Positions 1-39,824 of a stretch of 39,824 bases of DNA are shown here, piece by piece; position 1 is the stretch's first letter; every line of letters begins with the position of its first letter. The stretch is from positions 1-39,824 of IMG/VR virus record IMGVR_UViG_3300032820_000030. One strand, 5' to 3'. The position numbers were made by a program, and so were the translations under genes. The notes below the pieces were generated by a model, which saw only the letters and a list, made by a program, of their open reading frames with translations, was not told the origin of the DNA and made no database searches. The stretch is from a virus.

Positions 1-75
1 GTCTTTAACTTTTTCTTCTGCCTTCTCGATCTGGCGATCTATCTTGACGAGCTTTCTACAGTGGGTGAGATTCAT
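1..75 (-). CDS. partial small hypothetical protein (5' end only)
   Basis: Only the first 25 codons lie in the window; the gene runs off the left edge. The product begins MNLTHCRKLVKIDRQIEKAE and is rich in Lys and Glu, which suggests a helical or coiled-coil start. The ATG at 75-73 is supported by a strong ribosome binding site, AAGGAGGAC, two bases upstream of it. A promoter at 113-141 lies just upstream on the same strand, so this should be the first gene of a new operon. No function can be assigned. Confidence 0.6.
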   Translation of the reverse strand, partial: MNLTHCRKLVKIDRQIEKAEEKVKD

Positions 76-112
76 CAGTCCTCCTTGTCATCTCTGGTTT
101 CAGCGGGAAGAG

Positions 113-141
113 ACTTTACCGCCGCCGCCGCCGCCTGTCAA
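113..141 (-). promoter_or_regulatory. strong sigma70-type promoter with a (GGC)n spacer
   Basis: On the minus strand a perfect TTGACA (141-136) and TAAAGT (118-113) are separated by exactly 17 bp. The spacer is an almost pure GGC trinucleotide repeat, unlike the other early promoters, which carry an operator there. An operator-like half-site (AACGCTAAA) lies just upstream of the -35. It follows the terminator at 162-188 and should drive the gene that leaves the window on the left. Confidence 0.75.
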
Positions 142-161
142 TGAACTTTAGCGTTGTTTGT

Positions 162-188
162 AAAAAAAGGGAGGGCCGAAGCCCTCCC
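162..188 (-). terminator. strong rho-independent terminator
   Basis: On the minus strand an 8-bp perfect stem GGGAGGGC/GCCCTCCC closes a TTCG tetraloop and is followed by seven T residues. It ends the transcript that carries genes 1520 to 452, the tRNA and the structured segment. Confidence 0.95.
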
Positions 189-372
189 TCGAACAGAAGT
201 AGAGTGACCGGGCGTGGATCGGGAGGCGACTGGTCTTGCCGCACTGGAGGCATCCCACTTATGAAGAGATGCTGAAAGGGTTTCCCACGGCTCTCACGCC
301 TTACCGGGGAGAAGGGAGCAACAATCGGTAGTCTCCCGAAAACCGACAAACCTTCTCCCACATGACGAAAAC
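189..372 (-). ncRNA. candidate structured RNA between the tRNA and the terminator
   Basis: No open reading frame with a ribosome binding site is seen here. The minus-strand transcript can form several helices: a 9-bp perfect helix GGGAGAAGG (359-351) with CCTTCTCCC (315-307), a nested 5-bp helix (346-342 with 329-325), a hairpin 272-268 with 254-250, and a 6-bp long-range helix GGCGTG (300-295) with CACGCC (216-211) that encloses the hairpin. The segment begins right after the encoded CCA of the tRNA and ends in the TTCG terminator. I do not recognise it as a known RNA family. It could simply be a structured 3' untranslated region. Confidence 0.45.
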
Positions 373-447
373 TGGTAGCGGGGGCAGGAATCGAACCTGC
401 GACCTCAAGGTTATGAGCCTTGTGAGCTACCACTGCTCTACCCCGCA
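373..447 (-). tRNA. tRNA-Met (CAT), initiator-like, CCA encoded
   Basis: A complete cloverleaf reads on the minus strand: 7-bp acceptor arm with positions 1 and 72 unpaired (U/U), D stem GAGC/GCTC, anticodon stem CAAGG/CCTTG around loop CTCATAA (anticodon CAT), a 5-base variable loop, T arm GCAGG-TTCGAAT-CCTGC, discriminator A and an encoded CCA. The unpaired 1-72 position, A11:U24, and close similarity across the D arm, anticodon loop and acceptor arm to bacterial initiator tRNA suggest tRNA-fMet rather than elongator Met. Against this, the anticodon stem has only two of the three G:C pairs typical of initiators. It is the last gene-like element of the 1558 promoter's operon. Confidence 0.93.
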
Positions 448-451
448 ATAA

Positions 452-787
452 TTACATGTGTTCTTCGTGGCCTGATCCGTGTGGCCTTTTGTTACCGTAC
501 TCATCTTCACGGATCACTGTATCTCCGGGCTGGACTTCTCTGGTGTCCACGACAGGCCAATCGTACCCAAGCTCAGCCAGAAACTCTCGCACCTCCGGTG
601 GTGCTTCGTTCATAGCCTCAGTGAACCTGTTCACTGCGTTCAGGAACCATGACGATCCGATGGCATGGTTGCCCGGCGGGTATCCATGCTCAGTAACGAG
701 CTTGTTTCCCAGAAGCATCAGATCGAGCTTGAGGTTCTTATTCTCCACGGCGTTTCCTCCAAGTCCAAGAGATAGTGATTCAGTCAT
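452..787 (-). CDS. small hypothetical phage protein, paralogue of 6417-6803
   Basis: 111 residues starting MTESLSLGLGG. The ATG at 787 was chosen because GAAAAGGAGGCGACG directly precedes it. The central part (NLKLDL, then APPEVREFLAELGYDWP) closely matches NLKLDL and APPLWDELLWELGYEFP in the product of 6417-6803, so the two genes arose by duplication or come from a shared small-ORF family. The C-terminus is polar and His-rich (ends GHEEHM). Last protein gene of the operon started at 1558, five bases from the tRNA. Function unknown. Confidence 0.85.
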   Translation of the reverse strand: MTESLSLGLGGNAVENKNLKLDLMLLGNKLVTEHGYPPGNHAIGSSWFLNAVNRFTEAMNEAPPEVREFLAELGYDWPVVDTREVQPGDTVIREDEYGNKRPHGSGHEEHM

Positions 788-803
788 CGTCGCCTCCTTT
801 TCT

Positions 804-1070
804 TTAAAATCCGAACACTTCGAGAACCTCTTTGTCGAACTCCAGATCGTCAGGGTAGCCAGCTTCTTTCCACGCATCTCCGAATCTCCGCCTCGCAGCA
901 GCTTCCTTCGTCAGGATCTTCTTCAAGTTCCTAATCACCAAGTCCGCATGACCGTTCCACTCAGGCTCACGGACCCAAGCAGTTTTCAGGAATCGCAGTT
1001 CTTTGGCGGTCGCCGCCTTCGCCGCCTCAAGTCGCTCTTTCGCCTTGGCGAGTTTTTTGTCGTCAGTCAT
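804..1070 (-). CDS. small charged helical hypothetical protein
   Basis: 88 residues, rich in Lys, Ala and Glu over the first 30 residues, so probably an amphipathic helix or coiled coil. It ends with an acidic, hydrophobic tail (DLEFDKEVLEVFGF). The ATG at 1070 follows AAGGAAGGGGGCGACG. The start overlaps the end of the upstream gene by 8 bases, implying translational coupling. No family is recognised. Confidence 0.8.
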   Translation of the reverse strand: MTDDKKLAKAKERLEAAKAATAKELRFLKTAWVREPEWNGHADLVIRNLKKILTKEAAARRRFGDAWKEAGYPDDLEFDKEVLEVFGF

Positions 1071-1215
1071 CGTCGCCCCCTTCCTTCTCCAGTTTTTTCA
1101 GATCCCGCAGCCGCTTGAGGACCGCCTTCCTGATTGCCTCAATATCGGCATCCCACTCGCCAGCCAGAATCAGGCCCGGCAAATCACTGATTGCATTAAA
1201 GGGATAGTCAGCCAT
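1063..1215 (-). CDS. 50-residue hypothetical protein
   Basis: A short gene starting MADYPFNAISDLPG and ending KKLEKEGGDDD. The ATG at 1215 is preceded by GGAAGGAGGCGAGTA, and the stop codon of the upstream gene overlaps it as TAATG. The C-terminal acidic run is encoded by the same bases that form the ribosome binding site of the next gene. Predicted helical, cytosolic. Function unknown. Confidence 0.75.
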   Translation of the reverse strand: MADYPFNAISDLPGLILAGEWDADIEAIRKAVLKRLRDLKKLEKEGGDDD

Positions 1216-1520
1216 TACTCGCCTCCTTCCTCAGCGTCATAGTGTTTCGGATCGAGAATGAAAATCCTCACGTTAGGTTCCCACTCGCAAATGCCGGGAA
1301 CGTAGTATTTTTCTTCTGACCAAATTTCGTAGCTGCCCCGGAACGGAATGCCTGCCGCCGAAGTCCCAACGGGGCGGAGATGAACCGGGTTGTTTACATA
1401 CGGCGTGAACCCACGTTCCTTCACCAGTCCGTTGCCGACTCGCTTGGCTTCTTTCAGGTCAGTGGTGTACAGGGCCGTGACCCGGGGCGGATCAAAGACT
1501 TTTGAGTATCCGTACTTCAT
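1215..1520 (-). CDS. small hypothetical protein, first gene of the 1558 operon
   Basis: 101 residues beginning MKYGYSKVFDPPRVTALYTT. The ATG at 1520 follows GAAGAAAGGAAAAGC, the standard leader of this phage. The leader ATG at 1553 (MLSEAVEERKSM) is in frame with this gene, unlike in other leaders, so an 11-residue N-terminal extension is possible. Aromatic-rich and probably a compact beta-containing domain. Three further small genes follow in an overlapping chain. Function unknown. Confidence 0.8.
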   Translation of the reverse strand: MKYGYSKVFDPPRVTALYTTDLKEAKRVGNGLVKERGFTPYVNNPVHLRPVGTSAAGIPFRGSYEIWSEEKYYVPGICEWEPNVRIFILDPKHYDAEEGGE

Positions 1521-1557
1521 GCTTTTCCTTTCTTCAACAGCCTCACTCAACATCAGT

Positions 1558-1586
1558 ATGATATCCAGTTAACCGTTAAATGTCAA
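1558..1586 (-). promoter_or_regulatory. early promoter with operator in spacer
   Basis: Minus strand TTGACA (1586-1581), 17-bp spacer containing the palindromic core TTAACGGTTAA, and TATCAT (1563-1558). The -35 box contains the stop codon (TGA, 1585-1583) of the upstream gene. The standard leader follows, starting ATGTTGAGTGAGGC. Drives 1520 through the tRNA to the terminator at 162. Confidence 0.9.
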
Positions 1587-1858
1587 GTGAATACCTGCCT
1601 TGAGGCGATCTTTTTCTCGACCACCCACTCCTTGAACTTCTCGATGAAGCCCTCGGTGCAGTGATCCAGCGACACGCTCCAACCTCGCTTGGGGCTGTAC
1701 AGGAGCCTGTTGGTGCCACCGAATACGGAGTTGCCATAGTCGCTGGCGATCTGGATACAGAAGTCGTTCTCACGCCCTGCGTAGTCGAACATCTCGCTGG
1801 CCGTTATCGCTACGCCACGCCCGATGTCTTGCAGTTCCTCAGCTTCCGGGTTTCTCAT
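1583..1858 (-). CDS. small hypothetical protein with duplicated MRNPEAE start
   Basis: 91 residues. The start at 1858 has an excellent site, AAAAAAGGAGGACGC. The first seven residues (MRNPEAE) are identical to those of the next gene upstream (1855-2139), encoded by a perfect 22-bp DNA repeat, while the rest of the two proteins differs. The middle contains a Gly/Asn-rich stretch followed by WSVSLDHCTEGFIEKFKEWVV, probably a small alpha/beta fold. The stop codon is inside the -35 box of the promoter at 1558-1586. Last gene of the operon begun at 3277. Confidence 0.82.
   Translation of the reverse strand: MRNPEAEELQDIGRGVAITASEMFDYAGRENDFCIQIASDYGNSVFGGTNRLLYSPKRGWSVSLDHCTEGFIEKFKEWVVEKKIASRQVFT
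1837..1858 (-). repeat. 22-bp start-region repeat, copy 1 (copy 2 at 2118-2139)
   Basis: A perfect 22-bp direct repeat (1837-1858 and 2118-2139) covers the ATG and first seven codons (MRNPEAE) of two adjacent genes. The sequences beyond it are unrelated, so the start region has been copied like a cassette. Confidence 0.85.
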
Positions 1859-2139
1859 GCGTCCTCCTTTTTTAGCTCGTGGAGCTTTGTGCCGGGCTTA
1901 AAACGCTCTAAGGCGATGTCCTTAATGAGCCAACCCGCCAAGTCGTGCCACCACTCCATTCCCACAAGATCCCGGTCAGCCCTTCCTTCTTCCGGTTGAA
2001 AGTAACCGCCGTTCTTCTTTGCCCGGCTTTCTCTTTGGAGATGAATTTTTCTGCGCCTAAAGAGGCAGAGCTTTGCCAGTGCCTTGGCCTCGTCGTTGGT
2101 AAGCTCAACATTGACCGCCTCAGCTTCCGGGTTTCTCAT
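1855..2139 (-). CDS. small basic hypothetical protein with duplicated MRNPEAE start
   Basis: 94 residues. It begins MRNPEAEAVNVELTNDEAKAL, has a strongly basic middle (FRRRKIHLQRESRAKK) and a Trp-rich helix (GMEWWHDLAGWLIKD), and ends KKEDA. The C-terminal KKEDA is encoded by the ribosome binding site of the next gene. The start at 2139 overlaps the upstream stop as TAATG. Could bind nucleic acid given the basic patch, but no family is recognised. Confidence 0.82.
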   Translation of the reverse strand: MRNPEAEAVNVELTNDEAKALAKLCLFRRRKIHLQRESRAKKNGGYFQPEEGRADRDLVGMEWWHDLAGWLIKDIALERFKPGTKLHELKKEDA

Positions 2140-2444
2140 TACGTTGCCTCCACATAGTTCATGCCTTCAACTACCAACGCCCTGCCGCCCTTGGCTCTCC
2201 AAAGCTCAATCTTACTGATCGTGATTTCAGAGAGCTTGATGGGCCGTTGCAAGTAGGCTGGCTCTCCCTGATCATCGTACTCGGGCCAGCCGTCCTCATC
2301 TTTCAGGGGGGTGCCGTGGTCAGTCACTATTACGGTACGCACAAGATCCCGGCGATACTCACGGGCCTCCTTGTTGGTTGGGACAAAGTGGCGCATGAAC
2401 TGACCAGCGTTGTCGTTCATATAAGAGACTTCCCATATAATCAT
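2139..2444 (-). CDS. small hypothetical protein
   Basis: 101 residues beginning MIIWEVSYMNDNAGQFMRHF. The ATG at 2444 follows two tandem copies of GGAGGAC and overlaps the upstream stop as ATGA. The N-terminus looks like a beta strand followed by a basic helix, and there is an acidic linker with GWPEYDDQGEPAYLQ. Nothing in the sequence indicates an enzyme motif. It belongs to the five-gene operon headed by the P-loop kinase. Confidence 0.8.
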   Translation of the reverse strand: MIIWEVSYMNDNAGQFMRHFVPTNKEAREYRRDLVRTVIVTDHGTPLKDEDGWPEYDDQGEPAYLQRPIKLSEITISKIELWRAKGGRALVVEGMNYVEAT

Positions 2445-2752
2445 GCGTCCTCCGTCCTCCTTTTATTGTAGAACCGGGGCGCACCCTCGCAGATGTACTC
2501 GGTGGCAGGCTCGTGGTTTCCCTCGATGGCCTTGGCTACCTTGTTCGGGGTCCACCGTTCCTCGGGGTAATTCACGGTGTCTCCGTAGACCCCGCCGCCC
2601 TTGTGGAACTGAACGATATAGTCAGGGAACAGTCCGCCATCGGGGGTGCGAAGCGTAATCACATAGTCGGGAAACCACTCCGGTTTCATCCAGCCCCGGC
2701 TCCCTTTGATGGAGTGCCACCTGTTCGCCGTGATTTTAGTTATTAGCCTCAT
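2441..2752 (-). CDS. small aromatic-rich hypothetical protein
   Basis: 103 residues starting MRLITKITANRWHSIKGSRG. Rich in Trp, Tyr and Pro, with alternating hydrophobic stretches (DYVITLRT, DYIVQFHKGGG) suggesting a small beta-sheet domain. The start at 2752 overlaps the kinase stop as ATGA and uses AAAAAGGAGGACGC. Ends RRTEDA, again because the following ribosome binding site is coded in its tail. Function unknown. Confidence 0.82.
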   Translation of the reverse strand: MRLITKITANRWHSIKGSRGWMKPEWFPDYVITLRTPDGGLFPDYIVQFHKGGGVYGDTVNYPEERWTPNKVAKAIEGNHEPATEYICEGAPRFYNKRRTEDA

Positions 2753-3228
2753 GCGTCCTCCTTTTTACGGTTATCAATCACCTCCACCTCGTCAGCGAAG
2801 TTTCGCATGAGGTCCAGAGAAGTATCCGACCGTTCAGCCATGTCTCGGATGATTTCCTCTGGCACCCGTGTCGCCTCGCCTCGCCGGGCGTTGCGTTCGA
2901 CTGCAACCTCCGGGTCAACGTGCAGGTAAATGAGCTTCACCCGGTAGCCCCAACGCCGGGACTTGCGGAACAGATCCGCCATCGCCTCGGTCTGTATCGA
3001 GCTACCGTCAAAGACCCACCTGTCATCTTCCTGAAACGAGTTCCACGGTGCCTCGAACTTATCAAGCAACTCCAGATAAGAGCCGTTGATGTTGATCTCC
3101 ACCTCGTAGTCAGCCACCCCCCGGAGATGGTGGGAGATAACCTTGTGGGTTTTGTCCAACCCCCGTTCCTGTACAAGGGTGGTCTTGCCCGCACCGGGTA
3201 CGCCACCCATAAAAACAATTTCACGCAT
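2749..3228 (-). CDS. P-loop kinase (AAA_33 / zeta-toxin-like small kinase)
   Basis: 159 residues. The N-terminal MREIVFMGGVPGAGKTTL carries a clear Walker A (GGVPGAGKT, residues 8-16) after a beta strand. A mid-protein strand with Asp (WVFDGSSI) and a later LIYLHVDPEVAVERNARRGE segment fit the lid/adenine region of small phage kinases related to polynucleotide, zeta-toxin or nucleoside kinases. The substrate cannot be told from sequence: RNA or DNA ends, a nucleotide, or a modified base are all possible. First gene after the 3250-3277 promoter, with AAGGAGGATGTTGA before its ATG. Confidence 0.85.
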   Translation of the reverse strand: MREIVFMGGVPGAGKTTLVQERGLDKTHKVISHHLRGVADYEVEININGSYLELLDKFEAPWNSFQEDDRWVFDGSSIQTEAMADLFRKSRRWGYRVKLIYLHVDPEVAVERNARRGEATRVPEEIIRDMAERSDTSLDLMRNFADEVEVIDNRKKEDA

Positions 3229-3249
3229 TCAACATCCTCCTTCCTCAGC

Positions 3250-3277
3250 ATTATAGCGGTAAACGAGCTAAAATCAA
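3250..3277 (-). promoter_or_regulatory. early promoter, perfect -10
   Basis: Minus strand TTGATT (3277-3272), 16-bp spacer, perfect TATAAT (3255-3250). An operator variant GTTTACCGC abuts the -10. It overlaps the T-run of the helicase terminator, giving a terminator-promoter junction. Drives the kinase operon. Confidence 0.85.
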
Positions 3278-3351
3278 AAAGAAACCCAAGAGCCGGGATC
3301 AGGGCTGCGGAACCACCTAACTCCCCGCAGCTACTCCGGGTGAACTCTTGG
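3276..3351 (-). terminator. two-tier hairpin terminator after the helicase gene
   Basis: On the minus strand an outer stem CCAAGAG/CTCTTGG (3351-3345 with 3292-3286), extended by CCGG/CCGG, encloses an inner perfect stem GCTGCGG/CCGCAGC (3331-3325 with 3310-3304). GTTTCTTTTT follows. It lies 14 bases past the helicase stop codon. Confidence 0.75.
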
Positions 3352-3365
3352 ATCTCAGCCTCTTG

Positions 3366-4748
3366 TTATGCCACCACCACATCCAGATGGTCAAGAACAG
3401 AGAGGACAACATCCTTCTTGTCCCGAAGTGCTTTGTACACCTTCTCGTCAATCGTGTCGTGGCCGACGACCTGCACATAGGTCACGGGGCGTTCCTGCCC
3501 CGGGCGGTGGACACGAGCGAGAACCTGCTCGTAGTCTCCAAGCGAGAAGCCAATGCCGTACAGGACGCAGTAGCGGGCCTTGGTCAGGTCGATTCCCAAA
3601 CCACCCGCCCGGATCTGGACGGCAGCGACATCGCCTTCCTCTTTCCACTTGCCCTGAATGTCTTTCTTCTCGCCACTAAGCTCGACAACGGTGCGGTTCT
3701 TGCCGCCCTCCTTGTTGAGTTCAGCCACGGCCCAACGGACATCTTCAATGTCGGATCGGAACAGGCACACCACGGCGACTGGCTCGTCGCCGATCCCCTC
3801 AAGAACCTCCTTGAGAGCTTTCGCCCGGGATCGACCAAGGCGCACGATCTCGTCGTCGTCGGTCTTTGAGCAACCGTGAGCTACCTGCTGAAGTCGCAGG
3901 AGCTTAACGAGCGCATTCCCGGCACTGATGAACCCATCGTTAATGCCAGCCACAAGGTCACTTTTCAGGTCGTCATAGATTCGTCGCTCGTCTTTTTCGA
4001 GCGTGTAATAGACCTGAGTGAATGTCGCCGGGGGAAGGTCGAGAACGTCAGCCGCCTTAGCGGTGTAGGTCACGCCCTCCATTTTCTTAGCCATTTCTTC
4101 TTGGTTCTGGTAGCCGATCACCTGTACAGCCCGCCCATTCACGGCGTAGCCGCCCATGATTGCGTACCTTGCCCGGAACTTGAGGAAGCTCGTTCCGAAG
4201 ATCGACGGGTCAAGGAACTTGGCTTGGGAGTACAAATCTAAAGGGGAATGCGGCATGGGGGTGCCGCTAAGTAAAAGTCGCTCCCGGGCGAACCCGCACA
4301 GGCGGTGGAAGAATTTCGATACCGCCGATCCGGGCGACTTGATCCGGTGCGACTCGTCAGCGATCACTAAGTCCCAACCGATGTCGAGAAAGACCTCTTT
4401 GAGGCCCGGTCGCCAAGCACTCTCGTAGTTGACCACGACAACGCTTGTAACGCCGTCAGGAGCCTCTCGCACGAAGTCCCTGACCATTTCCCCCTTCTTC
4501 TTGCACGATCCCTTGGTGAGGGACAGGAGGCGGTAGGGATAATCGGCGTGGATCTCGAACTCACTTGTCCAGACCGGGATCACGCTGAGGGGGCAAGCCA
4601 CCACGACGAGATCCTTGCCAGCCGCCTTTGCGATGGCGCACAGGGTTTTGCCCGTACCCATCCCCATGTGGAACAGGGTTCCACGCCGGGAGGCTGCGAA
4701 GTCAATCGCCGCCTGCTGGTGTTTCCACGGTTTTGTTTTGAGAGTCAT
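3366..4748 (-). CDS. SNF2-type DNA helicase/translocase
   Basis: 460 residues with the full superfamily 2 SNF2 motif set: Walker A GMGTGKT (29-35), DESH Walker B (131-134), SGTP motif III (161-164), and a C-terminal domain with GGLGIDLT followed by a QVLARVHRPGQ motif VI near the end. This is the compact, single-polypeptide form seen in many phages. It should move along double-stranded DNA using ATP and probably acts in replication or recombination. The ATG at 4748 follows AAAGGATGGCGAC. Preceded by a 52-residue gene in the same operon and followed directly by a terminator. Confidence 0.95.
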   Translation of the reverse strand: MTLKTKPWKHQQAAIDFAASRRGTLFHMGMGTGKTLCAIAKAAGKDLVVVACPLSVIPVWTSEFEIHADYPYRLLSLTKGSCKKKGEMVRDFVREAPDGVTSVVVVNYESAWRPGLKEVFLDIGWDLVIADESHRIKSPGSAVSKFFHRLCGFARERLLLSGTPMPHSPLDLYSQAKFLDPSIFGTSFLKFRARYAIMGGYAVNGRAVQVIGYQNQEEMAKKMEGVTYTAKAADVLDLPPATFTQVYYTLEKDERRIYDDLKSDLVAGINDGFISAGNALVKLLRLQQVAHGCSKTDDDEIVRLGRSRAKALKEVLEGIGDEPVAVVCLFRSDIEDVRWAVAELNKEGGKNRTVVELSGEKKDIQGKWKEEGDVAAVQIRAGGLGIDLTKARYCVLYGIGFSLGDYEQVLARVHRPGQERPVTYVQVVGHDTIDEKVYKALRDKKDVVLSVLDHLDVVVA

Positions 4749-4762
4749 GTCGCCATCCTTTC

Positions 4763-4921
4763 TTAGAACACAAGCCGTTCGGACCAATCCTTAATCGCAA
4801 TTCGGTCCTCCAGAGTCTCAGCCACTTCGCTTAGTACCGCTGAATAATCTCTCGCAGCGTTTGGCGTAATCGGCTCGTCCAAAGCCTCTTTCACCAATTT
4901 CAAAATCTCCCGGTCATTCAT
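4763..4921 (-). CDS. 52-residue hypothetical protein
   Basis: A short gene beginning MNDREILKLVKEALDEPITP and ending DWSERLVF, predicted to be mostly helical and acidic. The ATG at 4921 follows AAAGGAGACGCT, about 22 bases below a perfect TATAAT. It is the first gene of the helicase operon, and its stop lies 14 bases before the helicase start. Function unknown; it may be a helicase partner by position only. Confidence 0.78.
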   Translation of the reverse strand: MNDREILKLVKEALDEPITPNAARDYSAVLSEVAETLEDRIAIKDWSERLVF

Positions 4922-4942
4922 AGCGTCTCCTTTCACGCCAGC

Positions 4943-4971
4943 ATTATACCCAATTTAACGGTAATAGTCAA
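4943..4971 (-). promoter_or_regulatory. early promoter with operator, perfect -10
   Basis: Minus strand TTGACT (4971-4966), 17-bp spacer containing ATTACCGTTAAAT, perfect TATAAT (4948-4943). The -35 contains the TGA stop of the upstream gene. The leader is short (about 20 bases) and lacks the conserved ATGTTG element. Confidence 0.9.
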
Positions 4972-5468
4972 GGTCCACTTTTGCCGGGAAGCACCCCGCC
5001 GGGCCAGTCGGCAGCTTTCTGCCCCCGGTCCTTGAGCCAGTCGTTATCGCCCGGGACGTAGGGGGGCCGATGCTTGACCCCCTCTCCCCCAAGAGCCTCA
5101 GCAATATCCTTGCTGATATCCTTGAACCGTTCAATCGCATAACGGTAAAGGTTGAGCTTGCTCAGGGGGGAGTCCCGGCTCATGTCCACGGCGTAGATGT
5201 CGTCGTGGTCATCCAAGAACTTGCCCTCGTCGCCGTAATCCCCGGCAACCACGATCCGGTCGCCAGCCCAAGAGCCGACCACATCGCCCTCGGATTTCAG
5301 GTCGCCGCCGCCCCGCCCGTTGCCGTCAGCCAGCAACGCAGCCAAGGCGGTCAGGACACCGCCCGATCCGAAGGCGAACTCACCAAGTTTCTGACCGTCT
5401 CCGACAAACTGGAGGGGGTCAATCAACTCACCCTTGTCTACATTAACGATTCGATAATACTGTCCCAT
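4968..5468 (-). CDS. MGQYYRIVN-family hypothetical protein
   Basis: 166 residues beginning MGQYYRIVNVDKGELIDP. I recognise this opening from a widespread uncharacterised family in bacteria and phages. It contains a Gly-rich region (FAFGSGGVLTALAALL) and WAGDRIVVAGDYGDEGKF, where acidic residues cluster as in a possible metal or ligand pocket. The ATG at 5468 follows GAAAGGAGAACGGA. Last gene of the 6167 operon, with its stop codon inside the next promoter. Function unknown. Confidence 0.85.
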   Translation of the reverse strand: MGQYYRIVNVDKGELIDPLQFVGDGQKLGEFAFGSGGVLTALAALLADGNGRGGGDLKSEGDVVGSWAGDRIVVAGDYGDEGKFLDDHDDIYAVDMSRDSPLSKLNLYRYAIERFKDISKDIAEALGGEGVKHRPPYVPGDNDWLKDRGQKAADWPGGVLPGKSGP

Positions 5469-5480
5469 TCCGTTCTCCTT

Positions 5481-5759
5481 TCATTCTCCAATAGTTACCC
5501 AGAGTTCAGGCACAGGTTCCTTCATTCCGCCCTCAAGAACCTTGTTGGCTCGGAAGGTCAGCGGGTACTCGTTTCGGAACCGTGATTCAAGTTCCCCCTT
5601 GACGAGTTCCGCAAACGCCTTCTCCCAAGCCTCATCTTCATCGAGCGTTGGACCCTCGCCTTCATAGTCGCTTTCCTCAAGGAGTTCTTCAATCTTGTCC
5701 TTGAGGCCATCGTCATAAACCGTAAACGAATCCACCAAGCTGACATCGTACTTAGCCAT
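5481..5759 (-). CDS. acidic hypothetical protein
   Basis: 92 residues, strongly acidic between residues 17 and 45. The ATG at 5759 was preferred over the GTG at 5762 because it lies six bases from AAAGGAGG, against three for the GTG. The upstream stop overlaps it as TGATG. Probably a small cytosolic protein; the acidic surface could mimic DNA, but that is a guess. No family is recognised. Confidence 0.8.
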   Translation of the reverse strand: MAKYDVSLVDSFTVYDDGLKDKIEELLEESDYEGEGPTLDEDEAWEKAFAELVKGELESRFRNEYPLTFRANKVLEGGMKEPVPELWVTIGE

Positions 5760-6127
5760 CACTTACCTCCTTTGTGGTCGTAAAACTCGTCATAGCCGCC
5801 CCGGGAAAACACCTTGGACGACTCGGCGCATTTCTTCCAGAACCGGGAGTTCGCCAGCGGCGTATGCGGCCCCTCGTGGAACCGCTTGGGGAAGTCGATA
5901 AAGTTGGTTTCGATGCTCACTTTCCACCCCTCATTTTTGGCGTGGAAGGAAAACTTCGGGCCATCGCAGTCCTCTTCAAGGAACACGTTTTTCTCGTCCT
6001 TGGAGATAAAACTACACTCAGAGAAGTCGCCGGGCGTGAGGCCAAGGGCCGTCAGCAAGGTGACAGGCACTTCAAGCCAGCCGTGTCCAGCGTCCTCGTG
6101 GAACGTCAATCCTACTTCAACAGTCAT
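5759..6127 (-). CDS. hypothetical protein, HGWLEV/LEEDCD family
   Basis: 122 residues beginning MTVEVGLTFHEDAGHGWLEV. The pattern HGWLEV in the first 20 residues followed by a strand ending VFLEEDCD matches a common uncharacterised small family in phages and plasmids. The ATG at 6127 follows GAAAGGAGAAGCC in the conserved leader. First gene of a three-gene operon. Conserved His, Glu, Asp and Cys might bind metal, but no activity is known to me. Confidence 0.82.
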   Translation of the reverse strand: MTVEVGLTFHEDAGHGWLEVPVTLLTALGLTPGDFSECSFISKDEKNVFLEEDCDGPKFSFHAKNEGWKVSIETNFIDFPKRFHEGPHTPLANSRFWKKCAESSKVFSRGGYDEFYDHKGGK

Positions 6128-6166
6128 GGCTTCTCCTTTCTTCAAGTAGCCGTATCCAACATCAGA

Positions 6167-6195
6167 AGGATACACTATTAACCGTTAAATGTCAA
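6167..6195 (-). promoter_or_regulatory. early promoter with palindromic operator
   Basis: Minus strand TTGACA (6195-6190), 17-bp spacer containing TTAACGGTTAA, TATCCT (6172-6167). The leader starts CTGATGTTGGATACGGC, a diverged form of the standard leader, with a short reading frame MLDTAT ending in TGA just before the ribosome binding site. Confidence 0.88.
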
Positions 6196-6202
6196 GCGTT
6201 AT

Positions 6203-6403
6203 TCAGTTCACTGGTTTCGGTTTCAGATCGTCGGTGACTTCCTCGGTGTACAGGAATGGCCCGGCATACATGGGGTGTTCATCCACCCCACGCACACCCG
6301 ACACGAAGGCGACATCCTTGTTCCCATGCACCACCCGGACGGGTGCCTCCGGGTCGTATCGCTCCAGAATCGAGATCAGGTTCTTAACGGTTAATGCGTT
6401 CAT
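6203..6403 (-). CDS. small phage protein, MNALTVKNLISILERYDPEA type
   Basis: 66 residues. The N-terminal helix followed by YDPEAPVRV is typical of a common small phage family whose function is not established. The ATG at 6403 follows GAAAGGAGGCGAC. The coding start contains an exact palindromic operator (6384-6394), so a repressor bound there would sit inside the gene. Last gene of the 7057 operon. Beta-rich C-terminal half. Confidence 0.82.
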   Translation of the reverse strand: MNALTVKNLISILERYDPEAPVRVVHGNKDVAFVSGVRGVDEHPMYAGPFLYTEEVTDDLKPKPVN

Positions 6404-6416
6404 GTCGCCTCCTTTC

Positions 6417-6803
6417 TTAGTGGTTAATGTCTGAGGTATGCCACTCGTCGGCAGAGGACTCAGGCACGAAGCGGGGGAACTTAGCCCCGGCCTTGGCCCA
6501 CCAGTCCTTGTCCCGGGCGGTCAGGCCCACATCGCACTCGCAATCCTCGCCGTGGTACTCGTGGCAGGTCGGCAGGGCGAAGAACGGCTCGGGCGGGAAC
6601 TCGTAGCCAAGCTCCCACAGAAGCTCGTCCCACAGAGGCGGAGCCTTCTCCAGAGCTTCAAGCAGCGTGTCAATCGCAGCGTGTACTCGCTTCGATCCCT
6701 CGGGGAGCAAGCCCCCACGGTCATCCGTCTCCCGCCAGTCGCCCCCACGGTGCCGGGCGGCGAGTTTGATCAGGTCGAGTTTCAGGTTTCTGAGTTCAGT
6801 CAT
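6417..6803 (-). CDS. hypothetical protein, paralogue of 452-787
   Basis: 128 residues starting MTELRNLKLDLIKLAARHRG. It shares NLKLDL near the start and APPLWDELLWELGYEFP in the middle with the product of 452-787, but has a longer C-terminus with C-x5-DCECD and Trp-rich segments. The ATG at 6803 follows AAAGGGGGATGAC. The Cys/His cluster (CHEYHGEDCECD) may bind a metal ion. Function unknown. Confidence 0.84.
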   Translation of the reverse strand: MTELRNLKLDLIKLAARHRGGDWRETDDRGGLLPEGSKRVHAAIDTLLEALEKAPPLWDELLWELGYEFPPEPFFALPTCHEYHGEDCECDVGLTARDKDWWAKAGAKFPRFVPESSADEWHTSDINH

Positions 6804-6815
6804 GTCATCCCCCTT

Positions 6816-7016
6816 TCACGCCGCCAAGAGTTTTTCAGATTCAAGGCTGAGTTCAAGCTCGGCAGCTTCCACTCCCTCAACCCAGTCGTTAAAGTCAACG
6901 ACCTTATCACGGTCAGAGTTGACCTCGGCAAGGAGCTTGTCGAAATCAAGTTCCTCGGGGTAGAACTCTTCAACCCCAATCGCAGCACCGACAAAAGCAG
7001 TCTTAGGTCCGGTCAT
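6816..7016 (-). CDS. acidic 66-residue hypothetical protein
   Basis: Begins MTGPKTAFVGAAIGVEEFYP and ends ELELSLESEKLLAA. Acidic throughout and probably helical after residue 20. The ATG at 7016 follows GAAAGGAGAAAGTA at the end of the conserved leader, so it is the first gene of its operon. No family is recognised. Confidence 0.78.
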   Translation of the reverse strand: MTGPKTAFVGAAIGVEEFYPEELDFDKLLAEVNSDRDKVVDFNDWVEGVEAAELELSLESEKLLAA

Positions 7017-7056
7017 TACTTTCTCCTTTCTTCAAAGTGCCTCACTCAACATCAGT

Positions 7057-7085
7057 ACGATACCCTGTTTCACGTTAAATGTCAA
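7057..7085 (-). promoter_or_regulatory. early promoter with degenerate operator
   Basis: Minus strand TTGACA (7085-7080), 17-bp spacer starting TTTAACGTG, TATCGT (7062-7057). The spacer operator is half-degenerate here, but a second half-site TTTAACCGTT lies directly upstream overlapping the -35, so the operator appears shifted. Standard leader with ATGTTGAGTGAGGC. Confidence 0.85.
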
Positions 7086-7372
7086 CGGTTAAATTCCGCA
7101 TAAAGTCGGCTACCAGCCCAATCACGGTTTTCCTCCACCCACTCCGCCGCCCTCTTGCGGGCCTTGGCAAGCGTGGGGTAGGTCCACACATCGATCCAGT
7201 GAGGGTGAAGGAGGCTTCGTGGCCCCTTCACGGGCGGAGGAACGGAGGACTGCACCTCAAGACGATAGTATTTTTCGGGGAATGTCTTGAACACGATCCT
7301 GAACAGCCAGTCCTCAGACACCCATGTCCCTGTATTCCCCGCCACCTTTTTACTCAGCTTTTTGAATCGCAT
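7082..7372 (-). CDS. small basic hypothetical protein
   Basis: 96 residues. The ATG at 7372 (MRFKKLSKK) was chosen over the one at 7393 because AGGAGGAATT precedes it directly. Basic start, then VSEDWLFRIVFKTFPEKYYRL and a Trp-rich tail, probably a small beta/alpha domain. Its TGA stop is inside the -35 of the 7057 promoter. It ends the six-gene 8749 operon. Function unknown. Confidence 0.8.
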   Translation of the reverse strand: MRFKKLSKKVAGNTGTWVSEDWLFRIVFKTFPEKYYRLEVQSSVPPPVKGPRSLLHPHWIDVWTYPTLAKARKRAAEWVEENRDWAGSRLYAEFNR

Positions 7373-7380
7373 AATTCCTC

Positions 7381-7713
7381 CTATCCATGCCAAGGGTCAA
7401 GATCCGGGTTAGGGATCAGTTCAAACGATTTGAGCCAGTGGTTCTCAACGAAGATTTCGTCAGCGTAAAGTTTCAGGGCGTTGAGGGCCGAAACGAACTC
7501 CCCGTCCTTGATGAGGTGGTTGACCATCTCGGCATCCGGGCCGTAAAGAAACGCCCGGAAAACCACCGCATGACGCTGGCGGTTCGTGGCGGCACGAAGC
7601 CCCACGGTTGTCAGGAATCCACTATCGGCCTCGTCCTTTTTCACGAAGCTCTCGATCCCGTGAGCGTCAGCCAGCCCAATAAATTCAGTGGTCAGTTCCT
7701 TGGCTTCGGTCAT
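7381..7713 (-). CDS. hypothetical protein
   Basis: 110 residues beginning MTEAKELTTEFIGLADAHGI. The product alternates predicted helices with a short strand and has no recognisable motif. The ATG at 7713 follows GAAGGGAGTACGAC, overlapping the end of the zinc-finger gene upstream as ATGA. Cytosolic. Function unknown. Confidence 0.8.
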   Translation of the reverse strand: MTEAKELTTEFIGLADAHGIESFVKKDEADSGFLTTVGLRAATNRQRHAVVFRAFLYGPDAEMVNHLIKDGEFVSALNALKLYADEIFVENHWLKSFELIPNPDLDPWHG

Positions 7714-7892
7714 GTCGTACTCCCTTCTTTGATAAGATCCTCAAAGCACTCGTCACAAACCCGGATGCTCCAGAGAGGGACACGACCCTCTCCCTCTCCA
7801 AGCCAGCGGGTCAGCGGTTTTAATTTGCGGTCGGAGGGCTTGTGGCATTCGTCGCAATCAAGTCGTTTCCCCGCAGATCGTCTTTCGGTCAT
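7710..7892 (-). CDS. 60-residue zinc-finger protein
   Basis: Contains two Cys pairs, CDECHKPS near residue 12 and VCDECFEDL near residue 46, giving a four-Cys zinc ribbon. The N-terminus is basic. Proteins of this size and type in phages usually bind nucleic acid or act as small adaptors. The ATG at 7892 follows AGGAGGCTGAC. The downstream start overlaps its stop. Specific role unknown. Confidence 0.82.
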   Translation of the reverse strand: MTERRSAGKRLDCDECHKPSDRKLKPLTRWLGEGEGRVPLWSIRVCDECFEDLIKEGSTT

Positions 7893-7901
7893 GTCAGCCT
7901 C

Positions 7902-8213
7902 CTATTCCTTGGGTTCAGCCTCAATATCAGACCTTGCGACCGCCTCTTCACCGTAACGTTTGTACATCGCCCGGACGAGCTTGCGGCGGTGATCCGTGTC
8001 AAGTTTCCCCCAAAGGCTGAGGATGCCTCGTTTAACAAGGAAGCCCTCTTTCTCCTTGAGGTAACGAGCGTTGTGCCGCCCGGTGTTCGCCGCCCCGAAT
8101 ACGTCCGCAATTATTTCCTCGGGGAACGTGTTGTAGTCATACAGACTCAGGGCTTCAATAGCGGCCCCGAACTCAGCAAGCCGATTTCGTGCCTCTTTGT
8201 CGTAATACGCCAT
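7902..8213 (-). CDS. hypothetical protein
   Basis: 103 residues beginning MAYYDKEARNRLAEFGAAIE. The ATG at 8213 follows GAAAGGAGACATT. An alternative ATG at 8228 overlaps the stop of the small membrane gene, but its first codons are themselves the ribosome binding site, so 8213 is preferred. Helical, with a basic C-terminal half (DHRRKLVRAMYKRYGEE). No known family. Confidence 0.8.
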   Translation of the reverse strand: MAYYDKEARNRLAEFGAAIEALSLYDYNTFPEEIIADVFGAANTGRHNARYLKEKEGFLVKRGILSLWGKLDTDHRRKLVRAMYKRYGEEAVARSDIEAEPKE

Positions 8214-8224
8214 AATGTCTCCTT

Positions 8225-8323
8225 TCATGCCCTCGCCGGGGCAAGGTGAACTCCAAGAACAGCCTCAAACCAGAGAAGAAATCCCCCGGCAACAAACAGC
8301 AGCAGCTTTTTCAGCGCAGTCAT
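8225..8323 (-). CDS. 32-residue single-pass membrane peptide
   Basis: Begins MTALKKLLLFVAGGFLLWFE and ends VLGVHLAPARA: two Lys, then a hydrophobic helix of about 20 residues. Start overlaps the upstream stop as ATGA, and its own stop overlaps the next possible start as ATGA, so it sits exactly in the coupled chain. Probably inserted in the host inner membrane. Could be a small toxin-like or host-takeover peptide or a signal-anchor; nothing more specific can be said. Confidence 0.65.
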   Translation of the reverse strand: MTALKKLLLFVAGGFLLWFEAVLGVHLAPARA

Positions 8324-8709
8324 GCCTTATCCTTTCCACGGGCTTTCCCGTTACCATTTTTCAAACTCGCATACTCGGCTTCGCTTCCAACCCATGTATT
8401 GAATGAGAAGTCGATCAGCCCTTCTTCCTCAGCGTCAGAGAGGGCGGTCAGGATCTTGGGTACAGAGTCCTCGTTCACGGCGAATGCCCCCTCCACGCTG
8501 ACGACCTCAATAAGGCCGCTATAGGCTTCCATGCCATTCAGGACGAACTCTCCAAGCGGCCCGTACTCCGATTCGTGCTTGCGCTCGAAGCCGCCCTCTT
8601 TCAGCCGTGGCGGAATACCAAACCCGGCGTTATCCAGAACGCCAAGGACCGTTTCGGCCCTCTCATGGGTCAGGACGGTGATCTTCACAACTCTGCGATT
8701 GTCAGTCAT
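8320..8709 (-). CDS. hypothetical protein, related to 14576-14821
   Basis: 129 residues beginning MTDNRRVVKITVLTHERAET. A C-terminal segment (ALSDAEEEGLIDFSFNTW) closely matches ILNDGEEEGVLDFGFTLS in the product of 14576-14821, so the two share a module. The ATG at 8709 follows GAAAGGAAAAGAC in the standard leader. First gene of a six-gene operon. Ends with a basic Gly/Lys tail. Function unknown. Confidence 0.83.
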   Translation of the reverse strand: MTDNRRVVKITVLTHERAETVLGVLDNAGFGIPPRLKEGGFERKHESEYGPLGEFVLNGMEAYSGLIEVVSVEGAFAVNEDSVPKILTALSDAEEEGLIDFSFNTWVGSEAEYASLKNGNGKARGKDKA

Positions 8710-8748
8710 GTCTTTTCCTTTCTTCAACCAGCCTCACTCAACATCAGA

Positions 8749-8777
8749 AGTATACTTTATTAACCGTTAAATGTCAA
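8749..8777 (-). promoter_or_regulatory. early promoter with palindromic operator
   Basis: Minus strand TTGACA (8777-8772), 17-bp spacer containing TTAACGGTTAA, TATACT (8754-8749). The -35 contains the TGA stop of the upstream gene. The standard leader follows, with the short frame MLSEAG ending in TGA before the ribosome binding site. Confidence 0.92.
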
Positions 8778-9043
8778 GTGCCTTTTTCCTCCAGCAGGTG
8801 CTTTTCATTCGCCGGGCAAAGGTCAGGGAACTTGCGGATAAACTCGATATGTTCCCGGTCGATACAGGGGATACAGACGGCATCGCAGTCTGTCCCGATA
8901 ACCCATGTCTCCATGTCGAAGGTGGCACCGCACTCATCGCAGTTCACCCGCACTGTCGGCCACGGCTTCTCCTTCCGTGATCTCCAAGCGGCCCCGTGGA
9001 TTCGACCCGCCGCCCGGTCCTTTTTCGTTATCCTGCGTCCCAT
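8774..9043 (-). CDS. 89-residue zinc-ribbon protein
   Basis: N-terminus very basic (MGRRITKKDRAAGRIHGAAW), followed by a NCDECGATF Cys pair near residue 34 and a CDAVCIPC cluster near residue 53, then an acidic, helical tail. The four main Cys fit a zinc ribbon and the basic arm suggests nucleic acid binding. The ATG at 9043 follows GAAAGGGAAATAAC. Its stop codon is part of the 8749 promoter. Confidence 0.82.
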   Translation of the reverse strand: MGRRITKKDRAAGRIHGAAWRSRKEKPWPTVRVNCDECGATFDMETWVIGTDCDAVCIPCIDREHIEFIRKFPDLCPANEKHLLEEKGT

Positions 9044-9044
9044 G

Positions 9045-9389
9045 TTATTTCCCTTTCGCAGCCTCCTTTTCCAGCAAATGCTCTGCTCGATTCCGTGCAG
9101 AGGATATCCAAGTAAACTTCCCTACCGATTTCCACGGCCCCATGTTTTCGTCGCCATCGTAACTCCCACCAAATAGCTCGTAGCTGCTGTCCTCCGGTTC
9201 CTTGGGGTCGTAAACAATCTTGAAGCCCACAGACTCCACGCCCTCACAGTAGAGTCCTTCCACATATCCCAGACTCACAAACTTCTCGCCACGCCGGACG
9301 GGACTCGTCACCCAATTAATCGTCTCTGCTTTCATGTCGTACTCCTTCCGTGTTGTGGGGTCTGCCAGTTTTTCCTTAGTGAATGCCAT
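9045..9389 (-). CDS. hypothetical protein, first gene of the 9440 operon
   Basis: 114 residues beginning MAFTKEKLADPTTRKEYDMK. It ends with a basic helix (SSARNRAEHLLEKEAAKGK). The middle (KFVSLGYVEGLYCEGVESVG, then YELFGGSYDGDENMGPW) looks like a beta-sheet domain. The ATG at 9389 follows GAAAGGAAAAGAC in a leader that differs from the standard one and is nearly repeated in front of 9475-9762. Function unknown. Confidence 0.8.
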   Translation of the reverse strand: MAFTKEKLADPTTRKEYDMKAETINWVTSPVRRGEKFVSLGYVEGLYCEGVESVGFKIVYDPKEPEDSSYELFGGSYDGDENMGPWKSVGKFTWISSARNRAEHLLEKEAAKGK

Positions 9390-9439
9390 GTCTTTTCCTT
9401 TCTTCACCGGGAAGGAGAGAACCCCCCTCCCCCGATTTA

Positions 9440-9468
9440 AGGGTATCATAATTTAACGGTAATGTCAA
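9440..9468 (-). promoter_or_regulatory. early promoter with operator (paired with 9812-9840)
   Basis: Minus strand TTGACA (9468-9463), 17-bp spacer containing TTACCGTTAAAT, and a poor -10 TACCCT (9445-9440). The roughly 60-bp stretch from here through the leader (9408-9468) is nearly identical to 9779-9840. The leader carries a GGGAGGG/CCTTCCC hairpin potential just upstream of the ribosome binding site. Confidence 0.8.
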
Positions 9469-9474
9469 GCCTTT

Positions 9475-9762
9475 TTAGGCCGTTACCGGGGCCGGGACAA
9501 GGCCAACGTGAGTCGGCAGCAGGTGTTCTTTGAGCCACCCAAGGCGGTTATTGTAGGCGGTCAGGTGTCCCTTGCCGCTATTCCACTCGCCCCGGGCGAA
9601 GCGATCAAGGCGGTCACGGTGGGTGGCGGGGCTGACGATCTCCAGTGGAGAGTAGTCAACAAGTGACGACCGGGCAAGGCTAGCTGCTTCGCTCACCGTC
9701 ACAAGCCCGGTAAGCACCTTCTTCTTAACCCAGTTAACGACGACAAGTGATGGCTTGCTCAT
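9475..9762 (-). CDS. hypothetical protein
   Basis: 95 residues beginning MSKPSLVVVNWVKKKVLTGL. The first 25 residues are hydrophobic and basic, then a helical SEAASLARSSL and a Trp/Asn-rich region (WNSGKGHLTAYNNRLGWLKEHL). The ATG at 9762 follows GAAAGGAATCGC. It forms a single-gene unit between two near-identical promoters. No family is recognised. Confidence 0.78.
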   Translation of the reverse strand: MSKPSLVVVNWVKKKVLTGLVTVSEAASLARSSLVDYSPLEIVSPATHRDRLDRFARGEWNSGKGHLTAYNNRLGWLKEHLLPTHVGLVPAPVTA

Positions 9763-9811
9763 GCGATTCCTTTCTTCACCGGGAAGGAGAGAACCCCCCT
9801 CCCACGATTTA

Positions 9812-9840
9812 AAGGTATCATAATTTAACGGTAATGTCAA
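9812..9840 (-). promoter_or_regulatory. early promoter with operator (copy of 9440-9468)
   Basis: Minus strand TTGACA (9840-9835), 17-bp spacer containing TTACCGTTAAAT, -10 TACCTT (9817-9812). Immediately upstream is the T-run of the terminator at 9844-9939, so transcription stops and restarts here. Confidence 0.8.
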
Positions 9841-9843
9841 GGT

Positions 9844-9939
9844 AAAAAAAAGGCGCAAACCCCACCAAGTTTCGGCCCCGTGGAGGGGCGGATGTTGAAT
9901 GACTTGCTGAAACCTTGAAGAAAGGAGGGGGTCTGCGCC
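9844..9939 (-). terminator. long-stem terminator after the glycosyltransferase gene
   Basis: On the minus strand GGCGCAGACCCC (9939-9928) pairs with GGGGTTTGCGCC (9863-9852), 11 of 12 bases, around a 64-base branch containing a small CCCC/GGGG hairpin, followed by eight T residues. It lies 28 bases beyond the stop at 9968. The loop also holds, on the plus strand, a diverged copy of the early leader. Confidence 0.8.
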
Positions 9940-9967
9940 AAATTTGGGTCTGAGGCTCTATCGTACT

Positions 9968-10732
9968 CTAAACGCCTCCAATTGGAACTTTGAGTATTGG
10001 GTCCGTGTCCTGTATTTTCTCTGCTCTACGGCCCTTCTGACGGCTCTCACCGCTATCCCTGCGGACGATCCTGCGGCCCCACTTCTGCTGGAGGCGGCGA
10101 AACTGCTCTTTTTCCCTGTTCAGCGTTCTCATGCGGGAACACCCGCCCCGGAGAGATGCCGCCCGGAGCAGGTAGAAAGCGTTGAACCGGAGAATCCTAC
10201 GGTAACGGTTAAGAACCTGTAGGCTCATGTCGTAATCCAGTTTTAGCGGTAGTTCCTCGTCGTACCTGCACTCGTTGTTGAGATGCCCGTGGAACGGAGA
10301 TCCGACATACTTCGTCAGATTGACCGGGGTGTACTCCATGTAAGCACCCTTGTCACGAAGCGGGGAAACGCCCCAGAGCTTTGCGCCCATTTGCTCGGCC
10401 ATCGAGAATCCATGCTCGATGAACTCCATCGCCTCGGACGGTCTGAGCCTGCACTCCCGCTGCCTCTCCCACCGGGAAAGCCATCGGATGTCGTCGTCAA
10501 GGATCAGGACGGATTCGCCGCAGTTGTCGAGAATCCAGTTCCTCACCCTCGCCGGGTTGCCCTGTACTTCGTCCGGGCATTCCATGACGTTCTTCCCGGT
10601 CGCCTTGTACGCCTCGGCCTCGCACTCAGCCACGACATAAACCGCCTCGCTGAGGTAGCGTTGGGTGGTTGCGGTCTTGGGGCGACCCGTGGATGGGCAG
10701 AAAATAGCTGGCTGCTTACTGGATTTCGTCAA
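9968..10732 (-). CDS. predicted TET-associated-type glycosyltransferase (TAGT-like)
   Basis: 254 residues. The TTG at 10732, overlapping the ParB-like gene by 17 bases and preceded by GGGAGCGAG, was chosen because the frame upstream of it is only the shadow of that gene. The product opens with a strand and FCPSTGRPKT (residues 11-20). It has RNWIL followed by VLILDDDIRWL (DxD-type metal motif near 79-82) and later LPLKLDYDMSLQ (161-172), then a basic tail. This arrangement matches the TAGT family, predicted to glycosylate modified bases in phage DNA. The identification is from pattern memory. No TET/JBP oxygenase is in the window. Confidence 0.72.
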   Translation of the reverse strand: MTKSSKQPAIFCPSTGRPKTATTQRYLSEAVYVVAECEAEAYKATGKNVMECPDEVQGNPARVRNWILDNCGESVLILDDDIRWLSRWERQRECRLRPSEAMEFIEHGFSMAEQMGAKLWGVSPLRDKGAYMEYTPVNLTKYVGSPFHGHLNNECRYDEELPLKLDYDMSLQVLNRYRRILRFNAFYLLRAASLRGGCSRMRTLNREKEQFRRLQQKWGRRIVRRDSGESRQKGRRAEKIQDTDPILKVPIGGV

Positions 10733-11333
10733 GATACTCGCTCCCGTCGATGACTCGCCCGGTGCCACGATTCCACGCCTCGCCGTTGGCTCTCGTGGCG
10801 TACTTCGACTGCAAATTGAAGTGACTCTTCGCCGCCTTCCAGTCGGTTTCGTTGTCAAAGATAAGCATTATGTAGTTGTGATGCTCCCCAAGTTCTTCGG
10901 AGAAAACCGTCTCTCCTTCTTCGGGGATCTCACTGTCCTTCACCGCCTCGTCTAGCTTGTCGATCTCCCGGGCGGCAAAACCAGTGGCGATCTGGAGTTC
11001 TTCATCCAGACCCAACAATGTCTCGGCAAGGATTTCCTCGTCCCAGTCAGCTAGTTCAGCCGTCCGGTTGTCCGCAATCGCAAAAGCCCGGGCTTCCTCG
11101 TCAGAAAGCTCGGTCCTCACAACGTCCAGTTCGTTCCATCCAAGCGACCGGGCAGCGGCCATCGTGCCGTTACCCGCCACCACCACGTTGTTGATGTCTA
11201 TGATGATGGGCTTCTGCTGACCGAACTTGTCGAGAGACGCTTTGATGGCACTCAGGTTCTTCCTGCTATGCGTCCGGGCGTTCTTTGCGTCCTCAACGAG
11301 TGAGTCAATGGAGACTCGCTCGATTTCAGCCAT
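10716..11333 (-). CDS. ParB-like nuclease-domain protein
   Basis: 205 residues. The N-terminal half is a ParB/Srx fold: NARTHS (18-23), strand PIIID (42-46), VVAGNGTMAAARSLG (51-65), and ADNRTAELADWD (87-98). The last motif is typical of phage and methyltransferase-linked ParB domains, not chromosome-partition ParB. The C-terminal 60 residues (YIMLIFDNETDWKAAKSHF) form a separate small domain. The start at 11333 overlaps the zinc-finger gene by 8 bases. Its neighbour, a TAGT-like glycosyltransferase, suggests a role in DNA modification: nuclease, ATP-binding or DNA-recognition subunit. Confidence 0.9.
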   Translation of the reverse strand: MAEIERVSIDSLVEDAKNARTHSRKNLSAIKASLDKFGQQKPIIIDINNVVVAGNGTMAAARSLGWNELDVVRTELSDEEARAFAIADNRTAELADWDEEILAETLLGLDEELQIATGFAAREIDKLDEAVKDSEIPEEGETVFSEELGEHHNYIMLIFDNETDWKAAKSHFNLQSKYATRANGEAWNRGTGRVIDGSEYLDEIQ

Positions 11334-11730
11334 CCTCGGCCTCTTTTTTCAGCAGGGCCAACTCACGCTTCGCTGAGTTTACCCGGTGTCGAGCGTCCTC
11401 GACCTTGCCGATGTGTTGTGCCACGGCAACCGATCCCTCGTTAGAGGTGTAACAGATGTACATCTTCCTGAGCGTTTTAAGCTCGTAGACGCAAGCGTCA
11501 TCAAGAACCGACTGAGCATCCTTGATCTTGTTCCGGTTCGCCAGCGTGGGCCGTGATCCATGCCACTCCCGGTGATAACATCGGAAACAATAACCTTGGG
11601 CATGGTGCCTGTTGTTCCTGTCCGCCCTGTCATCGGTGCCGCAAGCGATGCAGCACTTGTTGTCAATCGACCACGAATCTATTCGGGGGCGACCGATGGA
11701 TTTTTTTTCCTCATTGGCAGTAGTTGGCAT
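11326..11730 (-). CDS. zinc-finger DNA-binding-like protein
   Basis: 134 residues. A Cys/His cluster near residues 26-51 (NKCCIACGTDD ... HHAQGYCFRCYHREW) is typical of small phage zinc fingers. It is preceded by GRPRIDSWS, an AT-hook-like Gly-Arg-Pro, and followed by a helical, Lys/Arg-rich C-terminus. Likely binds DNA or RNA. The ATG at 11730 follows AAAAAGGAGTCTGA. First gene of a three-gene operon with the ParB-like and TAGT-like genes. Confidence 0.8.
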   Translation of the reverse strand: MPTTANEEKKSIGRPRIDSWSIDNKCCIACGTDDRADRNNRHHAQGYCFRCYHREWHGSRPTLANRNKIKDAQSVLDDACVYELKTLRKMYICYTSNEGSVAVAQHIGKVEDARHRVNSAKRELALLKKEAEDG

Positions 11731-11763
11731 TCAGACTCCTTTTTGTGAATGTTTACCGTCATT

Positions 11764-11792
11764 TTTATAGAGGCGTTTACCGCAAAAAGCAA
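11764..11792 (-). promoter_or_regulatory. early promoter with variant operator
   Basis: Minus strand TTGCTT (11792-11787), 17-bp spacer containing GCGGTAAACG, TATAAA (11769-11764). A second operator-like site, GACGGTAAACA, lies just downstream in the leader (11751-11760). Weaker -35 than its siblings. Confidence 0.65.
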
Positions 11793-11793
11793 G

Positions 11794-12051
11794 CTACATC
11801 ACGTTGGAAATCTGCCTCTTGGTTGCATCTTCGGGGAGGTTCCCTTCTCGCTCTTTGAGTTCGGCCCGGATTCTCTGCTTGGTCGACTCACGCTGGAGGG
11901 CTTCACGTTGAATCGCACTCGCAGCCAAGTATTTCCTGAAATTCTGGACATCGGGATGCTTGTCGTCCAGAAACCGGGTAGCTCGTTCCCACTCTTCAAT
12001 GATGTCGTCGGGTAGGGTCATGTCATCGCTCACTTTGCCCTGCGCCATCAT
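11794..12051 (-). CDS. helical hypothetical protein
   Basis: 85 residues beginning MMAQGKVSDDMTLPDDIIEE and ending with a long charged helix (IQREALQRESTKQRIRAELKEREG). The start at 12051 overlaps the upstream stop as ATGA but has no clear ribosome binding site, so expression probably depends on coupling; an internal ATG (MTLPDDIIEEWER) is possible. It resembles nothing specific. A small terminase-like subunit was considered but there is no supporting motif. Confidence 0.7.
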   Translation of the reverse strand: MMAQGKVSDDMTLPDDIIEEWERATRFLDDKHPDVQNFRKYLAASAIQREALQRESTKQRIRAELKEREGNLPEDATKRQISNVM

Positions 12052-13283
12052 TTATCAAGAAGCACTTTATAGTGCTTACCTCCAACCTTAGCCTCGGAAG
12101 GTCCGATCCAGCAAGCCTTAACAAAGATGGTCTTGCCCTTCTGCCTGTAGCGGTCGGAGCGAAGAACCCTCGTGTGCGCCCTTCGCCAGTGCGGTGCTTT
12201 TTTACCGTTAGTTTCGTTCTCAATCGGCGGGAGGCCCATCTTCTGCCTGATTTTCTTGGGCGGCAACACCGTGTAGGTCGGCCTCTCAGTAGACCGGGGG
12301 TAGCGTTTCTTCTTTTTCTTCCCCCCGAACTTCCGCTGGAACTTCTCGTGCAGCTTCACGTTCACCTGTTCCAGAATGAAGTGAGTCGGCTGATTGATGT
12401 ACATCACCTCTTCGTAGGCCGTCATCACGTTGTTGAGAATTGCAAGGGCGTATCTCTGCCCTTGCTCAGACCCGTCATCTCCAAGATACTCCTTCATCGC
12501 TTTTGACCAGTCCCAGACCACCTCTTTCTTGTTTGCGACCACCACCCGGCTAACCTTACCGTTAAGGCTCCAGCCGCCCTCTGGTATCTCCGCTGTTTTC
12601 TCTACGGTCTGGAAATCCGTTATCAGCCCGAATGTAATACAGGCCGTGTCAGGTGAAACCCCAGACTCCTTGGCTCTTTTATGATGATCCTTCACCATAG
12701 CCATCGCCTCCAAGCTGGCGTGTCCTCTTGCGTCGATCAGGACAGGGCTGATATCCACGAAACCCCGGCGGCTTCGCAATCCCCGGGGATCTTCCTCGAA
12801 ATCGAAGAGTATGACGCACCCGGCATCGTCTTGAATTGCGACGACCGGGAAGGGCAGAAAAAAGTTATCGACCGCCACTTCTACAACCTTGTCATACTCA
12901 GGCGTTCCCGGGCGACCTATCGCCGCAGGAATGAAATCTGACGGCAGGCCGTCGAGACTGAACAGCTTGATATGGGGGATCAACCTTTCAAAGTCGGGGG
13001 GTAGCTGGTCAGGAAATTTCTCAGCGAGAGCAAGGAGTGTATTGAAACCGTTAAATCCATCCGCCGCCGCCCACTTCTCTCGGAAGGGAGCGTTGCTGAC
13101 ACAGGGCTGAGCTTTGGCGGAGTCGTGTGGACGCATTCCTTCGGAAGGGTGCGCCCCAGTGGTTGCGATGCGCCCCTCGGCCATGCTTTTCCGCCGCTGG
13201 TCAATGTCCTTGGCGATCTTTGCCGCCTTAAAGACATCAAAGGTTTGCCACCCCTCACGCCCCGGCTTTCGCTCATCCGTCAT
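12048..13283 (-). CDS. 411-residue conserved phage protein of unknown function
   Basis: Starts MTDERKPGREGWQTFDVFKA, with GGAGGAAGCC directly before the ATG at 13283. The N-terminal part includes an FDFEEDPRGL stretch. The C-terminal 110 residues are very basic (GGKKKKKRYPRSTERPTYTVLPP, then HWRRAHTRVLRSDRYRQKGKTIFV and a short strand ending YKVLLDK). I recognise this C-terminal layout from uncharacterised proteins of phages and bacteria; it may bind nucleic acid. It is the largest unknown in the early region. An operator-like site lies within it near 12550. Confidence 0.85.
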   Translation of the reverse strand: MTDERKPGREGWQTFDVFKAAKIAKDIDQRRKSMAEGRIATTGAHPSEGMRPHDSAKAQPCVSNAPFREKWAAADGFNGFNTLLALAEKFPDQLPPDFERLIPHIKLFSLDGLPSDFIPAAIGRPGTPEYDKVVEVAVDNFFLPFPVVAIQDDAGCVILFDFEEDPRGLRSRRGFVDISPVLIDARGHASLEAMAMVKDHHKRAKESGVSPDTACITFGLITDFQTVEKTAEIPEGGWSLNGKVSRVVVANKKEVVWDWSKAMKEYLGDDGSEQGQRYALAILNNVMTAYEEVMYINQPTHFILEQVNVKLHEKFQRKFGGKKKKKRYPRSTERPTYTVLPPKKIRQKMGLPPIENETNGKKAPHWRRAHTRVLRSDRYRQKGKTIFVKACWIGPSEAKVGGKHYKVLLDK

Positions 13284-13488
13284 GGCTTCCTCCGGGCAGG
13301 GAGCCGCAGAACTTGTCTGCCAAGCTCCTGAGAGCCTTGCGCTCCACGCCGACATTCTCTGCGCCAGCGATCAGACCCTTAGCTCCACGTTTCAGGGACT
13401 CGGTGATGTAGGTCATGGAAAAGCACAGGGCTTTCCTTTCCTCAGCACTCAGGTAGTGATTACATCCGCAGGTGTTACAGAACTTCAT
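13273..13488 (-). CDS. 71-residue Cys-rich N-terminus protein
   Basis: Begins MKFCNTCGCNHYLSAEERKA: a C-x2-C-x-C-x2-H cluster in the first 11 residues, followed by helices. The ATG at 13488 follows AAAGGAGGATCGG. It overlaps both neighbours (14 bases upstream, 11 downstream). A minimal zinc-binding domain is likely. Function unknown. Confidence 0.8.
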   Translation of the reverse strand: MKFCNTCGCNHYLSAEERKALCFSMTYITESLKRGAKGLIAGAENVGVERKALRSLADKFCGSLPGGSHDG

Positions 13489-13717
13489 CCGATCCTCCTT
13501 TCTTCTTGGGGACTGGACTCCGGTTTTCGTCCAGAATGAGGTTGCCGTCCTCGCCAACCTCCCAGTCGCCCGTCTCAATCAACAGCCGTGAAATGTTCGC
13601 CCAAGCAGCAGCCTGAGCAGGTTCGCTTTTGAGCTTCTTGGAGAACGCAATCAGCCCGGCGATCTTCCTGTAAACCTTTTCTTTTTCCGGTGGCAGCGTG
13701 TATTCAGGCTTGGTCAT
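13475..13717 (-). CDS. hypothetical protein, first gene of the 13741 operon
   Basis: 80 residues beginning MTKPEYTLPPEKEKVYRKIA. A basic helical N-terminal half is followed by a tail with PVPKKKGGSDEVL. The ATG at 13717 follows GAAAGGAGGCTGAT, only about 25 bases below the TATAAT box, so the leader is the shortest seen. No family is recognised. Confidence 0.8.
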   Translation of the reverse strand: MTKPEYTLPPEKEKVYRKIAGLIAFSKKLKSEPAQAAAWANISRLLIETGDWEVGEDGNLILDENRSPVPKKKGGSDEVL

Positions 13718-13740
13718 ATCAGCCTCCTTTCTTCAACAGC

Positions 13741-13768
13741 ATTATAACACATTAGCGGTAAACGTCAA
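13741..13768 (-). promoter_or_regulatory. early promoter, perfect -10, variant operator
   Basis: Minus strand TTGACG (13768-13763), 16-bp spacer containing TTTACCGCTAA, perfect TATAAT (13746-13741). The -35 includes the TGA stop of the upstream gene (13767-13765). The leader lacks the ATGTTG element but keeps GTTGAAGAAAGGAGG. Confidence 0.9.
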
Positions 13769-14139
13769 GGCTTAATCTCACGCAGCAGTGCCACCCGTTC
13801 AGCCTCTGCTTCGGCCAAGGAAGCTGCGACCTTGCTGGAAAGCTCAAGGTTCTCCTTGTGAGCCTCGTCCAGTTCGGCAAGGAAGCCGTCGAACTCGTCC
13901 TCCCGGCCAGCGGCCCGGAAAGCGACCCGGAGTGCGTCCTCGGTCGCTGCCAGCACCTTGGCATCGGGGGCGATCTCGTTCTCCTTGATCTCGCTCTCGG
14001 CCCAACTCTTGCCGTTGGCAATCCCCATCAGGCTGTAGGTCTTGCCGAACTCAGGCGCATTGTCATCCCACCCGCCGGGCGGGGCGTTGTCCTTGTTGAT
14101 CTTGTCAACGATTTCACTCAGCGTTTTCTTCTTAGCCAT
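13765..14139 (-). CDS. acidic helical hypothetical protein
   Basis: 124 residues starting MAKKKTLSEIVDKINKDNAP. From about residue 50 it is Ala- and Glu-rich and likely a coiled coil (the last 40 residues, from LDEAHKENLELSSKVAAS on). The ATG at 14139 follows AGAAGGAGGACGACG. Last gene of the 15219 operon, with its stop in the next promoter. May be an oligomerising accessory protein; function unknown. Confidence 0.82.
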   Translation of the reverse strand: MAKKKTLSEIVDKINKDNAPPGGWDDNAPEFGKTYSLMGIANGKSWAESEIKENEIAPDAKVLAATEDALRVAFRAAGREDEFDGFLAELDEAHKENLELSSKVAASLAEAEAERVALLREIKP

Positions 14140-14152
14140 CGTCGTCCTCCTT

Positions 14153-14368
14153 CTATCGGATAAATATTTTCTCACCCTTGGCGAGAATCCAGTGACTTCC
14201 AGCGTTGCTGAAAACGGTGCAATAAACACGGTAGAGCCGCCCGGCGAAGGGGATCTTCCAAGCCGTTGTCAGCTTGGCACCGTACCCGGTTGCCGTCTGC
14301 GACAGTCCTTCCTTATGCCACCACAGGGGGGCATAAACCATGTTGTCCGAATCGAGATGTTTAGTCAT
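14153..14368 (-). CDS. 71-residue aromatic hypothetical protein
   Basis: Begins MTKHLDSDNMVYAPLWWHKE. Rich in Trp, Tyr and Gly with alternating hydrophobic residues (LYRVYCTVFSNAGSHWILA), so a small beta domain is likely. The ATG at 14368 follows AAGGGAGGACGACG and overlaps the upstream gene by 8 bases. Function unknown. Confidence 0.78.
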   Translation of the reverse strand: MTKHLDSDNMVYAPLWWHKEGLSQTATGYGAKLTTAWKIPFAGRLYRVYCTVFSNAGSHWILAKGEKIFIR

Positions 14369-14564
14369 CGTCGTCCTCCCTTATTCCAGCCCGGTCCTTC
14401 AACGCATCGACCGCCCGGGCAAGCCGCATTAGTTCCTCACGCACCATCTTCTTGCCTTCATTCGTGCCGTTCTCCAGAACGGCGATCAGCCCCGGCATGA
14501 TCCCGGCCCAATCGGGCGTGATATCAATTTTCGTCAGTTCGCTGACCTTGTTTTCCTCAGTCAT
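14361..14564 (-). CDS. 67-residue helical protein with Asp tail
   Basis: Starts MTEENKVSELTKIDITPDWA and ends REDDDD. The middle is helical (NEGKKMVREELMRLARAVDAL). The Asp tail is encoded by the GGACGACGATG that forms the next gene's start region. The ATG at 14564 follows GAAAGGAGACGCT. No family is recognised. Confidence 0.78.
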   Translation of the reverse strand: MTEENKVSELTKIDITPDWAGIMPGLIAVLENGTNEGKKMVREELMRLARAVDALKDRAGIREDDDD

Positions 14565-14575
14565 AGCGTCTCCTT

Positions 14576-14821
14576 TCAGGAATGTGTTGAGAGGGTGAAC
14601 CCGAAGTCCAGTACCCCTTCTTCTTCACCGTCATTCAGGATCTCCACGATCCTCTCGACGTTATCGTAGAGCAGCCCTCTGACAACCGCTTCTTCGAGTC
14701 CACGGTCATTCTTTCCGACATGAACAAAGTCAAAGCCGCTTTTTTCTTCAATCAGTTCAGCGGCAACAATTAAGTCCTCGACCTTGGAGGTCGAAAGCCT
14801 TGCATCAACAAAGAGTTTCAT
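14576..14821 (-). CDS. 81-residue hypothetical, shares module with 8320-8709
   Basis: Begins MKLFVDARLSTSKVEDLIVA. The C-terminal ILNDGEEEGVLDFGFTLS corresponds to ALSDAEEEGLIDFSFNTW in the product of 8320-8709, and both precede it with helices, so they are diverged paralogues. The ATG at 14821 follows GAAAGGAGAGTGCT. Probably a compact alpha/beta fold. Function unknown. Confidence 0.82.
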   Translation of the reverse strand: MKLFVDARLSTSKVEDLIVAAELIEEKSGFDFVHVGKNDRGLEEAVVRGLLYDNVERIVEILNDGEEEGVLDFGFTLSTHS

Positions 14822-14834
14822 AGCACTCTCCTTT

Positions 14835-15179
14835 CTAACGGTTTTTGCGGCGGACTTCGGACAGGGGCGTGGACGGGAAGCCCGTGTCACGCTCCACGGC
14901 AGGAAGCATTCCGTTCAGGGCGGTCAGGGAATCAAGCTCGTCAAGGCTGAAATAGCCAAGCTCGGCCTCGAATCCATCAACCAGCCCGAAGAACAGGCGT
15001 TCCTCTGGATCGTACTCAGTCGCATACCAAGTCCAGTCGCTATACGGGGTGAAGAACTTGACATGCACAACCGGATCAGCCACGCCCTCATTCGCATACA
15101 GGGGCGGCAGCTTTTTCTCCAGTTCCTTTGTCAGGAGCTTATGCCCCCGGCGGTTGGCAACCTTCGCAGCACTTGTCAT
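14835..15179 (-). CDS. hypothetical protein, first gene of the 15219 operon
   Basis: 114 residues beginning [20 protein letters not shown]. Basic N-terminal helix, then an aromatic strand ([22 protein letters not shown]) and an acidic helix. The strand plus [28 protein letters not shown] resembles the DUF2958-type small proteins common on mobile elements, a family I recall only by pattern. The ATG at 15179 follows GAAAGGAGTTGTT. Confidence 0.8.
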
Positions 15180-15218
15180 AACAACTCCTTTCTTCAAGTA
15201 GCCTCACTCAACATCAAA

Positions 15219-15247
15219 AGGATAACACATTAACCGTTAAATGTCAA
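15219..15247 (-). promoter_or_regulatory. early promoter with palindromic operator
   Basis: Minus strand TTGACA (15247-15242), 17-bp spacer containing TTAACGGTTAA, TATCCT (15224-15219). The end of the upstream gene (LDI and stop) is encoded by the -35 and spacer bases themselves. Standard leader with short frame MLSEAT and a TGA before the ribosome binding site. Confidence 0.9.
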
Positions 15248-15596
15248 GGTCGGTTTTTAGCTCCTTTACTCTCTCGGAATGCAGTCGCCGCCACTCCCGC
15301 AGGGTTTCCGCTGGAACCACTGGCGGCTCTGCTTCAAGCTCCTTGAAGCCCAACGGGGCGACCTCGAAAACGCCCTTGTCGGTGACAAAGACATCGTGGA
15401 CTGAGGACGAGCGATGCGGGGGATCAAAGGCTATGAGTCCCTTGTTGTCAGTCCACGGCGACTCGACACTGTTCGTCAGGCCGTAGACTCGCTCCAGATC
15501 GTCGCTCCCAACGACAGCCACGAGCTTGTAATCGTCAGGGAAAACGCCGTCCCGGTAGCGGAACTTCTCGTCGCTAACGTGATAAACCTTAGTCAT
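15237..15596 (-). CDS. hypothetical protein
   Basis: 119 residues beginning MTKVYHVSDEKFRYRDGVFP. The second of two adjacent ATGs (15596) was chosen because it sits six bases from AAAGGAG. A strand-rich first half (DYKLVAVVGSDDLERVYGL) and a basic C-terminal helix (ETLREWRRLHSERVKELKTD). Its final residues LDI and stop fall inside the 15219 promoter. Function unknown. Confidence 0.8.
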   Translation of the reverse strand: MTKVYHVSDEKFRYRDGVFPDDYKLVAVVGSDDLERVYGLTNSVESPWTDNKGLIAFDPPHRSSSVHDVFVTDKGVFEVAPLGFKELEAEPPVVPAETLREWRRLHSERVKELKTDLDI

Positions 15597-15611
15597 CATG
15601 TACTCCTTTCG

Positions 15612-16052
15612 TCAAACCAGTTTCCACTTGCGGCGGGTCAGTAACCTCTTGCGTGGCTCCTTGCGGTTGAGCGTGAGGCGACCGATCTTGTCGCCCGGCA
15701 CATCTTCCGGGCCATCGTGCGACCAGAACCCACGGGTCAGGTCGGCGTATACAGACGACCCCTCGTAGCCCTCGGAGCCGGGTTCCTTTTCTACCGCAAA
15801 GAGGTAGGGACCGATCAGGTCGTCCTTGAAGCGGTCATACCGGGCGTGAGCCGCCTTCCGCCTGCGGTGGCCGTATCCTGTTTCTGGCTTATCGAGATAC
15901 CAAGACTCTCGGATCAAGTCTCGATCAGCCACGAGATCGTCATACAGGCGAAGCGTCAGTTCTTTCGTCTCCGGGCCAAAGACCCGCTTGAGACGCTCAC
16001 CCACTTCGACAGTGAGCGAACCATTAACCAGTCCTTTGTAAACACTACTCAT
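15612..16052 (-). CDS. basic hypothetical protein
   Basis: 146 residues beginning MSSVYKGLVNGSLTVEVGER. Arg/Lys-rich in the middle (GYGHRRRKAAHARYDRFKDD) and at the end (RKEPRKRLLTRRKWKLV). The basic patches suggest nucleic-acid contact, but no family is recognised. The ATG at 16052 follows AAGGAGGTACGGA. Second gene of the 17085 operon. Confidence 0.8.
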   Translation of the reverse strand: MSSVYKGLVNGSLTVEVGERLKRVFGPETKELTLRLYDDLVADRDLIRESWYLDKPETGYGHRRRKAAHARYDRFKDDLIGPYLFAVEKEPGSEGYEGSSVYADLTRGFWSHDGPEDVPGDKIGRLTLNRKEPRKRLLTRRKWKLV

Positions 16053-16067
16053 TCCGTACCTCCTTCC

Positions 16068-17036
16068 TTAGTTTCCGTTCCGGTCGTAGTAACCAATTCG
16101 AGCGTTTTCCCTGCGCTCGTGGTGGTCCTCAAATTCCATTTCCTTGCCCCAAGCAATCTCGTCCTCAGCATTTTCAGCCTCGGCTAAGTTTGCCAGATCC
16201 TCGCCACTCAGTTCGTCCGCTTCCTTGCGCCCGACTTCCACGCCGGGCAACGCTTCAAACACCAGAGCCTCGGTCGGCTCGTCGGCAATATAACGGTCAA
16301 GGTTGCGAACGCCGGGGTCAACCTCGCCCCAAGGCAGGGCATACTTGTCGGCGCAGATCGGGCCATACCCGGCGGTCAGGGACTCGCCCGTGGTCAGTGG
16401 CTTGCGGCAGAAGCAGCAGTTCCCGGTCAGCAGTCCACTCGTTTTTGCGACCTTGGCAGGATCGTCATTGAACGCCGCAAGGAGAGCCTTGATCCCCTCA
16501 TTGAAGGCCCGTGAGGTTTCGACCACGCCCGTTTTCAGGACACGCCCGTACCACTCGTTTTCCCCGTAAGGCTTTCCATCCGTCAGGTTGATCGACCCCG
16601 GAACTTTCGCCCGGGAGCCAGCCCGTGAGAGGCGCAGTTTCAGACCGTCCTCATTTTCGAGCGAAACCTTGGGGAACTTGAGAACCCCGGAAGCCCGGTC
16701 AAAGTGTTCAACGAGCTTGGTGAGGGGGGCATCCTCAAAGGCAAGGAACGGACCCTTCTTTTTCTCAGGCTCGTTCGCAAGGATATGCGCCCAGAGCCAC
16801 ATCTCGTAAGTGAGTCCCTTGCTGGAACTGCTGTTAGGATCAGCGTCACCGTACAGGGACTTAGCGAAGTCGCTCGACTTACCAGCGAGAGCCTTGAACG
16901 CCTCATGGTCATTCAAGCTCGTGGTCAGGGAGCGACCCTTGCGAGTCGTGTAACGACCCTCAGATCCTTCTGCCTCTTTTGCAAGCGGCTCACCCATCCG
17001 GGTGAAAGGTGAAGGGAAGGTTCGATAGGTGGTCAT
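16068..17036 (-). CDS. 322-residue protein with a DUF6011-like Cys cluster
   Basis: Starts MTTYRTFPSPFTRMGEPLAK, with GAAAGGAAAAGAC before the ATG at 17036. Near residues 210-237 it has GNCCFCRKPLTTGESLTAGY followed by GPICADK, the C-x2-C ... GxGPxC pattern of a small zinc-binding domain frequent in phage and plasmid proteins. The N-terminal half is polar without recognisable motifs; the C-terminus is acidic, then basic. Probably a nucleic-acid-associated accessory protein. First gene of its operon. Confidence 0.85.
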   Translation of the reverse strand: MTTYRTFPSPFTRMGEPLAKEAEGSEGRYTTRKGRSLTTSLNDHEAFKALAGKSSDFAKSLYGDADPNSSSSKGLTYEMWLWAHILANEPEKKKGPFLAFEDAPLTKLVEHFDRASGVLKFPKVSLENEDGLKLRLSRAGSRAKVPGSINLTDGKPYGENEWYGRVLKTGVVETSRAFNEGIKALLAAFNDDPAKVAKTSGLLTGNCCFCRKPLTTGESLTAGYGPICADKYALPWGEVDPGVRNLDRYIADEPTEALVFEALPGVEVGRKEADELSGEDLANLAEAENAEDEIAWGKEMEFEDHHERRENARIGYYDRNGN

Positions 17037-17084
17037 GTCTTTTCCTTTCTTCAAGAGGAACAATCAGCCTCACTCAACATCAGA

Positions 17085-17113
17085 AGTATACGTCAAATTA
17101 ACGCTAATGTCAA
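17085..17113 (-). promoter_or_regulatory. early promoter with variant operator
   Basis: Minus strand TTGACA (17113-17108), 17-bp spacer containing ATTAGCGTTAAT, TATACT (17090-17085). The end of the interrupted gene 17093-17398 runs through the -35 and spacer. Standard leader extended by a short insert; short frame MLSEADCSS then TGA. Confidence 0.9.
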
Positions 17114-17398
17114 GTGCTTTTTAACGGTTTCACGGAACGCCTTGAATGCCCGGAAAGCCGCCGCCGGGCCTTCCGCCCGGGCGACATTGACGGGGCGGTA
17201 AACGTGGCGACCCGCAAGCTCGTGACTGGACCCACTCGGCACAAGAGTCCCGAAGTGAGCGACAAGCGACTCAGCGGCCTCCTTTGAATCAAGCTCGACA
17301 ACTGGCAGGGCCGCATCAACGAACTTCCCTTTTCCCGGCTCACGAACCGTGAGCGTTCCGTCTGCTCATATATCGACGTAAAATTTCTCAGGGGTCAT
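17093..17398 (-). pseudogene. small early gene interrupted by in-frame TGA at codon 11
   Basis: The ATG at 17398 overlaps the upstream stop as ATGA and follows GAAGGAATGAAAGC, so it is a genuine start. It reads MTPEKFYVDI and then hits TGA (17368-17366). The same frame continues for 90 more codons with protein-like composition: ADGTLTVREPGKGKFVDAAL, VVELDSKEAAESLV, a FRAFKAF helix, ending at TGA 17095-17093. No ribosome binding site or start lies just after the TGA. TGG (Trp) to TGA would explain it. It may be a nonsense mutation, a sequencing error or programmed readthrough. Confidence 0.75.
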
Positions 17399-17649
17399 GC
17401 TTTCATTCCTTCGGGATACCAGCCGCCGTTCTTTCGCAGGGCGATCCGAATGTCGGTGACACCGACACTGGCGGCAAGCTCCTTGGCTCGGAGGACTGCG
17501 GGGATCTTATGGTAGGAATAGTAGGGAAGAGGCCATCCGCCCACTTCCTCGACAATGTTCCCATCGGCTTCATAGGCCATAACATCCCATCCGATATAGG
17601 AGTTAACAAAGCTCACTTCAAAGTAGGCGACCTTGGGTTTTTCGTTCAT
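17395..17649 (-). CDS. 84-residue hypothetical protein
   Basis: Begins MNEKPKVAYFEVSFVNSYIG. Beta-strand-rich N-terminus, then helix AVLRAKELAASVGVTDIRIALRKNGGW, probably a small alpha/beta domain. The ATG at 17649 follows GTGGAAGGATAAGCC. Third gene of the 18117 operon; its stop overlaps the start of the interrupted gene. Function unknown. Confidence 0.8.
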   Translation of the reverse strand: MNEKPKVAYFEVSFVNSYIGWDVMAYEADGNIVEEVGGWPLPYYSYHKIPAVLRAKELAASVGVTDIRIALRKNGGWYPEGMKA

Positions 17650-17652
17650 GGC

Positions 17653-17886
17653 TTATCCTTCCACCGGGTTCAGAAGGCCCGGATAACCAGTAGGGTGGAG
17701 CAGCTTGCCGTCCTTCCAGTGCAGGACAAGGCGGTCAAGCATGTCAGTTCCACGGATCTCAGGGTGATCCCCAGAGGCAGCGGCGGCGGCAGCGGCCTCC
17801 ACGAGAGCCTTCTCGCCCTCGTAATAATGTTTGCCGCCGTGGAACCCGTCAGGGCCGTAAAGGTAAAGAACAAAAGTCTCGGGCAT
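17653..17886 (-). CDS. 77-residue hypothetical protein with Ala run
   Basis: Starts MPETFVLYLYGPDGFHGGKH and contains an eight-Ala-rich helix (EAAAAAAASGD) followed by a strand-helix pair. The Ala run is encoded by imperfect GCC/GCT repeats (near 17778-17800) and could vary in length between isolates. The ATG at 17886 follows AAAGGAGGCAGAC. No family is recognised. Confidence 0.78.
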   Translation of the reverse strand: MPETFVLYLYGPDGFHGGKHYYEGEKALVEAAAAAAASGDHPEIRGTDMLDRLVLHWKDGKLLHPTGYPGLLNPVEG

Positions 17887-17899
17887 GTCTGCCTCCTTT

Positions 17900-18076
17900 T
17901 TAAAGAACAGCTAACTTACCGACCTTAACCAGAGCAGTCAGGACTTCACGCAGGAAAGACCCGAAGCCGGGGGGAAGGTCAACGCTCAGGAACCCGAAGC
18001 GGGAACCGGAGAACCGGGGCAGTGCTTCAACCGCACGAACACGGGAAGCAACAAGCAACTTGGTGGTGGCGGTCAT
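17900..18076 (-). CDS. 58-residue basic hypothetical protein
   Basis: Begins MTATTKLLVASRVRAVEALP and ends FLREVLTALVKVGKLAVL. The ATG at 18076 lies 11 bases after GAAAGGGGG at the end of a standard leader. Basic, with two amphipathic helices separated by a Pro/Gly loop (LPPGFG). First gene of its operon. Might associate with membranes or nucleic acid; unknown. Confidence 0.75.
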   Translation of the reverse strand: MTATTKLLVASRVRAVEALPRFSGSRFGFLSVDLPPGFGSFLREVLTALVKVGKLAVL

Positions 18077-18116
18077 GGCGACCCCCTTTCTTCAATCAGC
18101 CTCACTCAACATCAGT

Positions 18117-18144
18117 ATGATACCGAATTTAACGGTAATGTCAA
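18117..18144 (-). promoter_or_regulatory. early promoter with operator
   Basis: Minus strand TTGACA (18144-18139), 16-bp spacer containing TTACCGTTAAAT, TATCAT (18122-18117). Two further operator-like sites lie upstream (TTTAACGC at about 18146-18153 and an exact TAACGGTTA at 18165-18173). Standard leader with frame MLSEAD and a TGA before the ribosome binding site. Confidence 0.88.
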
Positions 18145-18170
18145 GCGTTAAATTGGCTGATCTTTAACGG

Positions 18171-19097
18171 TTACTTGGCCCGTTCAACGTGGATGTCAAT
18201 CTGCTCGTCGGTGGTCAGCTTGAGGCGCAGCCACACGGCCCCCACCGGGGATGGCGGGAAGCCTCGCTCGATGGACCAATTCTTCTTGCTCCACCCGTCC
18301 TTGATCGAGTCCTTATAGCTCGGGAGGGCGAGATGTAACTGCTCGTCTTGGAACGCCCTGCCAGCCGAAGTAATGCGGAGGCGTTGGATGGGAAATTGCC
18401 ACTCCTGATGGATATGCCCGCTGCAAATGATACGAGCATCAGGGAGTATTGCGGCCCGCCTGCCAGAATTCAAAACACCCTTCGTAACTGGTGCTGCCCC
18501 ACCGTACCCGTGAGTGCGGTACATCTTGATGGTCTGCGTGTTCCGCACTCGGTACTTCTTCGATTTACTTTTAACCCTTCGCCTAAGCGTAAAGAAAACC
18601 CACCCGGTATAACCGCCCTCATACATCTTCGCCCCGGTGCGATACCGGAGTTGTTCGCACAGGCGAGTCGTAACGTCTGTCTCATGGTGTCGGAGGATCG
18701 AGCTTTCGTGATTTCCTTGGGACCAGACCGCTATGTTCTGGGCATAGGGTTCGAGAAAATCGGCGTAGTCATTGACGACCGCATCAAGGTAGTTGTCGGC
18801 CATCGCCAAGTGAGGGCGAAGCTCCGCTTTCGAGCTACGCTTGTCCCATTTCCCGCCCATCAGGTCCATCGCATCACCGTTGTCGATTACACAGGCTCCA
18901 GCACTTTTCGCTTCGTCAAGATGCTTTTTTTCTAGGGCATTCCCACACGCTTCAAAGCAGGGTGAATCGTGGTGGGCATCACTGCGAAGCAAAATCCAGC
19001 ATTCGTCGCCACGCCTATCGAGATCAAAAACCACACGGTGTGCGTTTTTTGACATTTTCTCGACTGTCCAAGAGGCGGACTTCCGCCCCCGGCTCAC
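18171..19097 (-). CDS. calcineurin-like metallophosphoesterase
   Basis: 308 residues counted from GTG at 19097, which overlaps the upstream stop; the ATG at 19055 (MSKNAHRVVFDLDRRG) is an alternative. All main motifs are present: DAH (D40, H42), GDAMD (74-78), GNHE (128-131), a basic/aromatic THG (195-197) and GHIH (227-230). This two-metal fold hydrolyses phosphoester bonds. Phage members act on DNA, RNA ends or nucleotides. The substrate is not clear here. It follows the secreted dockerin-like gene, but has no signal peptide, so it acts in the cytosol. Its stop codon lies within an operator core. Confidence 0.92.
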   Translation of the reverse strand: MSRGRKSASWTVEKMSKNAHRVVFDLDRRGDECWILLRSDAHHDSPCFEACGNALEKKHLDEAKSAGACVIDNGDAMDLMGGKWDKRSSKAELRPHLAMADNYLDAVVNDYADFLEPYAQNIAVWSQGNHESSILRHHETDVTTRLCEQLRYRTGAKMYEGGYTGWVFFTLRRRVKSKSKKYRVRNTQTIKMYRTHGYGGAAPVTKGVLNSGRRAAILPDARIICSGHIHQEWQFPIQRLRITSAGRAFQDEQLHLALPSYKDSIKDGWSKKNWSIERGFPPSPVGAVWLRLKLTTDEQIDIHVERAK

Positions 19098-19435
19098 TGG
19101 GCGTAACCGTTATATTCTGAGGCTGGCGGGAACAGTGGCCCGCAGGGGATCGGGCAATCGAACAGGTACTCACCGTTGAAGATGTACTTGAGCAGAACCA
19201 CCGCATCGGTGATTGCCACAGATCCGTCCCGGTCAGCGTCAGCAACGGATGGACAAGGCAGCGGGCGACCATCTCGGTAGAGGTGGTAGATGATGAAAAT
19301 CGGATCGTCCATACATATCTGGCCGTCGAGATTCACATCGCCGTTTTGATATTCGGGGGAGGGGGATGCCGAACTGTCATGGCTCGGCAGGAGAAAGAAG
19401 AATGATAGTGCGACGAACGCAAGAAGGGTTTTCAT
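19094..19435 (-). CDS. secreted protein with two dockerin-type calcium repeats
   Basis: 113 residues. A classic signal peptide (MKTLLAFVALSFFFLLPSHD, cleavage near SSA-SP) is followed by GDVNLDGQICMDDPI (D33, N35, D37, D44) and DADRDGSVAITDAVV (D66, D68, D70, D77). These are two 12-residue EF-hand-like loops spaced as in dockerins. Two-repeat proteins of this form with a Pro/Cys-Gly-Pro tail (CPIPCGP) are typical of Planctomycetota. Probably exported by the host Sec pathway to the cell surface. Function in a phage is unknown: calcium-dependent adhesion or superinfection control is a guess. The ATG at 19435 follows AAGGACCGACC. Confidence 0.88.
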   Translation of the reverse strand: MKTLLAFVALSFFFLLPSHDSSASPSPEYQNGDVNLDGQICMDDPIFIIYHLYRDGRPLPCPSVADADRDGSVAITDAVVLLKYIFNGEYLFDCPIPCGPLFPPASEYNGYAQ

Positions 19436-19506
19436 GGTCGGTCCTTATCTTTGCGTCCTCCGCTTCCGCCTCACCTCGCATCTTACCCGACTGGGGCGCA
19501 CCCGCT

Positions 19507-19535
19507 ATTATTATTTATTTGACATTACCGCTAAA
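19507..19535 (-). promoter_or_regulatory. possible divergent minus-strand promoter
   Basis: Minus strand TTTAGC (19535-19530), 17-bp spacer, AATAAT (19512-19507). The -35 is weak, but the box overlaps the same operator as the plus-strand promoter, and the dockerin gene needs a promoter here. Tentative. Confidence 0.3.
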
Positions 19536-19547
19536 CCGATGTATACT
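19519..19547 (+). promoter_or_regulatory. plus-strand early promoter with operator
   Basis: TTGACA (19519-19524), 17-bp spacer beginning TTACCGCTAAAC, TATACT (19542-19547). Only plus-strand promoter of the set. Its leader keeps TTGAGTG and TTTTGAAGAAAGGAG but lacks the initial ATG. Confidence 0.9.
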
Positions 19548-19591
19548 ATTGGCGTTGAGTGACAGAAGGACTTTTGAAGAAAGGAGAAGTT

Positions 19592-19816
19592 ATGACCCTC
19601 AAATTCAAGAAGGTTAGAACTGAGCGTGATGTCCGCAACGACCCCCGGGTGGAAGAGATTGACTTCGGGGGATGGACGGAAGAATGGGGCAAGGACATCT
19701 GGGTGTACCTCGTGGAGGGCTTCAATAATGAGGGAGCCACTGCGGTTCACGAAGCGACTTGGGGGGATGTGTGCTACAAGATGAATAACTTTGTCGTGGA
19801 AGGAGATCGGTACTGA
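19592..19816 (+). CDS. 74-residue acidic hypothetical protein
   Basis: Starts MTLKFKKVRTERDVRNDPRV, with GAAAGGAGAAGTT before the ATG at 19592. Basic N-terminus, then WTEEWGKDIWVYLVEGFNNE and an aromatic C-terminus (VCYKMNNFVVEGDRY). It resembles nothing specific but is the first gene of the only rightward operon, facing the late terminator. It could have a regulatory role because of its position. Function unknown. Confidence 0.82.
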   Translation: MTLKFKKVRTERDVRNDPRVEEIDFGGWTEEWGKDIWVYLVEGFNNEGATAVHEATWGDVCYKMNNFVVEGDRY

Positions 19817-20004
19817 TGAACAAGAAGGAAATCAAGGCGGCGTTTCGGGAACACAAGATCCAGCTTGCCGCTGACGTTGTGAACCTGATTGAGGACAACC
19901 TCAAGAGGTCCGTCAGCAAGATGGCCCAACGCTGCAAGGACGGGAACGTCAAGCGGCTGACCCCGGACCTGCTCTGGGTCGCCCTCGGTAATTGGAGCAA
20001 CTGA
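19816..20004 (+). CDS. 62-residue possible single histone-fold protein
   Basis: Begins MNKKEIKAAFREHKIQLAAD. The start overlaps the upstream stop as TGATG and follows GAAGGAGATCGGTACT. The order is a short first helix, a loop, a long amphipathic helix (residues 19-47) and a loop rich in Lys/Arg (GNVKRLTP) into a last helix (DLLWVALG). This matches the alpha1-L1-alpha2-L2-alpha3 order and length of archaeal-type single histone folds, where R-K/T-P-x-D-hydrophobic marks loop 2. It is two residues shorter than an archaeal histone in my hand alignment. Could equally be a generic three-helix DNA-binding protein. Confidence 0.55.
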   Translation: MNKKEIKAAFREHKIQLAADVVNLIEDNLKRSVSKMAQRCKDGNVKRLTPDLLWVALGNWSN

Positions 20005-20006
20005 AA

Positions 20007-20333
20007 ATGGACACCGAAAGATGGGCGAACACGCATCGGAAGTGTAACGGCTTCGCCAGCCACTACGGGCCTTGCGGAGATCCGTACTGCTCGGACTGTT
20101 TTCCCGGCGGGCGGGTCTGTAACCAGTGCAGTCAATTAGACGGCGAGTGCGAGTGCGATAATTGCGAACATTGCGGCGAAGCCTTCGATCTTGACAAATG
20201 GGAGGTATGCCCGGACTGCTACTGCGAAGAGTGCGGCGAAGTCAAGGACAAGGACTGCAAGTGCGGAACCTGCCCATGCCCGGAATGTGACGCAGAATTT
20301 GAGGCAAAAAAAGAACGCCCGGTGGACGGGTGA
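20007..20333 (+). CDS. Cys-rich multi-zinc-ribbon protein
   Basis: 108 residues counted from ATG at 20007 (MDTERWANTHRKCNGFASHY), preceded by TTGGAGCAACTGAAA. It has more than 20 Cys, mostly in C-x2-C or C-x-C pairs (CGDPYCSDC, VCNQCSQLD, CDNCEHCGEAF, VCPDCYCEECGE, CKCGTCPCPECD). It should bind several zinc ions and may act as an adaptor or nucleic-acid-binding protein. The last codons overlap a terminator hairpin for the opposite strand. Role unknown. Confidence 0.8.
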   Translation: MDTERWANTHRKCNGFASHYGPCGDPYCSDCFPGGRVCNQCSQLDGECECDNCEHCGEAFDLDKWEVCPDCYCEECGEVKDKDCKCGTCPCPECDAEFEAKKERPVDG

Positions 20334-20346
20334 GTTCCGGGCGTTC
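20306..20346 (-). terminator. late-operon terminator
   Basis: On the minus strand a 10-bp perfect stem GAACGCCCGG/CCGGGCGTTC (20346-20337 with 20322-20313), 14-base loop, seven T residues. It stops late transcription before the plus-strand genes. On the plus strand no T-run follows, so it is one-directional. The plus-strand stop codon (20331-20333) is in the loop. Confidence 0.92.
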
Positions 20347-20379
20347 CGAACGGAAAGGAGTAAGCCGCAGTGATGCAGC

Positions 20380-20580
20380 TTATTTCTTTTTATAGGTTCC
20401 TTTGGCGAAACCCCGGAGGCCATCCTCCAGAGCCACGGCTCCTGCGCCGCCAAGCACCAAGTACATGAGATGGTCCTCACTGAGGCCAAGTTCCATTGAT
20501 TTGTTCAAAATCATAAGCACGAGTCCAACGACGACCAGAAATAGTTTCCTGCCGCCGATAGCGTTGAGTAAACCGTTCAT
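20380..20580 (-). CDS. small two-helix membrane protein, holin-like
   Basis: 66 residues beginning MNGLLNAIGGRKLFLVVVGL. Two hydrophobic segments (about residues 13-28 and 38-53) flank SMELGLSEDH, and the C-terminus is basic (GTYKKK). Size, topology and position at the end of the late operon fit a holin or holin-like protein. Sequence alone cannot confirm it. RBS is GGAGAATAA before the ATG. No endolysin gene is recognised next to it. Confidence 0.6.
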   Translation of the reverse strand: MNGLLNAIGGRKLFLVVVGLVLMILNKSMELGLSEDHLMYLVLGGAGAVALEDGLRGFAKGTYKKK

Positions 20581-20582
20581 AT

Positions 20583-20795
20583 TTATTCTCCCTTGAGATT
20601 GTTTCTGAGTAATGCACTAACGAGCGTTGCCCCCGCCACAATTAGACCTGTCACCGGGTCGCCGCTGGTAGCCACGGTCGTAGCCGCAGCCTCAACCGCC
20701 GGGGCGACCGCCTCCACTATCCCGGCGACCTCCCTGATCTCCGCCCCGGAGCAACCGCACAAAAAGACGACGAGCAGCGGACTACCTTTTATCAA
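20583..20795 (-). CDS. small predicted lipoprotein, possibly lysis-related
   Basis: 70 residues from TTG at 20795 (GGAGAAATTAG lies seven bases upstream). It begins MIKGSPLLVVFLCGCSG: a hydrophobic stretch ending in a lipobox-like LCGC, so Cys15 could be lipidated. An Ala/Val-rich middle is followed by GLIVAGATLVSALLRNN. Outer-membrane lipoproteins in late lysis clusters are often o-spanins. It overlaps the upstream membrane gene, as spanin pairs do, but the match is only by size and location. Confidence 0.5.
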   Translation of the reverse strand: MIKGSPLLVVFLCGCSGAEIREVAGIVEAVAPAVEAAATTVATSGDPVTGLIVAGATLVSALLRNNLKGE

Positions 20796-20994
20796 CTAAT
20801 TTCTCCAATAGCTCACAACAGCGTTTTTGATGAATGCGGATCTCGCCCAGTTGAAGAAGCATTTTAGTCTCTGCTTCACTCATTTTACCATTACCGTTTC
20901 GAGTTTTCACGAAGCCAAGAACCTCACGAATTATAACGGTTGCAAACACCGCAAAAACTCCGATGGTTGTGGCTGACATTGGCATATCGGTCAT
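20782..20994 (-). CDS. small membrane protein with coiled-coil tail
   Basis: 70 residues from ATG at 20994, overlapping the upstream stop as ATGA and preceded by TTTGGAGC. An N-terminal membrane helix (SATTIGVFAVFATVIIREVL) is followed by a charged helix (EAETKMLLQLGEIRIHQKRCCELLEKL). This type-II topology resembles i-spanins or XhlA-like lysis proteins. With the following lipoprotein it could form a spanin pair. Unproven. Confidence 0.55.
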   Translation of the reverse strand: MTDMPMSATTIGVFAVFATVIIREVLGFVKTRNGNGKMSEAETKMLLQLGEIRIHQKRCCELLEKLVDKR

Positions 20995-22337
20995 GCTCCA
21001 AAGGCCCAATAGAAATATCGTCTGTCCAATGTGTTAAGCGTGTCTCCAGAACCACCAATCCCATCAGGCGACCTTGAAACCCTGAACCCAGTCGGGGTGG
21101 GAAGCGGCCTGATTTCGGGTGATGCGGGTGGGTTGAGGTTGTCTATATATAGCCGGGTTCCCCGGGCAAAGTCCCACGCACTAATAACAGTTACCACGCC
21201 CGGTGAGGTTCCGGGGGTGAAGGTGCCACGACTGTTGTACATCCCCCAAAGAACTGTGTCGTTGTCGGCGACGACCGCCGACACTAGTATAGGTGAGCTA
21301 CCTACGCCGCCAATGCCTCGACCAAGCGGACCCTTGTATATTTCATAATCGTTATCTGTACCCTCATAATCTGACACATAGCCAGCGGGTGTATAATAGA
21401 CAAAGCCTGTACCTAACGCTTCAAGCAGGCTACCGGGAACGGTTCCAGCAGTGTTATTCGCTAGGAAAACATTCCCCCCCACCATCACCGTATCGCCCAC
21501 CCTTGCCCCAGTTACCGTAACGGAATCAGTTGCCCATGAGTCGGCGGCACACTCCCCAAGATCGGCTCCGTCGATTTCGGCGGTGTAGTTCGTCCCGTAA
21601 CCAAGCAGCCCATCCTCGACCATAGCCCACCCGCACGAATACATTGAGCCAACTAAGTTTGTTCCAGAACTCGCAACAGCCCGGGGGCCAGCCGGGAGAA
21701 CCCCGGAACATGCCACTACTGAGGAACCACCCGCCTGAGCTTCGCCAGATATGTAAATAAACGAAGGAGTGAAAGGCAACGCCACATCTAAAATCTCCAC
21801 GGTAGAGACTCCCGGCCCGGTCCCAACATAGGTTCCCGAAAAAACGCCCCCCCCAAGATTAATCTTACTGTTGCGAACATCGTCATCGTTCTGCATCTCC
21901 CCAACCCCATTTGTAGATGCAACGCCAAGCATCACGCTGAGGGAGCCGGGAGTCGCAGGCGGGGCTTGGTGGCTAACATTCGAGTTCTCGAACTGGAGGC
22001 TTACCACATCAGCCCCAGATAAAACGGCGGTCAGGAAGAAGTAAACCTGATTAACCGCATCAGTAGCAGGAGCCGGGTCAAGGGAATAGGTGATTGAATC
22101 ATCCGTCTCGACATATCGCCCCCCAATGAACGCCTTGCCAGCCGTGAACTGAACCTGACTCTCATCGATGCGGGAAATATCGAACCCGCTGATTACGAAG
22201 TTGCGGGGGGGGAGCGAGAGCGTGAGAGCCGACACATTCGCCTCGGTGACAATATTGCCGCTGCCAGTGCTGCCCAAGTTAATATCATTGGCCGAAGGAA
22301 AGACCTTCACGTTCGCTGCTGGTATTGTTGTCGCCAT
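20991..22337 (-). CDS. tail fibre or tail-surface protein
   Basis: 448 residues beginning MATTIPAANVKVFPSANDIN. The N-terminal 150 residues (FVISGFDISRIDESQVQFTAGKAFIGGRYV without break in strands) resemble the start of many phage tail fibre or appendage proteins. The rest is Gly/Thr/Val-rich and beta-like, with no enzymatic motif. The ATG at 22337 has no clear ribosome binding site. It lies last before the lysis-type genes and probably belongs to the receptor-binding apparatus. Confidence 0.75.
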   Translation of the reverse strand: MATTIPAANVKVFPSANDINLGSTGSGNIVTEANVSALTLSLPPRNFVISGFDISRIDESQVQFTAGKAFIGGRYVETDDSITYSLDPAPATDAVNQVYFFLTAVLSGADVVSLQFENSNVSHQAPPATPGSLSVMLGVASTNGVGEMQNDDDVRNSKINLGGGVFSGTYVGTGPGVSTVEILDVALPFTPSFIYISGEAQAGGSSVVACSGVLPAGPRAVASSGTNLVGSMYSCGWAMVEDGLLGYGTNYTAEIDGADLGECAADSWATDSVTVTGARVGDTVMVGGNVFLANNTAGTVPGSLLEALGTGFVYYTPAGYVSDYEGTDNDYEIYKGPLGRGIGGVGSSPILVSAVVADNDTVLWGMYNSRGTFTPGTSPGVVTVISAWDFARGTRLYIDNLNPPASPEIRPLPTPTGFRVSRSPDGIGGSGDTLNTLDRRYFYWAFGA

Positions 22338-22339
22338 AG

Positions 22340-22774
22340 TTAGGACACCGTTATTTCGTGGGCTATTGTGAGTTCGACCGCATCACTTTTTGTTATTGCC
22401 GGACTTATCAGGGTGCGGGCGAGTAGAAGCGTTCCCCGGAACAAGCCTTCCTCGGCAAGCACATTCCCATTCGCATCTGCCGACCCCAGAAATATCTTAT
22501 GTGTCATCTTTTGTGCGGTCGCAATCCTGCGGTCGATGACCCCCTCGGTTCCTGTTCCCCACACCTGAGTATCGAGAGCCGTGTTAGAAACGGCAGGAGA
22601 CGCATCCCCTGTTCCAAGGGCGATCTTCGTAGCACGAGTCTCCGTCCCGCCCATGAGATCCCGAACCCAGTTGAGGCCGCTAGTCGTCATCAGGTTATGC
22701 ATCGCCCGGGTGTCCACGACCTCCTTGGTCTTGGCATCCCGAATCTCGATAAAAACATTATTTGAAACTTTCAT
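22340..22774 (-). CDS. tail-associated structural protein
   Basis: 144 residues beginning MKVSNNVFIEIRDAKTKEVV. The form 'RDAKTKEVVDTR ... N(L/I)MTTSGLNWVRDLM ... IALGTGDASP' is typical of small phage tail or baseplate-associated proteins seen between hub and fibre genes. It lies between the large tail-tip protein and the fibre gene. No ribosome binding site is obvious. Probably part of the tail tip; role unknown. Confidence 0.75.
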   Translation of the reverse strand: MKVSNNVFIEIRDAKTKEVVDTRAMHNLMTTSGLNWVRDLMGGTETRATKIALGTGDASPAVSNTALDTQVWGTGTEGVIDRRIATAQKMTHKIFLGSADANGNVLAEEGLFRGTLLLARTLISPAITKSDAVELTIAHEITVS

Positions 22775-22786
22775 GGGTCAGTCAGG

Positions 22787-25426
22787 TCAAAGCTCTATGA
22801 AGGTAGGCGGCGGCGGAGAACCGGACGGCGGTATCAAACTCCCCACATGATACACGTTGGGGCGGTCTTTTGCATGTTGAGCTATTGTTTCACTTGACAG
22901 CGCACTCGGGAAGATAGCGAACTCATCAAGCCTCCCGACGAGCCACTCGTCCGCCACAATAGCTAGAGTGGTGGCCCAAGACTGCCCGACAATCACCGCA
23001 TCGGTGGTTTCCAGATTACTCATGGATATACGGTTAATGCCCCCCGCCAAAGTGGTCCCATTTATCTTCAGGCCCATGCTCTGAGCGTTGATGAACAACT
23101 CGAATGTCTGGTTTGTCTGGTCCCGCACAACAGCAATATGATTCCATGTGCCGGGGAAAAGGCTCGACCGCAGAGATAGTCCACTCCACTCAACACGGCG
23201 GGTTTGCGGGGTGCCGCCTGTGTCGAAATATAAGACCCTTATTTTGTCAGGGTTCCCAGTTTCCCCCACTCCATTATTTCTCTCAATTTGAATCTTGAAG
23301 CTATCTTTTTGTTCTTTGGTTCCCGCCTGAAAAATGCACTGCTTCTGTTCTCTTACCGCTGAAACCTGTAACCAGAAGCCAATAGTTACGTCTGTTTGGT
23401 TATCCAGAGATGTTGGCGGAATAATGATCCTTGAGTTAAACCCCAAGTTGACAATCCCTTCGACTACTCCGCCAAGGAAGAAAAAAGATCCTGCCCTCTG
23501 AATCGTGTCGGGCAGGTTTGGCGATGCAAGTTGCCGCCCTACAGCCCCTATGTTGCGTTGAGTCACCATGAAGGCTGCCGACCCGCCGTTGGCATTCCCA
23601 GACGAGTCCGCCACGGGAAAACTCATCCCGCCCGGCTCGTTTGGGTCGGAGGTTTCGTCACAACGATAATAGACAAGCGGGAATGATTGCCTGATGACAT
23701 CGGAATACGTCAGCACCGCCGGGTAACTTGACCCGACCTGCGACCCCGCACTCACGAGACATACGGTGTATGCATCGGTTGTATACGCACCAAGCGTGTT
23801 GCTGGTGTCGGGCGTGGGGAGATTGTCGGTCAGCGTTACCCCATCGTCACCGTCAGCAAAGATCATCACCGTCTCCCCCTCGGTAATGATGAACTTCCTA
23901 CCCCTGTTTATGAGCCGCTTGAAGAATGACTGCCAGCCGCCAAGCGACTCGCCATCAAGTGCCTTATAGCTGTAGCGCAGGGTTTCATCGCCCCGGTCGC
24001 TTGCGGAAAAACTCTCGATGAGGAAGTAGCCGACAAGCCCTAGCTTTGGCAGGACAAAAGTTTGGAATTGTCCCGCCCGAATGCCTCCTTCGTCCGTCAC
24101 AACAGTGGCAGTCTTGGGAATGTGGCCCAACTGAGTGAGTAGCCCCTCCACCTTGGTCCTCGCAAAGAGGCTGTCCTCGATCCTCTCATCTTCCTCGACG
24201 GCTTCATAGATACCAGTGCCGCCCTCTATGGCTTGACGGGCGGCGATCTCGTCGTCGTCCTGCGACCGGGCCAGAACCCTCACAAGCGGCCTATAAACAA
24301 TCCGCACCCGGTCATTATTCCAAACCACATCATCGTCAGCGAGACGGGTCATTATGTTGAAGGCCCGAAGCACAAGCTCGTCGCTGTTCTGTGTGATGGT
24401 GTTGTCACCAACATTCCAAGACCACTGTACAGGGTTTGGCAAACTGTCCAGCCCGACAGTTTGGCGGACCCACCCGGTGCCGACCCTTTGCGGTATATTC
24501 GCAATATTAAGCCCGGGCTGCTCGGCATCTTCTTCTGCCGCCTGTTCTTCACGTTCACGGAGTTCTTCTCTGGCCTCTTCTTCTTCGGGCGATAGGATCT
24601 GACTGCCACGGTTCACCCACACTTCCGGTTCGGCCCCGACAGGGAGGGCGACCGTAAATGTCCGGGTGTCGTTATCGCCTGCGAACTCTTCCGTCCTCCT
24701 GTTTGGCGAAACCTCAAGACCACCACGCAAATACTGACGGTTCCTGTACTGACTGCGGTTTTGCTTAACGGTTATGCTGCGATATGTCGGGGATAGGGCG
24801 GTGAGGCTGAACGGTGCCTCTACATCGATGCGATCTCGAAAATGAAGCTGCTTGTTGTAGTCTATGTAGAAAACGTAACCCACCGCCTCGGCCAGAGAAG
24901 AAAGGCAGGAATTAACCGTTTCGTACTGGAACACAATGCGGTCAGTGTAGCCGCCGTTCTGGATCTGCCCCGGCACCACGCCATCGTCTGCAAGGAACTC
25001 ATCGATAATGAGGCGCACGATCTGTCCGAAGGTCTGCCCATCGGCGGCAAACGACTTCGCCACGAGCTTGCGGTCAAGCAACTGATTCCAGTCCACGCAC
25101 CGGATGTTCATAAACATCGCATCGCTGGTGTAGTCCATGCTCGGGAAGTTCGTATCGGTCGATTCAATGGTTCCTGAAAAGACATTAACCTCATCAAACG
25201 TAACGATTACTTCCGACCCGACCGGGCAAGACAACGCCCCGGTAGCGTCGAAAATCTGGAAGTTGCATGTCGAGCGTGACCCAAGCGTCTCGGTGATCCG
25301 CAGAGAACTGCTCTTGTAGTAGCTCGACCGATCAACCCCGGCAATCGAGATGACCATCCCCGGTACTGGTGTTGGCGGGACAACACCTTCATCGACATGA
25401 GGTAAAAATGGAGGTTGGTGGCCCAT
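22787..25426 (-). CDS. tail-tip/hub protein with LamG-type C-terminal domain
   Basis: 879 residues. Residues from about 25 to 230 (MVISIAGVDRSSYYKSSSLR, strand-rich CNFQIFDATG) resemble the tail hub domains of siphoviruses. A charged coiled-coil insert rich in Glu (EEEEAREELREREEQAAEED) lies near residue 280. The last 300 residues have VYYRCDETSDPNE, GFWLQVSAVREQKQCIFQAG and GTWNHIAVVRDQTNQTFELF, typical of a LamG/concanavalin A-like glycan-binding domain. It probably contacts cell-surface sugars. Weak ribosome binding site before ATG at 25426. Confidence 0.85.
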   Translation of the reverse strand: MGHQPPFLPHVDEGVVPPTPVPGMVISIAGVDRSSYYKSSSLRITETLGSRSTCNFQIFDATGALSCPVGSEVIVTFDEVNVFSGTIESTDTNFPSMDYTSDAMFMNIRCVDWNQLLDRKLVAKSFAADGQTFGQIVRLIIDEFLADDGVVPGQIQNGGYTDRIVFQYETVNSCLSSLAEAVGYVFYIDYNKQLHFRDRIDVEAPFSLTALSPTYRSITVKQNRSQYRNRQYLRGGLEVSPNRRTEEFAGDNDTRTFTVALPVGAEPEVWVNRGSQILSPEEEEAREELREREEQAAEEDAEQPGLNIANIPQRVGTGWVRQTVGLDSLPNPVQWSWNVGDNTITQNSDELVLRAFNIMTRLADDDVVWNNDRVRIVYRPLVRVLARSQDDDEIAARQAIEGGTGIYEAVEEDERIEDSLFARTKVEGLLTQLGHIPKTATVVTDEGGIRAGQFQTFVLPKLGLVGYFLIESFSASDRGDETLRYSYKALDGESLGGWQSFFKRLINRGRKFIITEGETVMIFADGDDGVTLTDNLPTPDTSNTLGAYTTDAYTVCLVSAGSQVGSSYPAVLTYSDVIRQSFPLVYYRCDETSDPNEPGGMSFPVADSSGNANGGSAAFMVTQRNIGAVGRQLASPNLPDTIQRAGSFFFLGGVVEGIVNLGFNSRIIIPPTSLDNQTDVTIGFWLQVSAVREQKQCIFQAGTKEQKDSFKIQIERNNGVGETGNPDKIRVLYFDTGGTPQTRRVEWSGLSLRSSLFPGTWNHIAVVRDQTNQTFELFINAQSMGLKINGTTLAGGINRISMSNLETTDAVIVGQSWATTLAIVADEWLVGRLDEFAIFPSALSSETIAQHAKDRPNVYHVGSLIPPSGSPPPPTFIEL

Positions 25427-25428
25427 AA

Positions 25429-26607
25429 TTAACTAATGATAAACGTGTCATCCTCGGCAGGCGTTCCAGTGAAGGCCACCGACACGGTTATCGTTTTGCT
25501 CGATCCTGCGTAGTCCGAAATCACGGATGCTTGGTTTATTAAGGCACCCGATGTGAAAGTCAGGTTGCGCCGAACATAAGCGTCATCAGTGGATGACAGG
25601 GCCGCAGTGTCGGAAACAATCAGCGTCGAGCTTGACCCGCTGGCGGCGACCTCAGCCTCAACCACCGTGGAGACGGCCTGCTGCAACCCGGACACCCCGG
25701 TCGTTGATCCGTCAACCTGCACAATATCAGCATTAACCGTGGCGGGGATCTTGGCAGCGGTTATGGCCCCGTCAGCGATCTTGGCGGCAGTAATTGTGTC
25801 GTCGGCAACTTGATCGGCGGTGATCGAGTCGTCTGCAATCTTGGCGGCTGTGATTGCATCGGCGGCAATCTTAGCGGCGGTGATTGTGCCATCGGCAACT
25901 TGATCGGCGGTGATTGAGTCGTCGGCAATCTTGGCGGCTGTGATTGCATCGGCGGCTATCTTAGCGGCAGTGATTGTGCCATCGGCAACCTGATCGGCTG
26001 TGATGGAGTCGTCCGCAATCTTAGCGGCGGTGATTGCATCAGCACCAATCTTGGCGGCGGTGATTGTGCCATCGGCAACTTGATCGGCTGTGATGGAGTC
26101 GTCCGCAATCTTGGCGGCGGTGATTGCATCGGCGGCAATCGTAGCGGCAGTGATGCCCCCAGATGGGAGAGAAACAGTCGTCAGGGCTGACGCAGCTTGG
26201 ATTCCGTACCCGGTGCCGTCAAAATATTTTTCCATATTGGCGGCGGCGGCGGAATCCCCGCTGATCTCGCCCACATTCATCCCCGGCGGATACAATGTGT
26301 CGGTGGCAATAGCAAGAGGTTCGGCCCAATATGTCGATGTCGAGTGATACAGGCTCATTACGATGTGGTATCCCTCAGTGACAACATCGGTGCAAGTCAC
26401 CGAATAGACCCCGGCGTTGGTGCTGCCATTGACTTCCTCTACCGTTGTCCCGGTGCTTACGGAGCTACCACCATCGATTGCATAGTAAGCGGTTAGCGAA
26501 CCTTCCTGCCCGGTCGCAGGGGGAGCATATCCATAGAACCCTTGTGGGCCTCTCAGGAAAAAATAAAAAACTGCTGCTTTTTTATACGCAACGTAGGCTC
26601 TTTGCAT
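25429..26607 (-). CDS. repeat-containing tail fibre/appendage protein
   Basis: 392 residues. The N-terminus (MQRAYVAYKKAAVFYFFLRG) is followed by a beta domain (GSLTAYYAIDGGSS). Residues 155-285 are built of decapeptides following x-D-x-I-T-A-x-x-[IV]-A, organised as a 30-residue unit repeated almost four times. The C-terminal 90 residues contain VSTVVEAEVAASGSSSTLIV. Such regular Ile/Ala repeats form triple-helical or beta-solenoid shafts in phage fibres. It follows the tape measure gene, so it is likely part of the distal tail. Confidence 0.82.
   Translation of the reverse strand: MQRAYVAYKKAAVFYFFLRGPQGFYGYAPPATGQEGSLTAYYAIDGGSSVSTGTTVEEVNGSTNAGVYSVTCTDVVTEGYHIVMSLYHSTSTYWAEPLAIATDTLYPPGMNVGEISGDSAAAANMEKYFDGTGYGIQAASALTTVSLPSGGITAATIAADAITAAKIADDSITADQVADGTITAAKIGADAITAAKIADDSITADQVADGTITAAKIAADAITAAKIADDSITADQVADGTITAAKIAADAITAAKIADDSITADQVADDTITAAKIADGAITAAKIPATVNADIVQVDGSTTGVSGLQQAVSTVVEAEVAASGSSSTLIVSDTAALSSTDDAYVRRNLTFTSGALINQASVISDYAGSSKTITVSVAFTGTPAEDDTFIIS
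25735..26150 (-). repeat. 90-bp tandem repeat inside the fibre gene
   Basis: A 90-bp unit coding for 30 residues is repeated almost four times (about 25770-26130), with single-base differences between copies. Sub-repeats of 30 bp are visible (GATCGGCGGTGAT or CTTGGCGGC blocks on the plus strand). Copy number could change by slippage or recombination. Confidence 0.9.
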
Positions 26608-26618
26608 TGAAATTCCTC

Positions 26619-29600
26619 TTAAATCTGCGCCCCGATGTTGAGCCTGACCTCATCAGGCATATTACGCAGGACAGTCTCAGTTACAAGCTGCCCGTCCATA
26701 TATAAATTGATGTGCTGAGATCCACCCAAGCCGTGACGACCGGACAGAGGCACCACGGCCTCCGGGCCAGCCTCCCCGATCAGGGCAAGCGTGGGGTTGG
26801 TTACGATGCCGCCGTGTTGCAGGGGCAACGCCGCTGGTTGGGAAAAGGTATTTACCCCGGGTAACGCCGTATCGCCGGGCGTGATTGCCCCCGAACCAGT
26901 ACGAACAGCCAGCGCACCCAGAATAGCCTGACCCACGGCCAACGCACCCGCCGCAGGCCCGGCACCGGGAACTATCGCCGCACCAGCAAAGGCGTTGAGG
27001 TATATAAGCTCAAGGGCGTTAGCCCTCAATGTTGCGTGGGTTACACTCGCCGTTGCGGTCGTGAATATCTGCGACAAAAGCCACTGGGCCATCATCTCGG
27101 CTATTGCTGAGATGAAGTTCCGCATCATGTTGTTCCACACTCCCTTCATCGCATCCCCGAAGCTCTCGCCGTCCACAATGGCCGCACCAACAGCCTGCCC
27201 CCACCCGGAGGTGAAGTCATCAAGGAACCCAGTCCACGCCTCGGCAACCTTTGTAATCGAATCGCCTGCGTTATCCTTCCAGTCCTGCCAGTGTTCCTTG
27301 GCCTTCTCAAATGGCTCGGCGGCTGCGATCTGATCGTTGAATGTGATTAGCTGCGTGGTGAGTCCAATAAGCTGCTCTTGGAACTCTGGCAGTGCGAGAG
27401 CCGCCCCTAAGCCGCCAACCTCGGCCCCCTTCTCGACCGCCTTCTCCATGAGATCGGCTAATGCATCCTCAAGGACTTTCACCTTCTCCTTAGCCATATC
27501 CACGCCAGTAATCAGCGGGGAGCCGGGCGAGATCCCCGCAATTTCGTTCAGCGCACCAGCGGTCGCCTCAAATACTTCTATCTCACGGGTGGCATCCTCA
27601 AGCATGGTGAGGGATTCACGGTCAACGATGTCTTTTTTCTTCTTGTTGAGAGCCGCCTCCATTTTGGCAACCGATATGGTTAGGCGATTCACCAGATCAA
27701 GATAAAATTTAAGCGGCCCCTTTGTCGCATCCGAAAAAACCTTTTGGACAAGTACAAGGGATGTCTTGGCTGTGGATAGCCTCGCCTGAAAAACGGCGAG
27801 TTCTCCCTCGGACCCCTTGAAAGCATTCCCCAGTTTTATTTGGGCGGCTCCAAGATCGGCGTTGCTTTTTGCCATCAGAAGGTCGGTGGCGATCCTCACC
27901 TTGGACTGAGCAATAGACCGCCGGGTGGCCTCGGTTCCACCATCCTCAGAAGCCATTACTAGCTTCATCTGATCATCGATGGACCTCAACGCCTCTTCCA
28001 ACGCCACAACCGCCATCCGCTTGGCAGTAATTGGGCCAAGTGTTTTGTTGTAAGCGGCCTTTAAGTCGTGAATGGACTTTCCATGCAACCTTGCTGTCTC
28101 ATTGGCCTCTCCTGCTACATCCTTAAAATATTCCAGCAACACCGAATTTTTTTTGTGTGCTGGCTCAAGGGCTTTGAGAGCCTTTTTCTCTGCCTTCAAC
28201 TGCGCCGTTAACCTCTCATGGGACGCAGTTACAGTTGTCCCAATGTCAGCCGCAACAAGGTAATCCTCAAGAGCAGTAATGGCCGCTTTCGCTTCTTGCT
28301 TGGCGTTGTTCAGAATCCCATTGAGCTTTTGCTGCTCTGTCGCTGCGTCTTTCGCTGTACCCTTCCACTTCGAGTAAATTGCCCCTAGCCCCATGATGAC
28401 GAGTCCAACTAACCCCGCCGTAACGAGAAGTCTTTTCATCGTCATGTTGAGAATTTCGGTTACAAAAGTAAGTGCCTTGATGGAAAAAGCCAACATGCTG
28501 AGTGCGATCAGAATAGGGCCAATGGCGGCGAGAAGAACGCCAAGGTTCATTATAAGAGTGCCGATTATTGGTAGTTCCAAAGCCGCCGCCAGCCCAAGGA
28601 TGACTGTCTCGAACCCTGCCATCACCGCAATCAAAGCCTCGAACGCAGGCATGAGTGAATTGCCCAGTGCGATGGCGGCGGCGTTGATCTTCTGCTTGGC
28701 GATGGTCATCTGGTCGCCAATGTTCTTGACCTGCTTGTCAGCTACATCGGCGGTCGTGCCACCCGCAAGCCGCAACTCAGCTTCATACTCACGGATCTTG
28801 TCGCTCATGCCGATCAGGGCTTGAGTGAACACGAGTGACTTATCGGAGAATCCAAGGAGCTTGAGTTGGGCCTGCACCATCTTGGGCGACATATTCCCCA
28901 AGCCTTCCTCCAGTGACCCGATGATGTCTGCCACCGGGCGCATCTTGCCCGTCACTTTGTCGAATACGCCGCCGAACTTCTGCCACTCGACCCGGTTCTT
29001 CAAGCCCTTGGTCTTGAGATCCCTGAACACGATGTTCAGTGCTGTTCCCGCATTCTCCGCCTTGATTCCCTGATCGGCAAAAGCGGCAAGAACCGCAACG
29101 CCCTCGACCATTTCCTTGTTGACGATCTTGATGGCGGCACCCGCCTTGGTCGTCAACGCTCGGGAGAACTGTTCTGTAGTGGCATTGGCGAGTGTATTCG
29201 CCTTCACAAGAACATCGGTTACACGGGTCAGGTTCGCAAGGTTCTCCGCTGCGTCATCACTTTTCAGGCCAAGCGAACTCTGGGCATCCGCAGCAAGGGA
29301 GGTTGCCCGGGCAAGGTCGAACGCACCAGCCACGGCGAACTTGGCAACCGCTGGCATGGCCGCAATCGACTGCTCGGCATCAAGTCCCGCAGAAGCAAGG
29401 AAGAAGAACCCCTCGGCAACCTCGGCTGCACTCTTGGGGATGTCCCGGGCGACCGTCTTGGCCGAATTAACCATGTCCTCACGCATGGCCTTCGAGAGAT
29501 CCCCCATAATGGCGGTCGAACGAGTCATGTTCCGGTCGAACTCGGCTACCGCCTTGAACGATGCTTTAGCCGCCAGCATGATCGGGGCGGTGAACATGAA

Positions 29601-29735
29601 ACCCGCCCGGATACCCGCCATCTGGAGCGATGCCCCCATATTGGAGAACTGCTTGATGGCTCCGCCGATGGCGGGTTTCAAGCCCTTGGTGTCAAGACCA
29701 AGGCGGACGAATATCTGATGAATAGGGAATCCCAT
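26619..29735 (-). CDS. tail tape measure protein
   Basis: 1038 residues starting MGFPIHQIFVRLGLDTKGLK. It has the usual tape-measure form: an N-terminal MGASLQMAGIRAGFMF region, KSAAEVAEGFFFLASAGLDA, long amphipathic helices and several hydrophobic segments (about residues 365-460) where the protein can insert in membranes. The Ala-rich C-terminus includes SEALAGPEAVVPL-like residues (LIGEAGPEAVVPLSGRHG). It sets tail length and helps DNA entry. The ATG at 29735 overlaps the frameshifted chaperone stop as TGATG. From length alone, a tail of roughly 150 nm is expected. Confidence 0.95.
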   Translation of the reverse strand: MGFPIHQIFVRLGLDTKGLKPAIGGAIKQFSNMGASLQMAGIRAGFMFTAPIMLAAKASFKAVAEFDRNMTRSTAIMGDLSKAMREDMVNSAKTVARDIPKSAAEVAEGFFFLASAGLDAEQSIAAMPAVAKFAVAGAFDLARATSLAADAQSSLGLKSDDAAENLANLTRVTDVLVKANTLANATTEQFSRALTTKAGAAIKIVNKEMVEGVAVLAAFADQGIKAENAGTALNIVFRDLKTKGLKNRVEWQKFGGVFDKVTGKMRPVADIIGSLEEGLGNMSPKMVQAQLKLLGFSDKSLVFTQALIGMSDKIREYEAELRLAGGTTADVADKQVKNIGDQMTIAKQKINAAAIALGNSLMPAFEALIAVMAGFETVILGLAAALELPIIGTLIMNLGVLLAAIGPILIALSMLAFSIKALTFVTEILNMTMKRLLVTAGLVGLVIMGLGAIYSKWKGTAKDAATEQQKLNGILNNAKQEAKAAITALEDYLVAADIGTTVTASHERLTAQLKAEKKALKALEPAHKKNSVLLEYFKDVAGEANETARLHGKSIHDLKAAYNKTLGPITAKRMAVVALEEALRSIDDQMKLVMASEDGGTEATRRSIAQSKVRIATDLLMAKSNADLGAAQIKLGNAFKGSEGELAVFQARLSTAKTSLVLVQKVFSDATKGPLKFYLDLVNRLTISVAKMEAALNKKKKDIVDRESLTMLEDATREIEVFEATAGALNEIAGISPGSPLITGVDMAKEKVKVLEDALADLMEKAVEKGAEVGGLGAALALPEFQEQLIGLTTQLITFNDQIAAAEPFEKAKEHWQDWKDNAGDSITKVAEAWTGFLDDFTSGWGQAVGAAIVDGESFGDAMKGVWNNMMRNFISAIAEMMAQWLLSQIFTTATASVTHATLRANALELIYLNAFAGAAIVPGAGPAAGALAVGQAILGALAVRTGSGAITPGDTALPGVNTFSQPAALPLQHGGIVTNPTLALIGEAGPEAVVPLSGRHGLGGSQHINLYMDGQLVTETVLRNMPDEVRLNIGAQI

Positions 29736-30438
29736 CAGTCGCTCTTTCTGGCCTTGTCAGCCTTGTCCGCCCGGACCTTGGCCCGGCTCTCAGCAAGCAA
29801 GTCACCGTGGATCTTCACGCTGCCATCCTTGCCTTCGGGGTAAAGGGTATCCATTATTTTTCGCACGTTCGGCCTCTTATCTCTGAAACCATAAACAAGC
29901 TGCGCCACCTCGGAGGCTTTATGCCCCCGGCGGAACTTGTCTGCTTCAAGGAAGCCCTCAAACGCCAAGCAAAACTCCCGTGGCGTTGAGGCCCAGAAAT
30001 CGTCAGGCGAATAGCGGGTAAAGCCGAATGCCGTATGCAGGATGCTGGACCAGTCCCAGTCCTCTACGACTTTCCCTTTTTTTTTGGATTACCCTCTTCT
30101 TCTTCGGGGATGCTGTCCGGGTCGGTGAAAGCATACTGAACGGCCTTGACGACAACACCCGTTATCGTCTCGATCTTCTCACTGAGATTCTTGCCATCCG
30201 CTGTTTCCATCAACTCGCCAGCCTTCTTAACCGTTAAGGAGGGATCTTCGTGCATGAGGCCCGCCCAGAGTAAGTTTCGCATCATGGAGAACCCTATGTT
30301 CTCCGAATCCGCAAAAACGCCCTGAATGGACTTGCCTGTAAGTCCTTCAAACTCGGCAAAGGCATTGAACGTAAACTTCAACGTCCTCGTCCTGTCGAGC
30401 CTGATCGGAACTTCACCACGATACTTGTTTGCACTCAT
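29735..30438 (-). CDS. tail assembly chaperone, -1 frameshift product (gpG-T type)
   Basis: The upstream frame (30438-30064) shifts -1 at A AAA AAG (30082-30076). Reading then continues KGKVVEDWDWSSILHTAFG and DDFWASTPREFCLAFEGFL to the stop at 29735, giving 234 residues. The downstream segment has the W-x2-I-L...PREF...A-x-EGF signature of the T part of tail chaperones. The reading frame is open from the slip site onward, with no start codon needed. The fused product should bind the tape measure protein and recruit tube subunits, as in lambda gpG-T. Confidence 0.9.
30064..30438 (-). CDS. tail assembly chaperone, unshifted product (gpG type)
   Basis: 124 residues beginning MSANKYRGEVPIRLDRTRTL, with the typical FTFNAFAEFEGLTGKSI and RNLLWAGLMHEDPSLT segments of tail assembly chaperones. 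The C-terminus is EEEEGNPKKKGKS, whose Lys run is the frameshift site itself. The ATG at 30438 follows GCGGAGGACAATTTGGATT. An exact operator core (30228-30236) lies in the gene. It should be made in excess over the frameshift product. Confidence 0.9.
   Translation of the reverse strand: MSANKYRGEVPIRLDRTRTLKFTFNAFAEFEGLTGKSIQGVFADSENIGFSMMRNLLWAGLMHEDPSLTVKKAGELMETADGKNLSEKIETITGVVVKAVQYAFTDPDSIPEEEEGNPKKKGKS
30076..30082 (-). other. programmed -1 frameshift site A AAA AAG
   Basis: On the minus strand nine A residues followed by GGG. In zero frame the codons are CCA AAA AAA AAG GGA AAG TCG TAG; slipping back by one gives AAA AAA GGG AAA GTC and the long downstream frame. The T-side frame matches the conserved gpT family, so the shift is well supported. 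Confidence 0.92.
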
Positions 30439-30470
30439 AATCCAAATTGTCCTCCGCTATTGCCTAATGA

Positions 30471-30926
30471 TTACTCCGCTGGTGTAGCCAGCGCACCAGT
30501 CCCTTGCAGTTCCGCCGAATAAGACACAATATCCGATTCTGGGAAATCAAACGATAAGCTCGTTATGAACGCAGTCCCAGATCCGACAACACTTGGTTCG
30601 GGATGGGAAACACCCGTCATGGTGGAACCATCAAGCAGGAACCACTCAGAATCTACTGAGTTCCATGCGGCGTACAGCAACGCCCATCCTGCGTCAGCTA
30701 CATCCAATACTCCATCGACACTGAGGCTCCAACCACGACGAGTTGAAATCGAAGTGGCCCAAGAACCAGTGGTTCCCTTATGGGTCGCATCGGCAACCTC
30801 GGTGCTGCGCTCCGCAGAGCCGCCCCGCTGCTGACCAATGGAGGTCCACGATGCACTATCGTAAGCGTGATTTGCGTTGTCGGTCGATACTTTGACGACA
30901 ACCGTTCTTCCTGAATTAACAGCCAT
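30471..30926 (-). CDS. major tail (tube) protein
   Basis: 151 residues beginning MAVNSGRTVVVKVSTDNANH. Strand-rich, with TSIGQQRGGSAERSTEVADA and WSLSVDGVLDVAD typical of the TP901-1-like/long-tailed tube family; one Trp-rich segment (GWALLYAAWNSVDSEWFLLD). It polymerises into the tail tube around the tape measure. The ATG at 30926 follows AGGAGTTTAGAGAA. Placed between tail-completion and chaperone genes, the standard order. Confidence 0.9.
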   Translation of the reverse strand: MAVNSGRTVVVKVSTDNANHAYDSASWTSIGQQRGGSAERSTEVADATHKGTTGSWATSISTRRGWSLSVDGVLDVADAGWALLYAAWNSVDSEWFLLDGSTMTGVSHPEPSVVGSGTAFITSLSFDFPESDIVSYSAELQGTGALATPAE

Positions 30927-30941
30927 TTCTCTAAACTCCTA

Positions 30942-31370
30942 TTAAGAGGTGTCCTCCACTCTCATACTAAACCGAATAACTCCCTGACGAAAGACTCTCT
31001 CGCTCGGGCCTTCTAATTTCACCAGTTCCACCAACCCCCGGTCCAGTGTATCGACACGGAAGTTATCGGTCAATGCTTGCGGCATCGAAAGGCTCATCAT
31101 CGCATCAATAACCTGATTCATTATGTCGTTACATTCTTTCGAGCCATTGGCATCTGACCATACGCTGATTTGCTGGACGTTCTCGCTCCACTTCGCCCCC
31201 TTGCTGCCCTCCACGGAATCTGTCGTCGTGCCAAGCTCGATGTAAGGAAAATTTTCGCCGTCAGGCACCTCATCGAAAATTTCACTCGAAACTGACCAGC
31301 CACTCTGGGCGGCGACCAGCGTGTCGTAGACGAACTTCTGAATCTGGTTAAGTGCAAGCCGACCGATCAT
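30942..31370 (-). CDS. tail completion / tail terminator protein (DUF3168-like)
   Basis: 142 residues beginning MIGRLALNQIQKFVYDTLVA. It has the family pattern EIFDEVPDGENFPYIELGTT, a strand with QQISVWSDANGSKE and the C-terminal RQGVIRFSMRVED. These proteins cap the tail tube at the head end. The start at 31370 overlaps the gp10-like gene by 4 bases (ATGA). Cytosolic virion component. Confidence 0.88.
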   Translation of the reverse strand: MIGRLALNQIQKFVYDTLVAAQSGWSVSSEIFDEVPDGENFPYIELGTTTDSVEGSKGAKWSENVQQISVWSDANGSKECNDIMNQVIDAMMSLSMPQALTDNFRVDTLDRGLVELVKLEGPSERVFRQGVIRFSMRVEDTS

Positions 31371-31924
31371 TTGGCGTTCTTCTCCATGTTCTGCACAAGC
31401 CGGGTGAGATTACTGATGAACTTCGGTTTCTCGATCAGGAACGGGGGGCCAAGGAACGGCCTCGCCCTGAGTCCTGCGGGGGGAGCCGCTATGCTCCGGG
31501 CCACCACGAAGGCCAGCCTCGCATCTCCCAACTTGAGCTTCGCCCACCGCTTGAGGAACTTGGAGTGGGGGAAGTGCTTGGTTCCATAGACATACCCCAC
31601 GGATGCTGGACTCTCAGTTCTTCCCGGTAATCCCTGCATCGCAGCCGGGTAGGTAAGCTGGCCCTTCACCGCTGTTCCGAACTCCAAGTATTTTGCGTAT
31701 CGACTGGTCGATCCCACCCTCGCCTCTAAGCCATCCTGACTGAACCCGGTGCTAACAGAAGCCCGGAGATGCCCCGTATTTGCGGGAGACAAGTTGATAG
31801 CCACGGCCTCGATCTTCATGGCATGAGTCTTGATTAGCCGCCTTGCCGCCTTGAGCGTGGTCCCGGTCATCTTCTCCAGCTTGGGTCGCAGTGTCCTTAG
31901 TCCAACGACTCTCCATTTTGACAT
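31367..31924 (-). CDS. HK97 gp10-like tail/neck protein
   Basis: 185 residues beginning MSKWRVVGLRTLRPKLEKMT. The N-terminal helix is followed by AINLSPANTGHLRASVSTGF and SRYAKYLEFGTAVKGQ, and ends with ARPFLGPPFLIEK: the diagnostic 'YLEFGT ... RPFL' of HK97 gp10 family proteins. It is basic, as expected of a neck or tail protein near DNA. Longer than the usual 110-150 residues because of an insert between the two motifs. The start overlaps the upstream stop as TAATG. Confidence 0.92.
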   Translation of the reverse strand: MSKWRVVGLRTLRPKLEKMTGTTLKAARRLIKTHAMKIEAVAINLSPANTGHLRASVSTGFSQDGLEARVGSTSRYAKYLEFGTAVKGQLTYPAAMQGLPGRTESPASVGYVYGTKHFPHSKFLKRWAKLKLGDARLAFVVARSIAAPPAGLRARPFLGPPFLIEKPKFISNLTRLVQNMEKNAK

Positions 31925-32265
31925 TACAGAGTCTCCACGGCGAAGCAGACCATTTTACGGTTACGCTCAAGAATGTTCCTGACCGATGTAATATTGAGTA
32001 CACGGGTTCCGAACAGGAACCGCTTTTTATTCGTTATCGCTGAGTTGTACCGCACCGTGATCTTGTGCGTCTCGCCGCCGTCCTGTTGCCCGGCCCAGTA
32101 AACCTCTTGGGCGGAAAGCGGGTCAACCTTGGCGGCAAAGGTGTCGTCGGTCGTCCATGTCTCCGTCACGCCCCCCTGCCCATCGGAGGCGGTGGTCAAG
32201 CTCTGGAGATCCACCGTACTTCGGAGTTCACCCGCCTTGATTCTTACCCGGTATTCAATGCTCAA
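31924..32265 (-). CDS. head-tail joining (head closure) protein
   Basis: 113 residues from TTG at 32265, which overlaps the upstream stop (TTGA). It begins with RIKAGELRSTVDLQSLTTAS and ends with TRVLNITSVRNILERNRKMV, the typical form of phage head-tail joining proteins (SPP1 gp16 / PF05521 type). It seals the connector after packaging. No separate ribosome binding site, so coupling to the connector gene is likely. Confidence 0.9.
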   Translation of the reverse strand: MSIEYRVRIKAGELRSTVDLQSLTTASDGQGGVTETWTTDDTFAAKVDPLSAQEVYWAGQQDGGETHKITVRYNSAITNKKRFLFGTRVLNITSVRNILERNRKMVCFAVETL

Positions 32266-32843
32266 GATTCAAACTGCATGAAGGGGGCGACCAACTGCCT
32301 CACCGATCTCGGCATGGACGCATCCTCCCTGTTCTCCCAAAGGTGTCCCACGAAAACGAGAAGCCCTTGCAGGAGCAGGGGCGGCAGTGTCGTCAGGGCC
32401 GTTCCGTAGCCAGCCACATAGCTCACCACGATGGAACGGAACTCACGCAAGTCTGTAGGCCATACGGATGACTGAGCTAAGAAGATCCGGTTGCCCGATG
32501 TGTCTACGACATAATTAGAGGACGCATAGGTGGTCCCGCTATCAGCGTCATCGTAGGAAGTAACCGAAGTGACGGAGACAAGGGGAGCCTTGGGCAGGTA
32601 GATCGTCTCGCCCAGTGGAGCCGCATCAGTTGCAAACTCCCATGTCTCGTTGAGCATGACAACGCCAAGCTCTCGCTCGATGATCTGCCGGGCAGAGTCC
32701 CGGTATGCGGCGATCAGCGTGTTGTTCTCAATCGTATCCTCAAGGTGGAGATGAGAACGGAATATCTGGAGGTCATCAACGCCGATGGCGGCTTCTGATG
32801 TAACCTTTGAGAACTTCCGGGGGTGATAGACTCCAATGCCCAT
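32262..32843 (-). CDS. head-tail connector protein (gp6-like)
   Basis: 193 residues beginning MGIGVYHPRKFSKVTSEAAI. The helical DDLQIFRSHLHLEDTIENNT, ARQIIERELGVVML and the strand-loop (IYLPKAPLVSVTSVTSYDD) match the HK97 gp6/phiE125 gp8 connector family. It forms a ring under the portal. The ATG at 32843 has no strong ribosome binding site (GATGAGTAA). It lies just after the Pro-Glu-rich genes. Confidence 0.88.
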   Translation of the reverse strand: MGIGVYHPRKFSKVTSEAAIGVDDLQIFRSHLHLEDTIENNTLIAAYRDSARQIIERELGVVMLNETWEFATDAAPLGETIYLPKAPLVSVTSVTSYDDADSGTTYASSNYVVDTSGNRIFLAQSSVWPTDLREFRSIVVSYVAGYGTALTTLPPLLLQGLLVFVGHLWENREDASMPRSVRQLVAPFMQFES

Positions 32844-32862
32844 TTACTCATCTCCACATTGA

Positions 32863-33165
32863 TTATTCTTCGTCGGGTTCCGGTTCCGGTTCCGGTTCAG
32901 GTTCAGGTTCAGGTTCCGGTTCAGGACTGGGCGCATTAGCCGTATCATTGTCCAGATCCAGAATGACAGAACTCGTGCGGGGGTGCTGGCAGTCGGGTCT
33001 TGGGTCGTGCAGAACCTCACCTTCCGGTGCGGCCTCCACGCAGCCATGACTCAAAAGCAGTGCGCCCCATTCCTCGTCCGGTTCCTCGTAACACCGACCG
33101 ACCCTGTAGCCAGTCGGGTTCTGCGGGAACAGGTCGATGAAGCGGTCAAGTACCTTGATCTTCAT
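32863..33165 (-). CDS. small head-region protein with Pro-Glu repeat tail
   Basis: 100 residues. The first 45 (MKIKVLDRFIDLFPQNPTGY, ... GALLLSHGCVEAAPEG) form a small domain; the C-terminus is a run of Pro-Glu pairs ending PDEE. The run is encoded by hexanucleotide repeats GAACCG/GAACCT. The start at 33165 overlaps the previous stop as ATGA. A PE tail should form a stiff extended chain. Probably a head-surface or neck-attached protein; role unknown. Confidence 0.8.
   Translation of the reverse strand: MKIKVLDRFIDLFPQNPTGYRVGRCYEEPDEEWGALLLSHGCVEAAPEGEVLHDPRPDCQHPRTSSVILDLDNDTANAPSPEPEPEPEPEPEPEPEPDEE
32875..32930 (-). repeat. hexanucleotide repeat coding for Pro-Glu
   Basis: On the minus strand repeated GAACC(G/T) hexamers, about nine copies, coding for alternating Pro and Glu. 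Prone to slippage in multiples of six, which keeps the frame. Confidence 0.92.
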
Positions 33166-33539
33166 TCGCCCTCTCCTGCGTCATCGCCGCCCTCGTCCTC
33201 GCCGCCGCCGTCATCCGGTTCGGGTTCGGGTTCCGGTTCGGGTTCCGGTTCGGGTTCCGGTTCCGGTTCCGGTTCGGGTTCCGGTTCCGGTTCGGGTTCA
33301 GGCTCCGGTTCGGGAGCCGCTTCCTCAGCAGGTTCCTCGACGGGTTCAGCCTCACCACTATCGTTGTCGTCGTTGTCCTCGGCCTTCACTTCGTCGGCCA
33401 GAGAACAGGCGTGATTCCCGATAAGGGCAGCGAAGGCATCATCGCCCACATCAAACGGGCCTTCACCTTCATCGAGATTGAACGGGTTGCCCGGAAACTT
33501 ATGGGCATACACATCTTCGTTGATTAAGACTCTTGGCAT
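33162..33539 (-). CDS. head-region protein with long Pro-Glu repeat tail
   Basis: 125 residues. The start MPRVLINEDVYAHKFPGNPF gives a short folded domain (GDDAFAALIGNHACSLADEV), then an acidic linker and about 17 Pro-Glu pairs, ending in an acidic Gly/Asp tail. It shares the domain-plus-PE-tail design with the next gene. The ATG at 33539 follows GGAGGACTTGGAAAA. Most likely a virion surface or decoration-type protein: the PE rod may project it outward. Function unknown. Confidence 0.82.
   Translation of the reverse strand: MPRVLINEDVYAHKFPGNPFNLDEGEGPFDVGDDAFAALIGNHACSLADEVKAEDNDDNDSGEAEPVEEPAEEAAPEPEPEPEPEPEPEPEPEPEPEPEPEPEPEPEPDDGGGEDEGGDDAGEGE
33217..33319 (-). repeat. hexanucleotide repeat coding for Pro-Glu (long)
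   Basis: About 17 hexamers of the GAACC(C/G) type on the minus strand, ending near an AAGCGGC segment. The plus strand reads as (GGTTCC)n. Hexamer variants alternate, which would limit but not prevent slippage. Confidence 0.92.
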
Positions 33540-33564
33540 TTTTCCAAGTCCTCCGAAAAAGGTT

Positions 33565-33599
33565 AAAAACCTGCCGGGAGGCTTGGTTAGCCACCCGGC
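33565..33599 (-). terminator. attenuator-type hairpin within the late operon
   Basis: On the minus strand GCCGGG/CCCGGC and GGCT/AGCC stacked with a T/T mismatch, loop AACCA, followed by AGGTTTTT. It lies between the decoration-like gene and the PE-tail genes and may reduce transcription of downstream genes relative to the capsid. Confidence 0.7.
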
Positions 33600-33622
33600 A
33601 AGAAAAACAAAAGGTTGCCAGC

Positions 33623-34036
33623 TTAGTTAGCTGTGACAGGTGCGTTATGGGGATGTCCAAGCATGACCCAACCGCTGATAACCGCCCCAGAACCGACAGC
33701 CGTGGCGGCGAGATTGATCTTGACGAATTGCTTGATTCCGACATATCCAACCCAAGCGGCCTTATTGTCAGCACTCAGCGACACGGTGCCGGACTGAGAG
33801 ACGAGATCGGTCGAATCGACCTGCGTAAAAGAACCGCCGGAGGTGTCGCCCTCAAAGACTTCGACCTCGTAGGTTCCGTCAGAAAAGACACCATTCCAAG
33901 AGCTAATTCCCAACGTGACGCTGTTAAAGCCCTGCGTGTCAACAGGCTCTCCAAGGGTGTCACCCGTTTCCGTAATCGCTGTTGCGTCGAAGCCCTGAAC
34001 ATACTTCACACTCGAAGAAAGTTCTCGTGTAGCCAT
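33623..34036 (-). CDS. probable head decoration protein
   Basis: 137 residues beginning MATRELSSSVKYVQGFDATA. Strand-rich with Thr/Gly/Val and a C-terminal VGYVGIKQFVKINLAATAVG then HPHNAP, as in small decoration or structural proteins encoded next to HK97-type capsids. It follows the capsid gene after a perfect terminator hairpin, and has its own ribosome binding site (GGAGATTTAACA). Specific family uncertain. Confidence 0.75.
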   Translation of the reverse strand: MATRELSSSVKYVQGFDATAITETGDTLGEPVDTQGFNSVTLGISSWNGVFSDGTYEVEVFEGDTSGGSFTQVDSTDLVSQSGTVSLSADNKAAWVGYVGIKQFVKINLAATAVGSGAVISGWVMLGHPHNAPVTAN

Positions 34037-34062
34037 TGTTAAATCTCCAATGGGTATTATGT

Positions 34063-34102
34063 GAAAAAAGAAAAAGGTCGCCCCGGCGTTAGCCGGGGCG
34101 AC
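34063..34102 (-). terminator. terminator after the major capsid gene
   Basis: On the minus strand an 11-bp perfect stem GTCGCCCCGGC/GCCGGGGCGAC, loop TAAC, then CTTTTTCTTTTTT. Very strong by sequence, yet it lies inside the late operon, so late transcription must partly read through or restart downstream. Confidence 0.93.
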
Positions 34103-34108
34103 TGTTAA

Positions 34109-35347
34109 TTACTCAGTAGCAGTACACTTGACCATAGCTTCGGCCACGAGTACCTGCCCACCAACCCTGCGTCGAGCAAGGAAGCGAACATTACCAGAAG
34201 CGGCCTGAGTCAGGTCGTCCCGAACAACAGCCAAGCTGAGGCGATCAGAGATGCCATACGCCCGACCGAAATCGCCAAACAAGCCAATGATCTGGCCTGC
34301 GGTCGCATCACCACTCACCGGGAGGTCAGTCGCCTCACGGTAGGGGTGGTTCATAATGGTCGTCGGGCTTCCGGTCCTCAGTCCATCACCAAAGGCGGGT
34401 TGCCAGAGATACTGACTGTCAGAGTCCACCAACTGACGAATCTGGCGAACACTCGACCGATTGAGCATCCACGAAGCGTTCTGCTGATACTCGGCTTTCA
34501 GTGCGTAGACAATCGCTATGATGTCATTGCCAGAAAAGGCTTGCGTTGTAGTGTCAGTGCCAGAACTGGGAACCGATCCGAAAGTACCAAGGCCGCTACC
34601 GACCGTGATCCCCGTGGGCTTCGCAACGCCGTCACCAGAGATGAAAGCAGTACCCTCAGCCACACCGAACTGCTCGGCAAACTGAACCCGGAGCAACGAG
34701 TCAAGATCGAACACGCTGTCCTCAAGGTCTTGATTCGAGACATCAACACGAGCGTAAAGCTCGTGATTAGGAATCTCGATCATTCCGAAGGTCAGCCCAG
34801 TCGTCTCGCTGCGAGTACCAGTTTCACCGATCCACTGTGCGGAAAAGCTGCCATCACGGGTGGGGAACTTGCTCGTCCGGGCGGAGGTCGAACGAACATT
34901 CGATACCTCACGCATCGGAGAAAATTCCGTAACCGTTTCAAGCATCTCCTGCACGAACTCGGCGGGGGCAAGGTAGCCACCAGTCGTGTCGTTCGATGCC
35001 GTGAGTGCCTTCTCCCGTAGGGCGGGATCAACACCATCCATGCCTTTGCGGAGGTAGGTGTCGAAAGCGGACTTCTGAATATCAGCTTCCGTCTCTTCAC
35101 TCTCTACACCGCTGGCGACTTCGGGAGCATTGTACTTAGCTTCAAGGTCAGCGAACTTTTCGTTCCAGTCGGCCTCTCGCTTTTCAATGTCCTCATGCAT
35201 CTTCACCATCTTCTCATCGAACACTGACTCGGCAAGTTTGCTGCCCGTCTCGTCCTTCTGAGTTTCAAGCGTCGATTTCATCTCTTCAAATGCCTTCTGC
35301 ATTTTTTCAGAGATTTCATTCATTTGCGTCACTTCACTCATCTTCAT
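34109..35347 (-). CDS. HK97-type major capsid protein
   Basis: 412 residues from ATG at 35347; nearby ATGs at 35341 and 35323 are alternatives. The first 110 residues form a charged coiled coil (EISEKMQKAFEEMKSTLETQ), the scaffold-like delta domain removed by the protease. The mature part begins near ALTASNDTTGGYLAPAEFVQ and contains the E-loop, P-domain and NHELYARVDVSNQDLEDS typical of HK97 folds. It builds the icosahedral head. Confidence 0.95.
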   Translation of the reverse strand: MKMSEVTQMNEISEKMQKAFEEMKSTLETQKDETGSKLAESVFDEKMVKMHEDIEKREADWNEKFADLEAKYNAPEVASGVESEETEADIQKSAFDTYLRKGMDGVDPALREKALTASNDTTGGYLAPAEFVQEMLETVTEFSPMREVSNVRSTSARTSKFPTRDGSFSAQWIGETGTRSETTGLTFGMIEIPNHELYARVDVSNQDLEDSVFDLDSLLRVQFAEQFGVAEGTAFISGDGVAKPTGITVGSGLGTFGSVPSSGTDTTTQAFSGNDIIAIVYALKAEYQQNASWMLNRSSVRQIRQLVDSDSQYLWQPAFGDGLRTGSPTTIMNHPYREATDLPVSGDATAGQIIGLFGDFGRAYGISDRLSLAVVRDDLTQAASGNVRFLARRRVGGQVLVAEAMVKCTATE

Positions 35348-36434
35348 CACTCTTTTCTAAGGGAATGAACTCATCAAGAAAGGAAAAGGAGGCTTTAAGT
35401 TCCTCCACGTTATCACCAGTCGGATCGGGTTCGTTCAGGTCGTCGGATTTAATCCAGTCGAAGGGCGCAGTGGCTCGGGTTCGAGTGGCATCCAACGCAG
35501 AGCGAAGGTCGTCAAGGTGCTTTTCGTCACAATGCTCGATTAGATCGGCAAGTGAACGAACTTGGTCCTCAATGCTGACCATCGACTGCCAAGGCGGTGT
35601 CCGGTCGAGCTTTGAGTAATATCTATCAAGATGGCCCCGTATGGCCTTCTTATCTCCAGAAGGAATGTCTACCCCGCCTCTTGCCCCCTGTACCGCCGCA
35701 GCAGCGGCGTACACTCCACGGGGAATGGCCTTCAATGAGCCATCAATGACATCGGCGTAGGGTAGTTTATAAGCTCCGAAATTTTGATCGTCAGCCCTGT
35801 CGTACCAGAGAAATGCCTTCTTGTACTTCGCCGTGGGGCCGTCCTCCGAATCAGACCATTCCTTGATCCGCTTCTTTGCCGCCGAAGCGTCCCAAGCAAG
35901 GTCGCCAGAGGCCATTGGCAAATTCTGAAACGGTGTAACGCTCTTGACCCGGCGCACCTGTGCGGCGGGGTTGGCGGGGAACGTGACAAGGCTGACCTCC
36001 CACAAGTCAACTTCCTTGAGGTTCCGGGTGCCTTTGTCCGGGTCGATATTGTCCTTCACCACCCGGAAGCCAATACTCATGCCCGTTACGATCTTCGCCC
36101 GGAGAAGTTCCAGAGCGTCCTTCGCTCGTTGAACTCCAAGAGCCAGAGTTCCCTTAACCTTTAAGCCACGACCATCTTCCTCGGCCTCAATCATGCCGAT
36201 AGGTTCAGACTTATCATGCTGCCAGAGCAGCGGGAACTTCCCCTTTTTACGGTTAAGCGTTCTCTTGAACGCTCCCGGCTCAACGATCTCGTCCTGCAAG
36301 TCCCGTTTATTGAACACCGAAGCGTGTCCGATGAACACGCCTTCTTGGTCCTTGTCCTCTTTCAACTCAATGGCGAAAGCCGGGCGGTCGTCAGAGTCGT
36401 AGGAGGTAGGCTCTTTAATTTCCAAAAAATCCAT
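35334..36434 (-). CDS. HK97 prohead protease with C-terminal extension
   Basis: 366 residues. GHASVFNKRDLQDEIVEPGA (36-55), LLWQHDKSEP with H73 and TGMSIGFRV with S120 match the catalytic region of HK97 gp4-type serine proteases. An extra C-terminal domain (KRIKEWSDSEDGPTAKYKKA ... KAIPRGVYAAAAAVQGARGG) is fused, as seen in some phage proteases; it may be a scaffold. The final acidic helix may be clipped. The ATG at 36434 follows ACAGGAGAGACT. Confidence 0.94.
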   Translation of the reverse strand: MDFLEIKEPTSYDSDDRPAFAIELKEDKDQEGVFIGHASVFNKRDLQDEIVEPGAFKRTLNRKKGKFPLLWQHDKSEPIGMIEAEEDGRGLKVKGTLALGVQRAKDALELLRAKIVTGMSIGFRVVKDNIDPDKGTRNLKEVDLWEVSLVTFPANPAAQVRRVKSVTPFQNLPMASGDLAWDASAAKKRIKEWSDSEDGPTAKYKKAFLWYDRADDQNFGAYKLPYADVIDGSLKAIPRGVYAAAAAVQGARGGVDIPSGDKKAIRGHLDRYYSKLDRTPPWQSMVSIEDQVRSLADLIEHCDEKHLDDLRSALDATRTRATAPFDWIKSDDLNEPDPTGDNVEELKASFSFLDEFIPLEKSDEDE

Positions 36435-36492
36435 AGTCTCTCCTGTATCCGTCCCGTCCTAATCATTAAACATTAAAAAAAACTTTCAACCA

Positions 36493-38703
36493 TTAAGTTC
36501 CAAAGAACTGTGTGCATCGGCAGTTGATGACTTCGTATGCGGGTGCGCCAAGCGACGAATCGCCCGGCCACATTAGCTGAAACCCCTTAATGGTAAAAGG
36601 CTCATTAAATTTTTTCACCTGACCACTCAACCCACCCAGATCGGCGGGAGTGAAGTGGTCGGGACGGGTCCGATTATCCAGAATCGACAACCACGTTTTC
36701 TTCTTAGCCACTCCTGTAATCTTAGCTCCCATGTGCGATCCCGCATTAGAAGCGTTAATAACCTCCGTCCGGGCGACCGTCTCGGCCCGGTGAGCGTAGG
36801 TGCGGTCAAGCATTCCCTCAATGCGCCCGGCTAGCTGGCGGATGTCCTCACCCTCGTTGGTTCCCTCCAGCAGTTGCTCACGGATTCGACTAACCGTTAC
36901 ACGGTCGATCCCGGTTATGCGGGTCGCCGCAAACCCCTTGAGGTACTTCTTCATCTCTTGCTCGAAGGGCCGCACCACGAATATTTCTTCCTCGTCCTCG
37001 TCCTGCTTCCAGTTCTTGCTCATAACCGCCTGCTCAATCATGCGGGCATCCGGTACGGGCATTCCCTTGGGCAGGGCGGCGAAGATCCGCCGGGCGAAGT
37101 GTTCACCGACCTCCATGTACAGGTCGTCGTAATCCTTCTCCCAGTCCTTGTAGTCATCCTTCAAAACCTCGTCAATCACCTTCTCCATGCCCTCGACCGA
37201 CGACTCACCACGCACCGCATCCATGATGCTACGCTTCTCATCGAGCAGCCGCTTGGCGAACTTCTTATCCCAACGCTCTACGAACTGGTCACGGTCGCCA
37301 TCAAAAGCCTTGCCGTGAGCCACCATTTCCTCGGTCGTCGTCAGGTTGAAAGCCTTGAACTCCGGGGCGATGTCCTTGTATACGGGCTGAGGGGCGGACG
37401 ATTCACCCTCAGCCCCGCCCTGTCCCGACGAATCATCATCACCCGGTGGGGCTTCTCCGTCGAGTGGCATACCTGAACCAACGCCAACCACCCCGCCATC
37501 CGGGGTAATTATCACGCCCTTCGCCGTCACGATTGCCTCGCCAGCGGGACTGTCGAGCTTATCCATGCCCGTAGCTTCACGCTTCTCGTTGATCGTCATC
37601 CAATCGGCGTTACCAACCCTGCGCCACTGCATAGCACGATCCTCTTGCAGTGCGTCGATCTGGTCACGCTGGAAGTCGAGAGATAGACCGTCACCGAAGT
37701 CTTTTACGATCCAGTAGTTCAACTCGTCACGCAGCCATGTCAGAAGCGGGATAATGTTCTCCTGATACAGCGACTTCCTCGCCTCGGCGTAGTTACTGAA
37801 TGTGCTGGCCTCGGTGTCTCCCAACAACTGTGAAGCCACGCCCATCGTGAATGAAGTCAGTCGATCCGACACTTTCTGACCTTCGATCCACTCCATCTCG
37901 CCCGGACTCATGCCCGTCTGCACCCAGTCAAGCGACCCGGACAACACCGGGATTCTGCCTGCGTTTCCGAACCCGGAATACTTCTCAGCGAACTTGGCCT
38001 CGATCTGCTCGACCTGTTCCTTGGTCAACTGCATGACGTTCCCCGTGGCCTTCAAAAGACCCGTGGGTCGGGCGTTGTTCTTCAAAAGGTTCCGGTTCCA
38101 CTTGCGGGAAAAGTTCGATTGCTCTATCGTCAGCCCCGCAACCTCGATGGGAGACAACCCCCCGAACTCGTTTAGCGGGTCAAAAATGTGAAGGGGGAGG
38201 ATCTCTTCGGGCGAGTAGATGCGTTTTTTCTCCGGTTGGTTCGGGTCTGGTGTGTAGACCCACCCACTTTCCGGGTCGTTTTCTTTTCTCAAGCTCACAA
38301 GGTCGGGCCTGAGATTGTAAAGCCCTCTGGTTTTCCCACCCCCCTCAACCTTCAAAATATAGTTTGAGCCGCTGACCAGCAGGTAGACAACCAACTGCTC
38401 GAAGAACCTTGCGCCGCCAGCCCGGGGGTTGGGTCGCTTCATTAACTCCGCCAGCGGGTGTTCACGGATCTCCACCTTCTCGCCCTGCGAGTCGCCCTTC
38501 AATACCACCCATGGCACCGCACCCACCGCCGACGAAACCAACTGCACCGCACCGAACACAACGCCATTCTTTTTATAAGCGTTATTAACTAAGCTCTGGA
38601 ACGTGCCTTTTATCTCATCGCTCGAATCAGCCAAGTCGATCAACTGCGAAAGCGATATACTCTTGAGCTTCGGCTCAAATAGATTCTTTACCCAATCAAA
38701 CAT
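36493..38703 (-). CDS. portal protein fused to MuF-like head morphogenesis domain
   Basis: 736 residues. Residues 1-400 are an HK97-type portal (MFDWVKNLFEPKLKSISLSQ, RPNPRAGGARFFEQLVVYLL, IVKDFGDGLSLDFQRDQIDA). A Gly/Pro-rich acidic linker (PLDGEAPPGDDDSSGQGGAE) joins a C-terminal part with VARTEVINASNAGSHMGAKI, DNRTRPDHFTPADLGGLSG and NCRCTQFF, the SPP1 gp7/Mu F head-morphogenesis signature. In most phages these are separate genes. The start codon follows the terminase stop by one base (TAAAATG). Confidence 0.94.
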   Translation of the reverse strand: MFDWVKNLFEPKLKSISLSQLIDLADSSDEIKGTFQSLVNNAYKKNGVVFGAVQLVSSAVGAVPWVVLKGDSQGEKVEIREHPLAELMKRPNPRAGGARFFEQLVVYLLVSGSNYILKVEGGGKTRGLYNLRPDLVSLRKENDPESGWVYTPDPNQPEKKRIYSPEEILPLHIFDPLNEFGGLSPIEVAGLTIEQSNFSRKWNRNLLKNNARPTGLLKATGNVMQLTKEQVEQIEAKFAEKYSGFGNAGRIPVLSGSLDWVQTGMSPGEMEWIEGQKVSDRLTSFTMGVASQLLGDTEASTFSNYAEARKSLYQENIIPLLTWLRDELNYWIVKDFGDGLSLDFQRDQIDALQEDRAMQWRRVGNADWMTINEKREATGMDKLDSPAGEAIVTAKGVIITPDGGVVGVGSGMPLDGEAPPGDDDSSGQGGAEGESSAPQPVYKDIAPEFKAFNLTTTEEMVAHGKAFDGDRDQFVERWDKKFAKRLLDEKRSIMDAVRGESSVEGMEKVIDEVLKDDYKDWEKDYDDLYMEVGEHFARRIFAALPKGMPVPDARMIEQAVMSKNWKQDEDEEEIFVVRPFEQEMKKYLKGFAATRITGIDRVTVSRIREQLLEGTNEGEDIRQLAGRIEGMLDRTYAHRAETVARTEVINASNAGSHMGAKITGVAKKKTWLSILDNRTRPDHFTPADLGGLSGQVKKFNEPFTIKGFQLMWPGDSSLGAPAYEVINCRCTQFFGT

Positions 38704-38704
38704 T

Positions 38705-39824
38705 TTAATACACCTCTGGCACGACCATCGTGGAAAGCTCGTTAGCCGCCATGCTCGTTATGTCAACCATGTCGTCGTGCCTCCCTGACGGAAATTGGGC
38801 CATCTCATCCTCAAATTTTGTGAGCCACGGAGCCTGCCTCCGCAGGTAAATTGTCCCGGCGGAGAACCGGGTCGCAGCTAACTGCGCCCTCGCCACCTTG
38901 TCTCCCCGCACCGTTACCGCCCGGGCAGGGAGTCCACGCCTCACCAATTCCTGCACAAGCGACAACTGGTACTGGGTCGCCTCCACCGAAATCAGCATAG
39001 GCCGATGCTCGTGGAAAGTCTGCTCAATAATGTCAGCTTGGTCAGGCCCGGCGATCCGGTCATGGATCAAGTCGAGCAACATCAGGTCACGGTTGGGGGT
39101 CACGCCCCACACGCCAAGGGCGAAAAAGTCGCTGCCCTCCTTCTGGCTCACCGCCAAGTCAACCGTTATGATCTTCCAGCAATCCGAAGCCAGCCAGCAA
39201 CCACCACCGTCCATCTGGTAGAAGTCGCCATCAGCGTGGCAATACTTGAACCACTGCCGCTTGAACAAGCCACCCTCCCGGGGTGACGGGTTCTGCTGGT
39301 ACAAAGCCTCCCACCAGTACGCACCCATCCGGGCCTCGTCGTGGTCCCACCGATTTTTCAAGTTCTCTAAGTAGGTCAGGTCGTAGCGTTCAGGCCACAA
39401 CGGGTCGCCGGGCATTCGCCCAAGAATGTCATCTTCCTCGGCTATCGCCGGGAAAATCACCGTCTCCCAGTCGGGTCGAAGCCCGTCATTTATCTCCTTG
39501 ATGATCTTTCCCGATGGGTCGTCCTCAGACCATCGGGTCTGGATCATCACACAAGCAGCACCCGGCTCAAGCCTTGTCTCAATACAGGTCATCACCATCT
39601 CGTGGGCCTTCGCCAACTGGTGTTTGCTACTGGCCTGCTCACTGGACTTAATCAAATCATCTGCGATGAAAAGATCCGCACCCTTACCCGTCAGAGATCC
39701 TGAAAGCCCGGACGTTTGTAATCCGCCCTCATGCCCCTCAAGATTCCATGAGTCCGCTGCGTGGCTGTCTTTACGGACACTGATGCCCCACAAATCCCTG
39801 CCGTATTCCTCGATCAAGTCCCTC
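38705..39824 (-). CDS. terminase large subunit, partial (5' end outside window)
   Basis: The open frame runs to the right edge, so the N-terminus, including the Walker A motif, is missing. Seen here are the ATPase Walker B strand (DLFIADDLI), the coupling motif CVMIQTRWSEDDPSG, the RNase H-like nuclease strand ITVDLAVSQKEGSDFFALGV with its catalytic Asp, and the C-terminal acidic FPSGRHDDMVDITSMAANEL. It cuts and pumps DNA into the head. Confidence 0.95.
   Translation of the reverse strand, partial: RDLIEEYGRDLWGISVRKDSHAADSWNLEGHEGGLQTSGLSGSLTGKGADLFIADDLIKSSEQASSKHQLAKAHEMVMTCIETRLEPGAACVMIQTRWSEDDPSGKIIKEINDGLRPDWETVIFPAIAEEDDILGRMPGDPLWPERYDLTYLENLKNRWDHDEARMGAYWWEALYQQNPSPREGGLFKRQWFKYCHADGDFYQMDGGGCWLASDCWKIITVDLAVSQKEGSDFFALGVWGVTPNRDLMLLDLIHDRIAGPDQADIIEQTFHEHRPMLISVEATQYQLSLVQELVRRGLPARAVTVRGDKVARAQLAATRFSAGTIYLRRQAPWLTKFEDEMAQFPSGRHDDMVDITSMAANELSTMVVPEVY

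Follow-up and report, generated by a model that had tools for sequence, protein, structure and literature searches.

A stand-alone, secreted-type dockerin encoded by at least four types of phage

We describe here a phage gene for a 113-residue protein that consists of a signal peptide and one dockerin module, with no glycoside hydrolase, other enzyme or other domain, and which on sequence grounds is a member of a phage-specialised subfamily rather than an isolated capture. The gene lies in a 39,824-base IMG/VR virus record of the linear class (hereafter the window, meaning the whole stretch analysed), which is a genuine phage since it encodes a terminase (TerL), a portal, a prohead protease, an HK97-type capsid, and tail and tape-measure genes. 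A sequence-only reading of the same DNA had suggested a possible acquired host gene; this proved too narrow, because the subfamily is common to at least four unrelated phage types.

The two canonical 12-residue calcium loops, the signal peptide and the cysteine tail claimed in that reading are all present in one minus-strand ORF (Table 1), which runs in full from ATG to stop and translates as MKTLLAFVALSFFFLLPSHDSSASPSPEYQN-GDVNLDGQICMDDPIFIIYHLYRDGRPLPCPSVADADRDGSVAITDAVVLLKYIFNGEYLFDCPIPCGPLFPPASEYNGYAQ; the plus frame over the same positions is interrupted by stops. The signal peptide was called by eye from the hydrophobic N-terminus and the family alignment, and is probably cleaved between residues 18 and 23; in most family members it ends in Ala, Ser or Gly before a Gln. 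Both loops are complete, at dockerin spacing, in 9/9 members (in L005, position 3 of loop 1 is Thr), and two strict loops at that spacing within one ORF arose in none of 200 first-order Markov simulations of the window's composition. The C-terminal tail of the window protein reads DCPIPCG (pattern DCPxxC), and its cysteines 41, 61, 94 and 98 are conserved across the family, with the exception of L010, in which the third is lost and another cysteine is gained in loop 2. The conserved cysteines suggest disulfides and an oxidising, extra-cytoplasmic location.

Table 1. Features of the dockerin locus in the window (strand as + or -; a dot marks a feature assigned to neither strand)
Feature	Position	Strand	Basis and remarks
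Calcineurin-like metallophosphoesterase, 308 aa, GTG start	18171..19097	-	phrog_7339, metal motifs, adjacency
Stand-alone secreted-type dockerin gene, 113 aa	19094..19435	-	ORF and translation, Pfam, fold, 8 homologues
Calcium loop 2, residues 66-77, DADRDGSVAITD	19205..19240	-	D1, G6, D12 invariant in 9/9 members
Calcium loop 1, residues 33-44, DVNLDGQICMDD	19304..19339	-	D1, D5, G6, C9, D12 invariant in 9/9 members
Sec-type signal peptide, residues 1-24	19364..19435	-	by-eye reading and family alignment
Divergent intergenic region	19436..19558	.	alignment with G002; starts the leftward dockerin-phosphoesterase unit and the rightward three-gene block
Dockerin leader, GTGAGGCGGAAGCGGAGGACGC	19453..19474	-	alignment with G002; single copy in window

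The claim that a phage bears a secreted-type dockerin is upheld by the Pfam match, by the predicted fold and by the structural genes on the same contig. The window protein (P0001) matches Pfam Dockerin_1 at E 2.5e-4, with 21.6 bits, slightly below the cut-off of 22.9, and the whole-frame score is above the cut-off; the homologues L006 (24.6) and L007 (24.1) score above 22.9, and L010 has no match. A profile search of the PDB matched solved dockerins at E 1.7e-9. An AlphaFold2 model of the mature domain, built on 16 aligned dockerin domains from viruses, reached a mean pLDDT of 85.9 and a pTM of 0.73; the full-length protein with an eight-row alignment modelled poorly (pLDDT 53). With the mature-domain model, the best 31 Foldseek matches were all solved dockerins, many taken from cohesin complexes. 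The top matches are of type I and include 1ohz (TM 0.86) and the complexes of cohesin with dockerin 4uyp/4uyq (E 2e-4 to 7e-4). We conclude from the Foldseek and PDB profile matches that the module is a true dockerin.

Scanning 2.9 million viral contigs identified homologues with the same cysteine pattern on eight further IMG/VR contigs, for a family of nine members including the window. The first seven share 39-52% overall identity, and the same seven contigs were recovered by the phosphoesterase search and by the dockerin-profile search; the eighth, L148, was found later, and the last scan of the viral contigs yielded no homologue beyond it. Remoter stand-alone dockerins, secreted or lipid-anchored, are carried by G009 (44998-45315), G010 (36848-37177, with a lipobox) and G011 (2649-3050). 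Among annotated phages, neither P0001 nor a remoter homologue nor a generic consensus brought up a relative; a planctomycete-style consensus served solely as bait for other viral dockerins and not as evidence of origin. Together with the few carriers among the viral contigs, this bears out the earlier remark that dockerins are rare in phages.

The structural genes divide the carriers among four or more types of phage. The window and G002 (type 1) are siphovirus-like, with an HK97 capsid, a phrog_38 terminase and a tape measure, and G001, G003, G004, G006 and G007 (type 2) are podovirus-like on account of a phrog_2 terminase, a phrog_156 portal and an internal virion protein. In G005 (type 3) the phrog_156 portal is divergent (19-21% identity), and L148 (type 4) has a T7-like terminase about 50% identical to those of marine and other autographivirus-like phages. 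Blast at 1e-6 revealed no terminase, portal or capsid gene in common between the window and the type 2 carriers. A few accessory genes are common to different carrier types, which would fit a common host pool.

Elsewhere in the window a tRNA-Met (CAT) gene occupies the contig's left end (373-447, -), and a TET-associated glycosyltransferase-like gene (PF20691, E 2.6e-10) overlaps a ParB-like gene (9968-10858 and 10716-11333, both -), a hint that the DNA of this phage may carry glycosylated modified cytosines. The tail-tip genes at 20991-25426 (-), one of whose products ends in a LamG/ConA lectin domain, likely encode receptor-binding proteins; these products share 44-69% identity with their G002 counterparts, against 90% for the capsid.

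The dockerin itself diverges fast. Between the window and G002 it is 51% identical, as compared to 85% for the phosphoesterase and 90-97% for the head proteins (capsid 90%, TerL 97%), with a dN of 0.43; its dN/dS of 0.31 is the highest among the 19 genes compared, yet below 1, in a comparison that is rough because dS is near saturation (1.4). Only tail-tip proteins have a comparable dN. Across the family, dockerin identity is 35-57% at any phosphoesterase identity (52-88%; Mantel r 0.19, p 0.19), and the calcium loops and most cysteines are fixed while the remaining sequence changes. Such divergence suits a protein that faces a variable partner, and weak constraint elsewhere in the domain could equally fit. 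Despite the low protein identity, the dockerin leader is kept in G002. Checked as candidate repeated operators, the conserved leader and divergent-region sequences proved to occur only as single copies. A sigma-70-like site (TTGACA-17-TATACT, 11/12) at 19519-19547 (+) points at the rightward three-gene block, 19559-20333, which interrupts an otherwise leftward genome; the -35 element is conserved in G002 and the -10 is not.

We tentatively favour the view that this dockerin is specialised for phage use, is exported on its own and takes up a receptor on the surface of hosts that themselves use dockerins; both the partner and the benefit are matters that we infer. The infected cell would export the protein via the Sec pathway, and the dockerin would fold with calcium outside the cytoplasm and might then bind a cohesin-like surface receptor, one whose usual task is to anchor dockerin-tagged proteins of the host itself. 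Occupation of this receptor could prevent adsorption of sister phages to the infected cell or to its debris; alternatively, it could loosen the surface layer and allow progeny to escape. A surface-interaction role would be expected to give divergence as fast as that seen here relative to the capsid and TerL. Also conceivable, if more doubtful, is a phage-specific family whose naked secreted dockerins spread between unrelated phages with common dockerin-rich hosts and competitively jam the cohesin-dockerin surface assembly of those hosts, with superinfection exclusion or release as the outcome.

Dockerins are the plugs of enzyme assemblies, and many occur outside cellulosomes without a known partner. 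In classical clostridial dockerins, Ser/Thr at loop positions 10-11 set cohesin specificity, not the fold. These positions are Met-Asp in repeat 1 and Ile-Thr in repeat 2 of the window protein, which thus lacks the Ser/Thr recognition pair; with the Ser/Thr contacts absent from repeat 1, the protein is not expected to bind a classical cohesin, and its receptor should differ from clostridial cohesins. Like type I dockerins (PF00404; 1ohz, 4uyp/4uyq, 3ul4), the phage module has two 12-residue loops, each with its F helix, in about 65 residues of the same fold. Unlike them, it has only a signal peptide in front of it and no enzyme attached, its family has four conserved cysteines, one of them inside loop 1 (position 9), and positions 10-11 of repeat 1 are mostly Met/Phe then Asp/Asn rather than Ser/Thr. 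Because the two repeats differ, a dual binding mode is not expected.

Other phages also encode dockerins, among them the BFVD "Dockerin type 1" entries of Myoviridae sp. ctCL221 and ctagO6 and of Siphoviridae sp. ctgN495. In the BFVD dockerin-like matches the module sits within longer proteins of 211-1316 aa (the frames of L130 and L132 are 260-274 aa), and none of these matches is a stand-alone dockerin; nor did the literature searched yield a report of a stand-alone phage dockerin. Phage dockerins within longer proteins are therefore already on record, and it is the stand-alone secreted form that is new with respect to annotated phages, the BFVD matches and the searched literature. Two viral contigs of 222,775 and 28,501 bases also encode small proteins that are anchored in the membrane and combine two dockerin/EF-hand loops with a lysine-rich tail (L129, 4911-5252; L131, 4908-5252).

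Alternatively, the protein might be a virion or lysis part, a calcium-dependent adaptor of the lysis and late region that holds virions, or an enzyme of phage or host, at the envelope as the cell lyses, rather than a receptor plug. We consider this unlikely, even though the gene often lies near late genes: about 1 kb from the small genes after the tail module in the window, 12 bases after TerL in L148, and close to SSB and terminase genes in G001, G004, G006 and G007. Phage lysozymes with dockerins do exist, as in L130 (3501-4325) and L132 (4392-5174), where lysozyme-like proteins (GH25-type by eye) end in a dockerin, in effect endolysin-like enzymes with a dockerin tag. However, cohesin models found no match, and hence no cohesin-like receiver, in the eight phage contigs tested, and the window gene heads a leftward non-structural run, parted from the tail operon by the rightward block.

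To much the same degree we doubt that the gene is a moron, that is, a captured host dockerin fragment carried as cargo with no strong role. Bacteria rich in dockerins commonly have modules of this kind (PMC6461901, PMC9377139), and contigs G008 and G010 bear long host-style dockerin proteins, but the loops, cysteines and signal peptide are conserved across nine divergent members, dN/dS is 0.31, and the gene recurs in four phage types with no relative in limited genome scans. On G008, three adjoining genes at 76894-81884 (loci L125 and L140) encode long secreted dockerin-ending proteins, two with a PAPFPxC tail and one with an N-terminal region that appears cohesin-like by eye and matches no Pfam model.

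The dockerin gene is closely coupled to the metallophosphoesterase gene that follows it, whose GTG start overlaps the dockerin stop by 4 bases (GTGA). The window enzyme matches phrog_7339, "DNA repair exonuclease", at E 9.6e-9; like phrog_7339 and other calcineurin-like metallophosphoesterases it keeps the metal motifs (GNHE and GHIH/GHTH in the alignment), its Pfam match is weak (Metallophos_2, E 0.19), and a sequence search found no relative among solved structures. A dockerin lies directly 5' of the enzyme in eight of the nine members (all but L148), and these are the contigs of that phosphoesterase clade (8/8). The two genes overlap by 4 bases in four of these contigs, the window included, and by 1 base in L010; elsewhere, 7, 8 and 44 bases separate them. 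Coupling is limited to this clade: more than 70 other viral contigs carry the phosphoesterase family, and a motif scan of those loci showed no dockerin; where examined, the phosphoesterase gene often sits beside a TerS-like, RusA-like, ParB-like or glycosyltransferase gene. Conversely, no phosphoesterase neighbour was found beside the dockerin of L148, whose contig ends 433 bases past the gene, or beside the remoter dockerins of G009, G010 and G011, so it is the dockerin that recurs and not the pair. Most likely the phosphoesterase would be a cytoplasmic enzyme acting on DNA, coupled to the dockerin for expression and not as a complex. Physical binding of the two proteins is unsupported, given their uncorrelated identities and the remoter dockerins that lack the enzyme. 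Least probable of the readings considered is a functional pair that cooperates, for example against one host defence or with the dockerin positioning the enzyme: the adjacency holds across unrelated phages and was recovered from either gene, but the phosphoesterase has no signal peptide, the enzyme family is largely dockerin-less and the divergences do not correlate.

Freshwater Planctomycetes are dockerin-rich, and a non-cellulosomal dockerin-cohesin "planctosome" has been proposed for them (PMC6461901); Hydrogenedentes, another phylum, are also dockerin-rich (PMC9377139). Planctosome dockerins are exported, as that of the phage is predicted to be, and lie outside cellulosomes, and a likeness in use can be supposed; unlike the bare phage module, they form part of long multi-domain host adaptors and peptidases. 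The sequence-only reading called the protein planctomycete-type and saw in this a hint at the host; a planctomycete origin is plausible. When 84,980 species genomes of bacteria and archaea were scanned twice by peptide pattern, no relative came up, a weak null for remote relatives because the patterns were narrow; within the reach of those patterns the variant that has its cysteine at position 9 of the loop may be specific to phages. Plasmids, searched as a proxy for cellular homologues, gave two weak matches only (E 0.7-0.9), and none when searched with a host-style dockerin domain. A Firmicutes alternative is not favoured, the lysozyme-dockerins of L130 and L132 being built differently and no cohesin model matching the eight contigs tested.

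That a phage would export a bare plug suggests that there is a receptor worth occupying during infection, and the stand-alone dockerin represents a small natural probe with which this receptor might be pulled out of its hosts. It may also mark the phages of poorly known dockerin-rich bacteria.
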